Below, in pieces: positions 1 through 64,000 of a stretch of DNA of 64,000 nucleotides. A model generated the notes under the pieces. It had not been told where the DNA came from. It saw nothing but the letters and a program-made list of their open reading frames with translations, and did not search any database. Source of the stretch: Natrinema sp. SYSU A 869 (lineage in GTDB: Archaea > Halobacteriota > Halobacteria > Halobacteriales > Natrialbaceae). The stretch is taken from assembly GCF_019879105.1 (NCBI RefSeq), contig NZ_CP082249.1, forward strand, positions 310,001 to 374,000, in the 5' to 3' direction. Position numbers and translations under genes: made by a program. The stretch's first letter is position 1; each line of letters starts with the position of its first letter.

Positions 1-44
1 CTCTGTCGACCTTCGGCTGCTCGCGCTCGCGCGCGTACACGTGA

Positions 45-53
45 CTTTTATTA
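45..53 (+). promoter_or_regulatory. Possible box A (TATA) for gyrB
   Basis: The AT-rich stretch cttttatta stands in GC-rich sequence about 37 nt before the gyrB ATG at 86. Archaeal transcription usually starts 24-28 nt after box A, so a leader of about 10 nt is expected. No BRE could be assigned with confidence. Confidence 0.35.
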
Positions 54-85
54 GTGCCGGACCACTATCCGAAAACAGGTTTTAC

Positions 86-2017
86 ATGTCCCAGGAAAGC
101 GATTACGGAGCCGGGCAGATTCAGGTCTTAGAGGGCCTGGAGGCTGTACGAAAGCGACCGGCAATGTACATCGGCTCTACCGATTCTCGAGGACTCCACC
201 ATCTGGTCTATGAAGTGGTGGACAACTCGATCGACGAGGCACTGGCCGGCCACTGTGACGATATCACCGTCTCCATCCACGAGGACGGATCGGTGAGCGT
301 CGCGGACGACGGCCGAGGTATCCCCGTCGACACACACGAGGAGTACGACCGCCCTGCACTCGAGGTCATTCTGACTGTCCTCCACGCTGGCGGCAAGTTC
401 GACAACAAGTCCTATCAGGTCTCCGGGGGCCTCCACGGCGTCGGGGTGAGCGTGGTGAACGCTCTTTCCGAACGGCTGGAGGCCGAGGTCAAACGCAACG
501 ATGGAATCTTCCGCCACGCCTTCGAAGGCGGCGAACCCGTCGGCGACATGGAGCACGTTCGCGACATGGAGCCGGACGAGGAGACGGGAACCCAGATCCG
601 GTTCTGGCCCGATACTGGCATCTTCGAGACGGGCGACGTCTCGTTCTCGACGCTGTCGAACCGGCTTCGGGAACTCGCCTTCCTCAACTCCGGCGTCCGC
701 ATCACGCTCCGCGACGAGCGCAAGGACGACGACGAGGGCGAGCCCGTCGCCGAGACCTACGAGTACGACGGTGGCATCCGCGAGTTCGTCGACTATCTGA
801 ACGAGACGCGCTCGGCGATGCACGACGACATCATCTACTTCGAGGACGAAGAACAGAACATCCAGATCGAAGTCGCGATGCAAGCCACTCAGGAGCTGCA
901 GGGCTCGATCCACGCCTTCGCAAACAATATCAACACTCGCGAGGGCGGCACCCACCTCACCGGGTTCAAGACTGCGTTGACACGAACGGTCAACGATTAC
1001 GCCAACGAAAACGACCTGCTCTCGGACCTCGATAACAACCTCTCGGGCGAGGACATCCGCGAGGGACTCACTGCGGTCATCTCGATCAAACACCCCGATC
1101 CCCAGTTCGAGGGCCAGACGAAGACCAAACTCGGCAACTCGGAAGTCCGGGGGATCGTCGAGAGCGCGATGCACGAAGGGCTCGGCACCTACTTCGAGGA
1201 ACACCCCGACACCGCCGAGGCCATCGTCGCCAAGGCCGTCGAGGCTGCGAAGGCCCGCATGGCCGCCCAGAAGGCCGAGGAGTTGACCCGCCGGAAGTCC
1301 GCCCTTGATTCCACCTCCCTGCCCGGCAAACTGGCGGACTGCCAGACCAAAAATCCCGACGAGGCCGAACTGTTCATCGCGGAGGGTGACTCCGCAGGTG
1401 GCAGCGCGAAACAGGCCCGGAACCCGGATTTCCAGGCCATTCTTCCCATCAAGGGGAAGATTCTGAACGTCGAGAAACACCGACTCGATCGCATCCTCGA
1501 GAACGACGAGATACGGAACATGATCACCGCGATCGGTGCGGGGATCGGCGATGAGTTCGACGTCGAGGACGTCCGCTACAAGAAGATCATCATGGCGACC
1601 GACGCCGACGTTGACGGGGCACACATCCGGACGCTCCTGTTGACGTTCTTCTACCGACACATGCGGCCACTGCTCGAGGGCGGCTACGTCTACGCAACCC
1701 AGCCGCCGCTGTACCGCATCCGGTATCGTGGCGAGACCTACGACGCGATGACGGAAGCCGAACGCGACGAGATCGTTGCGGAGAAGTGCGACGGCAACCC
1801 CTCGCAGGTCCAGCGGTTCAAGGGACTCGGCGAGATGAACCCCGAACAACTCTGGGAGACGACGATGAACCCCGACAACCGCATCCTCAAACAGATAACG
1901 ATCGAGGACGCGGCCGCGGCGGACAAGATGTTCTCCGTCCTGATGGGCGACGCCGTCGAACCCCGCAAGCAGTTCATCAAGGACCACGCGCCGGAAGCCG
2001 AGTGGATCGACATATAA
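86..2017 (+). CDS. gyrB: DNA gyrase subunit B
   Basis: ATPase subunit of DNA gyrase, which with GyrA introduces negative supercoils. The 643-residue product has the GHKL ATPase signatures EVVDNSIDEALAG (about 43-55), DDGRGIP (74-80) and GGLHGVGVSVVNALS (113-127), then the TOPRIM motifs EGDSAGG (about 433) and DADVDGAH (about 506) and the C-terminal QRFKGLGEMNPEQLWETTM. Length matches the short archaeal/Gram-positive GyrB type. The frame is open from 41, but the ATG at 86 (MSQESDYGAGQ) is chosen because family similarity begins there and a box A-like sequence lies inside the extension. gyrA follows after 18 nt, so an operon is likely. Confidence 0.97.
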   Translation: MSQESDYGAGQIQVLEGLEAVRKRPAMYIGSTDSRGLHHLVYEVVDNSIDEALAGHCDDITVSIHEDGSVSVADDGRGIPVDTHEEYDRPALEVILTVLHAGGKFDNKSYQVSGGLHGVGVSVVNALSERLEAEVKRNDGIFRHAFEGGEPVGDMEHVRDMEPDEETGTQIRFWPDTGIFETGDVSFSTLSNRLRELAFLNSGVRITLRDERKDDDEGEPVAETYEYDGGIREFVDYLNETRSAMHDDIIYFEDEEQNIQIEVAMQATQELQGSIHAFANNINTREGGTHLTGFKTALTRTVNDYANENDLLSDLDNNLSGEDIREGLTAVISIKHPDPQFEGQTKTKLGNSEVRGIVESAMHEGLGTYFEEHPDTAEAIVAKAVEAAKARMAAQKAEELTRRKSALDSTSLPGKLADCQTKNPDEAELFIAEGDSAGGSAKQARNPDFQAILPIKGKILNVEKHRLDRILENDEIRNMITAIGAGIGDEFDVEDVRYKKIIMATDADVDGAHIRTLLLTFFYRHMRPLLEGGYVYATQPPLYRIRYRGETYDAMTEAERDEIVAEKCDGNPSQVQRFKGLGEMNPEQLWETTMNPDNRILKQITIEDAAAADKMFSVLMGDAVEPRKQFIKDHAPEAEWIDI

Positions 2018-2030
2018 TATAGAATATATA
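2010..2030 (+). promoter_or_regulatory. AT-rich island, possible gyrA promoter
   Basis: Nineteen bases at 2012-2030 consist of A/T except one G, starting in the last codons of gyrB and ending 5 nt before the gyrA ATG at 2036. A TATA element centred near 2014 would be about 22 nt from the ATG, close to what a leaderless gyrA transcript would need. It may instead be only an AT-rich spacer. Confidence 0.35.
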
Positions 2031-2035
2031 GCGAC

Positions 2036-4537
2036 ATGAGTTCAGACGTACCCGATCCGACGGACGTAGAGGCACGGTCAGTCGAAAACGTCCGTATCGA
2101 AAACGAGATGGAGCAGAGTTACATCGACTACGCGATGAGCGTCATCGCCGGTCGCGCCCTTCCCGACGCCCGCGACGGGCTCAAACCCGTCCACCGGCGC
2201 ATCCTCTACGCGATGCACGAAATGGGCGTCTCGAGCGGCTCGAGTCACCGGAAGTCCTCCTCGATCGTCGGGGAGACGATGGGTGACTACCACCCCCACG
2301 GCGACAGTGCGATCTACGATACCCTAGTCCGGCTGGCCCAGGACTTCTCGATGCGGTATCCGCTGATCGACGGCCAGGGGAACTTCGGCTCGATGGACGG
2401 TGACCCGGCTGCTGCGCCCCGATACACTGAGGCGCGGATGGCCCCCGTCGCTGAGGAGTTACTCGAGGACATCGACAAGGATACGGTCGACTTCTCGGCG
2501 AACTACGACGACCGCCTGCAAGAGCCCGACGTGCTCCCGGCGGCGTTTCCGAATCTCCTCGTGAATGGGTCCTCGGGGATCGCGGTCGGGATGTCGACGA
2601 ATATCCCGCCACACAACCTCGGCGAGGTCATTGACGCGACGATCGAACTGATCGACGACCCCGACGCGACTGTCGACGACCTGATGGAACACGTCAAGGG
2701 GCCGGACTTCCCAACCGGTGCGAACATCGTCGGCCGAGACGCCATCTACTCGGCGTACAAGACCGGTCGCGGCCGCATCCGCGTCCGCGCCGAGTTCGAG
2801 GTCGAGGAGTGGAAATCGAACCGCGAGCGGATCGTCATCACCGAACTTCCCTTCCAGGCCAATAAGGCTCGCCTCGTCGAGCGCATTGCCGAGGACGTCA
2901 ACGAGGGCGAAATCGAGGGCATCTCCGACCTGCGCGACGAGTCCGACCGCAACGGTGTCCGCGTCGTCGTCGAGCTCAAACGTGGCGCGAACGCTGAGGT
3001 CGTTAAGAACAAACTGCTCGAGAATCACTTAGAGCGAACGTTCGGCGTCATCAACCTCGCACTGGTCGATGGCCAGCCGCGAGTGCTCTCGCTCAAGGAG
3101 ACCCTTGCGGAGTACATTTCCCACCGCCGCGAGGTCGTCCGTCGGCGCAGCGAGTACGATCTCGAGGAGGCTGAGGACCGCGCCCACATCCTTGAGGGCC
3201 GGCTGACAGCCGTCGAGAACGCCGAGAACGTCGTCGAACTGATCCGCAACAGTGAGGACCGCTCGGCCGCGAAAGCGGCGCTGCGGGAGGCCTACGACTT
3301 CTCCGAGGATCAGGCTGCCCACATCGTTCGGATGCAACTCGGTAGTCTCACCTCGATGGAGGCCGCCGAGATCGAAGACGAATACGAGGAGGTTCAGGCC
3401 GAAATCGAGCGCCTGTCCACGATCCTCGAGAGCGAGTCGGAACTCCTCTCGGTGATCAAGGACGAACTTCGCGAGATCAAGGAGGAGTACGCCGACGACC
3501 GCCGCACCTCGATCATCGAAGATCAGGGAACGGTCACGCACGAGGATCTCATCCCCGAGGAAGAGGTGTTCGTCGTCATGACGGAAGACGACTACGTCAA
3601 GCGGATGCCCATCGACGGCTTCGACCCCCAGGGTCGGGGCGGCAAGGGCATCATCGGCGCGGACGTCAAAGAGGATGACCGCGTCTCAACGGTCTTCCGG
3701 GCCAATACTCACGACTATCTGCTCTGTTTCACTAATCAGGGCGAGGTCTACCGGCTCAAGACCTACGAAATCCCCGAGATGGGCCGTACGGCCCGCGGGA
3801 AGTCGGCGGTCAACATCCTCGATCTCGACCCCGGCGAAGACATCACGGCCATCGTCGACACCGACGCCTTTGGCGCCGACGAATTCGTGACGATGGCGAC
3901 CCGGAACGGCTACGTCAAGCGGACCGCCGGCGAGGAGTTCGACAACATCCTCTCGACAGGGATCATTGCGGCCGACCTCGAGGAGGGCGACGAACTCGTC
4001 GACGTCGAGGTCACCGACGGCTCGCAGGACCTCGTCATCGCGACCGAGGGCGGGATGACCATCCGCTTCGACGAGGGCGAAGTCCGTGCGATGGGCCGGA
4101 ACGCCCGCGGGGTTAACGGCATCAAGCTGCAAGACGGCGACGCCGTAGCCGGACTCGTCGCGACCGACGAGGACGACGAACAAGCACTGCTGACCGTTAC
4201 GGAGAACGGTTACGGGAAGCGGACGCTGCTTTCCGAGTATCGCACCCAGTCCCGGTACGGCAAGGGGCTGATCGACATCAAGACCGGCGAGCGAAACGGT
4301 CCCGTGACGGCCGTTAAGGCGGTCGACGACGATGATCAGCTCGTGATGATGAGCGAGCGCGGCCAGATCGCCCGGACCCGCGTCGACGAAATCTCGACCG
4401 TCGGCCGGAACACGATGGGCGTGATCGTCATGGATGTCGAAGACGGCGACGCGGTCGCTGCGGTCGACGACATTCCGGCGGTGGCGACCACCGACGGCGA
4501 CGACGCGACCGACGAGGTCGAGGAAGTAGCCGAGTAA
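2036..4537 (+). CDS. gyrA: DNA gyrase subunit A
   Basis: DNA cleavage and rejoining subunit of gyrase, 833 residues. Visible are the N-terminal [18 protein letters not shown] segment, the winged-helix region [11 protein letters not shown] that holds the quinolone-pocket Ser and Asp, and the catalytic tyrosine Tyr130 in [12 protein letters not shown] coiled-coil tower follows (roughly 340-490). The C-terminal beta-pinwheel carries the GyrA box as QGRGGKG near residue 532, the feature that separates true gyrase from topo IV. The tail from about 810 is strongly acidic, as expected for a halophile. Downstream of gyrB by 18 nt on the same strand. Confidence 0.97.
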
Positions 4538-4639
4538 CCGAGACACCGTTCGGACTACTGATTCGAGGCCGACTTTTGGAGTATTCGACGACCGAACAGC
4601 AACTGCTAGAAGAGGAGGAGAACGAAGCCGACCGTCAGA

Positions 4640-5173
4640 TCAGTGGGTCGGTTCTTCGGAGGGTGCGACCATGTCGTCGATCCGCAGGATGAGGATGTTG
4701 TTCGTGTCGTCTTTGCCGTCGACGGTGCCCTCGATGAGGAGTTTCGAGAGCGGCGTCGGGCCGACGGTGACGGAGTCGTCCTCGTGAATGTCGCTGAGCG
4801 TGCCCTGAATGTGGATCTCTGCGCGGCAGAGTTCCGGATGGTGGACGCTCGAGAGGTCGATCTCCTCGATAATCGTGTCGTCGACAGGTTCGCCTTTGTG
4901 TTGCATCGGAACCGCTGCGGGCTCGTCCATCTGCTGGATCTCGAGTGCCTCGTAGGCGGCGGCCGTCGGTTTGTAGCCGCCTTTCGGCCCTGGGACGCCC
5001 TCTACCAGTTGGAGGGCTTTGAGACTCTGCATCTGGTTGCGGATCGTCCCCGGATTGCGGTCGACCTGTTCGGCGATGTCCTCGCCTTTGATGGCGTCTT
5101 CGGCCTCCTTGTGGAGGTTCGTGAGCGCACGGAGGATTTTCTTCTGGCTCGGTGTGAGTTCAATGGATGACAT
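4640..5173 (-). CDS. Winged-helix transcriptional regulator
   Basis: A 177-residue cytosolic protein. Residues 1-75 form a winged HTH: LTPSQKKILRALTNL, IKGEDIAEQVDRNPGTIRNQMQSLKALQLVEGV and the wing GPKGGYKPT. The C-terminal half (about 85-165) is a small acidic beta-rich domain of unknown ligand. The family is common in haloarchaea beside gyrA. I cannot name the regulated genes. The start at 5173 fits a leaderless transcript, since a box A-like sequence lies 28 nt upstream at 5197-5205. It converges on gyrA with about 100 nt between stops. Confidence 0.8.
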   Translation of the reverse strand: MSSIELTPSQKKILRALTNLHKEAEDAIKGEDIAEQVDRNPGTIRNQMQSLKALQLVEGVPGPKGGYKPTAAAYEALEIQQMDEPAAVPMQHKGEPVDDTIIEEIDLSSVHHPELCRAEIHIQGTLSDIHEDDSVTVGPTPLSKLLIEGTVDGKDDTNNILILRIDDMVAPSEEPTH

Positions 5174-5196
5174 AGGTATTTATTCGTATTTGGATT

Positions 5197-5205
5197 CCTT
5201 AAACC
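5197..5205 (-). promoter_or_regulatory. Box A of the winged-helix gene
   Basis: On the minus strand ggtttaagg is centred 28 nt before the ATG at 5173, the spacing for a leaderless haloarchaeal transcript. Confidence 0.4.
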
Positions 5206-5472
5206 CGGCGGGTCAGCCGGATCGTTTCGCCAGTATTGCGATGTTTGAGTCGGGTACGGGAAGGTGTTTCTTTTCGTTCTCCGCGGAGTGCGTCGCGTCT
5301 TCGTATTCGCGCCCTCGAGTCCCGAAACGAGGGAGATGGGTCGAACCCTATTGTGGTCTCCTTGAGGACAATGGGTCGGCCCGTTTATTGCTGCGTCTTC
5401 TACTGCCTCAGCGACCGCGGCCCAAACTCGTCCGAGCGGGTGCCGCTCTTCCGGAACGGCAGTCGGTACCGG
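5206..5472. other. Gap with a small dyad
   Basis: No convincing gene lies here. A hairpin with a bulge can form at 5345-5376: acccTattgt pairs with acaatgggt. It sits between two minus-strand genes, so it could be a 3'-end structure of the DtxR gene transcript, but there is no T-run. Confidence 0.3.
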
Positions 5473-6153
5473 CTATGGCTCGGGTTCCGCGGGTGCTGCA
5501 ACCCAGACGTGGTTCGCGACGGATTCCGGCAGTGAAACGGGTTCATCGGCCTCGCTCGAGCGCGCCGTCACCATCCCGAAGGGCGCGATTTCGAGGATCT
5601 CGAGTTCGACGCCGGGTTCGACGCCGTGCTCGGCGAGATAGGAGAGGACGTCCGGGTCGCGGTCGGCGACCTCGGCGACGGTCACGACGGTGCCTTCTTC
5701 GAACGCGGCGATCGATTCCCCGTCGGGCCGCGTGGGAGGCTCGAGGTCGGCGCTGGGAATCGGCGACCCGTGTGGGTCGACCTCCGGTTCGCCGAGGGCG
5801 TCGGCGACGCGCGCCTCGAAGTCCTCGCTGATGTGGTGTTCGAGCCGGTCGGCCTCCGCGTGGACCTCCGACCAGTCGTAATCGAGGTGCTCGGTGAGGT
5901 AGGCTTCGAGCAACCGGTGGTGGCGGACGATTTCCAAGGCGACGGTCTCGCCCTCGTCGGTCAGGGTCACCCCACGGTACTTCTCGCGGTCGACGAGTTC
6001 CCGCTCCTCGAGTTTGTCGAGCATGCTGGTGACCGTCGGCGACGTGACGTCCAGCTCGTCGGCGATTTCGGAGGTCTTGATCCGATCGTCGGTCTCGCGC
6101 TGGAGCTGGTAGATCGCTTTGAGATAGTCTTCCATCACGTCGCTCAGCATCAT
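5473..6153 (-). CDS. DtxR/SirR-family metal-dependent regulator
   Basis: A 226-residue regulator of the DtxR/IdeR/MntR family, which binds DNA when loaded with Fe2+ or Mn2+. Residues 1-60 form the winged helix (MEDYLKAIYQLQ, IKTSEIADELDVTSPTVTSM, LEERELVDREKYRGVTLT). Residues 65-125 form the metal-binding dimerisation domain with ligand-type residues in HHRLLEAYL, EVHAEADRLEHHIS and the region before DPHGSPIP. From about 150 a FeoA/SH3-like domain follows (GTVVTVAEVADRDPD to about 225). Two adjacent ATG codons (6153 and 6150) are possible starts. A perfect palindrome directly upstream suggests autoregulation. Confidence 0.9.
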   Translation of the reverse strand: MMLSDVMEDYLKAIYQLQRETDDRIKTSEIADELDVTSPTVTSMLDKLEERELVDREKYRGVTLTDEGETVALEIVRHHRLLEAYLTEHLDYDWSEVHAEADRLEHHISEDFEARVADALGEPEVDPHGSPIPSADLEPPTRPDGESIAAFEEGTVVTVAEVADRDPDVLSYLAEHGVEPGVELEILEIAPFGMVTARSSEADEPVSLPESVANHVWVAAPAEPEP

Positions 6154-6165
6154 GCTGTACCGAGT

Positions 6166-6179
6166 TTAGACGGGTCTAA
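6166..6179. promoter_or_regulatory. Palindromic operator, DtxR gene
   Basis: The sequence ttagac-gg-gtctaa is a perfect 6-bp inverted repeat with a 2-base centre, 13 nt upstream of the DtxR-family start. Its TTAG...CTAA form resembles DtxR/SirR-type operators. The arginase gene starts divergently at 6250, so the site could also affect that promoter. Confidence 0.5.
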
Positions 6180-6249
6180 CCCTAAACCTGTCGCCAGGGG
6201 GACCGCGCTGGATCGCCATGACCAAACGAGGCGACCGCGTATCGACGGT

Positions 6250-7170
6250 ATGGACCGAACCGTCAGAATCATCGGTGCGCCGATGGACTACGGGGCGAAT
6301 CGACGCGGCGTCGACATGGGACCGTCCGCGATTCGGTACGCGGACCTCGCGGACGGCCTCGAGCGGGCGGGCGTCGAGCCCATCGACGACGGCGACCTGA
6401 CGATGCCGCGAGCGGAAGAGCGAGACCCTGATGCCGACCAGCCCAGTCGGGGGAACGCGAAGTTCCTCCGGGAAGTCGAGGACGTCTGCAAACGGGTGAG
6501 CGACCGGGTCGCAGCGACGCTCGCGGACGGCGAGTTCCCGCTCGTTCTGGGCGGGGATCACTCGGTCGCGATCGGCTCACTCACCGGCTCAGCACGCGAC
6601 GCCGACCTCGGTGCGATCTGGTTCGATGCCCACGCCGATCTCAATACACCTGAGACGACCCCCAGCGGGAACGTTCACGGAATGCCGCTGGCCGCGGCCC
6701 TCGGTCGCGGCGCGTTCGGCGAGACGGAGTGGGCACCTGCGCCCCGGCTACGGGAGTCGTCGATCGCCTACGTCGGGCTCCGGTGCATCGATGACAGCGA
6801 GCGCGACCTGATCCGTGAGAGCGACATGACCGCATTCACCATGTCCGATATCGATCAGCGGGGGATTTCCGCGGTCGTCGACGACGCCCTCGCAGTCGCG
6901 ACCGACGGCACCGACGGCGTCCACGTCAGTCTCGATCTCGACTGGCTCGATCCGAAGGAAGCACCCGGTGTCGGCACCCCCGTCCGTGGCGGCGTCACCT
7001 ACCGGGAAGCCCACGCCGCACTCGAGGCGCTCTCCCGACACGATGAGGCCGAGGAAATCCTCCGATCGATGGACGTCGTCGAGGTGAATCCGATCCTGGA
7101 CAAGGCGAACGAAACAGCGACGCTGGCGGCAGAACTAACCGCGAGCGCGTTCGGCGAGCGGATCCTCTGA
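6250..7170 (+). CDS. Arginase/agmatinase family hydrolase
   Basis: Binuclear Mn ureohydrolase of 306 residues. The metal ligands are in GGDHS (about residues 100-104), DAHADLNT (about 126-133) and DLDWLDP (about 231-237). NVHGMPLAAALG lines the active site. Arginase (arginine to ornithine plus urea) is more likely than agmatinase, because the length and the NVHGMP loop resemble arginases, but sequence alone does not prove the substrate. The frame is open back to 5626, yet similarity begins at MDRTVRIIGAPMDYG, so ATG 6250 is used. It is divergent from the DtxR gene. Confidence 0.9.
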   Translation: MDRTVRIIGAPMDYGANRRGVDMGPSAIRYADLADGLERAGVEPIDDGDLTMPRAEERDPDADQPSRGNAKFLREVEDVCKRVSDRVAATLADGEFPLVLGGDHSVAIGSLTGSARDADLGAIWFDAHADLNTPETTPSGNVHGMPLAAALGRGAFGETEWAPAPRLRESSIAYVGLRCIDDSERDLIRESDMTAFTMSDIDQRGISAVVDDALAVATDGTDGVHVSLDLDWLDPKEAPGVGTPVRGGVTYREAHAALEALSRHDEAEEILRSMDVVEVNPILDKANETATLAAELTASAFGERIL

Positions 7171-7285
7171 GCGGTTCGACGACGAGTTCACAGCGAACTC
7201 GTAACCGAATCAAGGGTATGCGAACCGTGAACACACTGGTTCCTGTTTCAACAGCTTTGTATCATAGTGTTTCCCAGTGTGGGAT

Positions 7286-8455
7286 ATGACTGAGAACGTC
7301 GTCGTGCTCGGTGCTGGATATGCCGGTACCGGTGCAATCAACAAGCTCCAGTCGGAGCTTGGGGACAACGCGCGGTTAACTTGGATCGCTGACGTCGACT
7401 ATCACCTCGTGCTACACGAGTCCCACCGCGTCATTCGAGACCCGGACGTTCGGTCCGACATCACGTTCCCGGTCAATCAGATCGCGGACCCGTCGACCCG
7501 GTTCATCCGGGACGAAGTCACCGGCCTCGACGTCGACGAGCAGGTCGTCGAACTCACGAACAGCGACGACGTCGAATACGACTACGTTCTCGTCGGTCTC
7601 GGCAGCCAGACCGCCTACTACGGCATCCCTGGCCTCGAGGACCACTCCCTGACCCTGAAGAGCCTCGACGACGCACTCGAGATCCACGAGGCCGTCAAAG
7701 AGGCCAGCCAGGACGCCACCCGCGGCGATCCCGCACAGGTCGTCATCGGCGGTGCCGGCCTCTCCGGCATCCAGACCGCCGGCGAGATCGCCGAATTCCG
7801 CGACGAGCACCGCGCACCCATCGAGATCCACCTCGTCGAGGCACTCGAGGAGATCTTCCCCGGCAACGACCCCGAGGTCCAGCAGGCCCTGCGCGACCTG
7901 CTCGAGGAAGCCGGCATCCAGATCCATACGGACGACCCGATCACCGAGGCCACCGAGGACCACATCGAGTTCGACGAGGGCGAGCCCCTCGACCACGACA
8001 TTCTCGTCTGGACCGGCGGCATCACGGGTCGGGACGCAATGGATACCGCCGACCTCGAGAAGGAACACAACCGCGTCAACACCGGCGCGAACTTCCAGAC
8101 CTCCGACGAGCGTGTGTTCGCGATCGGCGACTCGGCGATCATCGATCAGGGCGATCGGCCCGCGCCGCCGACGGCACAGGCCGCCTGGCAAGCCGCGGAT
8201 GTCGCCGGTGAGAACATCTCCCGTGCGATCGAGAACCGGCCGCTCCAGACCTGGGAACACGTGGACAAGGGGACCGTCATCTCCGTCGGTGAGAAGGCAG
8301 TCGCCCACGACGTGAAGCCGGCCTTCGGGATCTCCCTGCCCGTCGATACCTTCGGCGGTATCCCGGCCCAGAACTTGAAGAAGATGATTGCAGCCCGCTG
8401 GATCGCCGACATCACATCTTGGAACAAGGCACGGAAGTCCTGGTCGTCGCTGTAA
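7286..8455 (+). CDS. ndh: Type II NADH dehydrogenase / NAD(P)/FAD oxidoreductase
   Basis: A 389-residue pyridine nucleotide-disulfide family oxidoreductase, probably a non-pumping NADH:quinone dehydrogenase on the inner face of the membrane. The N-terminal FAD site is VVVLGAGYAGTGA (about 5-17). The second Rossmann site for NAD(P)H is VVIGGAGLSGIQTAGE (about 153-168). The FAD-closing motif is RVFAIGDSA (about 276-284). The C-terminus IAARWIADITSWNKARKSW is amphipathic, suiting membrane attachment. A GTG at 7277 is possible, but ATG 7286 removes the unconserved MWD. A sulfide:quinone oxidoreductase is less likely because no paired redox cysteines are seen. Confidence 0.88.
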   Translation: MTENVVVLGAGYAGTGAINKLQSELGDNARLTWIADVDYHLVLHESHRVIRDPDVRSDITFPVNQIADPSTRFIRDEVTGLDVDEQVVELTNSDDVEYDYVLVGLGSQTAYYGIPGLEDHSLTLKSLDDALEIHEAVKEASQDATRGDPAQVVIGGAGLSGIQTAGEIAEFRDEHRAPIEIHLVEALEEIFPGNDPEVQQALRDLLEEAGIQIHTDDPITEATEDHIEFDEGEPLDHDILVWTGGITGRDAMDTADLEKEHNRVNTGANFQTSDERVFAIGDSAIIDQGDRPAPPTAQAAWQAADVAGENISRAIENRPLQTWEHVDKGTVISVGEKAVAHDVKPAFGISLPVDTFGGIPAQNLKKMIAARWIADITSWNKARKSWSSL

Positions 8456-8599
8456 TTCTCGGGTCGTATTCCGAACCACGTTTGTCGGTGCATCACGTCC
8501 CCGGTCGGTACGATTGTATTCCGAGTTCCGCTGACGGGTCGCTTCGCAAAACGGTATTCGATCAGACTCGTCGATACGTGAATTCGGTATAGACCGCTA

Positions 8600-9637
8600 T
8601 TACAGCCCGAGCGGTGCGTCGGGTTCGACAGGTTCGACGTCGCCGGCCGCTGCCGCTTCGTTGTAGATGTAGCCCCACATGGCGAACGAGAGATTCGCAA
8701 CGTACGCCATGGCCACGAAGTACAGCAGAATCAATAGAGGGATACCGATGATGGTGATCATGAGGATCACCGCGACAATACTGACTGCGATCGACAGAAT
8801 GGTCGAGAACGCGAACAGGAGCACCATTCCCTTGAGATAGTGCATCGAGAACGCGAACTCGAGGAGTCGACCGTTCGAAAACGTCTCACTGACGCTGCCC
8901 GTTCCGATCAGTACCGGGATGATCGCGCCGAGGATGTATACGCCTGCTAAGAGGGTAAGCGCCGCGATCCCGAGGAGTGGCAACACGAGCGTCGAGGACT
9001 CCCCGACCGCAACTAGTGCGCCAAAGAACGCGGCCATCACCCCACCGAGTACGATCATGACGCCAAAGTAGACGGCAATGAGGATCAGTCCATCCTTTCC
9101 TAGTCCACCCCAATCGTCAAACGACGGGACCTCGCCGTCTCCCCGCGCTGCTGCGCGGCCGACTCGATAGGAGTAGCCGTAGGAGAAGAGCAACGGGACG
9201 AGGAGAAACGAGAAGAAGACGAGAACGGAGTCGATCAGTAACGGCTTGCCGCCCTTCCCGAGCGGGAACATAAACGAGAACTCGAAGATATCCGTATCGT
9301 GATATCGCGGCTCCGACGGATCAGATCTCCCCGATTCCGACGCCGTTGGAATCGAACCTTGATGGACGGTCGTTGCCCCACCGCTACCCCCGGAGTCTGC
9401 ACTCGACCAACTGCCACCTCCATTCCTCGAGTCGTCGCCTGACCACCCGGACGCCGCGTCGGTACTCGCGGCCCCATCGTTCGACCACCCGGTATCGTCA
9501 GCTGTGGAGTCGTCGCTCGACCACCCGGACGACGATTCCGTACCGTCGTCGCTCCCCCCAGCCAGTTTCGATCCACACTCCGGACAGAGGATCGTCCCCA
9601 TCTCAAATTCTTCGTCACAGTCGTGACAGTACGACAT
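8600..9637 (-). CDS. Zinc-ribbon DUF4013 membrane protein
   Basis: A 345-residue protein. The N-terminus is a rubredoxin-like zinc ribbon (CHDCDEEF, then CPECGSKL; four cysteines within residues 4-25). A low-complexity Ser/Gly/Asp linker with repeated GWS.DD motifs spans about 30-115. The DUF4013 domain follows (about 125-330) with the signature YRVGRAAARGDGEVPSFDDW and five or six hydrophobic helices. The function of DUF4013 is unknown. An ATG six codons upstream (9655) is an alternative start; 9637 puts the zinc ribbon at the N-terminus. Confidence 0.85.
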   Translation of the reverse strand: MSYCHDCDEEFEMGTILCPECGSKLAGGSDDGTESSSGWSSDDSTADDTGWSNDGAASTDAASGWSGDDSRNGGGSWSSADSGGSGGATTVHQGSIPTASESGRSDPSEPRYHDTDIFEFSFMFPLGKGGKPLLIDSVLVFFSFLLVPLLFSYGYSYRVGRAAARGDGEVPSFDDWGGLGKDGLILIAVYFGVMIVLGGVMAAFFGALVAVGESSTLVLPLLGIAALTLLAGVYILGAIIPVLIGTGSVSETFSNGRLLEFAFSMHYLKGMVLLFAFSTILSIAVSIVAVILMITIIGIPLLILLYFVAMAYVANLSFAMWGYIYNEAAAAGDVEPVEPDAPLGL

Positions 9638-9769
9638 GAGCGGGGATTCGTTCACTGCTGTATAGTAATTCTGTTTTCAAATATAATCGGCAGTGAACGA
9701 AAGCGAGACGCGAAAATGCAGAGAAACCGTACTACAGACGCTGCAAACCGATCGGCTGAGCCGAGATCG

Positions 9770-10315
9770 TTACGTCGCGGCCGGAAAGTCGTCCTCATCG
9801 CCGCCGTCATCGCCCATCTGTCGGGCCGGCACGCCCGCAACCGTCGCTCCGGGCGGCACGTCACGTGTCACGAGGGAGTTCGCCGCGACGCTAGCCCCCT
9901 CGCCGATCTCGACGCCTGGGAGAACGATCGCACCGGCCCCGATCATCGCCCGTTCGCCGACGATGACCTCGCCCGTTCGATACTCGTCTTGGAGGAACTC
10001 GTGACAGAGGATCGTCGCGTCGTAGCCGATAATCACGTCCTCCCTCACGGTGATCAGATCCGGCCAGAAGACGTCCGGCGTGGCCTCGAGCCCCCAGGAA
10101 ACGCCCTCCCCGACCGTGACGCCGATCCGTCGGAGGAGCCAGCGCTTGAGTCGGAGGCTGGGCGAAATCCGAACGAGCCAGACGACGATATAATTGATCG
10201 CGACCCGGAGCGGGTTGCGAGCGGCGGTCCAGTGGGCCAGCGAATTTTGCGGCCCGGGCGTCGCGTGACGCTCGACGCGATCGTGTCGCGGCGTCGGTTC
10301 GTCGGAAGTCGTCAC
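9770..10315 (-). CDS. Hexapeptide-repeat acyltransferase
   Basis: A 181-residue left-handed beta-helix protein of the LacA/NodL/maltose O-acetyltransferase type. Imperfect hexapeptide turns run from about 70 to 165 (VGEGVSWG, ITVREDVIIGYDATI, VIVGERAMIGAGAIVLPGVEIGEGASVAANSLVTRDVPP) and end in the typical VAGVPARQMG. The histidine in ILCHEF is a candidate catalytic base. A short hydrophobic helix at about 35-55 (LRVAINYIVVWLVRI) may attach it to the membrane. The acceptor is unknown; surface glycans or lipids are reasonable guesses. Confidence 0.85.
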   Translation of the reverse strand: MTTSDEPTPRHDRVERHATPGPQNSLAHWTAARNPLRVAINYIVVWLVRISPSLRLKRWLLRRIGVTVGEGVSWGLEATPDVFWPDLITVREDVIIGYDATILCHEFLQDEYRTGEVIVGERAMIGAGAIVLPGVEIGEGASVAANSLVTRDVPPGATVAGVPARQMGDDGGDEDDFPAAT

Positions 10316-10625
10316 TGACTATCCCGTTTGATGTAGTGGTACATCAAACCGATCAATACGGAACCGGGGCACCCTCGCGATGAGAGCCACCAGTCGTCCC
10401 CGTGATCCAGCCCGAAAATCCAGAGCGTGCCGACCACCAGTCTGGCGGTCGAATCCGGACCGCCTCGAGCTTCGGTCTGATTACCGAAACGATCGCTGGT
10501 GGTATGATTCGATCCACAGGACCGGGCCCGGACTGCGTCGAGGGGACAGCCATCGAAACCACTGGGTACGGAAAGCCTACGCATGAAGGGAACACGGCTG
10601 TTCCGATGGGCGGCGAACATCGCGT
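10316..10625. other. Gap with possible gene remnant
   Basis: No intact gene. On the minus strand (stop near 10312, readable to about 10455) a short stretch reads STARLVVGTLWIFGL, then YHYIKRD near the end. This looks like a degraded small membrane protein. Codon bias weakens in the middle, so this is a weak reading. Confidence 0.25.
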
Positions 10626-10973
10626 ATGGCACAGACCAGACAGGCGACCCTCGAGACCGATACAGTCTTCACCATTCTCTCGAATACGACGCATCGATCC
10701 CTCCTGTGGTATCTCTCTGCCGTCGAGCGGGCGACCGTTCGGGAACTTGCAGGTCACCTCGCACCGTCGAACGACGACGGCAGCGACTCCCGTCTCGAAT
10801 CTCATCAAAGCGCTCTCGTCGCATTGACACACGATCACCTCCCGCGGCTGGCGGCGTACGGCGTCGTCGACTACGATCGATCGGCAGACGACGTGACGAT
10901 CGGACCGAATTTCGACGAGGTCAAACCGTTCCTCACACAGTTCGAGGACGTCGAAATCGATTCAGTCGAATAA
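10626..10973 (+). CDS. Small haloarchaeal helix-turn-helix protein
   Basis: A 115-residue acidic protein of the type widespread in haloarchaea as a stand-alone winged helix (I recall it as DUF7344-like). It has the core FTILSNTTHRSLLWYLSAV, ATVRELAGHLA, and LTHDHLPRLAAYGVVDYD followed by a beta-wing. Residue 40 onwards includes a Ser/Asp-rich insert. It is presumably a transcription factor; targets are unknown. It converges with the Nmad3-like gene, with only 13 nt between the stops. Confidence 0.75.
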   Translation: MAQTRQATLETDTVFTILSNTTHRSLLWYLSAVERATVRELAGHLAPSNDDGSDSRLESHQSALVALTHDHLPRLAAYGVVDYDRSADDVTIGPNFDEVKPFLTQFEDVEIDSVE

Positions 10974-10986
10974 AACCCCGAAGCCC

Positions 10987-11796
10987 TCAGATGCGACCGT
11001 TCCGTGTGGCCGAGCGATCACCGGGAAGACCGACCAGTTCCCGGAACGCAGCGCCCGAGAGCCCACACCGATAGGCCGGCTTGAACATCATGTTCGCGCC
11101 GCCGGCCTGAACGTCCCACTCGGACGCGATCTCGTCGCGAAGGTAGTACTGCGCTCGCTCGTTGCCCTCCCTGACGTAGTAGTCACTGATCCGGATCGGG
11201 TCGCGCTTGAAGAGGCCGCCGGGCTCGCGGCCGTCGACGATCACGACCTGCTTCTCGAGATACAGGTCGCCGTCCCGAGCGCGTTTCGCGTGGGCGTTCG
11301 CCGGGTGGGCCTCGAGAATCGCCTCGCGCTCGGTCGGCGGCGTCTCGGGGCCGACGACGGCCACGTCGTCGACGGTGAAGTAGCCGATCAGGTAGCGGTG
11401 CGCGCGGTCCCCGTCGGGCCGTCGCAGGCCCGCATAGAATCCGACGACGTCGCCCGGCTCGAGCGCCTGCAGTCGCGAGACGTAGCCGCTGGTCCGGTGT
11501 TCGCCGTAAGTCAGCCCCTCGAAGTTTGGATCGCGATGAAGGGGCCAGGACTCGAGGGCCTCGTCGGTGACAGATTCCGTCCCGTCGTGGACGGGCTGGG
11601 GCGTGATGCGAGTCGTCAGATCCGCCGCAATGCCGTCGCCGGCCCGTAACTCCCACGAGCCGAGCGTTTCAGATTCGGTTGTCTCCCGCGTTTTCTCTGG
11701 GATCGGGACGTACTCGAAGCGGCCGTCGTCGTAGAGCGGAGCCAGCGCGCCGACGTTCGTGCTGTCAGCGCCGACGCCGGCAAGAACGACAGTCAT
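10987..11796 (-). CDS. Nmad3-like putative nucleotide-modification protein
   Basis: A 269-residue cytosolic protein. The N-terminus MTVVLAGVGADSTNVGALAPL and the following YVPIPEK resemble the nucleotide modification-associated domain 3 (Nmad3) family, whose members begin with a similar strand, an S/T-rich turn and a PIPE motif. Further blocks are GLTYGEHRTSGYVSRLQALEPGDVVGFYAGLR, a family-like strand HRYLIGYFTV and KPAYRCGLSGAAFRELVGL at the end. No catalytic residues are known to me. The frame runs on upstream to 12378, but the extension lacks coding character, and ATG 11796 fits. The family assignment is recalled, not searched. Confidence 0.6.
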   Translation of the reverse strand: MTVVLAGVGADSTNVGALAPLYDDGRFEYVPIPEKTRETTESETLGSWELRAGDGIAADLTTRITPQPVHDGTESVTDEALESWPLHRDPNFEGLTYGEHRTSGYVSRLQALEPGDVVGFYAGLRRPDGDRAHRYLIGYFTVDDVAVVGPETPPTEREAILEAHPANAHAKRARDGDLYLEKQVVIVDGREPGGLFKRDPIRISDYYVREGNERAQYYLRDEIASEWDVQAGGANMMFKPAYRCGLSGAAFRELVGLPGDRSATRNGRI

Positions 11797-12243
11797 GGTG
11801 CGATTCGTATCCGTCGATCGGCGCGAGACGGCGATAAATCCGCCGATCGGTCGCCGGGCTTCCCACGGGGTGAGTTCGTCGCGACCGCTGCCGTTGGGCG
11901 GCTCACACTGTGGAGCTACCTGGCCAGTCGCTCGGACTCGAGCGGCGGCGGATCGGCCATCTCGATCGAGATCGGTTCGCCGTAGGCCTCGAGACCGCAC
12001 ACGCATACGGGTCGGGTCGGCCGCTGGTGAGTTAGCTATTCGTCCCGCAACAGCCCGTCCGTGGAGAATCACGAGCTGGCTCGAGCTGTTCGTCACGCTA
12101 TCGAATTGATGCCGACGGTTGCTCCCGCGAATACGTCTTCGCACCCGGAAAACGACCGCACGGAACGGGGGACGAAGCGCGCTGCAGACCAGCAGATCGT
12201 ATCTATAACAACTGTTATCGGGACGGCCGTTCCAAAGCCGCGT
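11797..12243. other. Gap between divergent genes, with coding-like remnant
   Basis: This 447-bp divergent promoter region contains no intact gene. On the minus strand at about 11916-12005 a short frame ending in TAG reads GLEAYGEPISIEMADPPP and continues LESERLAR. It has almost only G/C third bases and looks like the C-terminal tail of a lost gene or a very short ORF starting GTG. AT-rich sequence at 12201-12219 (atctataacaactgttat) is a candidate promoter for the metallo-hydrolase. Confidence 0.35.
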
Positions 12244-12978
12244 ATGCGTGTCACCTTTCTCGGCACGGGCAGCGCGATGCCCACCGGCGAACGCTTTCAG
12301 GCGGGGATCCTCGTGCAGGACGATGGCCGGACGCTGCTGCTGGACTGCGGTGCCGGCGCGCTCCAGCGGCTCCAGCAATCCGGCGTCGGCTACGAGAACG
12401 TCTCGACCGTTCTACTGACACATCACCATCTCGACCACGTCGCCGACCTGCTGCCGCTGATGAAGGCACGCTGGCTCGCCGGCGAGGAATACCTCGAGGT
12501 CGTCGGGCCACAGGGGACGAAAGCGCTGATCGACGACCTGCTCTCGGTCCATGAATACATGCGAGACAAGATCGAGTTGCAGGTCAGAGAGGTGGTCGAC
12601 GGCGAGTTCTCCGTTGCCGGCTTCGATGTCTCGGCCTACGAAACGCGCCACTCGCTGCCCTGTCTGGCCTATCGATTCGACGACCGCTTTACGTTCAGCG
12701 GCGACAGCGAAGCCTTCACGGGGCTGGCGAACTTCGCAGAGGGATCGGCGATCCTCGCCCACGACTGCTCGTTCCCCGACGATGTCGACGTCTCGAATCA
12801 TCCGACACCGGACACGCTCGGCCGGGCGCTGGCCGGCCGCGACATCGGGCGCGTCTACCTGACTCACCTCTATCCACACACTGAGGGCCGTCACGACGAG
12901 ATGCTCGAGTCAATCGGCGCTCACTACGACGGTGACGTTCGGTTCGCCGAGGATCTCAAGACGGTTTCCATCGAGTAG
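12244..12978 (+). CDS. RNase Z-like MBL-fold metallo-hydrolase
   Basis: A 244-residue metallo-beta-lactamase fold enzyme. The start MRVTFLGTGSAMPT is typical of the RNase Z/ElaC and related branch. The di-zinc motif is THHHLDHVADL (about residues 59-69). A further ligand is the Asp in FSGDSEAF, and others are His in AHDCSF and THLYPHTEGRHDEM. The long RNase Z exosite arm is not evident, and the protein is shorter than archaeal tRNase Z (about 300), so a different phosphodiesterase role is possible. ATG 12244 is chosen over the upstream extension. Confidence 0.82.
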   Translation: MRVTFLGTGSAMPTGERFQAGILVQDDGRTLLLDCGAGALQRLQQSGVGYENVSTVLLTHHHLDHVADLLPLMKARWLAGEEYLEVVGPQGTKALIDDLLSVHEYMRDKIELQVREVVDGEFSVAGFDVSAYETRHSLPCLAYRFDDRFTFSGDSEAFTGLANFAEGSAILAHDCSFPDDVDVSNHPTPDTLGRALAGRDIGRVYLTHLYPHTEGRHDEMLESIGAHYDGDVRFAEDLKTVSIE

Positions 12979-13196
12979 CACCGCGACGACCGGCGGCCGA
13001 ATCGGTGACCAGGTTTCGCTGTCAGGCAGGTATCGATCTCCGACAGCGATGGCTATATTGGCTTCGTGACGCTCTGTTATTGGATTCATGCCTCACTGAG
13101 GCCCGTTCCAAACAGGTATATACGATCGCGTTTGTAGGATCATAACAACAGAATGTTTCCCTCCGATCCGTGGCGGACGAACAACGAGGTGACCAA

Positions 13197-16190
13197 ATGA
13201 GCGTCCTCGACCGGTTCGCGGACGCCATCACGTCGCATACACGTATCGTACTCGTTGTTCTCCTGCTCCTGACGGCGCTCATCGGGGCCGGAATGCCGAT
13301 GGTTGACGATGACTCCTCGCTCTCCCAGTTCGAGGGCGAATCCGAGGAAGCGAAAGCCCTCGAGCGCAGTAATGAGAACTTCACGAGCGAGCAACAGGAG
13401 AACACGACCCGCGTCCAGGTAATCGCACGCGGCGACAACGTGCTCACGAGAGAGTCGCTGATTTCGTCGCTCGAGTTCCAGCAGGAACTCCGGGCGAACG
13501 AGTCGATCAATGCCACGCTCGTCGAGAACCAGTCGATAACCGGCGTCGAGAACCTCATCGCGATCTCCGCGATCAGAAACGAGGAAGCGGCGGCGCTAAA
13601 CGAGACGAGCGCGCGACTCGAGTCGGGTCTCAACGAGACGGTTGGGCTCCAGCGCCAGTACGAGCAGTTGAATGCATCGTACGAGAGCGAGTCGATCAAC
13701 CAGACCGAGTATCAGGCTCAGTCGGCCGAGCTCGAGGCGCAGTTCGAGACCATCGTTGAGAACGCGACCGACGGGCTCACCGCGAATCAGACGGCCCAGT
13801 ACGAGTCGACCGTCCAACAGGCTCGGGAGATCGAATCGCAGCGCTTCGCGATTCGGTCGTCGACCGAGAATCCGAGTGAAGACCCCGAGTATCAGCGACT
13901 CACCGAGCAACTCGAGGGTGTGTATCGGAACGGGACGGCCGGCGTCCTCGAAGCGGAGTACGCGGCGTTGCAAAGCGAGGATCGGCCACCCCTCGACGAG
14001 CAGATCGCGGCCCTCGAGGATCTGAGCGACGAAGAGTACGAGCGGACCCTCGAAGGGACGCTTTCGGCAAACAACTCCGACGACAACGTCGCGATCGCGT
14101 TGATGCCGCCGTCGTACGATCCGGGCAGTACTACGGCCGAGGCCCGGATGACCTTGGTGACCCAGGCGACCGCCGGCGACAGTGCCGAGGGGATGGGCGG
14201 CGGCGCAGTCAGCGATCAGATAATCGACAGCCAGATCGACATCCGTGAGCTGGCGGAGACGCAGACGCAGGACTCCCTCGTCTTCGGCAGCGGGCTGATT
14301 ACTGACGAGATCGATCGCTCGATGGGAGACAGCCTCGCCATCGTCGGCCCGCTGGCCCTGCTGTTCGTCGTCGTCGCGCTGCTGGTCGCGTATCGCGACC
14401 CGCTCGACATCGTCCTCGGAGTCGTCGGCATCGTCGCCGTCCTCGTCTGGACGTTCGGCTTCATGGGCTGGGCGGACATCGCTTTCAACCAGATGTTCGT
14501 CGCGGTACCAGTCCTCTTGATCGGGCTCTCGATCGACTACGCGATTCACGTCTTCATGCGGCATCGCGAGCAGCGCGAGACCGACGGCACCGGCGGGACC
14601 GTCCGCGGCTCGATGACGACCGCGCTGGCCGGCGTCGGAGCCGCCCTCGTCTGGGTGACGGCCACGACCGTCATCGGCTTCCTCTCGAACCTCGTCAGCC
14701 CGATCGCCCCCATTCGGGAGTTCGGGATCGTCAGCTCCGTCGGGATCGTCGCCGCGCTGATCGTCTTCGGCGCGCTGATCCCCGCCGCCAAGGTCGAGAT
14801 CGACGAGTTCCTCGAGTCCCGCGGGATTGATCGCCGCAAGCGCGCGTTCGGGACCGGCGGCGGCCGCTTCAGCGAGATCCTGACGGTCGGTTCGACCGCC
14901 GCCCGCCGGATTCCACTGGTCATCATCCTCCTCGTTGCCCTGCTCACCGTCGGCGGCGCATACGGCGCGACCCAGGTCGACACCAGTTTCCAGGAGGAAG
15001 ACTTCCTCGCGGATAATCCTCCAGAGTGGACTCAGACGCTGCCCGGCGGGATGGCACCCGGCGAGTATCACGCCAAGGACGACCTCGAGTACGTCAACGA
15101 GCACTTCCAGCGCCAGGACCGGCAGGCACAGATCCTCGTCGAGGGGAACGTCACCGATCCCGCGGCACTCGAAGAAATCGACGTCGCCCGAGAGAATGCC
15201 GCCGAAAGCGGTGTCGCACACATGCTCGCGACCAATGAGACCGACATACAGGACCCGCTCTCGACGATGGAACGGACGGCCGGACGGAACGAGTCCTTCA
15301 ACGAGTCGTTCAACGCGGCCAACACCGACGACGACGGCGTTCCCGATGAGAACGTCACGGCGCTGTACGACCAACTCTTCGAAATCGACGCGGAGAGTGC
15401 GAATCAAGTCATCCACCGAACCGACGGCGGCGAGTATCAGTCGGCCCGGATGGTCATCGCCGTCAAAGGTGACGCCACGTCGAGCGAGGCGACCAGCGAA
15501 ATGCGCGATATCGCCAGCGGCATCGAGGACGGCAGCGATGGCCGCTGGAGCGCCATCGCAACCGGCGACCCCATTGTCAGCTATATCGTCGAACAGGACT
15601 TGCTCGATACCGTCCTCGAGAGCCTGATCATCACGCTCGTGGCGGTATTCCTGTTCCTCACCGTTGCTTACCGGCTGACGGGTAACAGCGCCTCGCTGGG
15701 TGCCGTGACCCTCCTGCCGGTTGCGTTCTCCGTCAGCTGGATTCTGGGGACGATGTACCTTATCGGCATGCCCTTCAACGTGCTCACGGGGATGATCACC
15801 AGCCTCACCGTCGGGCTCGGCGTCGCCTACAGCATCCATATCAGCGAACGATACAGGCTCGAGCTCGAGCGCCAGGGCAACGTCTGGTCGGCGCTGCAGA
15901 CGACCGTCACCGGCACCGGCGGGGCGCTGCTCGGCAGTGCCGCGACCACCGTCGGCGGCTTCGGGACGCTCGCCTTCGCGATTCTCCCCGCACTGCGGCA
16001 GTTCGGGATCATCACCGGGCTGACGATCACCTACGCGTTCCTGGCCAGCGTCGTCGTCCTCCCGACGCTGCTGGTCCTCTGGACGCGGTACTTCGGGCCA
16101 GACGTCTCCTTCGACGCGTCGGGTGGGCGGACAGCGACGCCCACTGCGAGCGACGGCGGGACCGAACCCAACCGGGGTGACGACGAGTGA
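13197..16190 (+). CDS. MMPL/RND-family transporter
   Basis: A 997-residue membrane transporter built as two repeats of one TM helix, a large extracellular domain and five TM helices. TM1 is about 15-35 (TRIVLVVLLLLTALIGAGM). A long Glu/Asn-rich coiled extracellular domain follows to about 370. The first TM bundle (about 380-545) has LIGLSIDYAIHVFMRHR, and the second (about 790-960) has SLTVGLGVAYSIHISERY, the paired GxxxDY/GxAYSI motifs of this family. It probably exports lipids or hydrophobic compounds using the ion gradient. A Shine-Dalgarno-like GAGGTGA ends 4 nt before ATG 13197. The next gene overlaps by 4 nt. Confidence 0.88.
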   Translation: MSVLDRFADAITSHTRIVLVVLLLLTALIGAGMPMVDDDSSLSQFEGESEEAKALERSNENFTSEQQENTTRVQVIARGDNVLTRESLISSLEFQQELRANESINATLVENQSITGVENLIAISAIRNEEAAALNETSARLESGLNETVGLQRQYEQLNASYESESINQTEYQAQSAELEAQFETIVENATDGLTANQTAQYESTVQQAREIESQRFAIRSSTENPSEDPEYQRLTEQLEGVYRNGTAGVLEAEYAALQSEDRPPLDEQIAALEDLSDEEYERTLEGTLSANNSDDNVAIALMPPSYDPGSTTAEARMTLVTQATAGDSAEGMGGGAVSDQIIDSQIDIRELAETQTQDSLVFGSGLITDEIDRSMGDSLAIVGPLALLFVVVALLVAYRDPLDIVLGVVGIVAVLVWTFGFMGWADIAFNQMFVAVPVLLIGLSIDYAIHVFMRHREQRETDGTGGTVRGSMTTALAGVGAALVWVTATTVIGFLSNLVSPIAPIREFGIVSSVGIVAALIVFGALIPAAKVEIDEFLESRGIDRRKRAFGTGGGRFSEILTVGSTAARRIPLVIILLVALLTVGGAYGATQVDTSFQEEDFLADNPPEWTQTLPGGMAPGEYHAKDDLEYVNEHFQRQDRQAQILVEGNVTDPAALEEIDVARENAAESGVAHMLATNETDIQDPLSTMERTAGRNESFNESFNAANTDDDGVPDENVTALYDQLFEIDAESANQVIHRTDGGEYQSARMVIAVKGDATSSEATSEMRDIASGIEDGSDGRWSAIATGDPIVSYIVEQDLLDTVLESLIITLVAVFLFLTVAYRLTGNSASLGAVTLLPVAFSVSWILGTMYLIGMPFNVLTGMITSLTVGLGVAYSIHISERYRLELERQGNVWSALQTTVTGTGGALLGSAATTVGGFGTLAFAILPALRQFGIITGLTITYAFLASVVVLPTLLVLWTRYFGPDVSFDASGGRTATPTASDGGTEPNRGDDE

Positions 16191-16942
16191 GCAGTGACGA
16201 AATCGAGGCCATCAACGCCTTCGAACAGTTGGGCCTCACCAGCTACGAGGCCAAGGTGTTCATCGCACTCCATCGACTGAGCGCGGGCACGGCCAGGGAC
16301 GTCGCCGACATCGCGGACGTGCCGCGCTCGCAGGTCTACAGCGTCGCCGAGAGCTTAGAGGACCGCGGGCTGCTCGAGGTTCAGCAGTCGAGTCCGATCC
16401 GGTACCGGCCGGTCAGCGTCGAGGAGGCGCGAGAGACGCTCCGAGATCAGTTCGAGCGCGAGCAGGATCGGGCGTTCGAGCACGTCGAAGCCGTCAAAAA
16501 CGAACCGGACGGCGAGGAGACCCAGGAGGACATCTGGACGGTTCGCGGCCGGGACCGCGTCGACGACCGAACCCTCGATATCCTCTCGCAGGCCGAGAGT
16601 CGGATCGTCTTCGGGACCCGCCTCCCAGAACTCGTCACGGCGCCGATCGAACGGACGCTCGCTGAGCGCGCGGCGGCCGGCGTCACGATACTCGTCGTGA
16701 GCAGACGGGACGATGTCCAGGAGCAGTTCGCCGATGTCGAAGGTGTTACCGTCAAGCGCCCACCGGCCCACCGGACGGACGATGAGCGGTCCGGTCGGAT
16801 CGTCATCGCCGACGACGATAGCATCCTCCTGAGCGTCCTCGGCGGCGAAGGCAGTGAGACAGCGATCTGGAGTTCGGGCTCGCTGTTCGCCTCCGTGCTC
16901 ATCCAGCTGATCGAGGCCAGCGACGAAGTGCAAGTGGAATAA
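16187..16942 (+). CDS. TrmB-family transcriptional regulator
   Basis: A 251-residue regulator with the TrmB winged helix at residues 1-75 (FEQLGLTSYEAKVFIALHRLSAGTA, VADVPRSQVYSVAESLEDRGLLEV). A C-terminal ligand-sensing domain (about 105-250) includes a phospholipase D-like strand set with DDDSILLSVLG. TrmB proteins usually sense sugars, but this short form lacks the long sugar-binding part. It starts with GTG overlapping the transporter stop by 4 nt (GTGA), so translation is probably coupled and the regulator likely controls the exporter. Confidence 0.85.
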   Translation: MSSDEIEAINAFEQLGLTSYEAKVFIALHRLSAGTARDVADIADVPRSQVYSVAESLEDRGLLEVQQSSPIRYRPVSVEEARETLRDQFEREQDRAFEHVEAVKNEPDGEETQEDIWTVRGRDRVDDRTLDILSQAESRIVFGTRLPELVTAPIERTLAERAAAGVTILVVSRRDDVQEQFADVEGVTVKRPPAHRTDDERSGRIVIADDDSILLSVLGGEGSETAIWSSGSLFASVLIQLIEASDEVQVE

Positions 16943-16965
16943 CGGAGACGGCCCGCGTCACACGT

Positions 16966-18033
16966 CTACTCGAGGCGATATCGCAACAGCGCTGCGATCC
17001 CGCCGAGATTCGAGAGCTGCTGGCCGGGCGGGAACTCGCTCGAGAAGACCGTCACGTCGCCGCCTTTCTGCTCAGTCGTGCGGACGATCTCGTCGACGCT
17101 GATCGCCCACTCGCCGTCGGGACCGCGTTCCTTCTGTAATCGATCGTCGAGCACGAGGAGGCGCTCGATCGCGCCGAACTCGGCGGCCTTTTTCACCTGT
17201 TCGGGGCCGTACGCCGCCTTCGCACCGTCGGCGATACGCCGCGTGAGTTCGTCGATGTACTCGGCCTCGCTCTCAATGCGAGTTTCCTCCTGGACGTCCG
17301 CGACCGCACCGCGTTTGAGCACCTCGTGGACGCCGCGGTCGCCGACGGCCGCCGTGTCGACCATCGTGATCAACTCAGCGACTTCGACCTCGTTCTCCTC
17401 GAGGTGCTTGTAGGCGTCCTGTTTCGTGAAACCGGGACCGGCAAGGATGATCGCGTCGACCTCGAGGCGTTTGAGGACCGTCGCGAGCTCTTCGAACAGC
17501 TCCGATCGGCCGCGGGAGTACTCGCCTTTGCCGGTCGTGCCGGTGATCGTCGCCCGCTCCTCGGTGCCGTACTGTGCGACCGTGTGGACGTGGGCCTGTC
17601 CCTCTTCAACGGTCGCGATCGCGACATCCGGGTTCTCGGTGGCCTCTTCGGCCTCCTCGAGGCGGGCCTCCTGATCGGGCTTGAACCACTTCTCGATCGA
17701 TATTTCGTCGCGCGGTTCGACGTTGAGCGTGTGATGAAAGTCTAGCTGGTCCTCGCGGGACGAGGCGACGATCTCGCCGCCGACCCGCAGTCGATTGGCG
17801 AACTTGTGGAACTCGACGTCGTCGACGGCGATGGCGACCCACATATGCTCGCGTTCGCCGCCCGTGTCCCGCATCTGGTCGTCGTTGCGCTGGATCCGCC
17901 GGGTCGTATCGCCTGCGACGCGGTCGCCGGGCTCGAGGACGTACTGCAGGTGCCAGAGGTCGTCGACGCTCTCGGGAACGACCGTGACCCGTTCGCGGCC
18001 GCCCTCGACCTGCTCCCGGTCTTTGATCTGCAT
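16966..18033 (-). CDS. pelA: Pelota, mRNA surveillance factor
   Basis: Archaeal pelota (aPelota/Dom34), 355 residues, which with aEF1A recognises stalled ribosomes and, with ABCE1, splits them. It has the N-terminal Sm-like domain (about 1-130, [22 protein letters not shown]), the eRF1 domain 2-like part (about 135-255, [32 protein letters not shown]) and eRF1 domain 3 (about 260-355, [25 protein letters not shown]). It lacks the GGQ motif of release factors, as expected. Length is normal. It converges with the TrmB gene. Confidence 0.95.
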
Positions 18034-18233
18034 GAGCGTTCGTTCGCGGGGTGGCGGTAAGTGGACTGCGATCGGTGTCCAGCCGTTCGAGAACCAAGCA
18101 CAGTTTCCGTCCCTTCAGTCGGTCTCCTCGTCGGGCGCGAGGATATAGTAGCGGAGCCGACTGTCGTGTTATCCTACACCATTTGACATAGATAGGGAGT
18201 GACGCTATCCTCGCTACGCTCCTCCGTTCAAGT

Positions 18234-18851
18234 ATGAACCTCAAATCCCTATCCCGGCTCGAAGACTTCGGCACTCGGTCGCTCGTCACCCACGCCATCA
18301 TGGCGGTGACGTTTACGGGTGCGGTAGTGACGGGACTGTTCGTCGACGGGCAGCTCGGTCTCATCTCGTTCGTCGCGCTTCTCAACTTCACCGCCGGCGT
18401 GTGGGTCGCACAGTCGACGCACTCGCTTGGCAACGCTCGGACCGACGATTCCTACAACGGAATCCTGACGGTGTTGTTCGATACGACCGGCGAGAAGTCC
18501 TACCACGGGCTCGATACCAGCCGGCTCGCTCGATTGCTCACGCTGATCGCGGCCGTGACGGCAGCGTCGCTGCTGATTTCGGGACAGGTCCTCTCCGGCG
18601 CGGTGGCATCGATCGGTGCCGTCGCGATTGGCGCTGTCGCGCTCGTGACCGCAATGGTCGGCTTCCTGATCGCGATGGGATCGTCCTACGACGCGGCTGA
18701 GCGCCGAGCGACCCGCGATACCGAACACAAGGGCGAGCGTCCCGAGTCGGGACAGCCGACCCGTCCGACGACCGAGTTCGACGACACCTCCGACAGTCGG
18801 ACCTCGATTCACGAAATGCACATGGACGAATCGGCCGCGAAACGGCGGTAG
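18234..18851 (+). CDS. Haloarchaeal membrane protein, unknown function
   Basis: A 205-residue protein with four or five hydrophobic helices (about 18-38, 40-58, 95-115, 120-150) and a hydrophilic C-terminal tail of about 50 residues rich in Asp, Arg, Ser and Thr. No motif that I recognise. Third-position GC and acidic tail fit a real haloarchaeal gene. It is divergent from pelota with 200 nt between starts, room for two promoters. Confidence 0.7.
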   Translation: MNLKSLSRLEDFGTRSLVTHAIMAVTFTGAVVTGLFVDGQLGLISFVALLNFTAGVWVAQSTHSLGNARTDDSYNGILTVLFDTTGEKSYHGLDTSRLARLLTLIAAVTAASLLISGQVLSGAVASIGAVAIGAVALVTAMVGFLIAMGSSYDAAERRATRDTEHKGERPESGQPTRPTTEFDDTSDSRTSIHEMHMDESAAKRR

Positions 18852-18912
18852 CATCGCGCGGCGGACTCGTATCTCTCCGATAGTCGACGGTGATCGTTGT
18901 TCTGATACGGAT

Positions 18913-18976
18913 TACTGTAACGATTTACCGGCGCAACCCCAGAGCGAACGGGTTGCGCCGGTAATGACTTACAGTA
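18913..18976. repeat. 64-bp interrupted palindrome
   Basis: The outer arms are tactgtaa (18913-18920) and ttacagta (18969-18976). After 4-base unpaired spacers come perfect 15-bp inner arms ttaccggcgcaaccc (18925-18939) and its complement at 18950-18964, with a 10-base loop. In all 23 paired bases are interrupted once. This is much stronger than a normal terminator and has no T-run. It looks like a small mobile or repetitive palindrome. It lies about 60 nt after the stop at 18851. Confidence 0.8.
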
Positions 18977-19285
18977 GACCGTACGAGGCCGGTGAGCACA
19001 GTGAGTTGTCGGATCCATCGAAGACGGCGACAGCGCTCCAATGCCGGCCGAGCGTTGGTCTATCACCCGGATACCAGATCAACGTGTCGTGATGACGCAC
19101 GTTTGACTGTGCGAGAAAGACGGATGAAAATCGTGGCCCGTTTCGGGCCGCCGAGACGCTTGATCGCGATGCGCTGACGGACCTGACGCAGTACCCGACA
19201 GTCGACATCGACCGGACGTTGTTAGCTTTATACTCCTGAATGGTGGCCCGATGAGTGTGGCTGCCAACGAGAACGGACAGCGATA
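18977..19285. other. Gap without gene
   Basis: No coding-like frame in either direction. AT-richer sequence gctttatactcc near 19226-19237 could serve as a promoter for the gene starting at 19286. Confidence 0.3.
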
Positions 19286-19828
19286 ATGATGGACGCAAAC
19301 ACAGCTTCCACGGAGACGGTCCGGATCGAAGTATTTCTCCGAAATAATGCGTCCGCAGCCGTCGTGGAACCACTCAAAGCGATCGTCGCGCGAGCCCACC
19401 GTCTCGAGGAGCGTGCGGGAGACGCTGACGTGCGCGTCAAGACGTGGACGTCGGTGCGACCGGCGCTCGAGGAACTCGGCGACGCCGAGCCGTCGGTATC
19501 GCCCACCGTCGACACGTTCGAGTCCTGGGCCGATCGCGAGGGGTACACGCTCCGCCCGGCGTTCGAACGACACGAGACCGAATCGATGCTCAGTCGCCGT
19601 TCCACCACCGAAATCCAGGTGCCGACGGTGTGTGTCGCCGTCTACGAGGACGACGACCTCCAGTGCGTTGCGCCCTGCTCAGACGGCGACCGCACCTACA
19701 CCGTCGAGAACTGCCTCAACGCGCTCGAGGACGGCAGTACCGAACCGTTCGCCGACCGGGATGAACCGATTCTAGATCGACTCGACGACTCTGTCGAGAA
19801 CCACGCACGGACAGAGAAAGGAGAGTAG
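19286..19828 (+). CDS. Haloarchaeal HTH-domain protein (HTH_63-like)
   Basis: A 180-residue acidic protein that fits a common haloarchaeal family annotated HTH domain-containing (I recall Pfam HTH_63). It has an N-terminal strand VRIEVFLRNN, a helix with LKAIVARAHRLEERA, a conserved V.TW..V segment, then TFESWADREGYTLRPAFERHE, a strand TVCVAVYEDDDLQCVAPCSDGD and YTVENCLNALE. The function is not known, though a DNA-binding role has been assumed. Two ATG codons at 19286 and 19289 are possible starts. Confidence 0.72.
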   Translation: MMDANTASTETVRIEVFLRNNASAAVVEPLKAIVARAHRLEERAGDADVRVKTWTSVRPALEELGDAEPSVSPTVDTFESWADREGYTLRPAFERHETESMLSRRSTTEIQVPTVCVAVYEDDDLQCVAPCSDGDRTYTVENCLNALEDGSTEPFADRDEPILDRLDDSVENHARTEKGE

Positions 19829-19881
19829 CACCGCGATCGCGGCCTGCAGTTCGAACGACAGGACTCAGTCGAGGACGGCCG

Positions 19882-20175
19882 TCAGTCCCTGAGTTCCTCG
19901 AGTTTCCCCTTCGCTTTCTCGAGGCCAGACTCGAAGGTCTCCTCGATTTCCTCGACGGAACGCTCGACGTAGTGGACGCGCTCCTTGGGGACCCGGCGGA
20001 CGACGTCGTTTCCGTCCTCGTCGGTCCCGTATGCAAACAGCCAGTGATCTTGAAAGTACGCGATCCGGTCGTTATCGACGGTGGCTCGCTCGTCGGTCTC
20101 GCCGGGCGTCTCGTAGACGATGGTCGCGGTGCCGAGTTCCGGTTCCGTGTCGGTGTCGGTATCGATGTCCACCAT
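19882..20175 (-). CDS. Small conserved haloarchaeal protein
   Basis: A 97-residue acidic cytosolic protein. The core TATIVYETPGETDERATVDNDRIAYFQDHWLFAYG is beta-rich and looks like a small sheet domain. The C-terminus (about 60-97) is a charged helix, VEEIEETFESGLEKAKGKLEEL. No function recognised. ATG 20175 is preferred over 20190, which only adds MDATT. Confidence 0.65.
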   Translation of the reverse strand: MVDIDTDTDTEPELGTATIVYETPGETDERATVDNDRIAYFQDHWLFAYGTDEDGNDVVRRVPKERVHYVERSVEEIEETFESGLEKAKGKLEELRD

Positions 20176-20312
20176 GGTCGTCGCGTCCACGATCCGCCGT
20201 GTAGTTGTGAACCTGGCAAGTGCAGCCCGCCTCGCGTCTCGAGCCGAACGAGTGCGTCACAGCAAGAGGTGAACTGCATTGGCCCCGTCAATCGGCAACT
20301 GCATCGGTCCCG

Positions 20313-20588
20313 TCAATCGGTTCTGGACTCGCTCCGAGAATCGGATCGATCCTCCGTGGCGTCGCGAATACCGCTATCGTCCGTCGGCGTCGGTTCGGCG
20401 CTCTCCGCCTGGTACGGCTGCGTTCCGGGACCGAGTGCCAGAAAGACGACGAACCCGACCGTGACCACCAGCGCGGCGATGATATCCCAGCCGATGATGA
20501 CCGGTCCGTCAAGTCCGCCGAGTACGGCGGGTGCGAGTATCTCGAGTAGGCTCATCAATTGCGCTAGTCCGGAGATACCGAATAACAT
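20313..20588 (-). CDS. Small membrane protein, unknown function
   Basis: A 91-residue protein with two hydrophobic segments, about 3-25 (LMSLLEILAPAVLGGL) and 30-52 (IIGWDIIAALVVTVGFVVFLAL). The tail of about 35 residues is hydrophilic and Asp/Glu/Ser-rich. Codon bias is haloarchaeal. Not recognised as a family. Confidence 0.55.
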   Translation of the reverse strand: MLFGISGLAQLMSLLEILAPAVLGGLDGPVIIGWDIIAALVVTVGFVVFLALGPGTQPYQAESAEPTPTDDSGIRDATEDRSDSRSESRTD

Positions 20589-20690
20589 TGAGCCGTCTAT
20601 GTCGGGATTGCTTCCGGACCGACAGGCGGGCGATAGACGAGGGTTTGGACGCCCAACACCGGTTCGAGACGGCCGCCGCCGGGCCGCGGT

Positions 20691-22877
20691 TCAATCACCG
20701 TTGATTCGGCTTCCGCCCGGCGGCATGAAGTGCTGAATGCGATCCGGGCTTGCGATCTTGCGGACGAACGTCTCGTCCTCAAAGCGCTCGCGGAACCGGC
20801 GGTAGAGCCGCTTCGCCGCGTCGGCCTGAGCGTACCGCCCGGGCTCGAGTTCGATCGTGGTCACTGCCTGGCCCTCGATGGCAGCTGGCGGGCCGCCGAT
20901 GACACGGGTGTACGGTTCGCACTGGATCCCGACTGCCGCGCCGACCGCCGTATCTCGGTAGTAGGTCCGGTCGCCTCGGATCGCGAACCCGCCCTTCTCT
21001 AAGTACTCGCCGCTCTCGGGGGTCTTCGAGACCTGATCGGAGTCGACGGCATAGACGTCGCCCGCGTAGCGACCGTCTTTCCAGACTGACGAATAGGAAA
21101 CCGCGAACTGGGCTGCCTCCTCGATGCTCGACTCGGGCAGTTCGATATCGCTCGAGGAGGCCTCGCTGGGATCGGTCGCCTTCAGAACGGTGACGGGGCC
21201 ACCATGGGCCTGCGTGTGGAGGACTTTGTCCCCGGGCTCGAGGTATTTCTTTACTAGCTCCTCGTTTTGGTCGGCGTTGCGGCCGCCAATCACGAGGAAG
21301 CCGTCGCTGGTGTGGAACCAGCGGAAGCGGTCGAACCAGGGCTCGTTTTCGCGGACCGGAATGGACGGTTCCGAGAGCCAGTCCTGTGGGAGGTCCGACT
21401 CGTCCTCATCGGACTCGTCTTCGTCCCCGCCACCGCTCTCGTCGGCCTCCCACTCGTCGCGGCGGCGCTTGGCGTCCTCGAGGTCTTCGCGGGTGTTCTC
21501 GATGGCCGCGAGTGCGCCCTCTTTTTTCTCCTCGACGCGCTTGGCCTCAGTGTAGAGCCGGTCGGCGTTCTGTTCGACGCCCTGCTGGGAGTCGAGATTG
21601 ATCCGTTCGCCGTCGATTTCGATGGTGACTGTTCCGTCGCTGCCGTCGACGCCGACGACCGCCTCGGCGGCGTCGATACCCTGCTCGGCACCCTCTTCGA
21701 ATCGTTCCCTGATGTCGTCCCACGAGCGATCGCGTTCGCGGGCTTCCTGAATCGTCGAGAGGATGTCGTCGACCAGACCGTACTCCGCGTAGAGCAGTTC
21801 GGCCTGCTCTCGCAATGAGTCGGCCTCCTCCTCGAATCCCTCGATCGCCCCCTGCTGTTGCTCGATAATGCGCTCGTGTTTGGCGACCTCCGACTCGAAG
21901 TCGGGCCGCTGATCGGTCGGATCGGGCTCTTCTTCCTCCGCGAGTTCCAGCCGGAAGAAGTAGTCGTCCAGCGCCGAGAGGAACGAGTCATAGGGTTCGC
22001 CGTCGAGGTCGTCGTGTTCATCGAGCGGGAACGGAGTGACGTCGACGACGTGGGCGTCACCGCCCTCGGGTACCGCGTCATCGTCTGCACCGTCGTCGTC
22101 TGCCCCGTCACCGGCCTCCTCGTCGGCGGTCTCGAGATAGAGCCGCGGATCGAAGTTGCCGTTCCGGATGTCGAGCGCGAGGCGCTCGATCGTCTCGTAA
22201 AGTCGCTCGTAGATGTCCTCGTCGGCGTCGTCGATGTCCATCCCCTTCTCGACGCCGGCACGGGTACACACCTCCTCGGCGTAGAGCCCGCCGAAGTTCA
22301 GTTGTGTCGCGAGCGTTCGGACTACATCCGTATCGGAGTCGTCCATCTCGTGATCGAACGCCTCGCGCGAGACCGTCAGTGGGTTCGTCCGGGTGTCGGG
22401 GAACTCGTATCGCGAGCCCGGGACGACAGTTCGAGACTTCAGGCGCACGGTCTCGAGGCAGTCGATCACTTCGTACTCGCCGTCGGTGACGGCGACGTTG
22501 CCCTGACCGAACAGTTCGACGATGATCCGGGTCGTGCCGTCGTCGCGCTCGAAGACGAACTCGAGGATGCGATCGAACTCGTACTGCTCAACGCCGGCGA
22601 AGTCGGCACCGGAGAGCCGATTGCGGAGCATCATCGCGAACTGTGGCGGCCGGCCGGGCGCGTCGGGCACCCGCTCGGGGGCGACCGTGTGGGCCCGTTT
22701 GACTTCGCCGACCTCGAGGATCAGCTCCATGCGGCCCCGATCGAAGTCCCGCATCTTGAGCCGGACGAGATCGTCGCCGTAGAGGTATGCTTTGTCGACC
22801 TTTGCCCCCTCGTAGGCACCGAGTTCCCCGACGAGGGCGGCGAGGTCGACGCTGGTGAGCTCCCGCTTTGGATCCAT
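20691..22877 (-). CDS. rqcH: RqcH, ribosome quality control NFACT protein
   Basis: A 728-residue archaeal homologue of bacterial RqcH and eukaryotic Rqc2/NEMF, which binds the split large subunit with peptidyl-tRNA and adds a C-terminal tail. The NFACT-N domain (about 1-200, ELTSVDLAALVGELGAYEGA, PPQFAMMLRNRLSG) is followed by helix-hairpin-helix and coiled coils (about 330-500) with a very acidic insertion. The NFACT-R domain (about 515-640) has PWFDRFRWFHTSDGFLVIGGRNADQNE and HTQAHGGPVTVLK. ATG 22877 gives the family-like start MDPKRELTSVDL. Confidence 0.93.
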   Translation of the reverse strand: MDPKRELTSVDLAALVGELGAYEGAKVDKAYLYGDDLVRLKMRDFDRGRMELILEVGEVKRAHTVAPERVPDAPGRPPQFAMMLRNRLSGADFAGVEQYEFDRILEFVFERDDGTTRIIVELFGQGNVAVTDGEYEVIDCLETVRLKSRTVVPGSRYEFPDTRTNPLTVSREAFDHEMDDSDTDVVRTLATQLNFGGLYAEEVCTRAGVEKGMDIDDADEDIYERLYETIERLALDIRNGNFDPRLYLETADEEAGDGADDDGADDDAVPEGGDAHVVDVTPFPLDEHDDLDGEPYDSFLSALDDYFFRLELAEEEEPDPTDQRPDFESEVAKHERIIEQQQGAIEGFEEEADSLREQAELLYAEYGLVDDILSTIQEARERDRSWDDIRERFEEGAEQGIDAAEAVVGVDGSDGTVTIEIDGERINLDSQQGVEQNADRLYTEAKRVEEKKEGALAAIENTREDLEDAKRRRDEWEADESGGGDEDESDEDESDLPQDWLSEPSIPVRENEPWFDRFRWFHTSDGFLVIGGRNADQNEELVKKYLEPGDKVLHTQAHGGPVTVLKATDPSEASSSDIELPESSIEEAAQFAVSYSSVWKDGRYAGDVYAVDSDQVSKTPESGEYLEKGGFAIRGDRTYYRDTAVGAAVGIQCEPYTRVIGGPPAAIEGQAVTTIELEPGRYAQADAAKRLYRRFRERFEDETFVRKIASPDRIQHFMPPGGSRINGD

Positions 22878-23070
22878 ACTCACACTGCCCGGCCCGGTCA
22901 AAAAGACGTGTCGCTCCGACGCCAGCGCCGAACGGTTCGCTTTGGCGCTAACTGATTAGCCGCGCCCGCCTTGCGGAACCGCTCCCGAGGTCGGAAAGCC
23001 TAATCCGCGCCAGCACCCAGTAGGAGCCATGGACGACGCTATCGGTGGCACCACCTGCGAGTCGGCCGGA

Positions 23071-23774
23071 TCGATATCGCGTGACGGACATCGAGACCGA
23101 TCACGCCACCCACACGGAGGGCAACCCGTATGAGCGCGGGCGACGAGCAACCGTGGCAGAACGTCTCCCAGTTTCCGGACTTCCTCGAGCACCTCGAGGG
23201 ACAGGGCGGTGCCACGATCAGCGGGATCATCGACCGGATCGAGGCGGACGTCGACATGGACGGGGTCGTCTACCACGACCGCGGCATTCGATCGCCGGGC
23301 TACGACGCCACCTTCGTCCCGGAGCCGGAAGGGGAGCGACTGCGGCCCGCGTTCAGCGTCGAACTCCACACCGTCGGGCCCCGTAGCGTCTGGGCGGTGT
23401 TCGACGCGACGCTCTCCTGGGACTTCTACCTGCTCGAGTCCGAGGGTATCGCAGCGATCGCCTGGGTCAGCGACGAGGAGTACAACGCCGAGGAGGCCGG
23501 GCTATTCATGTCGAAACACGACGCCCTCGCCGCGGGCCGGTTTTCCTTTGGCACCTTTATCTACGCCGACGAGGACTGGCAGGAACAACGCGACCTCATC
23601 GAGGGCACGGACACCCCGGCGTTCCTCCAGCGCGACGACGGCAGTACGCTCGTTCCCACCAGTCAGTCCGATTTCTACAACGTCGTCAACTCCACGCCCG
23701 AGGAGTTCCGCACCAACGGCGGCGGCGCACCCGCCCACCTCGGCCTGCTCGAACTTGAGGTCACGGTCGACTGA
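23071..23774 (+). CDS. Conserved protein, probable frameshift near N-terminus
   Basis: The main frame from ATG 23130 encodes 214 acidic residues (MSAGDEQPWQNVSQF, later AVFDATLSWDFYLLESEG and the tail LLELEVTVD). No family recognised. Upstream, in another frame, GTG 23071 opens VTDIETDHATHTEGNPYE with clear G/C third bases. Adding one base near 23133-23139 would fuse both parts into a 234-residue protein. So either 23130 is the true start or the sequence has a one-base deletion. RqcH lies divergently upstream. Confidence 0.6.
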
Positions 23775-24640
23775 CAACGACGCACGCCACTCGGGATCGA
23801 GTATACCGTTGGGACCGAATCAGATGACGTCCTGATCGTCTTTTCGCCCACCGCGCGGTCGCGCTAAGCCGACCGCCGTCGACATCGACACTCCGCTCGG
23901 TCGCCGTCGTCCCGATATCGTCCTCAAGCGACGCGGGAACGTCCGCCGAGTCTCCGAACGCGGCGGCGAACGCACCGGTCATCTCGTCTCCATCGATCCC
24001 AGCGGACGCGACGACGCCGTTGGCTGCCGAGAGATCGTCGTACTGGTCCCCCACGTCGTACGTTGTCGATTCGGCACCGATCTTCTCGACAGCCATCGCC
24101 GGAGGCCCGCCATAGCCACCGAACACGAGGTGGCCGCGACCGCCGGTCTCCGTGAGCCAGGCCGCGTCCCCGTCCGTTTCGAGGACCCACCATTGAGTCG
24201 CGCGGCGAGGATCGACTGGACGGCCTCGAACGCGCCGTCACCCCGTCTGTAGACGATCGCGTCGTCACCGACAGCGGCGACTCGGTTGTCCCGCTCGGTC
24301 CCAGTGTAGATCTCGTAGTCGTCGATTCGATCGGTTTGTTTGAACTGGACCGAATAGAGAGCGTCCGGATCGGTCGCCAATCGCTCGCCGATCTCGTCAC
24401 GTTCGATTTCGCCGACGAACACCGATATCTCGTTTATCGCGAGCAGCCCCGTCAACGTCGAGTCGAAGACTGTTCCATCATCCTCGCCCGGTTCAGCCGG
24501 CAATTCAACCAGGTCGGCTTCGGCGAGGTCCGTCACCGATCGCGTCCACGAGGATTCGTTTGGCCGGCGGGCCGAGGAGCAGGTCGGGAGATGACGGCGA
24601 ACCGGTCACGACAGCGCTGGCCGCGAGTAATCGTTTGTAA
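23761..24640 (-). pseudogene. Frameshifted gene of unknown function
   Basis: Two minus-strand frames carry one protein. The first runs from 24536 (LVELPAEPGEDDG, EISVFVGEIERDEIGERL, YEIYTGTERDNRVAAVGDD) to AARLNG near 24202. The second continues WVLETDGDAAWLTETGG, LVFGGYGGPPAMAVEKIG, TGAFAAAFGDSADVP and ends at 23761. One added base near 24200 restores a single frame. Upstream of 24536 another frame has a signal-like stretch RLLAASAVVTGSPSS that may be the real N-terminus, again out of frame. Possibly a secreted or membrane-attached protein. Function unknown. Confidence 0.65.
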
Positions 24641-24682
24641 GTCGACCGTAAGCGTTTTCGAAGCGGCGGCGAAGGAGACGAT

Positions 24683-25513
24683 ATGTCGCCCTTCGGCGAA
24701 GTAGTCCTCGTCGCCACGGTCGCGGGCTGTACGACGGGAATCGGTGCGCTTCCCCTCTTGCTTACCGACCGGATCAGCCATCGCGTCTACGACGGGTCAC
24801 TCGGACTCGCAGCGGGGATCATGGTTGGCGCTGCTGTCTTCGCGCTCGTGCTCCCCGGGCTCGAGATGGGGTCGCCACTCGAGGTCGTCGCCGGGATCCT
24901 CGGGGGTGGCGGCTTCCTCCTCGCGGTCAACGCCGTCTTCCCCCATCTCCATCTCCTGTTCCGCGGGGAACGCGTCGAAGGCACGAGAGAACTCGATCCA
25001 GCCGGTGATTTACCACCGGTCGAGGAAGGGACTGTCACCGAACCGCTCCGCGACGACGGTGACAACCTGCGACGGGCCGCACTGGTCGGCGGGACCGTCA
25101 CCATCCACAACGTCCCCGAAGGGCTGGCGGTCGGCATCGCATTCGCCAGCGGCGAAACGGCACTCGGACTCGCCATCGCGACGGCAATCGCCGTCCAGAA
25201 CGTCCCCGACGGATTCGCGATGGCGGTCCCCGCAGTTCGGGCGGGCGTCTCCGCCCCCAAGACGCTGTTCTACACCACGCTCTCGGGCGGCGTTCCGGAA
25301 CCGATCGCCGCGGCCGTTGGCTTCTCGCTCGTCACGGTCGTCTCCGGACTCTTCCCCGTCGCCGCCGGCTTCGCCGCCGGCGCGATGATCGCCGTCGTCT
25401 TCCGAGAACTCATCCCCTCGAGTCATGGCCACGGCTACGTCGACACCGCCACAGCGGCGTTCGTCCTCGGATTCGCGATTATGCTCGTCGTCGACACCGT
25501 CCTCGCAGTCTGA
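24683..25513 (+). CDS. ZIP-family (GufA-type) metal transporter
   Basis: A 276-residue membrane protein with eight predicted helices, probably importing Zn2+, Fe2+ or similar divalent ions. The metal motif of TM4 is HNVPEGLAVGIAFASGE (about 146-162). TM5 has QNVPDGFAMAVP, with Gln in the first position as in the GufA subfamily rather than the HNIPEG of other ZIPs. Between TM3 and TM4 is an acidic cytoplasmic loop. Length is normal for GufA. No clear metal-responsive operator is visible upstream. Confidence 0.9.
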   Translation: MSPFGEVVLVATVAGCTTGIGALPLLLTDRISHRVYDGSLGLAAGIMVGAAVFALVLPGLEMGSPLEVVAGILGGGGFLLAVNAVFPHLHLLFRGERVEGTRELDPAGDLPPVEEGTVTEPLRDDGDNLRRAALVGGTVTIHNVPEGLAVGIAFASGETALGLAIATAIAVQNVPDGFAMAVPAVRAGVSAPKTLFYTTLSGGVPEPIAAAVGFSLVTVVSGLFPVAAGFAAGAMIAVVFRELIPSSHGHGYVDTATAAFVLGFAIMLVVDTVLAV

Positions 25514-25575
25514 ACGCGGATCAACCCGGAATCCGCTCTCCGATCGGTGTTGGTCCCCGTCGGATATTCGGAAGA

Positions 25576-25584
25576 GATATACAT
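25576..25584 (+). promoter_or_regulatory. Box A of the 25605 gene
   Basis: gatatacat is centred 25 nt before ATG 25605, the spacing of a leaderless transcript. Confidence 0.45.
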
Positions 25585-25604
25585 TGTTTGAGTGATACGT
25601 AGTC

Positions 25605-25958
25605 ATGGTTTCTCGAGAGAACACCGTCTTCGCCGTCACACTAGGCATCTGTTTCGTCGCCTTTCTGCTCGGGGCCCTGGCTGGACTCGGCGGCCCGTTC
25701 TTCGCGTTCGTCGTGTTACTCGTGAGTCCGCTTCTCGGGTCGCAACTCTATCTTGTGGTCACCGATGTCGACGACCGGCCGTCGGTACTGCGGGTCCGTC
25801 TCTCCCTGCTGCTCAGTGCGCTTCTCAGCGGTGTATACGGGTCGGTCACGGTCGGGTTTGAACAGCTAGCGTTCCGGACAACCGGTATCGTCCTGATTCT
25901 CGTCCTCGTGAGCTACGAATGCCGTGCGGTGGGCACGAACCGAAACGCTGCCCGCTGA
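25605..25958 (+). CDS. Small four-helix membrane protein
   Basis: A 117-residue hydrophobic protein with helices at about 8-28, 30-50, 66-85 and 90-108 and very short loops. No motif recognised. Codon bias is haloarchaeal, and a box A at leaderless distance supports this start. Confidence 0.6.
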   Translation: MVSRENTVFAVTLGICFVAFLLGALAGLGGPFFAFVVLLVSPLLGSQLYLVVTDVDDRPSVLRVRLSLLLSALLSGVYGSVTVGFEQLAFRTTGIVLILVLVSYECRAVGTNRNAAR

Positions 25959-26298
25959 CGACCTCAGGAGCGACTGGGGTCACCGCTACGAGGCGAAAGC
26001 GGAGTCCGAAAAGGGGTCCCTGGCGACGAACGCGCCGCGATGGTCGCTCCAAGGGATCAAGCGGGTGGTGGCAGCGCACTCGAGCGAGAGGCAGTGCGGT
26101 GTGCCGATGTCGGAGTAGGGGAGCTGACAACGGTGACGATAGGTGTCGGCACGCTACACTAATCTTCTATAAGTATATATTTTGCGTGACTAAATGAGAA
26201 TAAAACGCATTCGGCGTCGGTGACGCGATGTCTACTGCGGAAATTGCCGCCGAACTGCGACCACGCTGGATATCATCGGGCCGCCGTCCGAACGGGAC
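25959..26298. other. Gap with AT-rich promoter-like tract
   Basis: The left part has no coding character. At 26160-26210 there is an unusually AT-rich tract with two TATA-like blocks (tataagtatatattttg). It is followed at 26228 by a 24-codon frame beginning MSTAEIAAELRPRW, which looks like the start of a winged-helix protein and runs into the elp3 stop. This may be the promoter and first codons of a lost regulator. Confidence 0.3.
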
Positions 26299-27960
26299 TT
26301 AGAGTCGCTTGCTGACGTACGGGCCGTCCTGGTGGTAGCCGAGTTTGTTCCGATAGTACTCTCGAGCGCCGATGCCCGAGATCACGCTCACCTTATCGTA
26401 GCCAGCGTCGGCAGCGAGTTCCTCGGCGCGGTTCATCAGTTTGCGGCCGTAGCCCTGATGCTGATGCTGGTCGGTATCGCCCTCGTCACCCATCGCGACC
26501 TCCGTCCCGTAAACGTGCAGTTCCCGGATCAGCGCCGTGTTCTCGAGTTCCGGCCGGACGGGATTGTTCGGGAACCGGAGCCGGCAGAAGCCGATGAGGA
26601 GGTCCTTCTCGAAGTCCTCGACGGAGATGAAGTGTTCCGTGCCGCCGCAGGCCTCGTAGCTCATCACGTCGAGTTCGACGGTCTCGGGTTCCTCGTCGTG
26701 CATTCCGGCCTCGCGACAGCGGATGCACTCACACTCCCAGCCGTGCTCGTCCATGCGTTTGCGGGCGAGTTGCCGGAGGTTCGACTTCCAGACGCCGGCG
26801 TCGATGAAGTCCGCTGGGATGTCCCGCTGGACGCGCTGGAGCCGGGTGTAGCGGGGGATCATGTCCTTGATCTCCGCGACCAGGTCCGCGGCCTCGTCGT
26901 TCGAGAGGGGGTCGTACTCGTCCTTGTGCCACCAGTCGTAGGTCGCAGTGCCCCGTACCACGAGCGTCGGGTAGATCTTCAGGTAATCGGGCTTCCACTG
27001 CTCTTCTTCGAAGAGCCGCCGGAAGTCCTCGAGACACATTTCCTTCGACATCCCGGGCTGGCCCGGCATCATGTGGAAGCCGACCTTGAACGCCGAGTCC
27101 CGCAGCCGCTGGTTGGCGTCGATCGATTCTTGGACGCCGTGGCCACGGTGCATATCGCGGTTGACCCGCTCGTAGGTGGTCTGGACGCCGACCTCGACTT
27201 TCGTCCCGCCGAGGTCGAGCATTCGGTCGATCTGCTCCGGGTCGCACCAATCCGGCTTCGTCTCGAACGTCGTCCCGATGTTGCGGATGTCCGCCGTCTC
27301 ATTTTCCGCGATGACATCCTCGAGATAGTTGAACTCGTACTCCTCGGGATCCTCGGCGAAGCTGACGCCCTGTGCCGGTTCGGGCTCCTTGTCGACGTCG
27401 TAATCGTTCATCGCCTCGAGCGCGCGCTTGACGAACCACTCTTGGTAGTCATGGCTCCGGGCAGTCATCGTCCCACCCATCAGGATGAGTTCGACCTTAT
27501 CGACGGGGTGGCCGATCTGGCGCAGTTGCTCGAGTCGCAGCGTCACCTGCCCATAGGGATCGTAGTCGTTCTGGACCCCGCGGGCGGCGGCGGGCTCCTC
27601 GCCCGTGTAGCTCTGCGAGGACGAAAACTCGGAGTCGGGTCCGCCGGGACAGTAGAGACACTTGCCGTGTGGACACCGCTCGGGCGAGGTCATGATCGCG
27701 ACCGGCGAGACGCCCGAAGCCGTGCGGACCGGCTTGCGCTGGAGCACGGGTTCTAAGTCCTCGCGGTGCTCCTCGGGCGCGTAATCCAGCAGCTCGGAGT
27801 TCTTCGGCACCTTGGGTGCCGAGTGTTCCGAACAGGCCTCGAGTTTGGCCTTCTCGACCTCGTCGCGCTCGACCTCGCCGGCGAGGATCCGATCGACGAG
27901 CGTCTTACAGACCCGTTCGAACGCTTCGGTTTCGGTCGGTTCTGGCGTCTCGGTACTCAC
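26299..27960 (-). CDS. elp3: Elp3, tRNA U34 radical SAM/acetyltransferase
   Basis: Archaeal Elp3, 553 residues, which makes the cm5U-type modification of wobble uridine in tRNA from acetyl-CoA and S-adenosylmethionine. The radical SAM cluster site is RCPHGKCLYCPGG (about 95-107), followed by VTLRLEQLRQIGHP and VELILMGGTMTARSHDYQEW. A zinc-binding region has CECIRCREAG. The GNAT domain occupies about 440-553 (RELHVYGTEVAMGDEG, HQGYGRKLMNRAEELA, GAREYYRNKLGYHQDGPYV). Domain order and length are as in other archaea, where Elp3 acts without other Elongator subunits. Confidence 0.96.
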   Translation of the reverse strand: MSTETPEPTETEAFERVCKTLVDRILAGEVERDEVEKAKLEACSEHSAPKVPKNSELLDYAPEEHREDLEPVLQRKPVRTASGVSPVAIMTSPERCPHGKCLYCPGGPDSEFSSSQSYTGEEPAAARGVQNDYDPYGQVTLRLEQLRQIGHPVDKVELILMGGTMTARSHDYQEWFVKRALEAMNDYDVDKEPEPAQGVSFAEDPEEYEFNYLEDVIAENETADIRNIGTTFETKPDWCDPEQIDRMLDLGGTKVEVGVQTTYERVNRDMHRGHGVQESIDANQRLRDSAFKVGFHMMPGQPGMSKEMCLEDFRRLFEEEQWKPDYLKIYPTLVVRGTATYDWWHKDEYDPLSNDEAADLVAEIKDMIPRYTRLQRVQRDIPADFIDAGVWKSNLRQLARKRMDEHGWECECIRCREAGMHDEEPETVELDVMSYEACGGTEHFISVEDFEKDLLIGFCRLRFPNNPVRPELENTALIRELHVYGTEVAMGDEGDTDQHQHQGYGRKLMNRAEELAADAGYDKVSVISGIGAREYYRNKLGYHQDGPYVSKRL

Positions 27961-28125
27961 TACACGTAATTCGTCGCCGTTCGCGAATAAGCGTGTCGGA
28001 CTCTTCGATCGGGAGACCGACTCACCACCTCGGACGACCGATGGTGCGTCGTCGACTCTGACACGGGTGTGGCTTCCAAAAGGTAATCGTTTAAGGGCGG
28101 TCTCGCCCTACCCTCGGCGTACTGA

Positions 28126-30581
28126 ATGTCTCCCGACCTGGCGATGGTCATCGCCGCGGTCGCGTTACCGTTCGTCGCAGCAGCACTCACACCGGTGGCC
28201 TTTCGCGCCCTCGGTGAGGGAACTGGATTCGTCGGGACCGTCGTCGCACTCACCTCGTTCGGCCTCCTTGCGACCCAGTACGGGACGGAGGGAGCCGTCG
28301 GACTCGAGTGGGTCCCCTCGCTCAACATCGCGCTCCGATTCTACGTGGACGGCTGGGCGTTGCTGTTCGCGATGTTAGCGTGTGGGATCGGGGCCCTAAT
28401 CTTCACCTACTCGCCCGCGTACATGCACGGCGAATCCGGCCTCGTCAGGTACTACGCCGCCCTGTTCGCCTTTATGGGATCGATCGTCGGCGTCGCACTG
28501 GCCGCCGACCTGATCTCGATCTTCCTCTTCTGGGAACTCACCAGCCTCGCGTCGTTCGTCCTGATCGGCTACTATACCGCCGACGACTCCTCGCAGTACG
28601 CCGCCCGGATGGCCATGCTCATCACCGTCGGCGGCGGCCTCTTCTTGCTCGTCGGTCTCCTCTTGCTCTCGCTCGTCGCGAGTGACGTCCTCGGTCCCGG
28701 AGCCGCGTTCAATCTCGCCGCGATGCTCGAGAACTCCGAGGCGATGCAAGCGGCCCTGCGAGAGCGAGGATTGTTCCTCCCGGTGCTGGGACTGTTCGCG
28801 ATCGGCGCAGGGACCAAGTCCGCGCAGGTCCCGCTCCACTTCTGGTTGCCGAACGCAATGGCGGCTCCGACGCCCGTCTCGGCCTTCCTCCACTCAGCGA
28901 CGATGGTCAAGGTCGGCGTCTACTTCATCGGGCGGGTCCGCCCGATGCTCGTTAGCACGGAGTGGTTGTTCCTGTTCGCGACGCTCGGCCTGACGACGAT
29001 GACCGTCTGTGCGATCATGGCCGTCGCGTCGACGGACATCAAGGAACTGCTCGCCTATTCGACGGCGAGTCACCTCGGGCTGATGGTCGCTGGCTTCGGT
29101 TTCACGTCGGTCTACGGCGCTGAGACCGGCGTCTTCCATCTTCTCAATCACGCGCTTTTCAAGGCCGCGCTGTTCCTCGTGGCCGGTATCGTTGCCCACG
29201 AGGCCGGGACCCGCGAGATCGACAAACTCGGCGGGCTCCGCCACGATCTGCCGGTGACCGCGGCGATCACGACGGTCGTTGCGCTCAGCATGGCCGGCAT
29301 CCCGCCCTTCAACGGCTTCTATTCGAAGGAACTGCTCTTCGAGGCCGCCGTCGAGGCGAGCCACCACCACGATATCGGCCTGCTGGGGTGGCTCTACCCC
29401 GCCGTCGCCGTCTTCGGCAGCATCTTCACCGTCCTCTACTCGCTGCGATTCCTCTCGCTGTTCTTCGGCGACCGGCCCGACGCGCTCGGCCACGTCCACC
29501 GCCCGCCCGTCACGCTCCTCATCCCGCCGACCGTGCTGGCGCTGCTCGCCGCGGTCGTCAGCGTCGACCCCCAACTCGCCGTCGACGCCATCGTCCAGTC
29601 CGGCCTCGAGGCGACGGCGGTCGACCCCCACGAGATGCACGCCGGCATCCCGACGTCGTACTCGCCGGCACTGGGGATGAGCGCTGTCACGATCGGCGTC
29701 GGACTCCTCGCGTATCCGGCCTACGGACGTCTCCACAATGCGATTCGATCGGTCCCCAGACAGTGCCGCCGATCGGTGCGAACTGGTGGTACGATACCGC
29801 CATCGACGGTCTCAGCGACGAGGGACGAGCGTTCGCCGAAACGGTCCACGACGGGGCCCTCCGGACGTACGCGACGTGGACTCTCGCAGCGACCTGTACC
29901 CTCGCTCTCACCGGCTTCGTCGCGGCCGGTGCCATCGCACCGACCGAATTCGGCCTCGAGGTCTCGCTCGCCATCGCGCTCGTCTTGCTCGTCGCGGTGA
30001 TCGGTGGCGTCGCTGTCGTCACATCCGAGTCACACATCGCCGGCGTCCTCACCCTCTCGATCCTCGGGTTCATGGTCGCCATCTTCTACATCCTCGCGAG
30101 CGCGCCCGACCTCGCCCTGACCCAGCTCGTCGTCGAGACGCTCGTGCTCGTGATCTTCCTGCTCGTGATCGAGGAGATTCCCGAACACTACGAGATCGAG
30201 ATCGGGACGGTCGTCCGCGACGCCGTCCTCTCCGTCGCCGTCGGTGCGACCGCGTTCGTGACGGTACTGGTCACGACCAGCGCGCGTCCCGACGGCCCGA
30301 GCGAGATCGCCCGCGCCTACGCCGAGCAGGCGGTTCCCCAGGGTGGCGGAACCAACATCGTCAACGTGACTCTCGTCGACTTCCGGGGCTTCGACACCCT
30401 CGGTGAACTCGCCGTGGTCGCGCTCGCCGCGATCTCGATCCTGACGCTAATCGTCATGCGCGATCGCGACGGCGAACGGACTGCCATTCGCGACGGCGAC
30501 GAACTGACTAGCGACTCGACCGACGACGACCCGACAGGGACACGCAGTGACGGCGGACCCACAGGAGGTGACGACGAATGA
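28126..30581 (+). CDS. mnhA: Mrp antiporter subunit A (apparent frameshift)
   Basis: The largest subunit of the Mrp/Mnh multi-subunit Na+/H+ antiporter, related to complex I NuoL. Reading frame one (28126 to about 29757) covers the NuoL-like part with FWELTSLASFVLIGYY, PLHFWLPNAMAAPTPVSAFLHSATMVK and KELLAYSTASHLGLM. Then the frame changes: a missing C in the C4 run at 29754-29757 would give RSVPQTVPPIGANWWYD. The continuation to 30581 has the MbhD-like (APDLALTQLVVETLVLVIFLLVI) and MbhE-like (GTNIVNVTLVDFRGFDTLGE) domains. Repaired length is about 818 residues, normal for MrpA. The stop overlaps the mnhB start. Confidence 0.88.
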
Positions 30582-31042
30582 CGACGGTCATCATGCGCAC
30601 GACTGCTCGAGCGATCGTCCCGATCATTCTGGTCGTTTCGATCTCGCTGTTCTTCGAGGGACACAACCTCCCCGGCGGCGGGTTCATCGGCGGCGTGCTC
30701 ACGACGACCGCCTTCGCGATCGTCTACATGGCCTTCGGGCTGGATTTCTTAGAGCGGGGGATCCTCGGTCGCGACGTCGATCCCGGCAAGGGACCCTCAC
30801 GGGATCGCGTCGTGCTGGCATATCGTCGCCTCTTCGCCTACGGCTTCGCTATCGCGGTCGCCAGCGGCCTCACGCCATTGCTGTTCGGCCGCAACTTCCT
30901 CACGCAGACGTTCGTCATGCTCGAGGGGATTCCGATCTACGATCATCTCGAGGTCGCGAGCGCGCTTGCGTTCGACTTCGGTGTCTACTGCGTGGTCGTC
31001 GGCGGGCTGCTCACGATCCTCTCGGTGGTGGGAGCCGAATGA
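30578..31042 (+). CDS. mnhB: Mrp antiporter subunit B
   Basis: A 154-residue membrane subunit with four helices and the family block FEGHNLPGGGFIGGVLTTTAFAIVYMAFG (split here as EGHNLPGGGFIGG plus the following helix). The N-terminus RTTARAIVPIILVVSISLFF is typical. It overlaps mnhA by 4 nt (ATGA) and mnhC by 4 nt, so translation is coupled. It forms part of the proton/sodium path of the complex in the cell membrane. Confidence 0.93.
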   Translation: MTTVIMRTTARAIVPIILVVSISLFFEGHNLPGGGFIGGVLTTTAFAIVYMAFGLDFLERGILGRDVDPGKGPSRDRVVLAYRRLFAYGFAIAVASGLTPLLFGRNFLTQTFVMLEGIPIYDHLEVASALAFDFGVYCVVVGGLLTILSVVGAE

Positions 31043-31392
31043 CGGGGGTCGTCCTCGCAGCCACGGTCGGTTCGCTGTTCGCTCTCGGGACCTTCCTCCT
31101 CCTGCGGCGGGACCTGATCCGGGTCGTCTGGGGGCTGGCGATCATCAGTCAGGCCGCGAACGTCTATCTGCTGGCGATGGGCGGGATCGCGCCGGCGACC
31201 GCCGATTCGGTGCCGATCCTCGCCGGCCACGGCGATCACGTTCCGCAGACGGCCGACCCGCTGGTGCAGGCGCTCGTGTTGACCGCGATCGTGATCGGCT
31301 TTGGCATGACCGCGTTCGCGCTCGTGCTGTCGTACCGGGTCTACGAGGAACACGACACGCTGGACGTGACGGAACTCGGTGATCGCGAATGA
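31039..31392 (+). CDS. mnhC: Mrp antiporter subunit C
   Basis: NuoK-like subunit of 117 residues with three helices: residues 3-22, then IRVVWGLAIISQAANVYLLAMG and ADPLVQALVLTAIVIGFGMTAFALVL. The PLVQALVLTAIVIG block is the family signature. It starts on the ATGA overlap with mnhB. The annotated stop TGA at 31390-31392 is followed, one base out of frame, by an acidic coding-like stretch to about 31474. The natural protein could therefore be longer by about 28 residues if one base is extra. Confidence 0.92.
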   Translation: MTGVVLAATVGSLFALGTFLLLRRDLIRVVWGLAIISQAANVYLLAMGGIAPATADSVPILAGHGDHVPQTADPLVQALVLTAIVIGFGMTAFALVLSYRVYEEHDTLDVTELGDRE

Positions 31393-31484
31393 CGACGACG
31401 GCGACGATGACGACGGTGACGATGACACTGCTGATGACTACCCAATCACGAACATTGACGGCAACGACGGGTGATCGCCGATGA
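31389..31484 (+). other. 31-codon ORF bridging mnhC and mnhD
   Basis: The short frame from ATG 31389 overlaps the mnhC stop (ATGA), and its own TGA overlaps the mnhD ATG (ATGA). It encodes a Thr/Met-rich peptide MTTTATMTTVTM... of 31 residues. The same bases in the next frame read as an acidic tail (DDDGDDDDGDDD, then DDYPITNIDGNDG), which has better haloarchaeal codon use. I regard the threonine peptide as a possible ribosome bridge and not as a proven gene. Confidence 0.25.
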
Positions 31485-33130
31485 CGGCGACGCCAGTCGG
31501 CACGGAATCGACACTCGTGATCGCGCCGATGCTAGTCGTCCTCGTCGCAGCCGCCGGAACGCTGCTGCTCGGCCGGCATCCCCGGGCTCGAGCGGCCGTC
31601 AGTCTCGCCGGCGGCGCGGGCTACGCGATCGCGGTCGCAGCGATCGACTGGTTCATCGTCCTCGCGCCGGACGCGCCGGGGATCGCGACGTATCAGGTCG
31701 GCAACTGGCCGGCCCCCTTCGGGATCACACTCGTCGCCGACGGCCTGTCGGCGTTCATGTTGACTATGGTCGCGATCCTCGGGGCCGCGTCGCTGGTCTT
31801 CTCGACCAGACACCTCCCCGGCGGCGAAGGGCGCAGTTACTACTTCCCGCTCTTTCACTTCCTCGCACTGGGCGTCACCGGCGCGTTCCTCACTGGCGAC
31901 CTGTTCAACCTCTTCGTTTGGTTCGAGGTGATGTTGATGGCCAGTTACGTTTTCGTCGCCTACAGTGGCGGCCCCCAGCACACCCGCGCCGCGTTCTGGT
32001 ACGTGACGCTCAACCTGCTGGCCAGCGCCGTCTTCCTGCTCGGCGTCGGCGGCATCTACGCGACGACGGGGACGCTCAACATGGCCGATCTCGCCCAGCG
32101 GCTCGCCGACCCGGCAGCTTACGGGCTCGAGCCCGTACCGGTCGTCGGCCTCCTCGGCTTGCTCCTATCGGTGTTCGCGATCAAGGCCGGCCTCGTCCCA
32201 TTCCAGTTCTGGATTCCGACGGCCTACCGAGCCGCACCGCCACAGATCACCGCGCTGCTAGCCGGGGCAACGAAAAAGGTCGGGATCTACGCCATCATCC
32301 GGCTCTCATTTACCGTGTTCGCCGGCGCGGAGGTCGCCGTCGACCTTCCGATTCCGCTTCTGGACGTGGCAATCGCGGGCGATTCGCCGCTGCCGTTCGT
32401 CGGCGCGGCGCTGTTCGTCATGGCGGCTGCCAGCATCCTTCTAGGCGGTATCGGGGCCGTCGGCCGCGACTCCATGGAAGGTGTCTTCGCCTACTCGAGT
32501 ATCGGCCAAGTCGGATTCATCGCGATCCCGGTCGCGATCGCGGCGACGGCGGCCAGCCCGGGACTGCGCAAGTTCGCGATCATCGCCGCGCTGGTGTACG
32601 CGCTCAACCACACGCTGGCGAAGGGACTGCTCTTCCTCGCTGTCGGGACGGTCAGATCCGCAACGGGAACGAGCCGCTTTGCCGACCTCGGTGGACTGGC
32701 CAGGCGGTCGCCACCGCTGGCGATCGCCGTGTTCGTCGGGTCGCTCGCGCTCGTCGGCATCCCGCCGCTGTCGGGCTTCTTCGGGAAGTTCCTCGTCTTC
32801 GACGCCGCCGCTCGAGCGGCGGCCGGGCCCGTCCTCGTCGTCTTGCTCGTCGGGTCGCTGTTGACGATCGCGTACGTGACCCGGCTGTGGAATCAGAGCT
32901 TCTGGGGGGCACGGACGGACGCCGTCGAGGCGGCGACGATCGATTCCGTGCAGGTCGCGATCCTCGTCGCCCTCGCTGTCGCGATTATCGCGGTCGGTAT
33001 CGGCTTCGAGCCCGTCTACGAGTTCGCGGAGACCGCCGCCGAGGCCGCACTCGATACTGAGGGCTACGTCGACGCCGTCAACCCTCAGTCGGCAAGCGAA
33101 CTGGGAGGGTCAAGCGGGGGTGACCACTGA
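31481..33130 (+). CDS. mnhD: Mrp antiporter subunit D
   Basis: NuoN/NuoM-like subunit of 549 residues with about 14 helices. Signatures are GDLFNLFVWFEVMLMASYV, FAIKAGLVPFQFWIPTAYRAAP, the lysine-containing ALLAGATKKVGIYA and ALNHTLAKGLLFL, and LVGIPPLSGFFGKFLVF. It carries one of the proton-translocation pathways. The stop overlaps the mnhE start by one base (TGATG). Confidence 0.95.
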   Translation: MTATPVGTESTLVIAPMLVVLVAAAGTLLLGRHPRARAAVSLAGGAGYAIAVAAIDWFIVLAPDAPGIATYQVGNWPAPFGITLVADGLSAFMLTMVAILGAASLVFSTRHLPGGEGRSYYFPLFHFLALGVTGAFLTGDLFNLFVWFEVMLMASYVFVAYSGGPQHTRAAFWYVTLNLLASAVFLLGVGGIYATTGTLNMADLAQRLADPAAYGLEPVPVVGLLGLLLSVFAIKAGLVPFQFWIPTAYRAAPPQITALLAGATKKVGIYAIIRLSFTVFAGAEVAVDLPIPLLDVAIAGDSPLPFVGAALFVMAAASILLGGIGAVGRDSMEGVFAYSSIGQVGFIAIPVAIAATAASPGLRKFAIIAALVYALNHTLAKGLLFLAVGTVRSATGTSRFADLGGLARRSPPLAIAVFVGSLALVGIPPLSGFFGKFLVFDAAARAAAGPVLVVLLVGSLLTIAYVTRLWNQSFWGARTDAVEAATIDSVQVAILVALAVAIIAVGIGFEPVYEFAETAAEAALDTEGYVDAVNPQSASELGGSSGGDH

Positions 33131-33735
33131 TGCGAGTCCGGACCTGGCCGGTCGTCGGCGTCGTCTTCGCCGTTCTGTGGGTGTTCGTCGTCGGACAGCC
33201 GCTGACCCCGATCTCACTCGTCCGCGGCTTCCTCACCGGGCTGCTCGTCGGCCTGCCGGTGGCGTACGTCTTCCGGCGGCTGTACAGCAAGTACATCGAT
33301 CTCGGACGCGGGGTTCGGGCGCTCCCCTACGCCGGGCTCTACCTGGGTGCGTTCACCTGGGAACTCCTGCGGGCGAACGTCGACGTCGCCTACCGGGTGC
33401 TCTCGCCCGGCATGCCGATCGAACCCGAGGTAATCCTGGTGCCGCTTCGGGTCGAGTCCGACATCGCGATCACGGTAATCGCGAACAGCATCACGATCAC
33501 GCCCGGAACCGTGACGTTGGACTACGACGAGGAAACCAACGCGCTGTACGTCCACGGCGTTAACGGCCGCGACCCCGAGGCGATCGCCGAACCGATCCGT
33601 ACGTGGGAGGACTACGCCCTCGAACTGTTCAACGAGGAGGCGTCGCCGTCGGATCCGCCGCCGGAAATCGTCGTCTCCGGCGGGGAAAGAGACAGGGGGC
33701 CGGATCGCCAAGCGGGAGGTATCGGCGATGACTGA
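33130..33735 (+). CDS. mnhE: Mrp antiporter subunit E
   Basis: A 201-residue subunit. Two or three N-terminal helices (WPVVGVVFAVLWVFVVGQ, LVRGFLTGLLVGLPVAYVF) are followed by a cytoplasmic domain with the family block IEPEVILVPLRVESDIA, NSITITPGTVTLDYDEE and LYVHGVNGRD. The C-terminal tail is longer and more acidic than bacterial MrpE. It overlaps mnhF by 8 nt. Confidence 0.92.
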   Translation: MRVRTWPVVGVVFAVLWVFVVGQPLTPISLVRGFLTGLLVGLPVAYVFRRLYSKYIDLGRGVRALPYAGLYLGAFTWELLRANVDVAYRVLSPGMPIEPEVILVPLRVESDIAITVIANSITITPGTVTLDYDEETNALYVHGVNGRDPEAIAEPIRTWEDYALELFNEEASPSDPPPEIVVSGGERDRGPDRQAGGIGDD

Positions 33736-34018
33736 GAGCGATCCCGCCGTCCTCGAGATGGCGATCCGTGCGGCGTTAGTCCTCGTCAGCGGGCTCTGTG
33801 TCCTGTGTGGCTACCGCGTGATCCGCGGGCCGACGAACCCGGACCGCGTGGTCGCCTTAGACGCCATCGCGACGAACGTCGTGGCGATTGCGGTCCTGTT
33901 CGCCCTGCTGACCGATCGGGGCCTCTTTATCACCGTGAGCCTCGTGCTCGCGATCATCGGCTTCATCGCGACCGTCGCCGTCGCTAAGTTCGTCACCGAA
34001 GGTGAGGTGATCGAATGA
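33728..34018 (+). CDS. mnhF: Mrp antiporter subunit F
   Basis: A 96-residue protein with three helices. The conserved RVIRGPTNPDRVVALDAIATNVVAIAVL region is present in two visible blocks, RGPTNPDRVVALD and the following helix. FIATVAVAKFVTEGEVIE closes the protein. It overlaps mnhG by 4 nt (ATGA). Confidence 0.92.
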   Translation: MTESDPAVLEMAIRAALVLVSGLCVLCGYRVIRGPTNPDRVVALDAIATNVVAIAVLFALLTDRGLFITVSLVLAIIGFIATVAVAKFVTEGEVIE

Positions 34019-34398
34019 TACACACCGCTGTCGTGATCGCGCTGATCGCCGTGGGTGCGTTCTTCCTGACCGTTGGCACGATCGGCCTGTTGCGGCTGCC
34101 CAATGTCTACAACCGGATGCACGCCACGAGCAAGCCGACGACGCTCGGCACCGCCGCGATTTTCCTGGCCGGCTTCGTCGAGTTCGGTCCCGGTTCGGAA
34201 GGGCTGACCGCGCTCATCGGGATCGTCTTCCTCTTCCTGACGGTCCCCACCGGTGCACACATGATCGCCCGTGCCGCCGAGCGGATCGGCATCCCCTTCC
34301 TCGGTAGCGTCACCTGGCCCGACCCGTCGGCGGTCGAACGACCGGAGCAACTCGAACACAGCGAGCGATCCGACGAGGCCGAACCGACCGACGACTAG
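34015..34398 (+). CDS. mnhG: Mrp antiporter subunit G
   Basis: Last gene of the operon, 127 residues with three helices. The family blocks are TVGTIGLLRLPNVYNRMHA and SKPTTLGTAAIFLAGF, then FLFLTVPTGAHMIARAA. The acidic C-terminal tail is haloarchaeal. The operon ends here: the next gene is convergent, with its stop 5 nt away. Confidence 0.93.
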   Translation: MIHTAVVIALIAVGAFFLTVGTIGLLRLPNVYNRMHATSKPTTLGTAAIFLAGFVEFGPGSEGLTALIGIVFLFLTVPTGAHMIARAAERIGIPFLGSVTWPDPSAVERPEQLEHSERSDEAEPTDD

Positions 34399-34402
34399 GG
34401 CT

Positions 34403-34900
34403 TCAGCGTTCGAACTCGGGCTCTCGATCCCGGTCCCGTTCTCGACTGTCGGTCTGATCCGCTTGGTTTCGCTCTCGAGCCCACGCCTGTGCGTCCTCGA
34501 GCGTTTCCGTGTCCAGCAGCTGCTCGAGTTTGCGTTCGAACTGCTCGTCGGTCAACTCGCCCGCAGCGTACCGTTCGCGAAGGGTCTCGAGTGCGTCACG
34601 CGTGTCGGTGGCAGGTTCGGTCGTCGTCGGCTCGGATTTCCGTACCGTCTCGTCCGTCCTCGAGTCATCCCATTCCCGGTCGTCCGCGTCCCGTTCCTCG
34701 TCGAACAGAATCGCGACGACCGGCACGACGGCGATGTAGCCGACGAGCAACGCTGCGAGCCACCAGTCCTGGCCGGTGAACATCGCGCCGAGCCAGATCG
34801 CCGTCACGAGCAGCGACGCGATGCCGGACGCGTTCTCGCGAAGGCGATTCCACGGCGTCTCCCCGCTGCGCTCGCGACCGCTCCCCTCGATCGCATCCAT
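34403..34900 (-). CDS. SHOCT-domain membrane protein
   Basis: A 165-residue protein with two hydrophobic helices (about 28-70, SGIASLLVTAIWLGAMF and LAALLVGYIAVVPVVAILF), a charged linker and a C-terminal SHOCT domain LETLRERYAAGELTDEQFERKLEQLL (about 103-128). SHOCT is a short oligomerisation motif. The exact role is unknown. ATG 34900 is used because the longer frame up to 35023 has no coding character. Confidence 0.78.
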   Translation of the reverse strand: MDAIEGSGRERSGETPWNRLRENASGIASLLVTAIWLGAMFTGQDWWLAALLVGYIAVVPVVAILFDEERDADDREWDDSRTDETVRKSEPTTTEPATDTRDALETLRERYAAGELTDEQFERKLEQLLDTETLEDAQAWARERNQADQTDSRERDRDREPEFER

Positions 34901-35050
34901 ACGATGACTTCGCGTCGGGATCGGAAATACGTTATCGGTCCAAGGTGTCGTCAGCCGAAATCGCCTACGCATGGTCGGTCGACAACCGAACGGAGAGGCC
35001 AGCCAGTACAGCAAGGAGTCCACGATGGCGAGTATCGATCGCTTCTGGAG

Positions 35051-35118
35051 CGGTCAAAGGTCGCGTGTCCGGGAACGGTCAAAGGTCGCGTGTCCGGGAA
35101 CGGTCAAAGGTCGCGTGC
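35051..35118. repeat. 25-bp tandem direct repeat, 2.7 copies
   Basis: Two perfect 25-bp units at 35051-35075 and 35076-35100, each beginning cggtcaaaggtcgcgtgtcc, are followed by 17 bases of a third at 35101-35117. The unit length is not a multiple of three, which argues against a coding repeat. There are no spacers, so it is not CRISPR. Confidence 0.9.
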
Positions 35119-35133
35119 TGTCTACAGCGGACT

Positions 35134-35152
35134 ACGCCCACCAAGTGGGCGT
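35134..35152. other. Perfect 8-bp hairpin
   Basis: acgcccac (35134-35141), loop caa, then gtgggcgt (35145-35152). Short subterminal hairpins of this kind are recognised by IS200/IS605 transposases, but no transposase is present, so the origin is unclear. Confidence 0.45.
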
Positions 35153-35405
35153 GATTTCCGGTATCAAGAGCGAATCAGCTGCTCTGTGACCGCAGGCTGG
35201 TACCTTCTAAAAAGCCAGTTTTCGGTAGAGACGGTCGAGGAAGAGCACTCAGAAGCGGTCAGATGACGTAATAGGCTATTCAGATCGAGTTAGGGAGCGC
35301 GCGAAAACGGGCGTTCATCGAGCGCAATCAGCGAGAATGAGGAGAGTAGCAGACGTGACGAAGGGGTGTCCTGTGTTACCCGCTCCCATCGCGACGGAAA
35401 GGAAC

Positions 35406-35858
35406 TTACGAGGGAACCGGTGGCAGCGTCGCCTCGTCGAACCAGAACGCTTCGACCGCGCGGCCGATGTCGGCGAACTCACCGGGATCGGTCGGCTTCG
35501 TGAGGTAGGCGTTCGCACACAACTCGTAGCTCTTGACGATGTCTTCGTTCGCCTCCGAACTGGTAAGAACGAGCACCGGCAACGACGTCAGCTCCGGATC
35601 GTTCTTGATCGTCTCGAGGACTTCGAACCCGCCCGTTCTGGGCAGGTTCAGGTCCAGTAAGACGAGGTCGATGTCGGGACCGGACTCGGTCGCCGCTCGG
35701 TTTTGCAGGAACTCGAGAGCGGCGTCACCGTCGGTGACCGTGTGAAACGTCGTTTCGAATCCCGCCGATTTGAAGGCTTCCTCGATGAGCCGAACGTCAC
35801 CGGGATTATCCTCGACGAGCAAGAGAGAGACGGGATCGGTGGAGGGAGGGTGAGACAC
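35406..35858 (-). CDS. Response regulator receiver protein
   Basis: A 150-residue stand-alone CheY-like receiver of the Rcp1 type. The acidic pocket is LLVEDNPGD (about 13-21), the phospho-acceptor Asp is in LVLLDLNLPRTGG (about 66), the switch Thr/Ser is in VLVLTSSEANED (about 97), and the Lys is in YLTKPTDPGEF (about 118). No output domain is attached, so it probably acts on a partner protein. No histidine kinase gene is nearby in the window. Confidence 0.92.
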   Translation of the reverse strand: MSHPPSTDPVSLLLVEDNPGDVRLIEEAFKSAGFETTFHTVTDGDAALEFLQNRAATESGPDIDLVLLDLNLPRTGGFEVLETIKNDPELTSLPVLVLTSSEANEDIVKSYELCANAYLTKPTDPGEFADIGRAVEAFWFDEATLPPVPS

Positions 35859-35971
35859 TGTCTGATAAGTGGAACCTCAGGCGTATAAGCCTGCGTACAA
35901 AGCACATTGGATACGGTTTGCGCAGTGGGGCGAATCGCCGGCGGTCGGCCACCGCTGCCACCGAGGAGCGG

Positions 35972-37507
35972 TCACTCTCGTTCGACGATCGTCCCGCCGG
36001 CCAGTCCATCCCACTCGACGCGATAGTCAAGCCGCGAGAGGATTGCACTCGAGTCGGAGATTCCATCTTCCTCGAGTACTGCCTCGGCGTCAGCGAGGTC
36101 CATGCCGGGTTCGATCTCGTCGGCGAGCGTGTCGAGCACGGCGGGCCGAATCAGCGTCCGCCCGACCTGGTCGTGCTCGGGGACAGTCTTGTCCGCGAGC
36201 GCGTCGGCGCTCACGCCGTGGCGCGCCGCCAGCGTTTCCAGCGTGATCACGGCCTCGTCCGGCCGGAGCTCGTCGGGAAGCGCGGCCGCGCTCTCGGCGA
36301 CCAACTGCCGTTCGTACTCCCGGAGGACGTCGGCGACGTCTTTGACCCGTACCGTCCCGGAGTAGGGAATTGCCCGGTGGTCGCGGGCGGCGATCTCTTC
36401 GCCCACGCCGAGCGATTCGTCGACGGCGACGAGCATGTCCACGTCCTCGAGATCCGACAGCTGTGAGAGTTTCTTCTCGACGTACTCGGGCGTCCAAAAC
36501 CCCATGATCTCGAAAAAGAGGCGGAAATCGCCGTGTTCGTACTCGAAGGCGAAGTCCGGAATCATCACTCGCGTTCCCGTCGCGAGCGGTTCCGGCTCGC
36601 GGACAAGGTCCCACTCGAGGCCCAAGTTCGAAAATCGGGCGGCGAAGTCGGCTTCGACGCCGCTGTCGAACGAGACGTTGGCCACCGGTTCGGCGTCGGG
36701 GACACGAATCGGGTCCTCGTGGGAGAGCGAGAGCGTTCGTTCAGTCCCGCGGTCGTCGATCGTCGCCGCGAGCGACCACCGCTCGCTCTTCGCGACCGTC
36801 CTGAGGAGTCGGGCAAAACGGGTCCCGTACCGCCGCGTCGCACGAAAGAGGTGGGTCGGGCCAGTAACGACGACTTCGCGGTCCGAGATATCGGGTGCTC
36901 CGTCCGTCTCCTCACTATCGAGCTGCCGGATCTCGTACATCAATCGCAGGCGTTTGATCGCCGAGATCAGCGCTTTCGGATCGCTCGAGCGGACTCGCAG
37001 CTCGGTTGCGTCGAATAGGGCCGTCTGTGCCAGCGAGAGGTTGTACTGGGCGACCAGCCCGTCGGGATCCCAGCGCGGTTCGACCGCGGTCAGGACCTGG
37101 CGCTCCTCGAGATCGGCGTAGAGGGCAGTCTCGAGGTCGTCGGCCGAGACATCGAGCGACTCGCTCGCGCGGATGAGCGCCATCGCGCGTTCGTCCGCTG
37201 TGACAACGCCGACCGCCTCGGCGGCCTTGAATGCGGCCCGGCGGGCGTGTTCAGGCTCGACCGCTGCGTCGGTCTCGAACGTCGCCTCGCGCTCGAGCAG
37301 TGCCGAGAGGCCGCGAACGAGTTTGAAGTCCTCGGCATCGCGCTCGAGCTCGGTAAGTGCGGACTCGAGGGCGGCGCGCGGTTCGCCGACGTGACCCTGG
37401 TATGTGCCGATGACCCGGGCCGCGAGCGGGCGGTGGCTCCGGTCTGCGAACTGGGGGTGGTAGCCGCCACCGGCTCGCGAGACGCGGAGCAGGTCCTTCG
37501 TCAGCAT
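35972..37507 (-). CDS. DUF790 protein, Bax1-like nuclease
   Basis: A 511-residue protein of the DUF790 family. The characterised member Bax1 is a structure-specific nuclease that binds the archaeal XPB helicase in nucleotide excision repair. The start MLTKDLLRVSRAGGGYHPQF and the nuclease-like core VMIPDFAFEYEHG, FRLFFEIMGFWTPEYVEKK (about 345-375) are clear. The C-terminal part (about 410-500) is helical with a repeated short HTH-like pattern. XPB is usually the adjacent gene; here the neighbours are a tiny ORF and osmC, so it is an orphan in this window. Confidence 0.88.
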   Translation of the reverse strand: MLTKDLLRVSRAGGGYHPQFADRSHRPLAARVIGTYQGHVGEPRAALESALTELERDAEDFKLVRGLSALLEREATFETDAAVEPEHARRAAFKAAEAVGVVTADERAMALIRASESLDVSADDLETALYADLEERQVLTAVEPRWDPDGLVAQYNLSLAQTALFDATELRVRSSDPKALISAIKRLRLMYEIRQLDSEETDGAPDISDREVVVTGPTHLFRATRRYGTRFARLLRTVAKSERWSLAATIDDRGTERTLSLSHEDPIRVPDAEPVANVSFDSGVEADFAARFSNLGLEWDLVREPEPLATGTRVMIPDFAFEYEHGDFRLFFEIMGFWTPEYVEKKLSQLSDLEDVDMLVAVDESLGVGEEIAARDHRAIPYSGTVRVKDVADVLREYERQLVAESAAALPDELRPDEAVITLETLAARHGVSADALADKTVPEHDQVGRTLIRPAVLDTLADEIEPGMDLADAEAVLEEDGISDSSAILSRLDYRVEWDGLAGGTIVERE

Positions 37508-37594
37508 CTAGTTCGTGTCGGCGCGGCGTCGCCAAAAGTTACCCGGACGCACGTGGCGCAATTCTCCCTCTTCGCGCTGAATTCGCTTCCGCGT

Positions 37595-37744
37595 TCATCC
37601 GACGACTGCCGGACGGTCGCCGTCACCCAGTGGATAGTGGTCGAGTGCCGACTGTGCGTCTCGTTTCCGCTCGAGCAGCGCGTCCGGGTCGGTCGGGCCG
37701 TCGCGTTCCGTCTCGGTCGCGCTCTCGGTTCCGTCGGTCGTCAT
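37595..37744 (-). CDS. 49-residue acidic small protein
   Basis: ATG 37744 opens MTTDGTESATETERDGPTDP and the frame ends in RPAVVG before TGA. The second half has a helix ALLERKRDAQSALDHYPLGD. Nearly all codons end in G or C, and composition is strongly acidic at the N-terminus, as for haloarchaeal proteins. It lies 20 nt downstream of osmC on the same strand, so it could be its operon partner. No function known. Confidence 0.5.
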   Translation of the reverse strand: MTTDGTESATETERDGPTDPDALLERKRDAQSALDHYPLGDGDRPAVVG

Positions 37745-37764
37745 GTCCGAGAAGTCGCCCGATT

Positions 37765-38160
37765 TCAGAACGCGTCGCCCTCGAAACTCGTGTCCGCGTG
37801 CAGGCTGTCTTTCAGCGCGTCGTGGACCTTGCAGAGTTCGAAGGCGCGCTCGATGATCTCGTCGCCAGTGTCATCGTCCACGTCGGCCGCGACGCGGATG
37901 TCGAACTGGACCGACTCGAGTTTGTCGTCGTCGTTGAGTTCGCCACTGGTCTCGATCTCGATCCGCCCGAGGTCGTCGGCCCCTCGCTGCTGGCCGCCGA
38001 CGCGCAGCGCCGGCACGTAACAGGAGCCGTAGGCGGCGAGTAGCGTCTCGAGCGTATCGGGGGCCTCCTCACCGTTGGCGTCGATCGTCGTCTCGAAGTC
38101 GCGAATCTCGTTGGTGGCGCTGTACCCTTCGTCGGAAACGGTGGTGACCTGCTTCGCCAT
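37765..38160 (-). CDS. OsmC-family protein
   Basis: A 131-residue protein of the OsmC/Ohr family of thiol-dependent hydroperoxide reductases. The two cysteines are in AAYGSCYVPALRV (about residue 46) and FELCKVHDALKDSL (about 112), the normal positions, with the second in CKVHDAL instead of CP.S. ATG 38160 matches the family start; the frame is open to 38247 but that part crosses the promoter region. A role in peroxide detoxification is inferred from the family. Confidence 0.85.
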   Translation of the reverse strand: MAKQVTTVSDEGYSATNEIRDFETTIDANGEEAPDTLETLLAAYGSCYVPALRVGGQQRGADDLGRIEIETSGELNDDDKLESVQFDIRVAADVDDDTGDEIIERAFELCKVHDALKDSLHADTSFEGDAF

Positions 38161-38299
38161 AGCAGTCGAGTCGTCTACGGGTGGTGCTGTAAACGTTTGG
38201 TAACAGCAAAGGTGCTCCTCTCGAGTGGGTTCATTCCCGTCGATCACGTACGTCTACTCGGGGTAGGAATGATTTGAATACCGTCTACCTAATCAGCAA

Positions 38300-38743
38300 T
38301 CAGATATTGGTAACGTCAGCCTCGACCTCGTATTCCTCTATTCGAGATGAATCATCGCCAAGGAACATCGCTTCAAACTCCCAAACACGACCAGCGGCTA
38401 GGTCGGAGGTATTAGCGAGGCTTTCCTCGAATTGTACGCCGTCTGCATCAATGAAGTAGACTGAGATCTCCACGTACCCAAGTGTCTCATCAGAGACGTT
38501 TTCCACTTGTCCCCGCACTCCGGAACTGAACGAGCCATCGCTGTACCATTCGTGATTAAGGAGTTCGATAAGATCATCGCCTCCGTTTGCGTCACCATTC
38601 CCACCACTGTTGTCGTCACCGTTCCCTGAGTCGTCGTTATTCGTGCCACCACTCTCGCGGTCCGTATCGTCGCCTCCGCTACAGCCTGCGAGTGCGGTCA
38701 TTAGTGCTGTCCCACCAGCCAACAACAATCTCCGTCTATCCAC
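38300..38743 (-). CDS. FxLYD-type lipoprotein
   Basis: A 147-residue secreted lipoprotein. The signal RRRLLLAGGTALMTALAGC has a twin-arginine-like start and a lipobox LAGC (Cys20). An Asn/Asp/Gly-rich linker (about 22-58) leads to a beta-sandwich (about 60-147: VRGQVENVSDETLGYVEISVYF, GRVWEFEAMFLGDD), typical of FxLYD domains that stand on the cell surface. The codon use is clearly less GC-rich than in the neighbours, suggesting transfer or a variable accessory gene. Confidence 0.8.
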   Translation of the reverse strand: MDRRRLLLAGGTALMTALAGCSGGDDTDRESGGTNNDDSGNGDDNSGGNGDANGGDDLIELLNHEWYSDGSFSSGVRGQVENVSDETLGYVEISVYFIDADGVQFEESLANTSDLAAGRVWEFEAMFLGDDSSRIEEYEVEADVTNI

Positions 38744-38893
38744 ACATTCTCTTTATTTGTTGTGTTAATAAGACTGTCGGATTGTTGATTGTTTCACCAA
38801 TATTATGTCTTAAAAGAGGGGTCGGCGCGCCGGTTCCAATACCCTGCGTTTGCAGCGGTATCTGTTTCCTTGATACGAGCGAATAGGTTGAAT

Positions 38894-39088
38894 ATGGCCA
38901 GTTTCAACAGGCAGTCGGCGAACAAGATCAGTATAATTTCGACGGTGATAGACGCTGTAATGGCGTTCCGGCGTGGGCGTCGAAAGAGCGGCCTCTTGCT
39001 CCTCGTCGCGGCCGCGCTCTCATCTCGCGTTCCCGGCATCGGAACAGCCGTGTCGCTGTTCCTTCGATTGGTTCGGCGACTCCGATAG
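38894..39088 (+). CDS. Small basic membrane-associated protein
   Basis: A 64-residue protein starting MASFNRQSANKISIIS. It has a hydrophobic centre (SGLLLLVAAALSSRVPGIGTAVSLFLRL) and basic ends (FRRGRRK, VRRLR). I recall similar short proteins in haloarchaea without known function. The frame is open to 38789, but the extension is in AT-rich non-coding-like sequence. It ends 11 nt before the next gene. Confidence 0.55.
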   Translation: MASFNRQSANKISIISTVIDAVMAFRRGRRKSGLLLLVAAALSSRVPGIGTAVSLFLRLVRRLR

Positions 39089-39099
39089 CTCGAGGGGCC

Positions 39100-39690
39100 A
39101 TGGTCGACGTTACCGGCCACCTCGGGATGGCGCTGTTGTTCGCCGCACCGGCGTGGATGGTCTGGGGCCGACGCGGTGCGCTTGGGTTCACGGCCTTTGC
39201 GTTAGCGACGGCGATGCTCCCCGATACCGATCTGGCGCTTCGACATATGTTCCCAGTTACCCACCACGGGGTGACGCACACGGTCCTGTTCGTCGTCCTA
39301 ATGAGCGTTCTCGCCGGAACCGTCGCCGCCCGGTACCTGACCGACTGGTTCAACGCCAATCGCAGGATCCGGAGCTCCGAAATCACAAGCGAGACTGTTT
39401 TCATCTTCGCTACGGCGGGGCTGACCGTCGGCGGAATCAGCCACCTGTTCGCGGACATCCTCTCCGCACCCGATATCGCGCCACCGCTTTCGCCGTTCTG
39501 GCCCCTCTACTCAGAGCCAGTGATCGTCGACGCGATCTACTACGGGTCGCCGTTCTGGAACGTCGGGCTGCTCACCGCCGGCGTGGGACTCCACCTGCTG
39601 CTCGCTCGAAACGAGCGCTACCCGCTCGAGACCCGCTACCGAATCGGTGCCTCCGAGGACTCACAGTATCGCGCGAGCGACGATGACTGA
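39100..39690 (+). CDS. YdjM-type membrane metal-dependent hydrolase
   Basis: A 196-residue membrane protein of the DUF457/LexA-binding inner-membrane hydrolase family. Metal-ligand motifs are MLPDTDLALRH (about 40-50), THHGVTHTVLF (about 54-64) and GGISHLFADIL (about 113-123). Four or five helices. The family is thought to act on lipids or phosphates; the substrate is not known. The C-terminal tail is cytoplasmic and charged. Confidence 0.82.
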   Translation: MVDVTGHLGMALLFAAPAWMVWGRRGALGFTAFALATAMLPDTDLALRHMFPVTHHGVTHTVLFVVLMSVLAGTVAARYLTDWFNANRRIRSSEITSETVFIFATAGLTVGGISHLFADILSAPDIAPPLSPFWPLYSEPVIVDAIYYGSPFWNVGLLTAGVGLHLLLARNERYPLETRYRIGASEDSQYRASDDD

Positions 39691-39767
39691 GTACTCGAGT
39701 CGTCCGCGACGGCGAGAAAATAGAGCCGGCAATCGATGCGATCGTCACCGTTCGACACCCTGTCCGT

Positions 39768-40496
39768 TCAGGGCTCGAGTTCGAACGGCTCGTCGGCCTC
39801 GAGGGTGTGAACGTCGGCATCACTGCCGGTCCCGCGGACCTCACTGGCGAAGTCCTCGGGGTCCTGTTCGATCGGCGGGAAGGTATCGTAATGTTGCGGG
39901 AAGGCGTGGTCGATGTCGAGCCAATCGACGGCGATGGCGGCCTGCATCGGTCCCATCGTGAAGTGGTCGCCGATCGGTACCGCGGCAGCGTCAGGCTCAA
40001 GATACGGTCCGATAACCTCGCGCATTTCGGTCATGAGGGACGTGTCGCCCGCATTGTAGAACGTCGTCGACTCTTCGTCACTGACTTGCGTGGGCTTCGT
40101 GTCCGAGATGACGAACCCAGCCGGCATCCCGCCGCTCGCGTCGTTTTCGGTCATGATCCCGTTCGTGTGGTCAGCGCGGGTCATCGTGACGTAGGCGTCG
40201 CCACATTTGACGGTCCCGCCGAGGTTCATCCCCATTCCCCCGACAGCGTCGTCGTAGCCGAACTCGTCCTCGCAGTAGGAGACGATCTCCGGCGTCGCGA
40301 CCAGCGTCGCGTCCGAGAACTCGCCCGCGTGAGCGATGTGGTCGGCGTGGCCGTGTGTCAAGAGGACATAGTCGGGCGTGTCGATGTCAGCCGGCTCGAG
40401 ATCCGTCTTCGGGTTGTCGAAGAACGGATCGATCAGCAGGTCGGTCTCCCCAACGGTGACGTGCCACGTCGAGTGGCCGTGCCAGGTGAGTTCCAT
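39768..40496 (-). CDS. UPF0173 metal-dependent hydrolase
   Basis: A 242-residue metallo-beta-lactamase fold protein of the UPF0173 type. The start [11 protein letters not shown] is the family start. The metal motif is [11 protein letters not shown] (about 43-53), with further ligands in [20 protein letters not shown] and the C-terminal [15 protein letters not shown]. Biochemical role unknown. ATG 40496 is used, and the 10-residue upstream extension is ignored. Confidence 0.88.
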
Positions 40497-40870
40497 AGCA
40501 CCTGATCGATTCGGACGAAGACACAATAAAGGTGAGCGAGGTCCAGGCGGAACCGACGACGGAGCGCATATCGCTCCGTCCGTTGACTCGCTCTCGTCCC
40601 CACAGAGCCCTCAATGATCGCTTTACAGCCGGGGCCATACATGTACTATCACCAACTGTTATACGTTCGGTCTCCCAAGGATAGGGAGCCGCAAGCGAAC
40701 TGACACACCACGCATGCGGTCTGGAATCGCATTCCGGTCGGTCGCCAGCGTATCGCGACCGTTGCTACCGTTGTGATTGCAGGACGACCCGCTACCACCC
40801 GGCAGCCCCCACTGCGGGGAGCCGCGGAGTTCCGCTGGCAGTCACCGCACTGGGCGGCGATGCCGTGCCG
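40497..40870. other. Intergenic gap, nothing assigned
   Basis: No coding-like frame on either strand. The region serves two divergent genes. Confidence 0.4.
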
Positions 40871-40878
40871 TTTTTTAC
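40871..40878 (+). promoter_or_regulatory. Box A of the 40898 gene
   Basis: The T-rich block ttttttac is centred about 24 nt before ATG 40898 and fits a leaderless transcript, which helps to choose that start. Confidence 0.45.
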
Positions 40879-40897
40879 CCGGGGTCGTACGGCGACC

Positions 40898-41161
40898 ATG
40901 CTCGCACTTACGCTCGAGGAGTTTATGGTAGAGCTAAACGATGGTGCAATCAAGAACGTCGGACCGAACAACAAGGAAGCGACGGTCAAACTGTTCGACG
41001 TGGACTCCGCCGAGGCCAGGGAGTTCGGTGACAAGCGCGTCAAACTCGTCTTCGAGGACGAGGACGACAACGAAGTACAGGTATCGCTGTTCCCGGAAGA
41101 CGTTCGGAAGATCGTCGACGATATCGAGGCGCTCGAGGACGATTCGCCCGTTTTCGACTGA
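40898..41161 (+). CDS. Small conserved acidic protein
   Basis: An 87-residue cytosolic protein. Core: VELNDGAIKNVGPNNKEATV, KLVFEDEDDNEVQVSLFPEDVRKIVDDIEALEDD. It looks like a small beta-sheet domain followed by a helix. A second ATG (residue 10) is possible. The S1/DHH gene follows after 90 nt on the same strand, but no joint function can be shown. Confidence 0.68.
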   Translation: MLALTLEEFMVELNDGAIKNVGPNNKEATVKLFDVDSAEAREFGDKRVKLVFEDEDDNEVQVSLFPEDVRKIVDDIEALEDDSPVFD

Positions 41162-41251
41162 GGGCGGGGCTGTATCGCAGTTGTAACCGAGACTCGCGTC
41201 GCGAACGCATTTCGACAACCGTTTTAGGGCGAAACCGCTTGGTCCGAGTAG

Positions 41252-43468
41252 ATGGGTAACTGTATCATCTGCGGCACACCCGTTGACGGCGAGATCTGTG
41301 AGAGTCACGAGGAGGATGCTGTTTTCGAATTTCGCGGCACGTCTGCCTCGCAGCTCACACCCGGTCGCTACTACCGGGGAACCGTCGACGGTTACGCCGA
41401 CTTCGGTGTCTTTGTTGACATCGGAGACCACGTCACCGGCCTGTTGCACAGAAGCGAACTCGACCAACGACTCGAAAGTCTCAACTGGGAGCCAGGGGAC
41501 GATGTCTTCGTCCAAGTGCTCGACGTTCGAGACAACGGCAATGTCGACCTCGGCTGGTCGATCCGCCAGCGCGAACGCGAGTTCCGCGGCAAACTGATCG
41601 AGACGGCTGACGACGAGTACCAGCCCGAAGAGTTCGAGGACGACACCGACGAGTCCTCGACCGAACCGAGCGACGAGTCCTCGGCTGAGACGCCCGAGGA
41701 AACCGAAGACCTCACCGACGACCGAGCGGCAAAAGCCGGCGAACTGCAGGCTGCGGCTGAGGAAACCGAACCCGAACCGGACACGGATTCCGTCGACGAG
41801 GGCCAGCCCGCGGTCGCGGAGACCGCCGGCACCGCCACGAGTAGCGGCTCCGTCGCGACCGAGTCCGCCACCGCCTCGACGCCGGCCACCGACGACGCGA
41901 CCGACGCCGAACCGGACGCCGAGTCCGAACCCGCACTCAAGCGAACGACCATCGAAGCCATCGAGAACCAGGTCGGCAGTGTCGTCCGCCTCGAGGGCGA
42001 GATCACCGGCGTTCGCCAGACTAGCGGTCCGACGGTCTTCGAACTGCGCGACGAGACCGGTACCGTCGAGTGTGCGGCCTTTGAGGAGGCCGGCGTTCGC
42101 GCCTACCCCGATGTCGAACTTGACGACGTCGTCGCCCTGGAAGGCGAAGTCGAACACCACCACGGCGACCTGCAGGTCGAGACCGAGTCCCTCGATATCC
42201 TCGAGGGCGAAGAACGCGAGACCATCGTCGACCGCCTCGAGAGCGCAATCGAACGCGAGGCCCGCCCAGCTGACGTCGAGTCGCTAGCCGATCACGACGC
42301 AGTGGCGGTCGTCGAAGACAACATCGCTGACGCGGCAACTGCGATTCGCCGCGCCGTCATGGAAGCGCGACCGATCGTCGTCCGACACGGCGCAACCGCC
42401 GACGGCTATGTCGCCGGTGCTGCCATCGAACGCGCCGTGCTCCCACTGATCCGCGAGAAACACACCCGCGAGGACGCGGAGTATCACTACTTCGAGCGCC
42501 GCCCGCTCGACGGCCGCGTCTACGACATGGACGCCGCCACCAGCGACGTCACCTCGATGCTCGAGGCCCGTGATCGTCACGGCGAGCAACTCCCGCTCGT
42601 CGTCCTCGTCGACGCCGGCTCGACAGTCGAGTCCACCGACGGCTACGAACTGCTCTCGCTGTACGACGCCGAGGCGCTGGTCATCGACGACAGCCGAGCG
42701 GACGACGAGGTCGGCGACGCCGTCGACGTCGCCGTCGCGCCGTCACTCGCCGGTGTTGACGTTACAGACGTCACATCGACCGCGCTCGCAGCGAACGTCG
42801 CTGCCCACGTCAACGATGATGTCCGCGCCGATCTCGAGCACCTCCCCGCAGTCAGCTACTGGGAGGACACGCCCGAGGACTACCTTGCACTCGCCACCGA
42901 GGCCGGCTACGACGAGACCGGCGTCTCCGAGCGCCGCGAAGCCGTCGCGCTCGAGGCCTACTACCAGTCCTACAAGGACAAACGCGAACTCGTGATCGAC
43001 CTGCTGTTCGGCGACGACGACGAGTCAGCGCGGCCCCGAGACGGCGATCTCGCGGCCCACGTCTCCGAACAGTTCCGCGACAAGCTCGATACCGAACTCG
43101 AGACGGCTCGCGAGAACCTCACGGTACAAGGCGTCGACGGAATCACCGTCTCCGTGCTCGACACGGACGCCTTCACGCATCGGTACAACTTCCCGACGAC
43201 GATCCTGCTGCTGGACGCGCTCCACCGCAGCGAACGTGACCGAGCGGACCCGCCCTACGTCACACTTGGCGTCGGCGACGACGAACTGCACGTCCGCGCG
43301 ACCGAACCCGTGAACGTCCGCGATCTCGGCGATGCGATCGCCGACGCGGTGCCGAACGGCGGTGTCAGCGTCGTTGGCGGTCAGGACGGCCACGTCGAGT
43401 TCCTGCCTGGCGAACGCGATGCGGTCCGCGAGGCAGCGCTCGAGGCGCTCGGCGAGACGCTCGCGTAA
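41252..43468 (+). CDS. Zn-ribbon/S1/OB/DHH nucleic-acid phosphoesterase-like protein
   Basis: A 738-residue multi-domain protein. An N-terminal CIICGTPVDGEICESH zinc knuckle (4-19) is followed by an S1 RNA-binding domain (about 36-105, RGTVDGYADFGVFVDIGDHVTGLLH), an acidic linker (115-230) and an OB-fold (about 235-310, VGSVVRLEGEITGVRQTSG). A DHH/RecJ-like domain (about 370-560) and a DHHA1-like end with GGQDGHVEF complete it. DHH motif I is RHGATADGY and motif II VVLVDAGST, but motif III reads VIDDSRADD instead of DHH..D. The family is common in haloarchaea as RecJ-like; this copy may bind RNA or DNA with altered or no nuclease activity. Confidence 0.8.
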   Translation: MGNCIICGTPVDGEICESHEEDAVFEFRGTSASQLTPGRYYRGTVDGYADFGVFVDIGDHVTGLLHRSELDQRLESLNWEPGDDVFVQVLDVRDNGNVDLGWSIRQREREFRGKLIETADDEYQPEEFEDDTDESSTEPSDESSAETPEETEDLTDDRAAKAGELQAAAEETEPEPDTDSVDEGQPAVAETAGTATSSGSVATESATASTPATDDATDAEPDAESEPALKRTTIEAIENQVGSVVRLEGEITGVRQTSGPTVFELRDETGTVECAAFEEAGVRAYPDVELDDVVALEGEVEHHHGDLQVETESLDILEGEERETIVDRLESAIEREARPADVESLADHDAVAVVEDNIADAATAIRRAVMEARPIVVRHGATADGYVAGAAIERAVLPLIREKHTREDAEYHYFERRPLDGRVYDMDAATSDVTSMLEARDRHGEQLPLVVLVDAGSTVESTDGYELLSLYDAEALVIDDSRADDEVGDAVDVAVAPSLAGVDVTDVTSTALAANVAAHVNDDVRADLEHLPAVSYWEDTPEDYLALATEAGYDETGVSERREAVALEAYYQSYKDKRELVIDLLFGDDDESARPRDGDLAAHVSEQFRDKLDTELETARENLTVQGVDGITVSVLDTDAFTHRYNFPTTILLLDALHRSERDRADPPYVTLGVGDDELHVRATEPVNVRDLGDAIADAVPNGGVSVVGGQDGHVEFLPGERDAVREAALEALGETLA

Positions 43469-43619
43469 GACTCGTCTTCCTCCGTCGTCCAGCGATTGCA
43501 CAGCGGCAGCGCTGGCTATCGAACCCTTTCTTATTCGCTCAGGCAGTCGAACATACTACGTACCTTGCTCTCGGATTTAATTCAGCACGTTTAATCCGTT
43601 CCTGCCGAAACGGCGTCGC

Positions 43620-44002
43620 ATGTCACAGTCGACGTGGTGGTACGGCATCGTTCCGTTCCCCGTCGTGGTGCTGACGGCGTTGACCGCTCGGTTCGCGTCC
43701 CGCGCGTTCTTTGCTGCGGCTCGCCCGTCGACTGACGCGACTCTCGGTGCGGACGTTGCGTGGTTCGCATTGCAGACGCTCTCGTTCTGGACGGGGGTCC
43801 TCGTGGCTGTGATCGTCCTCGTTTGTTTACTTGCGGATTGTCGGACGCTCAGTGGGGACGAGGCGTGGTCGCCGAGCATCTGGTGGGGACTCGCCGGCGT
43901 CGTCCATCTCGGCGGGCCGTCGTCGCAGAACTATTGGTCCTCTCGGTTCCCGCGCTCTCCTACTATCTGTACCGACGCCATGTTCGCGTCGGACGCCCCT
44001 GA
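43620..44002 (+). CDS. Membrane protein, apparent frameshift
   Basis: The frame from ATG 43620 reads two helices (YGIVPFPVVVLTALTARFA, VAWFALQTLSFWTGVLVAVIV) and then PSIWWGLAGVVHLGG. After 43915 it loses hydrophobic character. One added G in the run at 43916-43918 gives AVVAELLVLSVPALSYYLYRRH, a clean third helix, and ends at TGA 44002. The repaired protein has about 127 residues. It resembles the small haloarchaeal membrane proteins with a basic end; no function known. Confidence 0.68.
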
Positions 44003-44087
44003 TAAAACACACATCGGGGAGCGTGTCTCGCCGGTTCCGTCCTCTCGAGTCGGTTGAGTTCCCCTCGCGGACCCGACAGCGGTGTCG

Positions 44088-44603
44088 CTATGACTCGAGG
44101 TCCCGTTGTCGTCCCTTCGGCACCATCGAGCGGAGTTCACCGTGGACGTAGAGGCCGACGCCGATGGGTTCGCGCTCGTCACCGACCTCGTGGGCGGCGA
44201 TCAGATACCCCCAGTCACCGTCCCACCATTCCAGTTCTTGGTCCTCGCCGGCCGCGAATCGGTACGCTTGCTCATGGTCGAGATCGATCACGCACTCGGT
44301 CGCGTGGCCGCCGAAGCGCTGGACGAAGTCCGTCGTGGGTTTCCAGTGTTCCTGCCGAGTGCGGAGACAGGTCATCCCGATGGCCTCAATCTCGAGCGGC
44401 GTCGGTGCCTCGCCGCCGTAGATCCAGATCTTGCCCCCACCCTTCTCCCAAAAGGTGTAGTCGTCGAACGTTTCGGGCGGGATGCCGAACCGATCCGCGA
44501 AGAGATCGACGACTTCCTCGCGGCTGACGCGGCCCTCGACGGTTCGCTCGGCCGGCGTCGCGGGGAGCCGATCGAACCGCTGGCCGTCGTTTCCGTCGGC
44601 CAT
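44088..44603 (-). CDS. RNA-binding partner of the NSUN methyltransferase
   Basis: A 171-residue protein with VVDLFADRFGIPPETFDDYTFWEKGGGKIWI (40-70 region) and later GMTCLRTRQEHWKPTTDFVQRFGG. This resembles the pre-PUA/NIP7-like domain found at the C-terminus of Nop2- and RsmF-type methyltransferases. Here it is a separate gene whose ATG overlaps the methyltransferase stop by one base (TGATG). I infer that the two proteins act together on RNA. ATG 44603 is used, the longer frame being inside the neighbour. Confidence 0.75.
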   Translation of the reverse strand: MADGNDGQRFDRLPATPAERTVEGRVSREEVVDLFADRFGIPPETFDDYTFWEKGGGKIWIYGGEAPTPLEIEAIGMTCLRTRQEHWKPTTDFVQRFGGHATECVIDLDHEQAYRFAAGEDQELEWWDGDWGYLIAAHEVGDEREPIGVGLYVHGELRSMVPKGRQRDLES

Positions 44604-45511
44604 CACGCGGTCACCTCCAGTTTCGCGACGAAGAAGCCACCGGTGTCGTTCTGGTGGGGGTAGATTCGGGCCGCGTTCTCGAGGGTCGAGTCGAACGCGT
44701 CGCCGTCCCACTCGGTCAGTCCCGGCGAGTACTCGAGGCCGAGATCGAAGTCGACGACGCGACAGGATTCGGTCTCGAGGGCGTGCTGGACGACGGCCTC
44801 GTTCTCCTCGGGCGCGAAGGTACAGGTCGAGTAGACGACGGTTCCTCCCTCGCGGGTGGCCTGGATCGCTCGCCGGATGATCCCCTTCTGAATGCCCGCG
44901 ACGGAGGAGATGTGCCCCTCGGACCAGTTGTCGAGTGCGTCGGGATTCTTCCGGATCGTCCCCTCGCAGGAACAGGGCGCGTCGACGAGCGTTCGATCGA
45001 ACTCCTCGAAGTTGAAGCGCTCGAGCGAGTAGTTGCGCGCGTCGGCGTTGGTCACGGCGAGGCTGGTCGCGCCGAGTCGCTCGGCGTTGAACCGCAGGGC
45101 CGAGATGCGCCCGAGGTTGTTGTCGTTCGCGACAACCGTTCCGCGGTCATCCATCAGCGCCGCGATCTGGGTTGCTTTCCCGCCGGGGGCGGCACAGCAG
45201 TCCCAGACCCGTTCGCCGGGTTCGGGGTCGAGGACGACTGGCGGCACCGCCGAGACCTCCTCCTGCCCGTGTATAAAGCCGTGAAAGGCGGTCCAGGTCG
45301 ATCCCAGCGAATCGGTTTCGAGGTCTATGACGCGCGGGTTCCAGTCGGCCTGCTCATAGTCGAGGCCCTCCTCGTCAAGGGCCGTAAGCGTCCGCTCGAC
45401 CGAGGCCTTGATCGTATTGACGCGAACGGCGTTGCCGAGCGGCCGCTCGCAGGCCGCGAGAAAGGCGTCGAAGTCGTCGATGATCGGTCGATACCGCTCG
45501 AGTGGCTCCAT
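44603..45511 (-). CDS. NOL1/NOP2/Sun family RNA m5C methyltransferase
   Basis: A 302-residue S-adenosylmethionine-dependent methyltransferase that makes 5-methylcytosine in rRNA or tRNA. Motif I is VWDCCAAPGGKATQIAALM (about 108-126). The catalytic motif IV has VDAPCSCEGTIRKNP (about 175-189), with the PC cysteine that releases product, and motif VI is VVYSTCTFAPEENE (about 225-238) with the nucleophile Cys in TCT. The N-terminal RNA-binding part is VRVNTIKASVERTLTALDE. ATG 45511 fits this start; the open frame further upstream belongs to the promoter and divergent gene. Confidence 0.93.
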   Translation of the reverse strand: MEPLERYRPIIDDFDAFLAACERPLGNAVRVNTIKASVERTLTALDEEGLDYEQADWNPRVIDLETDSLGSTWTAFHGFIHGQEEVSAVPPVVLDPEPGERVWDCCAAPGGKATQIAALMDDRGTVVANDNNLGRISALRFNAERLGATSLAVTNADARNYSLERFNFEEFDRTLVDAPCSCEGTIRKNPDALDNWSEGHISSVAGIQKGIIRRAIQATREGGTVVYSTCTFAPEENEAVVQHALETESCRVVDFDLGLEYSPGLTEWDGDAFDSTLENAARIYPHQNDTGGFFVAKLEVTA

Positions 45512-45637
45512 TGGACGCGGATTCGCACGCCCCGCGTTTGTGGGTTTCGAAGCGCCGGGTGCGGCCGGATCGACGGGGACTCCGTCCCGGTAGCCGCCGC
45601 CCTCGATTTTATGGAGTCGCCGACAGATATCTCGCGT

Positions 45638-46378
45638 ATGGCACAGATCCGCCAGCAGGGGCCCGAGATCGACCTCGAGGAACCGATCCTCGTCGAAGGC
45701 TTTCCGGGACTCGGACTCGTCGGGAAGATCGCGACCGACCATCTCATCGACGAACTCGACATGCGCTACTACGCGAGCGTCGATTGCAAGGGGCTGCCTC
45801 GCGTCGGCGTCTACCGCGGCGGCGATCGAACGGCCCAGCCACCGGTCCGGCTCTACGCCAGCGAGGAGCACGACCTCCTCGCGCTTCGTAGCGACGTGCC
45901 GATCTCCTCGGAGGCCGTCGGCTCCGTCGCCGAGTGTCTGACCGAGTGGATCGTCTCGCAGGACGCGCTTCCGCTCTACCTCAGCGGGCTGCCCGCCGAG
46001 CGCGAGGACGAACCCGACGTCTACGGCGTCGGAACCGGCGACGCCGGCGGGCTACTCGAGAGCTACGATATCGACGTTCCGCCCGAAGACGGCGTCGTCA
46101 CGGGGCCGACGGGCGCGCTCATCAACCGCGCCGCACAGCGCGACTACGACAGCGTCGGTCTCGTCGTCGAATCGAGCCCGCAGTTCCCCGACCCCGAGTC
46201 CGCGAGTGTCCTCCTCGAGGAGGGGATCTGCCGGATCGCCGATGTCAAGGTCAACGTTCAGGAACTGCTCGACCGCGCGGCGGAGATTCGAGAGAAACGA
46301 GAACAGTTCGCCCAGCAGATGCAACAGATCGGCCAGGAGGAGAGTTCGCAGGCCCAGCCGCTACGAATGTATCAGTAG
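45638..46378 (+). CDS. PAC2-family protein
   Basis: A 246-residue protein of the PAC2 family, archaeal relatives of proteasome assembly chaperones. Key blocks are PILVEGFPGLGLVGKIATDHL (two parts, about 12-32), LRSDVPISSEAVGSVAE, YGVGTGDAGG, GVVTGPTGALI and an amphipathic C-terminal helix DRAAEIREKREQFAQQMQQ. The chaperone role is shown for eukaryotic members and some archaea; for this protein it is inferred. An ATG at 45611 adds nine residues and cannot be excluded. Confidence 0.85.
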   Translation: MAQIRQQGPEIDLEEPILVEGFPGLGLVGKIATDHLIDELDMRYYASVDCKGLPRVGVYRGGDRTAQPPVRLYASEEHDLLALRSDVPISSEAVGSVAECLTEWIVSQDALPLYLSGLPAEREDEPDVYGVGTGDAGGLLESYDIDVPPEDGVVTGPTGALINRAAQRDYDSVGLVVESSPQFPDPESASVLLEEGICRIADVKVNVQELLDRAAEIREKREQFAQQMQQIGQEESSQAQPLRMYQ

Positions 46379-46406
46379 CGATCGCCGGATTGCGACTCGT
46401 TCTCTC

Positions 46407-46490
46407 TATAGTAGCCACTGAAAGTCACTGCACACCTGATCGCATGACAGCTGTTCGATCAGTGTGTAAATCGTTTCAGTGGCTACTATA
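46407..46490. mobile_element. 84-bp MITE-like element
   Basis: Perfect 17-bp terminal inverted repeats, tatagtagccactgaaa at 46407-46423 and its complement at 46474-46490, enclose a 50-bp centre in which partial inverted homology continues (cacacctgatcg against cgatcagtgtg). It codes for nothing. TA or TATA at both outer ends may be target duplication. It lies in the short gap between the PAC2 gene and cspA. I recall similar TIRs in haloarchaeal genomes but cannot name the parent IS. Confidence 0.75.
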
Positions 46491-46630
46491 GCGTCGTCAC
46501 TGGAAACGCGTCGATCGGTGACGCCGCGCCGATCGCTCGACACGTGCGAATCCGAAGCGAACGCTCTCGAGTTGATGTTCGAAGAATCGAGTTCATTCCG
46601 TCGCCTTCCGACGACGTTTCAAACCCGTCG

Positions 46631-46825
46631 TTACTCGCGGACGACGTTCGTCGCACGCGGGCCCTTGGGGGCCTGTTCGATGTCGAATTCGATCTCCGTT
46701 CCTTCCGTGAGGTCCTCGCCGCCGACGTCTTCCATGTGGAAGAACACGTCCTCGTCTGCGTCCTCAGTCTCGATGAATCCGTAGCCGCCAGTGTCGTTGA
46801 AGAAGTCAACCGTGCCGTTTGCCAT
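46631..46825 (-). CDS. cspA: Cold-shock protein
   Basis: A 64-residue CspA-type single-strand nucleic-acid-binding protein. MANGTVDFFNDTGGYGFIET contains the RNP1-like block (GYGFIE), and DVFFHMEDV is RNP2. The end QAPKGPRATNVVRE is typical. It is acidic, as in other haloarchaea. ATG 46825 is used because 30 upstream codons lack similarity. It probably acts as an RNA chaperone and is usually highly transcribed; AT-rich box A-like bases (tccgtatatct) lie 25-35 nt upstream. Confidence 0.95.
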   Translation of the reverse strand: MANGTVDFFNDTGGYGFIETEDADEDVFFHMEDVGGEDLTEGTEIEFDIEQAPKGPRATNVVRE

Positions 46826-47117
46826 TACAACCAAACGGTACCGAGATATACGGATAAGTATTCCGCATGCGTAATCGAATCGAGGTTCGTTGCACACGAA
46901 CGTTCTGTAACTCACCGACAGAGCGTTTGAAGGAACGTCTGCGTCGTATTCTCCGATGATACGGTGACCGATCTGTCACAGTACCCAATACTTTCCGCGG
47001 TATCCCCACTTCTCCCGAGCGACGGACTCACTCGTCAGCCGCCTCGTCTCGGAGAAGCGGCAGCGGGCCGTGAGAACCACGACAATCTAAACCACACCTC
47101 GGTCGAGTGCTACTGGT

Positions 47118-47537
47118 ATGTCCCGAAAGGTGGTCCGCGTCCACGGCGACGCCCATCCGGAACTCCACGAGGTCGAATCGACGTTTCTCGACCTCGCCGA
47201 CGAGGTCACCCACCACATCGAGGACGAGGAGGAGAACGTCCTCCCCGAACTCGAACGGCTCGACGACGAGCCGTCGCTGACGCCCGACGAGGAGGCGCGG
47301 ATCCGCGAGCCGATCGCTCACCTTGAGGACGAACACGACGTGGCCGCCGCCCACCTCGAGCGACTCCGTTCGCTGACCGACGACTACGCGATCCCCGAGG
47401 ATGCGTGTCCCAGCTATCACAACATGCTCGACCGACTGCGGCTCCTCGAGGAGGACATGCATCTGCATATCCACAAGGAGAGCAACGTCATGTTCCCCGA
47501 GGCGCTCCTGCGCCTCGAAGCCGTCGTCGCGGAGTAG
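47118..47537 (+). CDS. Hemerythrin-like di-iron protein, N-terminally short RIC
   Basis: A 139-residue protein equal to the C-terminal two-thirds of RIC/YtfE/ScdA, the di-iron protein of iron-sulfur cluster repair. Ligand motifs present are VHGD (His105 of E. coli YtfE), HHIEDE (His129 and Glu133), EDEHD (His160) and HIHKE (His204 and Glu208). The ScdA N-terminal domain and the helix carrying the first ligand (His84, YH..HR..LP) are absent, and I find no out-of-frame copy upstream. It may be a natural short form or a truncated gene. Confidence 0.8.
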   Translation: MSRKVVRVHGDAHPELHEVESTFLDLADEVTHHIEDEEENVLPELERLDDEPSLTPDEEARIREPIAHLEDEHDVAAAHLERLRSLTDDYAIPEDACPSYHNMLDRLRLLEEDMHLHIHKESNVMFPEALLRLEAVVAE

Positions 47538-47727
47538 TCGACCGGCAGGACCGATCGGTTCCGGTTGCGCATCCGTCTTTTCGGCGGCGAGCCGACCGCG
47601 TTCAGCCGCTGCTCGTGTTTCCTGCGTCGAGCGGTAGGAAAGAGGTGGCATCGGTCGGTTCAGGTCCGCCGTCCGGAAGCGCGAGTCGGGCCGGCCGATC
47701 GCAGTGCGGTCCCGATCGATCACGATC
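47538..47727. other. Gap without gene
   Basis: GC-rich sequence between the di-iron protein and moxR without coding-like frames. Confidence 0.3.
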
Positions 47728-47736
47728 GTTTATATG
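47728..47736 (+). promoter_or_regulatory. Box A of moxR
   Basis: gtttatatg is centred 27 nt before the moxR ATG at 47759, as for a leaderless transcript. Confidence 0.5.
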
Positions 47737-47758
47737 TAACAATACCTACGGGTGACAT

Positions 47759-48709
47759 ATGGATGTTACCGACGCCCGCGCGGAGTGTGATGCCGTTTTG
47801 GATGCCGTCGGCGCGACCGTCATCGCGGATCGGGAGTTCCTCGAAACCGTTCTGCTCGGCGTCCTCGCACGGGGCCACGTGCTCTTAGAGGATGTTCCCG
47901 GAACCGGAAAGACCCTGACCGCAAACAGTCTGGCGTCGGCGCTGGGGTTGTCGTTCTCCCGAATTCAGTTCACACCGGACCTGCTACCAGCCGACGTGAC
48001 CGGGTCTCACGTATTCGACGAGTCAGACGGTACCTTCGACTTCACCCCCGGACCGATCTTCGCGAACGTGGTGCTGGCTGACGAGATCAACCGTGCGCCG
48101 CCGAAGACCCAAGCCGCCCTGCTTGAGGCGATGGCGGAAGGTCAGGTCACCGTCGATGGCGACACGCATCAGTTGCCGCAGCCGTTTTTCGTAATCGCGA
48201 CGCAGAACCCCGTCGAGCAGGCTGGCACTTTCCCGCTGCCGGAGGCTCAGGTCGACCGCTTCTTAGTGAAACAGTCGATTGGCTATCCCGACGCGGACGG
48301 CGAGCGAGAACTGTTGCAGCGACGACTCGGCCGCACCGAACGAAGTCCGAGTATCGACTCGGTGCTAGACGGCGACCGCGTTCGAACGCTCCGGGAGGTC
48401 CCCGAGTCGGTCCGAGTCGACGATGACCTCGTGTCCTATATCGCTGCGATCGTCCGCGGGACGCGAACCCGCAACCAGGTCGATGTCGGGGTCTCGCCGC
48501 GGGGCACCCAGCGCCTGCTCGAAGCGACGCGGGCCCGTGCCGTCATCGACGGCCGCGACTACGTGACGCCCGACGACGTCAAACGCGTGGCCGGTCCGGT
48601 GTTGGCCCACCGACTCGTTCTCACTCCCGACGCCTCGGTCGACGGGGCTTCAAAGACGGCGATCGTCGACAAGGTGCTCGATTCCGTCCCCGTGCCGACG
48701 CTCGAGTAG
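47759..48709 (+). CDS. MoxR-family AAA+ ATPase
   Basis: A 316-residue AAA+ ATPase of the MoxR branch. Walker A is EDVPGTGKT (about 43-51), Walker B VLADEINRAPPKTQAALLEAM (split: VLADEINR and following helix, about 105-125), and sensor 1 is FVIATQNPVEQAGTFPLPEA (about 143). MoxR proteins act with DUF58/VWA partners in assembly or activation of cofactors and complexes. Here the partner genes lie on the opposite strand just downstream, in convergent arrangement. Confidence 0.92.
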   Translation: MDVTDARAECDAVLDAVGATVIADREFLETVLLGVLARGHVLLEDVPGTGKTLTANSLASALGLSFSRIQFTPDLLPADVTGSHVFDESDGTFDFTPGPIFANVVLADEINRAPPKTQAALLEAMAEGQVTVDGDTHQLPQPFFVIATQNPVEQAGTFPLPEAQVDRFLVKQSIGYPDADGERELLQRRLGRTERSPSIDSVLDGDRVRTLREVPESVRVDDDLVSYIAAIVRGTRTRNQVDVGVSPRGTQRLLEATRARAVIDGRDYVTPDDVKRVAGPVLAHRLVLTPDASVDGASKTAIVDKVLDSVPVPTLE

Positions 48710-48766
48710 CGAGCGCGCGACCAACGGATCGAGTGACCGGCATCGATCAGTTTGCCGTGGAAGCGA

Positions 48767-49282
48767 TTATCGCTGTAACGCCGCCAGCAGGAGCAACGCC
48801 CCGAACAGCATGGCGATCACGGCCGCAACCGGCTGCCCGCTGGGACCGGCAATGAAGACAACGTAGCTCCCGACGGCGGCGACCAGCCCGACGAGGACCG
48901 TTCCACCGACGTGTGGGAGTTCTGCCCTCGCCGTCGCCGCCTCCCGTCCGAGCTGGTCGCCGATCCCGATCGCGTGATGGCCGGCGTCCCAGGCCAGTAC
49001 GGTCGCGGTGACGCTCGCGAGCATCGATATCGGTGGGATTCCTTGAATTCCGCCTGCGAGTAGCCCTGCGAGCGCGACGCCACAGCCGATCGTGACGGCT
49101 CGGCGAGATCCCGTCCAGAGTCCGGCACCGACGGCCAGCAGCGCGGCGGTGCCGCCAGCGAGCACGAACGGAGAGTAGAGGGCACTCGAGACCACCCCGA
49201 GGAGCAACGCGACGATCGAGAGCCCACCGGTCAGGACCGCGGGCCGGTGGTCGGGGTCGACCGCGTCGATGTCGGCGGTCAC
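48767..49282 (-). CDS. Small membrane protein of the MoxR-DUF58 cluster
   Basis: A 171-residue protein with five or six hydrophobic helices (LTGGLSIVALLLGVVSSALY, FVLAGGTAALLAVGAGLW, VTIGCGVALAGLLAGG and others). It starts with GTG 49282, which overlaps the DUF58 stop by 4 nt (GTGA). Haloarchaeal DUF58 clusters often end with such a protein (I recall DUF7519). It is the last gene of the cluster. Function unknown. Confidence 0.72.
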   Translation of the reverse strand: MTADIDAVDPDHRPAVLTGGLSIVALLLGVVSSALYSPFVLAGGTAALLAVGAGLWTGSRRAVTIGCGVALAGLLAGGIQGIPPISMLASVTATVLAWDAGHHAIGIGDQLGREAATARAELPHVGGTVLVGLVAAVGSYVVFIAGPSGQPVAAVIAMLFGALLLLAALQR

Positions 49283-50796
49283 GCCGACCACCGCCGTCGA
49301 CTGTTCTCGAGCGTCGCCGCCAGCGATTCGTCCGTCGACCAGTCGACGACCCTGATGCCTGCCTCTCTGAGCGTCGAGATGCGGACCGTTCGTTCGACCG
49401 CCGCGAGTCGTTCGCCGGGCGTCTTCCGCCCCGTCGGATCGGGGCTGATGACCGTCACGAGGTGTCCGTCGGCCTCGAGCAACTGCGCGATACGAACGAT
49501 GTCGTCGTCGCACAGCGGCGTGAACAGGACCACCTGCGAATCGGACGGCATCCGCGATCGGAACCGCTGGCGCTGGACGTACAGCATCGATGGCGACGAT
49601 TCCGGCGGAGACAGCGCGAACGCCGGATCGGTCGCGAACAATCGGCGGGCCTTCGCCCGATGGTCGGGGCCCGATCCCGGCGACAGCCACTGCTGATGCG
49701 GTCCGAAACTGGTGAGCCCGACGTTGTTTCCGCCCGCATCGAGCGCGTCGAGCACGGCGATCGCCGCCTCGATGCTGCGACCGACCGCGTGGCGGCTCGT
49801 CTCGTCGGGCCGACGGTACGCGTCCGTCCGCGTATCGACGGCGAGCATCACCGTTGCCGACCGCTCCTCGCGAAACGTTATTGTCGTCAGATCTTCGCCG
49901 CGAGCCCGACGGTTCCAGTCGATCCGCGAGAGCGGGTCGCCGCGGCGATACTCCCTGGTCGCGTAGAACTCGAGGCCTTCGCCACCGACGTCCGTCTCGA
50001 TGCGACCCGTCAGCGGCAGCGTCAGCGACCGCAACGGGAGGTTGGTCTCCGTCTCGGCGGGCGAACAGCGGAGTTCGGTATCGACGCGTATCCGCTGGAT
50101 TCGCTCGGCGGCACCGGTGAATCCTCGCGCGACGACGACCATCGGTTCGAACGCGTGGGCGCCCTGGCGAGCGGTCACCGTGTAGGTGAACGTTTCCGTC
50201 TCGCCCGGCCGGAGTGCAGTCCCGTGTCTCGGGGTGCCATCAATGACGACGAGTTCCGCCGGTACGCCGTCGACGAGACGGAGGTCCGGGAGGATCCCGC
50301 CCCCGTCGTTGCGGACGCGCACCGTCACGCGAACGGGATCGCCCGACGTGGGGTCGCCGTCCTCGAGTTCGCGGCTGATCGAGAGCGTCGGTTCCGGCGG
50401 CCGACCGACCCGGGCGTAGGCCGCGTACGCGATGCCGACGACCGATGCCAACAACAGCGCCGGCGACGTGATGATGACGCCGGCGGCACCGAACAGCGAG
50501 GCGACGGCAGCGATGCCGGTCCAACGGTTCGTCTCCTGCGTGCTCGAGTTGACGACGACCGATTCCGCAGCGTCCGCGGTATCGGTGTCGGTGTCAGATT
50601 CAGTGTCGGCGTTGGCGTCGGTGTCAGATCCGGAATTAACGTCGGTATTCGGTCCAGCATCGGCGTTTGGACGACGGCCGGTACTGTCGTCGGTACCGGT
50701 TTCGGAGCGAGTCCTGGTATCGATACCGACGGACTCGCCGCCGTCGGCCCGCTCGCCTCGAGCGTCAGTCGATCGCTCGGCATCGCCGCCCGTCAT
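49279..50796 (-). CDS. DUF58 domain protein
   Basis: A 505-residue membrane-anchored protein. The N-terminal 80 residues are a low-complexity Asp/Thr/Ser tail, followed by two helices (about 95-135, AAVASLFGAAGVIITSPALLL). A beta-sandwich (about 150-280) comes next, then the DUF58 block YATREYRRGDPLSRIDWNRR (about 310-330) and a VWA-like domain (VMLAVDTRTDAYRR, VVLFTPLCDDD). It overlaps its neighbours by 4 nt on both sides. It is the expected partner of MoxR. Confidence 0.88.
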   Translation of the reverse strand: MTGGDAERSTDARGERADGGESVGIDTRTRSETGTDDSTGRRPNADAGPNTDVNSGSDTDANADTESDTDTDTADAAESVVVNSSTQETNRWTGIAAVASLFGAAGVIITSPALLLASVVGIAYAAYARVGRPPEPTLSISRELEDGDPTSGDPVRVTVRVRNDGGGILPDLRLVDGVPAELVVIDGTPRHGTALRPGETETFTYTVTARQGAHAFEPMVVVARGFTGAAERIQRIRVDTELRCSPAETETNLPLRSLTLPLTGRIETDVGGEGLEFYATREYRRGDPLSRIDWNRRARGEDLTTITFREERSATVMLAVDTRTDAYRRPDETSRHAVGRSIEAAIAVLDALDAGGNNVGLTSFGPHQQWLSPGSGPDHRAKARRLFATDPAFALSPPESSPSMLYVQRQRFRSRMPSDSQVVLFTPLCDDDIVRIAQLLEADGHLVTVISPDPTGRKTPGERLAAVERTVRISTLREAGIRVVDWSTDESLAATLENSRRRWSA

Positions 50797-51341
50797 GCGT
50801 CGTCGCTCACCTCCGCGATTCGCGCGATTTCGGCTGCAGCACGTCTGGCACGGCGGGGGCGGTCGCGACGCATCGTCGCTCGAAGCCGGACGTGCCACGG
50901 TGCCCAGTCGGGGACGACGTTCGTGAACTGCGCCGCCGCTAACGGGTCGTCCGTCCAGGTCCCGTTTTCGAGCGCCGTTCGGGCCTCGTCCTCGGTCAGC
51001 CCCTCCTCGAGCACCAGCGTGTCGATGGCCGCCTGCTCGAGTCGTTCGCGGAGTTGCCTACCATCCTGTCCGTATCTCACGCGTCCCGATTCGATCGTCG
51101 CGTCGATCTCCTGTCCGGGAGTCGGAAGCTCCCGTGGCCGTTCCGGCGTCGGGAGTTCGGTCTGCGTGACGTCGGTGTGCCGGCGCGCCTGTACCGTTCG
51201 AAGCCCCTGCAAGAACGCGATCACGCCGATCACGGATACGATCCACTCCCCGAGGCTGAGGGGACCGGTCAGTTCCGGGACTACCACGAACACCAGGCCG
51301 ATCAGGACCAGTCCGGCACCGACTATCGCGTACTTGTTCAT
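50793..51341 (-). CDS. Two-helix protein of the MoxR-DUF58 cluster
   Basis: A 182-residue protein. Two helices at about 5-47 (IVGAGLVLIGLVFVVVPEL and WIVSVIGVIAFLQGL) are followed by a cytoplasmic region with helices (LRERLEQAAIDTLVLEEGLTEDEA, VRLRATMRRDRPRRARRAA). Haloarchaeal clusters carry this small protein between DUF4129 and DUF58 (I recall DUF7269). It ends on an ATGA overlap with the DUF58 gene and starts 10 nt after the DUF4129 stop. Confidence 0.75.
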   Translation of the reverse strand: MNKYAIVGAGLVLIGLVFVVVPELTGPLSLGEWIVSVIGVIAFLQGLRTVQARRHTDVTQTELPTPERPRELPTPGQEIDATIESGRVRYGQDGRQLRERLEQAAIDTLVLEEGLTEDEARTALENGTWTDDPLAAAQFTNVVPDWAPWHVRLRATMRRDRPRRARRAAAEIARIAEVSDDA

Positions 51342-51351
51342 AGGCATTCGT

Positions 51352-52314
51352 TCATCGTGTGTCTCCGTTCTCGCGGTCATCGTCACCGTAGACCGCTTCG
51401 ATCCGCCGCAGTATCTCGACGGCGCGACGTTCGTGGTCGTCCGTGACGGGACGATCGCCGTAGCGGACGTCCTCGAACATCGTTCGCAACTCGTCGACGT
51501 GGGACGGATCCAGCCCCGCGTCCCGCGCCGCGGCCGCGAATTCACCGGGCGTACTCGAGGCGGGTCGGTCGACCTCGAGTGGCTCCGTCATCTCGCGCCA
51601 CGCCCGGTAGATGTCGTTCTCGAAGTCGTCGCCCGACTCGATCCGGTCGGCGGCCTGCCCGGCCGCGCGGCCGAGAGCGCTACGTTGAATGGCGTCGTCC
51701 GATTCCGCGGCCGATTGCGCCGATTCCCGCTCCTCGCCGTCGCTGCCGGTGTAAAACAGTGCCGCGAACGCCCCGACGATCGTCACCAGCAGGACGGTCA
51801 GCACGAGCAGCGAGGGGAGAGTCAGCCCGGTAACGGTACCGTCGTCGCCGCCGGACGGACCACCGGATCCGTTCTCCGCCGGGGGCGGCAAATCGGCCGC
51901 GGGAGCCGGGGACTCGAGAGTCTGTGTCCCGCAGCCGCTGGTGAGGACGACGAAGACGAGCACGACCAACGGGAGCAACGCGACCGAGAGCATAATCGTC
52001 AGCCTGGTATCGTATGACCGCGTCGCCAGCGCGGCGATTCCGACTGCCCCCAAAACGAGCCCGAAGAATCCTACTCCTGAATCGAGAAACTCGACGCACA
52101 GTCCCGAGAAGTTGAAGGTGGTGTCCATCTCAGGGCCGGAATCGACCTCGGAGGAGTCGCCCGGTTCGTCGCCATTGCTGCCGCCGTCGGCACTGCCGAA
52201 ACCGCCGCCGTTCCCACCGTTCTCGACCATCGACGGTAACGTCGCCGCGACGAGCACGACGGCGAGACAGCACAGGAGGGCGAGCAGGACGACACGACCC
52301 GTATCTCTGTCCAC
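51352..52314 (-). CDS. DUF4129 membrane protein
   Basis: A 320-residue protein. An N-terminal helix (LLALLCCLAVVLVAATL) is followed by a Gly/Asp-rich exposed loop, more helices (about 75-130 and 160-195) and the cytoplasmic DUF4129 domain at about 220-310 (IYRAWREMTEPLEVDRP, STPGEFAAAARDAGLD, YGDRPVTDDHERRAVEILRRI). In many genomes DUF4129 is fused to a transglutaminase core; here no transglutaminase is seen. First gene of a minus-strand operon with the DUF58 gene. Confidence 0.85.
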   Translation of the reverse strand: MDRDTGRVVLLALLCCLAVVLVAATLPSMVENGGNGGGFGSADGGSNGDEPGDSSEVDSGPEMDTTFNFSGLCVEFLDSGVGFFGLVLGAVGIAALATRSYDTRLTIMLSVALLPLVVLVFVVLTSGCGTQTLESPAPAADLPPPAENGSGGPSGGDDGTVTGLTLPSLLVLTVLLVTIVGAFAALFYTGSDGEERESAQSAAESDDAIQRSALGRAAGQAADRIESGDDFENDIYRAWREMTEPLEVDRPASSTPGEFAAAARDAGLDPSHVDELRTMFEDVRYGDRPVTDDHERRAVEILRRIEAVYGDDDRENGDTR

Positions 52315-52514
52315 GCTCTTTCTTTCTTGTAATACCTGAAATGTTTTACTCTCATTCGAAGCGGTGTGAATTCGAGTCGCATTCGCAGCCGCCGACTCCC
52401 CAGTGCGAGCGTATCGGTGTCTCTGCGGCCCCTCGCATCGGTCCGCTCGCCGTTGTTCCGGAATGCGCTACTGCAAACGCAACTCCTTTTCGCGTTCTGT
52501 CCCTTGCCCTGAAC

Positions 52515-53357
52515 ATGGGAACGGAAGACGCTGAAACTGTTGCGCCCGGAACGTGTCCAACTGCAAACGGCATGCCGATGCTCGGACTCGGAACCTGGCA
52601 GAACGACGACGCCGAACAATGTGCCGAGAGCGTCCGAACGGCTCTCGAGACGGGCTATCGACACATCGATACCGCCCAAGCCTACGACAACGAGGCTGCC
52701 GTCGGTGAGGGGATCGCACAAGCCGACGTCGATCGCGAGGACGTCTTCCTCGCGACCAAGATCTGGTACTCTAATCTCTCCCACGACGACGTCCTCGAGA
52801 CGGCTCGGGACAGTCTCGACCGGCTCGGCGTTGACTACGTCGACCTGCTGTACGTCCACTGGCCGTCAGGCGAGTACGACCCCGAGGAGACACTCTCGGC
52901 CCTGTCTGAACTGTACGAGGAGGGCCTAATCGAGAACGTCGGCGTCAGCAACTTCCGGCCCGAAGACCTCGAGGTTGCTGTCGACGTCTGTGACGCGCCG
53001 ATCTTCGCGAACCAGGTCGAATTGCATCCGCTACTGCCACAGGAGGAGATCCGAGAGGTCTGTGAGAACTACGATATCGAGGTCGTCGGCTACTCACCGC
53101 TGGCGCGCGGACAGGTCTTCGACCAGCCTGAGATTCAGGAAGTCGCGGAGAAACACGACGTCAGCGAAGCACAGGTTAGCCTCGCCTGGGCGCGCGAGAA
53201 GGGCGTCACTGCGATCCCGAAAGCGACCGGCGAGGATCACATCGGTGACAACTGGGAGTCGCTAACGGTCGATCTCGACCAGGAGGATATCAACCGGATC
53301 GACGCGATCGACGAGACAAGTCGGGAGATCGATCCTGGCTTCGCGCCCTGGAACTGA
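52515..53357 (+). CDS. Aldo/keto reductase
   Basis: A 280-residue NADP(H)-dependent oxidoreductase with TIM-barrel fold. The catalytic tetrad is visible: Asp in GYRHIDTAQAYDNE (Asp and Tyr, about 46-58), Lys in FLATKIWYSN (about 83) and His in LLYVHWPSGEY (about 115). The cofactor site has AIPKATGEDHI. It resembles the family of 2,5-diketo-gluconate reductases, but the substrate is unknown. ATG 52515 gives the typical start; the longer frame begins in promoter sequence. Confidence 0.92.
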   Translation: MGTEDAETVAPGTCPTANGMPMLGLGTWQNDDAEQCAESVRTALETGYRHIDTAQAYDNEAAVGEGIAQADVDREDVFLATKIWYSNLSHDDVLETARDSLDRLGVDYVDLLYVHWPSGEYDPEETLSALSELYEEGLIENVGVSNFRPEDLEVAVDVCDAPIFANQVELHPLLPQEEIREVCENYDIEVVGYSPLARGQVFDQPEIQEVAEKHDVSEAQVSLAWAREKGVTAIPKATGEDHIGDNWESLTVDLDQEDINRIDAIDETSREIDPGFAPWN

Positions 53358-53515
53358 TCGACGGCGTCGGTTCTCGAACCGAACTGCGGCGTCGCTCGAA
53401 CCCGACCTAGGACTCGTTTTCGTCGCGCGAGACGCAGGTGGCCGAGGCCAGCGGACCTATCGCTGGGGAAGAAAAAGCAGGAAACTTTACGGTACATCGG
53501 CTTTTTGGCTCGCGT

Positions 53516-54286
53516 ATGTCTACCCGCTCGCGAAGCGGTGGCGGTGGTGGGTTTGTCGGCGCGGTGAGTGCCGACATTCGGCGGTTACACGGTGCCTGGA
53601 TGGAACTCGTCTTCCCCCGGCAACGTGGCCGCGGCCACTCCGTTATGGGCAAGTGGGAACCCGAGACGCTCCCGCAGAAGATCAGCTATCACGGCTGGAG
53701 CGCGCTCGGAACCGTCGGCTTGCTCGTTCTCTATCCGCTTACCGTCCTCGGTCTCGCAACCCGCTACTACGCGGCGAAACTCGATTCGACACGGACCCGA
53801 CTCGGCATCGTCGGCGTCACAGGTATCGCACTGCTCGGCTGGGGGCTGCTGACAGTCGCCTGGGGAGCGATGTCGTATATGGAACAAGTCGACATCCCCC
53901 TCAATTCGGTCCTCGCAGTCGCAGCGGCGAGTGGCGTCGCAACGGTTTCGACCGCGCTCGCCGCGACGACCTCGAAGGCCGGCGGCCGCGCCACGACGGT
54001 CGTCCTCGCGTACCCGTTCGCGATGACGGCGCTGTTCTTGCCGCCCGTCGTCGCCGCACTCGTGACGCCGTCGCTGCATCCCTACGTCCTCGATCCCAGC
54101 TACGACCTCGCCGTCTGGGTACTCGACAACGTGTTGTTCGTCGGCGGTCTGAACGACTACTTCCGCGGAGCCTTCACCCTCGAGGGAGCCGCCTACGCGG
54201 GGATGTGGGTTGGTCTCTCGTTCCCGGTGGGTTGGTTCCTCGGGAGCGTCGTTGCACTGGCGAATCTGGTTCGCCCGTCACAGTAG
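53516..54286 (+). CDS. Haloarchaeal membrane protein, unknown function
   Basis: A 256-residue protein. A Gly/Arg-rich start (about 1-15) and a conserved-looking block WMELVFPRQRGRGHSVMGKW precede six helices (about 55-78, 90-115, 130-155, 160-185, 200-215, 230-252). No motif known to me. An alternative ATG at about 53591 (MELVFPRQ) is possible. Codon bias fits a real gene. Confidence 0.65.
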   Translation: MSTRSRSGGGGGFVGAVSADIRRLHGAWMELVFPRQRGRGHSVMGKWEPETLPQKISYHGWSALGTVGLLVLYPLTVLGLATRYYAAKLDSTRTRLGIVGVTGIALLGWGLLTVAWGAMSYMEQVDIPLNSVLAVAAASGVATVSTALAATTSKAGGRATTVVLAYPFAMTALFLPPVVAALVTPSLHPYVLDPSYDLAVWVLDNVLFVGGLNDYFRGAFTLEGAAYAGMWVGLSFPVGWFLGSVVALANLVRPSQ

Positions 54287-54376
54287 TTCGTAGTCGCGTT
54301 TTCTTTTCCGTTCATCAGTCGTGAACGGGCTGCCGATTCCCGATACCATTAGGTGTCTGATTTCCAAGCACTGTAC

Positions 54377-54571
54377 ATGGAGTTCGACCTTCCAACGACC
54401 GCCGCCGCATTCATCGCCGTCATCGCGATCGGCGTCGTCGGCCTGATCGCCGCGCCGATGATGGCGATGGACACCGTATTGATGATGGTCGCACCGTCGA
54501 TGATCGCGTTCGGCCTGATCATGCTCGGACTCGGCATCAAATACGGTGAGTATCGCGCAGCGGGCCGATAG
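54377..54571 (+). CDS. Small two-helix membrane protein
   Basis: A 64-residue protein, MEFDLPTTAAAFIAVIAIG..., with two helices (about 8-30 and 33-55) and the ending KYGEYRAAGR. I recall this compact family in many haloarchaea (possibly DUF7333); the function is unknown. ATG 54377 is used, eight codons after the first possible start. Confidence 0.7.
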   Translation: MEFDLPTTAAAFIAVIAIGVVGLIAAPMMAMDTVLMMVAPSMIAFGLIMLGLGIKYGEYRAAGR

Positions 54572-54732
54572 GGACGGACTGAACGGTCTTCAGTAGTTAT
54601 CGGAACCCGACAGAGCTGACAGCGTATTGTAACACCGGCTGCTACAACTGAGCCGGCACTGCTCATTTTCGATCGGGTGGAATCGAGAAAATCGATAGTT
54701 CGCCTACTAGGCAGCGATCGACGGCAGTCGGC

Positions 54733-55704
54733 CTACATGTAGCCGAGGTCGCGCAGGCGCTCCATCAGGTCCTCTTTGTCCTGGGCGCGGCCCGCACGCT
54801 CGGTGGTCCCCTCGAGATCCTGCAGCCAAGCCGGGTCCTCGTTTGCCTTCTCCGTACTGACCTCGCTGCCGAGCGAGCGGAAGCCGGCGAAGTACTTCGG
54901 CGAAATCGGGATATCGTCCTGCTCGACGCCTTCGGGGAGGTCGTCGTCGGCTTCGGGGACGTAGCCCTCCTCGGGAAAGTTCTCGACCGTGTCCGGAACC
55001 GCGAAGTTCCAGAACGTCTCCCAGACGGCGGCCTCGTCGAACTGCAGGATGGGCTGGATGCGGTCGTGGGGCGGGTAGATGTCGGGGTCGTGACGCGGCG
55101 AGAAGAACGTCTCGTCGGCACGGGCCTCCTGCTCGTCCCAGCGGACGCCGGAGATGACGCCGTCGATGTCGTACTCCTCGAGTGTGTCGTTCAACGCCAC
55201 CGTCTTGAGCAGGTGGTTGCCGACGTAGGTATCGAGCAGGAACGGGAACGTGTCCTCCTCGTACTCGAGAATGTTCTCGACGTGGTGTTGGTTGTGCTCG
55301 GAGAGCTCCGAGATATCGATGTCGTCACCGGGCTCGAGGCCGTGTTCGTCGACGTACTCGCCGACGTCCTCGTTGCGCGCGTAGATTACCTCAAGGTCCC
55401 ACTCGTCGGCCCAGTGGTCGACGAAGTCGTGGATCTCGTCGAAGTGCTGGTAGTGGTCGATGAAGACCGCCGGGGGAACCTCGAGATCGAAGCGGTCGGC
55501 GACCTCCTTGATGAAGTAGAGGGTGAGCGTCGAGTCCTTGCCGCCGGTCCACATGACCGCCGGATTTTCGTACTCTTCTAAGCCCTCGCGGGTGACCTCG
55601 ATCGCCTTCTCGATCTTGTCCTGAATGTGCGGATAGTCTTCAGGGTCTTCGCCTTCGCCGTCGGAATAATCGACGTCTACGTAGTCGGGGAAGTTCTCGG
55701 CCAT
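54733..55704 (-). CDS. PAPS reductase / CysD-like PP-loop protein
   Basis: A 323-residue PP-loop nucleotide-binding protein. The P-loop is MWTGGKDSTLTLYF (about 50-63). VFIDHYQHFDEIHDF, ISGVRWDEQEARADETFFS and RIQPILQFDEAAVWETFW are the blocks shared by CysD (sulfate adenylyltransferase small subunit) and CysH. A CysN gene is not nearby, so full sulfate activation cannot be claimed. The C-terminus with KYFAGFRSLGSEVSTEKA is as in CysD. ATG 55704 is chosen; AT-rich promoter bases precede it directly. Confidence 0.85.
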   Translation of the reverse strand: MAENFPDYVDVDYSDGEGEDPEDYPHIQDKIEKAIEVTREGLEEYENPAVMWTGGKDSTLTLYFIKEVADRFDLEVPPAVFIDHYQHFDEIHDFVDHWADEWDLEVIYARNEDVGEYVDEHGLEPGDDIDISELSEHNQHHVENILEYEEDTFPFLLDTYVGNHLLKTVALNDTLEEYDIDGVISGVRWDEQEARADETFFSPRHDPDIYPPHDRIQPILQFDEAAVWETFWNFAVPDTVENFPEEGYVPEADDDLPEGVEQDDIPISPKYFAGFRSLGSEVSTEKANEDPAWLQDLEGTTERAGRAQDKEDLMERLRDLGYM

Positions 55705-56093
55705 CTCGTAATTAGATATAATTAGGAGGTGTAAATCCTTTGGGTCGGCGGAAAGGCCTGTCGGCATTCCGGACTCGACACAACCGTGTGGTTCGGTCGC
55801 CAGCACCGCATCAACGTGGGATCGGACCATTCGTCATCCCCGCCGTTCAGCGGGACCTCGAGTCCCACGTGATGGTAGGGCAGGGTGTCGGAGATGCCGG
55901 CAAGTATTCGCGCTCACGGCAGCTGTCCGCACTCGAGTAGGACGTTCGATGGACCCGACCGGTGATAGACCCGACCGGTCAGTAGTGATCGAAGCGGCGG
56001 ACGCGATCGATCGGTCACTGATGCCTCGCTCGATCAGTTCGGCCGGCACGGCTGGCGAACGTATTACTCGATGGCTCCGAAACTGTGGGTTGC
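55705..56093. other. Gap with short direct repeats
   Basis: No gene is supported. A 12-bp direct repeat gacccgaccggt at 55952-55963 and 55968-55979, each containing the palindrome accggt, lies 115-140 nt before the SDR gene. AT-rich bases at 55706-55735 probably hold the promoter of the PP-loop gene on the minus strand. Confidence 0.4.
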
Positions 56094-56834
56094 ATGACGA
56101 ATCTACGCGACAAGACCATCATCGTGACCGGTGCGAGCAAAGGATTGGGCCGTTCGATGGCGCTGCACCTCTCGGAACTCGGTGCGAACGTTGTCCTCGT
56201 GGCCCGAAGCGAGGACGATCTCGCGGCCGTCGCGGACGAAGCCGACGGCGAGGCGCTGGTCGCCCCGGCGGACGTTCGCGACGCCGACGCCGTCGACGAC
56301 GTTGTTCGGTCGGCGATCGATCGCTTCGGGACCGTCGACGCGCTGATCAACAACGCCGGAGTCCCGGGGCGACACTTCGGCGACGACCGCGGCGCGCTCG
56401 TCAACACGGACGAGGACGAGTGGGACCGCGTCATGGAGATCAACGTCAAAGGTGTCTACCTGTTCACGAAGCGGGTTCTCGAGGCGATGCTGGAGGCCGA
56501 CGGGGTGTCGGGCAACGTCCTCAACGTCTCCTCGGGGCTCGGCAGCTATGCGGTCTCCAACGCCGCGCCGTACGTCACGTCGAAGTGGGGTCTCGAGGGG
56601 TTCACCCAGGCGATCGCGCTCGAGGTCGAAGACGAGGGCATTAACGTCAATGCGATCGACCCCGGCGGTCGGGTCAACACACAGATCTGGGCGCACCTCC
56701 CCGACGACGAACGCGAGGAGATCCTACAACCCGACGTGATGGACGACGCCGCCGCGCTGCTCGCGGCGCAGGGACCCGACGGCGTCACCGGCGAGTCGAT
56801 GACCGCCGCGGAGTGGGAAGACCGGCTCGAGTGA
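56094..56834 (+). CDS. Short-chain dehydrogenase/reductase
   Basis: A 246-residue classical SDR. The cofactor site is VTGASKGLGRSMA (about 10-22), NNAG is at about 84-87, the catalytic Ser is in LNVSSGLGSYA (about 144), and Tyr and Lys are in PYVTSKWG (about 158-162). The helix after the P-loop has RSEDDL, suggesting NADP(H). Substrate unknown. A GTG at 56085 would add three residues. Confidence 0.92.
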   Translation: MTNLRDKTIIVTGASKGLGRSMALHLSELGANVVLVARSEDDLAAVADEADGEALVAPADVRDADAVDDVVRSAIDRFGTVDALINNAGVPGRHFGDDRGALVNTDEDEWDRVMEINVKGVYLFTKRVLEAMLEADGVSGNVLNVSSGLGSYAVSNAAPYVTSKWGLEGFTQAIALEVEDEGINVNAIDPGGRVNTQIWAHLPDDEREEILQPDVMDDAAALLAAQGPDGVTGESMTAAEWEDRLE

Positions 56835-56876
56835 CGACAGAACGGGGCCATTAGGCGACCGAGCGACGAACCGATC

Positions 56877-57197
56877 TCACGACGACAGCCGATTCTGACA
56901 GCCGCGACAGTACGCCATACCCGGCCGGTTCGGCGCTCCGCATGCAGGGCACCGAACCGTCGACGAGTCGGCGGCCTCGACGCCCATCTCGTCCGCCAGC
57001 ACGGCGAGGACGTCGTGGTCGATATCGTCGTGCGGGCCCTCTCCGCCTCGCCGCTGGGCCCACTCGTTGATGATATCGTCGTCGCGTAACCGCTCGAGTC
57101 CCCGCACCAGTCCCAGAAAGCAAAGCGTCGGGGCGATCATCACGAAGGCCGCCACGGCGAGGCGGCCGAGGAGCGCGTACGGTCCCGGCTGGTCCAT
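56877..57197 (-). CDS. Membrane protein with C-terminal zinc ribbon
   Basis: A 106-residue protein. A hydrophobic helix at about 10-30 (LGRLAVAAFVMIAPTLCFLGLV) is followed by an acidic helical segment and a zinc ribbon CPACGAPNRPGMAYCRGC (about 83-100). Probably a small anchored adaptor. No function known. Confidence 0.75.
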   Translation of the reverse strand: MDQPGPYALLGRLAVAAFVMIAPTLCFLGLVRGLERLRDDDIINEWAQRRGGEGPHDDIDHDVLAVLADEMGVEAADSSTVRCPACGAPNRPGMAYCRGCQNRLSS

Positions 57198-57289
57198 AGT
57201 CGACGTTCGCTATCGAGATTACAAACGTCTATCGCCGGGTGGTCGGCGTAGACCTGCGCGAATCGTCCCTCGGGAAGACGGCGCGGTAG

Positions 57290-58561
57290 TCACGCAGCGG
57301 GGACCACGCGGTAGAGGCCACCACCGTCGCCGCTCGTTCCGAGTACGTACACCTCTCCGTCGTCGTCGCGACCGAACGAGAGGATGCGCTCGAGTCGTAC
57401 CCCGTCGTCGATCTCGAGGACGGTGGTCGGCCACAGTCCGTTCTCGTCCTTGGGGCGGGTGGCGGCGAACAACCGTCCCGCTGCCAGGAAATCGCCGAAG
57501 ACATAGGCGTCGTTCAGCGCCGGCAGTGCAGTACCCCCGTACACGTAGCCACCGATGACTGAAACGCCGCTCACACCCGTTTCAGCGGCCTCGCGCGGAT
57601 ACTCGATGATCGGATCGCGGAGCGGTTCCCCACCTCGGACCCGCTCGGGCGTCTCGTCGGGACAATCGGTTTCGGTATAGCAGTGCGTTCCCTCCTTGAT
57701 GTTCCAGCCGTAGTTCCCGCCCTTCTCCACGAGGTTAACTTCCTCGTAGTCGTTCTCACCGACGTCCGCGACGAACAGGTCGCCGTCGTCGAACGACAAC
57801 CGCCAGGGGTTCCGAAAGCCCCACGCGTAGTACTCGTCGAGTCCCGTTCGACCGACCAGTGGATTAGTGTCCGGGACGGCGTACCCCCGCTCGGCCGTTC
57901 GCTCGTCGACGTCGAGACGCAGGACACTCCCCAAGAAATCCCGAGTCACGTCCTGTCCGCCACCGCCACCGCCTCCGCCGGCACCGATGCCGACGTGAAA
58001 ATAGCCGTCCGGTCCGAACGCCATGTCACCGCCGTTGTGGTAGTTCGTCGGTTGCGGAATCTCGAGAACGACGCGTTCGGAGTCCCGTTTCGCCCGCTCG
58101 CCGTCGTCGCTCGCCTCGAACGTCGCGATAACGCCCGTGTGGTCGAAGTCCGCCGGCGTTCCCGATCGGCGCGGAGCGCTGTAGTGGACGAACAGCCGGC
58201 GATTCTCGGCGAAGTCGGGATGCAACGTCAGGCCCAGTAGTCCCCGTTCGCCATCGGTCACGACCGTCTCGCGTAAGTCGAGAAACAGATCGTCGCGGAG
58301 ACCGTCAGCCTCGTGTACGTAAATACGACCGTCTCGCTCCGCAACGTACCGTCGATCGCCCGCGGCCGCGAATTCGACGGCCAGTGGCGACTCGAGTCCG
58401 TCGATCACTGTCTCGAGACCTACCGTCTCCGGAAGGCGGTCGATAGCAGCGGACGACTGGGAGCGAGTGGCGGCCGAGCGCGATGCGGACCCGGCGAATC
58501 CCGCCGTCGCGCCGACGGCTGCAACCGTCAGGAACCGTCGTCGACTGGTGGGAGATTTCAC
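57290..58561 (-). CDS. PQQ-type sugar dehydrogenase, Tat-exported
   Basis: A 423-residue secreted beta-propeller of the soluble PQQ-glucose dehydrogenase/HHIP-like family. A twin-arginine signal SRRRFLTVAAVGATAGFAG is present at 6-24. Typical blocks are LESPLAVEFA, DGERGLLGLTLHPDF, YHNGGDMAFGPDGYFHVGIG with the conserved His, and EYYAWGFRNPWRLSFD, DVGENDYEEVN, GGNYGWNIKEG. The usual GDGG turn reads GAGG and runs into eight Gly. Cofactor and substrate are uncertain, since many archaeal members are untested and no PQQ synthesis genes are in the window. Confidence 0.87.
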   Translation of the reverse strand: MKSPTSRRRFLTVAAVGATAGFAGSASRSAATRSQSSAAIDRLPETVGLETVIDGLESPLAVEFAAAGDRRYVAERDGRIYVHEADGLRDDLFLDLRETVVTDGERGLLGLTLHPDFAENRRLFVHYSAPRRSGTPADFDHTGVIATFEASDDGERAKRDSERVVLEIPQPTNYHNGGDMAFGPDGYFHVGIGAGGGGGGGGQDVTRDFLGSVLRLDVDERTAERGYAVPDTNPLVGRTGLDEYYAWGFRNPWRLSFDDGDLFVADVGENDYEEVNLVEKGGNYGWNIKEGTHCYTETDCPDETPERVRGGEPLRDPIIEYPREAAETGVSGVSVIGGYVYGGTALPALNDAYVFGDFLAAGRLFAATRPKDENGLWPTTVLEIDDGVRLERILSFGRDDDGEVYVLGTSGDGGGLYRVVPAA

Positions 58562-58696
58562 GGCACTACTCGTACGGCTGCGAGAAGGAAATACCCCATT
58601 CGGCCTGGTGGAGACTGTCTCAAATCGATAGCGGCTCAGAAGAGCGGCCGCTCCTCGTCGAAGCGTCTCTCGGTCGACCGTTCGTTCTCGGGGCGT

Positions 58697-59281
58697 TCAG
58701 TCAGTGATGAACTTGTTGTCCCGCCAGTTGACACCGCCCTGACCCGAGCCGTGGTCGCGCGGGCCTTCGACGACTTCGATGTCGGCCGGCCGGGGTTCGC
58801 CGTCGACGATCCGGGTCGCCTCGAGGTCTCCGCCGCGATCCGAGATCGCCGTCAGGGTTCCTTTCTCGGCGGCTTCCGCGATTCCACAGAGGACGAGGAA
58901 CATCTGGTACTGCAACAGCGAGTTCTGGAGAACGGTCTCGCGGTCGCCCTTGAACGCAGCGAACTCGACGAGTTCGGACTCGATCTCCTCCTCCTCTTCT
59001 TCGTCCCAACTAAAGGACTTCTGGCGTCGCTCATCCGGGTCCTCCTCGTAGACCCGGTTCTCGGTAACGCTGGCCTTGAGCTGTGCCGTCGGGGTATACT
59101 TGCTAACGGACTGATCCTCGGCGACGGCTTTGAGGATCAGCGTGTTGTTTCGCCGTGTGATCTCGACGTCAGTGATTCCCTCGGGAAAGGTCGCGTCGTC
59201 GATGTGGTCGCGAAGGTCTTCGAGGGGCAGTTCAAGCGTCGAATGCAGCCGATAAACGTGTCTGGATTCCTCTGTTGACAT
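58697..59281 (-). CDS. Conserved haloarchaeal protein, unknown function
   Basis: A 194-residue acidic cytosolic protein. N-terminal strands and helix (RLHSTLELPLEDLRDHIDDATFPEGI, ITRRNNTLILKAVAED) suggest a small alpha/beta domain. A Glu run EEEEEE lies near residue 100, and a helical part has ENSLLQYQMFLVLCGIAEAAEK-like sequence; the end is VNWRDNKFITD. I recall haloarchaeal homologues without known role. It is followed upstream by AT-rich DNA at 59283-59395 that holds its promoter. Confidence 0.7.
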   Translation of the reverse strand: MSTEESRHVYRLHSTLELPLEDLRDHIDDATFPEGITDVEITRRNNTLILKAVAEDQSVSKYTPTAQLKASVTENRVYEEDPDERRQKSFSWDEEEEEEIESELVEFAAFKGDRETVLQNSLLQYQMFLVLCGIAEAAEKGTLTAISDRGGDLEATRIVDGEPRPADIEVVEGPRDHGSGQGGVNWRDNKFITD

Positions 59282-59400
59282 TGTGGGAAGGTGTGTACGG
59301 CGATAGTCGTGATCTGTTAGTACGAGCGCGTGACTTATATGACCTGCTATTAAATCCGTGAAATATCAGGATAGGTAAATTAAGCTCGCGGTCGCGACAG

Positions 59401-59745
59401 TTATTCGTCGGCGAGCGTCGCTTCGAGTTCGCCGCGCTCCTCGAGTTCTTCGAGAATGTCGGAGCCGCCGACGAACTCACCGTCGACGAACGTCTGTGGA
59501 ATGGTCTCCCAGCCACTCTCCTCGTTGAGCGCCGCGCGGAACTCGTCAATCGATTCGAGGACGTCGACGGTCTCGTAGTCGTCGCGGTACTGGTCAATTA
59601 GGCCGAGCGCTTTGCGGGAGTAGCCACACTGGGGCATGAGCTCGGTCCCCTTCATGAAGAGGACGACCTCGTTCTCTTCGAGGGTTTCGGTGACCTGCTC
59701 GTTGACTTCCTCCTGATCGAGACCCTGGTTCGGTGGGAACTCCAT
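59401..59745 (-). CDS. Monothiol glutaredoxin-like protein
   Basis: A 114-residue protein of the monothiol glutaredoxin (Grx4/GrxD) family that handles iron-sulfur clusters. LFMKGTELMPQCGYSRKAL holds the active site as CGYS where most members have CGFS. TIPQTFVDGEFVGGSDIL is the glutathione-binding region with the TVP-like cis-Pro and GG. An N-terminal extension of about 20 acidic residues is haloarchaeal. ATG 59745 precedes MEFPPNQGLDQEEV. Confidence 0.9.
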   Translation of the reverse strand: MEFPPNQGLDQEEVNEQVTETLEENEVVLFMKGTELMPQCGYSRKALGLIDQYRDDYETVDVLESIDEFRAALNEESGWETIPQTFVDGEFVGGSDILEELEERGELEATLADE

Positions 59746-59874
59746 ATCCCATGGTACGGCGGTGGTGGGGATATGCCTTGCGTCATCTACACTTACGAAC
59801 CCGGCTGCGTTCACGACAGACCGCAGCTAGGTCACGCGGGAGAAACGGGCGAATCAGACCGTCGGGACGAACCG

Positions 59875-60672
59875 TCAGTCTGCTGTAGTCGGCGTCTCGA
59901 GGACGTCGAGTTTCTCTGCGGCGTAGCCGAAGACGTCCCGGTAGCCGTTTGAGGACATGAGGACGGGATAGAACGGCTCGTCGGCGACCTGTTCGTTGCC
60001 GTCGGCGGCGGCGAACGGAGCGCCCTCCTCGACTTCCGTGAAGTTCTCGACGAAGACCTCGTAGGTATCGGCCTGGTTCTTCCGGATAACGTCCGTAAGC
60101 CGATAGACGGGGAGTTCGCGGTGGACGGTATCGCCGGGTAACGCGTCGACGACAGTGAGGAAGGCGCGAGTCAGTCGATCGGCGTTCTGGGCGGCCGTCT
60201 CCGAGCCCTGTAGTCCACACTCGACTTCGACAGTGTCGACGGCGGAGAAGAGCCGTCCCTCCGCGAAGTTGCTCGTCTCGACCATTGCCGCCACGGGCAA
60301 CTGCGGGACGATGTCCGTCGCCGTCTCGCTGACCCCGTTGACGATCGCGAAGGGGTCTGCGTGGCTCTGCGTGGAGTGCATCGAGAAGGTCAAACAGCCC
60401 TCGAGTTCCGAGATGAGTTCGGCCGCGAGCTGTCCTTCGTGCGTCTTGGCGTCCGAATTGCCGGGGAACGCGCGATTGAGATCCTCGTCGATGAAGCGAA
60501 CCTGTCGTTCCAGCGCCGCCTCGTTGGCGACGATGAGCTTGACGGGACGGTTGACGGTCGGGCGTTCGTCGAGTAATCGCTCGACGGCACGGACGCCACA
60601 GGGTTCGTCCCCATGGACGCCCGCGACGACTGCGATCTCCGGCGTTCCCGACCCGAGCTGTGCGACTCTCAT
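59875..60672 (-). CDS. Succinylglutamate desuccinylase/aspartoacylase family
   Basis: A 265-residue zinc carboxypeptidase-like hydrolase (AstE/ASPA). The zinc ligands are in VVAGVHGDEPCG (His and Glu, about 16-27) and FSMHSTQSHADPF (His, about 96-108), and the catalytic Glu is in VEVECGLQG (about 147-155). DEDLNRAFPG binds the substrate carboxylate. The precise acyl-amino acid is unknown. It may instead act in a different deacylation, as the neighbours give no hint. Confidence 0.88.
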   Translation of the reverse strand: MRVAQLGSGTPEIAVVAGVHGDEPCGVRAVERLLDERPTVNRPVKLIVANEAALERQVRFIDEDLNRAFPGNSDAKTHEGQLAAELISELEGCLTFSMHSTQSHADPFAIVNGVSETATDIVPQLPVAAMVETSNFAEGRLFSAVDTVEVECGLQGSETAAQNADRLTRAFLTVVDALPGDTVHRELPVYRLTDVIRKNQADTYEVFVENFTEVEEGAPFAAADGNEQVADEPFYPVLMSSNGYRDVFGYAAEKLDVLETPTTAD

Positions 60673-61071
60673 TACGTAATAGTTGGGCCGCGGCGTGAAA
60701 GGCGATTCGGTCTCTCACAACACCGATTGGTCAGTGATCGTGACCGATCGACCGTTACCGTGCCAACGTCTCCCATCGAGGGCGGTGTCGGCGACTCGAT
60801 TAGGGTGAACCTGTCATTCCTGAAGAACCACGATACGGTCCGCTCAGTCCGCGGATCGGTCGGTGTATTCCTCGTCAGCGGGCCAGGCAATCGGTCGTCT
60901 GCCCTCGAGCGAAATCGACTAGCCGTCGACCCGCGCCGAGTCCAGAGACACTGTTCCCGCCATCAACCCGTCACAGTTGCAGCGACACCAAGCGAAAAAA
61001 CTGTTCACGACAGCACAAGTGTCGCTAGCAAACCGATAATAAATCAGAGATATCGTGACAGTTAGGTTGCG
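60673..61071. other. Intergenic gap, nothing assigned
   Basis: No coding-like frame. AT-rich sequence near 61029-61045 (accgataataaatcag) may be the old promoter of the broken gene that follows. Confidence 0.35.
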
Positions 61072-61814
61072 ATGAGCGATTTCCAACGGGAATTGTGGTC
61101 GGAAAGTGAAGGTGGGGAGACAACGCGGCGTTCGTACGTTCAACTGCTTGGTGCCCTCGGGATCGGCGGCGCTATCACTGGCGCAGCCACAACGAATTCT
61201 CGAGGCGTTGACGTCGCTGCAGCACAAACGCAGGGATCCGGGAGCGGGATCGCCGTGAGCGACTCGGCATCCAAAACTCGATCGAAAAGAACACCGAGAT
61301 CATCCGCCTGACACAGGATGGACCGGCGCACTTGACGGATATACACATCACCGATAAAGGGGGTAATGGACGTGCGATCCGCGTTGCCGATAACGATGAG
61401 GCGCGGACGGTGTTCGAAGGGTGTACGATCACCGATCGGACGAGTCCGAGTACCTCCGATTACGCGGTCTACATTCGCTCGTCGAACGTCGTCTTCAGGG
61501 ATTGTGAATACGACCTCAACTCCCAGACGGAACAGGATCGTCACGGCTTCTTCGTCAGCAGACGGGGCACTGACGTCAATCGACTCGTCTTGCAGAACAC
61601 TCAGATAGAACCGGATGGCGCGAGCCTTCGATTCGGCGAGAGTGGCCAGGCTCACAACATCGAGAGTTCGCTCTTCGACGGGCTCGTGATGAGCGATGCC
61701 GGAACCACACTCGAGAGCGTACTGTGGGTCGGCAATCGCCACCGTGGGGAGACGAAATTCCAGGGCGAACGGTCACAGTGGCAGGGAGACTTTAACTTCG
61801 GGTTCACCGTCTAG
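61072..61814 (+). pseudogene. Broken gene for Tat-exported beta-helix-like protein
   Basis: The first frame (61072-61311) starts with MSDFQRELWSESEGGETTRR and a Tat-like signal RRSYVQLLGALGIGGAITGA. After about 61240 the coding signal moves to the next frame: LGIQNSIEKNTEIIRL, HLTDIHITDKGGNGRAIRV, VYIRSSNVVFRDCEYDL, ending FNFGFTV at 61814. The short strand-turn repeats are those of right-handed beta-helix surface proteins. The repaired length (about 247) is far below usual family size, so the gene is both internally shortened and frameshifted, or only the frameshift is an error. Confidence 0.7.
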
Positions 61815-62074
61815 TCGTGCGCTGATCGGCGGGTGAGACACCATCGTCGCTTCCGTCTCAGGACGATAGCGACCGATCCAGTTCTCCCCCTTCTATCGAA
61901 TAGTTGTGAACTGGTCATATCGACCGAGAGAGAATTTCTGCGATAGAGCGTCGGCACAGGGTATCCCACGTGATGAAAGGGAAAATGGGTGTAGCGTCTC
62001 AATCGGTATTGGAGCAGTTAGTCTCGGAGACGTGATATCTCGAGACGAACTGGATGGGCTGGTCCTTCTGAAGG

Positions 62075-62569
62075 TTATTCGAGCCCTCGAACGTACTCGA
62101 AATCGGTTTCCGTGGCTTCCGGTTGTTCTCCATCGAGTTCGATCTGCCAGCCATGCAATGCTGTCGGATCAGTCAGCGCGTTCGTGATCGTCGTTCGGAC
62201 ATCGTGGACGTCAATACCGTAGTAGTCGTTCGGAACATCATGTAGGTATTGTCGCGCCGTCTCGAAGAGGCTCCGCATCCCGTCGTCGTTCTCGAAATCG
62301 AAGTGCTTGTAGGCTCCCGCTGCGACCTGCACCATTCCGTGCAGAAACGCGCTTTCCGTGGTCCCGCTCCCGTAGTTATACCATTCCGCTTCGAAGCAAT
62401 CGTGCGATTCGTGGAAGTCACCGGAATTAAAGAGTGCAACGCCGTGAATTACGGCTCGACGAAGCGTTCCGTGTTTCCACCCGTTCGATTCGGCTTGCTC
62501 TCGACACCATCCAGTCGGATTCCCTGAAGTCGGCGGACCGACAGTGTGGTCCCGGGTATGCTCATCCAT
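62075..62569 (-). CDS. DUF309 protein
   Basis: A 164-residue helical protein. [21 protein letters not shown] (split as [13 protein letters not shown] and CFEAEW, about 45-63) is the DUF309 signature, followed by [18 protein letters not shown] (about 75-92). The family is small and of unknown function, predicted to be related to metal-binding helical hairpins. A truncated copy lies directly upstream on the same strand. Confidence 0.85.
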
Positions 62570-62786
62570 GGGTCGCGCTGAGACGCTTGCGAGGATTGGT
62601 TACGCTCGAGCAATCCGTCTCGAAACAGTCGTGTGAGCCGCGGAACGTGCCGTCGGTGAACGGCCGAACGCCGTGGACGGTCGCCCGGCGTAGCGTGGTA
62701 TGCTCCCAGCGACCCGCGGACGGGGTCCATCTCACCGGAGTCCCCACCGGTGGATCGGTGGCGGCGTCGCGGATGTACTCGTCCAT
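62562..62786 (-). pseudogene. Truncated tandem duplicate of the DUF309 gene
   Basis: The frame MDEYIRDAATDPPVGTPVRW... to HDCFETD matches residues 1-60 of the DUF309 gene (shared MDE..RD, PP..G.P..W, LRRA..HGV, G.F..SHDCFE). It then ends in unrelated residues and a stop that overlaps the start of the intact copy by 8 nt. A tandem duplication followed by deletion of the 3' part explains it. Confidence 0.75.
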
Positions 62787-62888
62787 AGTCGATAGAAGGG
62801 TCGTCACGCGGGTAATTCCGTCGGTTATGCACTCCTTATTGTGTATAGGCACCGAATTTATGCCGTTTCAGTCCATCGTACCGACTAG

Positions 62889-63017
62889 ATGGTACAGCCT
62901 TATGGCCGCTGTCAGCACTGCGGGGAACGCCTCTATGGCCACATCGAGGGCGGTTACCAGTGTCTGAACTGTGACCGACGGTACACGACGGCCGACCTCG
63001 AGAATCAGACGGCCTGA
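62889..63017 (+). CDS. 42-residue zinc-finger microprotein
   Basis: ATG 62889 opens MVQPYGRCQHCGERLYGHIE and continues GGYQCLNCDRRYTTADLENQTA before TGA 63017. Two CxxC knuckles (CQHC at 8-11 and CLNC at 25-28) make one zinc ribbon. Haloarchaea encode many such single zinc-finger microproteins (CPxCG-type). Some are known to affect swarming or stress, but the role here is unknown. The coding bias and knuckles make it real despite its size. Confidence 0.72.
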   Translation: MVQPYGRCQHCGERLYGHIEGGYQCLNCDRRYTTADLENQTA

Positions 63018-63110
63018 TCGCGTTCTCGGTCAGACCTGCCGTCTCGGGCGCTCGAGCGTCGAGAGCCGTCGGTCGCTCGCGCGCGAGCGGTGTGATATCG
63101 TTTTGCCCGC

Positions 63111-63511
63111 GTGGCCGACGATAGTTCGGCATTCTACTGGACATGGTCTGGATCGGCGTTCGAACCCGAAGTGCGGGTGGACCTGGCTGCCCGCGTATCA
63201 GTATTGATCATCGCCGGCTTCACTCGGTGATGGCGTCTGGCCGCGCTGACGGGGCTGTTTCTCATCGTCAACCCCCTGTTGTTTCCGGACCCCGAATCGG
63301 TGTCGGACGACTGGCTGTCCACCGTCGTCCGCGCCGAACAACAGTGGAGTGAGCGCGGGAGCCCGTTTCTCGGACTCGACTTCCCGCAGGTGCTGAACCT
63401 CATTCAGCTCCCCTCTTCGCATACAACTCTGTCGTGTACAAACGACGGCCGCTCGCGACTGCGGCGACAATGGGACTGAAACTGTGGTTTGTCGCCGAAC
63501 TGGTTCAGTGA
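63111..63511 (+). pseudogene. Broken small membrane protein gene
   Basis: One protein can be followed through several lesions. The first part reads VADDSSAFYWTWSGSAFEPE, then RVSVLIIAGF, an in-frame TGA near 63227-63229, then RLAALTGLFLIVNPLLFPDP, WLSTVVRAEQQWSERG and FPQVLNLIQLP. It then passes into another frame, FAYNSVVYKRRPLATAATMG..., ending VAELVQ at 63511. One missing base near 63412-63418 explains the shift, and the stop needs a separate change. Function unknown. Confidence 0.6.
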
Positions 63512-63608
63512 TACGACCTGTGACAGGGACTCAAGGACGGTGGCTCGAGTCCACTGTTAACGCGATTGAAATGGGATACGACGGCTGACTCGAGACAGGA
63601 ATCGGACG

Positions 63609-63615
63609 ATTTAAC
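63609..63615 (+). promoter_or_regulatory. Possible box A of the tRNA gene
   Basis: atttaac near 63609-63615 is about 30-35 nt before the tRNA 5' end, the expected distance allowing for a short leader. Confidence 0.35.
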
Positions 63616-63644
63616 CGCGATGAGCGTCTCAGAGTCGACTGCGT

Positions 63645-63727
63645 GCGAGGGTAGCCAAGCGGTCAACGGCGGCGGACTCAAGATCCGCTCTCGTAGGAGT
63701 TCGTGGGTTCGATCCCCTCCCCTCGCA
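63645..63727 (+). tRNA. tRNA-Leu (anticodon CAA)
   Basis: An 83-nt class II tRNA. The acceptor stem gcgaggg pairs with ccctcgc and the discriminator is A. The D arm has GCC...GGC, and the anticodon arm is gcgga-ctCAAga-tccgc. A long variable arm (14 nt) marks Leu/Ser; the anticodon gives Leu reading UUG. The T loop is ttcgatc with stem gtggg/ccctc, which has one U-U mismatch. There is no encoded CCA and no intron. Confidence 0.92.
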
Positions 63728-63763
63728 CTGACCACAGTGCGCGGCAAGACGGAGCGTCTTGCC
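63725..63763 (+). terminator. Two tandem hairpins behind the tRNA
   Basis: Hairpin one is gcactg-acca-cagtgc (63725-63740), overlapping the last three tRNA bases. Hairpin two is ggcaagac-ggagc-gtcttgcc (63743-63763). Both are perfect. They could mark the 3' end of the tRNA transcript or guide 3' processing. There is no T-run. Confidence 0.5.
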
Positions 63764-63899
63764 CTCGCAAACTTCTGATGCCGATCCTACTGCGACCAGC
63801 GGCTGGCTCGTCGTCGCGTGATCTGTGTCCGTGGTTTGCCTGATCGCACTCACGCATGATTCAGTATTTTCCGTACGGTGAGCAGTAGATATAAGTTGC

Positions 63900-63999
63900 A
63901 ATGGGTCAACTGTTAGACTGGAAGTCAGTCTCCAGAATGTGGGGTAGCACGCAAATGCCCCGGGTGCAGGAACACCCGAGACTTGGCTTCCCAACCCAT
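63900..63999. ncRNA. Candidate structured RNA or element end
   Basis: Bases atgggt (63901-63906) pair with acccat (63994-63999), and inside lie three hairpins: agactg-gaagt-cagtct (63915-63931), ggggta with tgcccc (63940-63961), and cgggtg-caggaa-cacccg (63961-63978). An AT block tagatataag (63887-63896) sits before it. No protein is likely. It may be an RNA gene, an mRNA leader or the end of a mobile element cut by the window edge. Confidence 0.4.
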
Positions 64000-64000
64000 G

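Follow-up and report, generated by a model that had tools for sequence, protein, structure and literature searches.

The window, by which we mean the whole stretch of 64,000 nucleotides analysed here, is part of a haloarchaeal chromosome (contig C3 of a 5.67 Mb assembly) and carries on its minus strand a gene for a protein of the Nmad3 family (Table 1). The two neighbours named in the preliminary description are indeed there, a small HTH protein, convergent with the gene, and an MBL-fold hydrolase, divergent from it; an acyltransferase lies downstream, and the gyrB and gyrA genes, some 6.5 kb away, provide a housekeeping anchor. The RNase Z-like character given earlier to the hydrolase is a likeness only, at 127 bits with the RNase Z model against a cut-off of 293, and the protein is probably not a tRNA-processing RNase Z. 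It also has weak similarity to Apyc1 and to a cyclic-nucleotide phosphodiesterase model. The best NCBIfam match of the acyltransferase is NF058585 (heptaprenylglyceryl phosphate O-acetyltransferase), with 147 of 300 bits, and it is possibly an archaeal lipid acetyltransferase. Upstream of the Nmad3 gene a TATA-like box is found, and 29 of 46 Natrialbaceae upstream regions have such a word equally far from the start codon (over 500 shuffles the mean was 1.4 and the maximum 5), which suggests that the gene may have its own promoter and a short leader.

Table 1. Nmad3 gene and surrounding features in the window, and related features at other loci (locus handle before the colon).
Feature	Position	Strand	Evidence or remark
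gyrB and gyrA, housekeeping anchor	86..4537	+	DNA_gyraseB E 3.2e-61, DNA_topoisoIV E 5.4e-166 (Pfam)
Hexapeptide-repeat acyltransferase, downstream neighbour kept in Natrialbaceae	9770..10315	-	PF00132 E 2.2e-10
Small HTH protein DUF7344, convergent neighbour	10626..10973	+	PF24035 E 6.5e-16
Nmad3 ORF, 269 aa and stop, ATG start	11796..10987	-	Pfam PF18754
TATA-like box TTTATC	11833..11838	-	37-42 nt upstream of the Nmad3 start codon
MBL-fold hydrolase, divergent neighbour	12244..12978	+	PF12706 E 1.1e-16
MMPL-family transporter gene, then directly a TrmB-type regulator	13197-16942		
Cys-ended Nmad3 fusions	L091:5904-7187; L192:6001-7293; L101:296-1807		
Cys-ended Nmad3-Nmad2 frames	L234:757-2088; L236:1048-2730; L237:453-1352		
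Cys-ended Nmad2 proteins or fusions	L233:1447-2088; L235:1438-2079; L229:1000-1617; L227:3076-3567		
Island with fused Nmad3, presumably Natrinema mahii	L091:606-13302		
Nmad3 fusion beside QueC-family and PfkB protein	L192:6001-9272		Plasmid pHOS300, Halorientalis sp. IM1011
Bacterial Nmad3, annotated hypothetical	L191:7962-9989		Megaplasmid pHG1, Cupriavidus necator H16
Fused PyrK-PyrD (dihydroorotate dehydrogenase) gene abutting Nmad3	L229:2358-4142; L230:829-2598		Gaps 0-1 bp

The protein scores 129.3 bits against the PF18754 (Nmad3) profile of Pfam (E 2.4e-37, cut-off 27), with its residues 3-232 aligned to profile positions 2-222 of 247, so that the family assignment proposed in the preliminary description is confirmed. 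It carries the motifs PIPE (residues 31-34), HxDP (87-90), D-x3-FY (116-121) and NAHxKR (167-172), the first of which had been recognised earlier. In a comparison of clades A, B and O of the family (18, 35 and 15 rows, respectively), the residues kept across all three are F27, the whole PIPE motif, H87, D89, P90, D116, F120-Y121, NAH 167-169, R172 and G189, and H87, D89 and H169 are found in nearly all members. The bacterial-type protein of L227 can still be aligned at H87 and D89, but not at the NAH site. NCBIfam has no match for the window protein, and by sequence it has no relative in the PDB. The literature searched, which covers few subscription papers, yielded none on Nmad3 function; three phage papers on Nmad domains concern Nmad1, Nmad5 or an unnumbered domain, and DefensePredictor lists an unnumbered NMAD domain among its predicted defence domains (PMC13092281).

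The dN/dS ratio was 0.15-0.28 in all eight comparisons with Natrialbaceae orthologues, indicating purifying selection. A protein search gave a match in 52 of 61 relatives; the gene is present in all 29 genomes of the same genus, the G017 copy being in two pieces in different frames, and in all eight genomes of the other sampled genera of the family. Given this presence and these ratios the open reading frame is not a chance one, and it is a real gene that has been kept. On a wider scale, of 242 high-quality haloarchaeal genomes 182 have PF18754, spread over 58 of 73 genera; it is present in 54 of the 61 genomes of the window's family and in none of 14 named control genomes, and a 246-genome sample of the phylum of a methanogen relative held 44 genomes with it, many of them again haloarchaea. 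By these figures, which count genomes of Halobacteriota, Nmad3 is near-core in haloarchaea.

In a tree of 70 proteins haloarchaeal Nmad3 falls into two clades, A (18 rows, SH-aLRT 100) and B (35 rows, 99), the latter with the window protein, and the rest form O (17 rows, 78). Clade A has a syntenic place with an acyltransferase and a DUF7577 gene upstream and, downstream, a gene that we take from its sequence to be NAD synthetase-like. Outside the window's family clade B occupies other housekeeping places, one example being the position directly after DapD (Pfam) in five loci (L172, L173, L175, L179 and L180), where other surrounding genes, to judge from their sequences, presumably belong to the lysine pathway. 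Within Natrialbaceae the syntenic block that holds the gene also includes a pyridine-nucleotide-disulphide oxidoreductase, the acyltransferase and, at some loci, gyrA (a gyrA-like cluster, number 9, appears in 10 of the 61 regions compared). In 46 of 80 loci the acyltransferase lies at most three genes downstream of Nmad3, and as the gaps range from -4 to 715 bp the pairing reflects synteny rather than a tight operon; in Natrinema loci an opposite-strand gene often stands between the two. The DUF7344 protein and the MBL hydrolase were rejected as conserved partners, since of 61 regions only 3 contain the cluster of the former and 4 that of the latter. Natronorubrum bangense has the Nmad3 block both on its chromosome (L138) and on an 828-kb plasmid record (L139), with equal identity to the query, through either a duplication or an assembly effect.

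Nmad3 relatives were found in 5 of 72,556 plasmid records. On the Cupriavidus necator megaplasmid (L191) the bacterial Nmad3 adjoins a restriction endonuclease and a toxin-antitoxin pair. A tblastn search of 50,697 phage records with three queries gave no match, the 121, 3 and 10 pattern stretches matched in three scans of viral contigs included no relative, and a viral fold library returned weak matches only. The PHROG family phrog_34025 consists of very similar proteins (E 1.5e-142), so some phage or prophage set does contain the Nmad3 type. PADLOC models matched none of four Nmad3 proteins, the window protein included, and among 10 neighbouring proteins gave one weak match, of a generic HTH protein to CasR (E 5e-5); no effector, nuclease or partner was seen at the window locus. 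The earlier view that at this locus the gene is outside an evident phage or defence context stands.

At other loci of Halobacteriota Nmad3 has company. A Nmad2 gene stands next to it in L222 (E 5.1e-57), L229 (1.4e-64) and L227 (9.9e-21), and in the haloarchaeal loci L234, L236 and L237 both domains share one open frame. The Nmad2 profile (PF18753) is found in 5 of 242 haloarchaeal genomes and has 0 matches in the window genome, and the window itself holds neither a match to it nor a 290-aa partner of the type seen in four basal clade B loci (L092, L093, L185 and L232). The latter protein is weakly Nmad2-like in profile comparison (probability 79%, E 1.5e-5), and a search for it in the window genome, run without a positive-control genome, was empty. 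The C-terminal domain of the A-type fusions L091 and L192 has a homologue in a methanogen frame, where it precedes Nmad3 (blastp 6e-38 and 2e-31, respectively). We also considered Nmad2 and Nmad3 as homologues of each other, which three profile comparisons did not support (E 0.12 to 0.38, probability 0.5% or less). Nmad3 comes without a match to either partner profile in 153 of 167 regions, many of them redundant, a count that takes in L091, L101 and L192, fusions with a second domain outside those two profiles. Partnered lineages fall within or next to each of the solo clades A and B in the tree. The PyrK-PyrD gene that abuts Nmad3 in L229 and L230 lies on methanogen-like contigs.

The partnered forms share a further trait, in that 10 of 11 Nmad2 or Nmad3-fusion proteins end in Cys, against a background of 9 of 1883 predicted proteins of like regions, in a set that was assembled after the pattern had been noticed and whose members are partly related, so that a nominal probability for this excess overstates its significance. 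L222 is the sole exception. The terminal residue is preceded by flexible tails (SGGC, SCGC, SGSGC, SGPGC and others), which occur on at least two different C-terminal domains, and perhaps three with L101. The L191 Nmad3, the L232 290-aa partner and the L228 frame are not Cys-ended, and the tail is absent from the window protein too.

Nucleotide-modification genes, absent at the window locus, are present beside the fused cousins. All four haloarchaeal fusion loci scanned (L091, L192, L234 and L236) lie near modification or defence-type genes, in a scan whose flank proteins were chosen because they looked informative and which left out L246, L243 and the stand-alone Nmad2 loci L244 and L245. A fused, Cys-tailed Nmad3 is also found in the window's own genus, where the island of the presumed Natrinema mahii (L091) includes two TGT-family proteins, a GHKL ATPase and a DpdJ-like helicase, and looks like a 7-deazapurine-related defence or modification system. 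The place of L234, also sampled as L241, has a DrmD-like SNF2 helicase and a DNA methyltransferase, and that of L236, also sampled as L242, an Eco57I/DrmMI-like methylase, a BrxHII-like helicase and a C5 methyltransferase. The gene listing of L246, which is the same place as L101, contains no clear defence gene, and L243 (L237) is at a contig end.

AlphaFold gave a model of the window protein with mean pLDDT 86.6 and pTM 0.87 (from 43 sequences), and one of a methanogen relative, which is 24-34% identical to other members, with pLDDT 87.0 and pTM 0.84. Foldseek returned no match for either at E 0.001; among the weaker matches the top PDB ranks were THYN1, McrB-N and ASCH structures, the methanogen model reaching E 2.6e-3 and probability 0.98 to m5C-bound McrB-N and probability 0.97 to ZmASCH. 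In structural comparison EVE, ASCH, YTH and McrB-N domains fill nearly all of the best 50 rows of the window model, one row (DrmAB) not being placed as PUA-like, and all of the best 50 of the methanogen model; several of these PDB entries, whose titles do not say so, are presumably PUA-like. The best match of the window model is 2p5d (Z 6.1, hence under 8, rmsd 4.2, 128 aligned), and the methanogen model is closer to the same entry (Z 8.9, rmsd 4.0, 131 aligned), followed by 1wmm (8.5) and 2hd9 (8.3); 6yex and 6p0g are among the matches as well. No confident match to an unrelated fold was obtained. Of 43 members searched with an E limit of 10, none matched the Pfam EVE (PF01878) or ASCH profile, so that by profile Nmad3 belongs to neither family, and the support for the PUA link comes from structure predictions whose Z values are middling. 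We nevertheless infer from the models, with fair confidence, that the Nmad3 fold is PUA-like. EVE was also considered as a stand-in for Nmad3, but it was found in 1 of 41 relatives; a single genome, that of Haloferax volcanii, has EVE and lacks Nmad3. The main text of the EVE census of Bell et al. 2020 makes no mention of Nmad (PMC7641849).

The reading that we favour, and to which we would give an even chance of being right, is that the window protein is a solo, domesticated PUA-like module that serves as a reader or adaptor by binding a nucleotide or modified base. Its Nmad2-type partner, of the kind with which Nmad3 is paired or fused elsewhere, would have been lost, the solo form would have been kept as a housekeeping gene in Natrialbaceae, and a second such form would have been kept in most other haloarchaea. 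Computation establishes the family, its breadth, the purifying selection, the solo state and the partners and fusions at other loci, and from there we infer the fold and the domestication; the nature of the ligand, and binding rather than catalysis, are guesses. The ligand could be a particular nucleotide or modified base, in RNA, in DNA or as a free nucleoside, bound in the PUA-like groove, and E34, H87, D89, D116, Y121, N167, H169 and R172 are candidate ligand residues since they are kept across all clades. The preliminary description had proposed a housekeeping modification of nucleotides or RNA. Its housekeeping part agrees with the breadth, the synteny and the purifying selection. Its modification part has no such support, and the fold predicted here, the one of PUA-like domains that bind modified bases, could mean a reader rather than a modifying enzyme.

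The main rival reading, possible if somewhat unlikely, is that the protein is an enzyme of ASCH-like fold that acts on nucleosides or nucleotides in salvage or repair, for example a hydrolase of acylated or modified nucleosides like YqfB. An ASCH-type enzyme is conceivable because many of the conserved residues are polar (E, H, D, N, H, R), a feature shared with YqfB, and both ZmASCH among the best fold matches and the near-invariant H87, D89 and H169, the first two recognisable even in L227, are consistent with it. The dihydroorotate dehydrogenase gene abutting Nmad3 in L229 and L230 is a hint of nucleotide metabolism, and agrees with a metabolic enzyme no less than with a reader. However, Nmad3 has no sequence match to ASCH. 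YqfB, the N4-acetylcytidine amidohydrolase of E. coli, is an ASCH protein with conserved Lys, Thr, Arg, His and Glu (PMC6972931). It has in common with Nmad3 the fold class predicted for the latter and conserved polar residues including His and Glu, but it has only 103 aa and its Thr-Lys-Glu triad was not located in Nmad3 by sequence conservation.

Two further readings rank below the binding module and the enzyme of the ASCH/YqfB kind. That solo Nmad3 is a constitutive antiviral sensor, fixed on the chromosome outside defence islands and recognising modified viral DNA or RNA, is quite improbable. PUA-like domains are described as specificity modules of modification-dependent restriction (PMC7641849), 6yex and 6p0g were matched, and the islands of the fused cousins do contain DrmD/BrxH/DpdJ-like helicases, DNA methyltransferases, TGT and QueC; but the window locus has no effector, nuclease or partner, PADLOC has no match for the protein and no meaningful one for its 10 neighbours, and the gene keeps a stable housekeeping location across much of a family. 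That Nmad3 is a metabolic partner of the adjacent hexapeptide acyltransferase, acylating a nucleotide or sugar, is hardly credible: although clade B stands beside one acyltransferase in the 46 of 80 loci, clade A beside another (cluster 1, 16 of 61 regions) and several clade B relatives beside DapD, an opposite-strand gene often separates the pair in Natrinema and the window genome has about 12 hexapeptide genes, and we dropped the idea because the clade A type is almost universal (221 of 242 genomes, Nmad3-less ones included) and, at a distance of 2.35 Mb, is not linked to Nmad3 in the window genome.

Returning to the binding module, a bolder version of it, which we consider rather doubtful, is that haloarchaea twice turned a two-part nucleobase module, made of Nmad3 and a Cys-tailed partner and located near QueC, TGT, DNA methyltransferase and DISARM/BREX/Dpd-like genes, into a one-part housekeeping protein. 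In type IV CBASS, QueC-family proteins are described as conjugating a nucleobase to a protein N-terminus (PMC11996544; PMC13279940), and a link between this chemistry and the C-terminal Cys tails is speculation by analogy. The flexible tail of the parent module might then be a site of nucleobase-protein or thiol chemistry, the window protein would keep the recognition half alone, and the solo housekeeping protein would read or clear a modified nucleotide.

The Nmad3 family was already known, and what is new is a solo, near-core member in one archaeal class, within a family named only from base-modification and defence settings. Taken by itself the solo state is not startling. Combined with purifying selection and a predicted base-reading fold, it makes a domain without an assigned function the subject of a testable question about housekeeping, namely which modified nucleotide haloarchaea monitor, and one that can be addressed in a culturable genus (Natrinema). 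The solo forms and their Cys-tailed, partnered cousins in defence-type islands also make up a natural experiment on the passage of an immune or modification module into housekeeping.

Compared with known systems, the best structural neighbours of both predicted models are the EVE, ASCH, YTH and McrB-N domains of the PUA-like superfamily; the matched chains are mostly 130-175 aa long, whereas Nmad3 has 234-269 aa, its own motif set and no profile match to them. The putative Cys-tail chemistry of the parent module would bear a loose likeness to the N-terminal deazaguanylation of type IV CBASS, and the L192 QueC with its PfkB protein resembles QueC cluster 4 as described in PMC13329287. With the Nmad3 family the window protein shares a full-length match to PF18754, far over the cut-off, and the PIPE, HxDP, D-x3-FY and NAHxKR motifs; it differs in being solo and chromosomal, in a genome without Nmad2. 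The family itself is said to have been placed originally, by Iyer et al. in 2013, in base-modification operons. The pairs and fusions of haloarchaea and methanogens (L222, L227, L229, L234, L236 and L237, and L091, L101 and L192) have the same Nmad3 domain as the window protein, and whereas they carry a second domain or have one alongside, the window protein is found solo.
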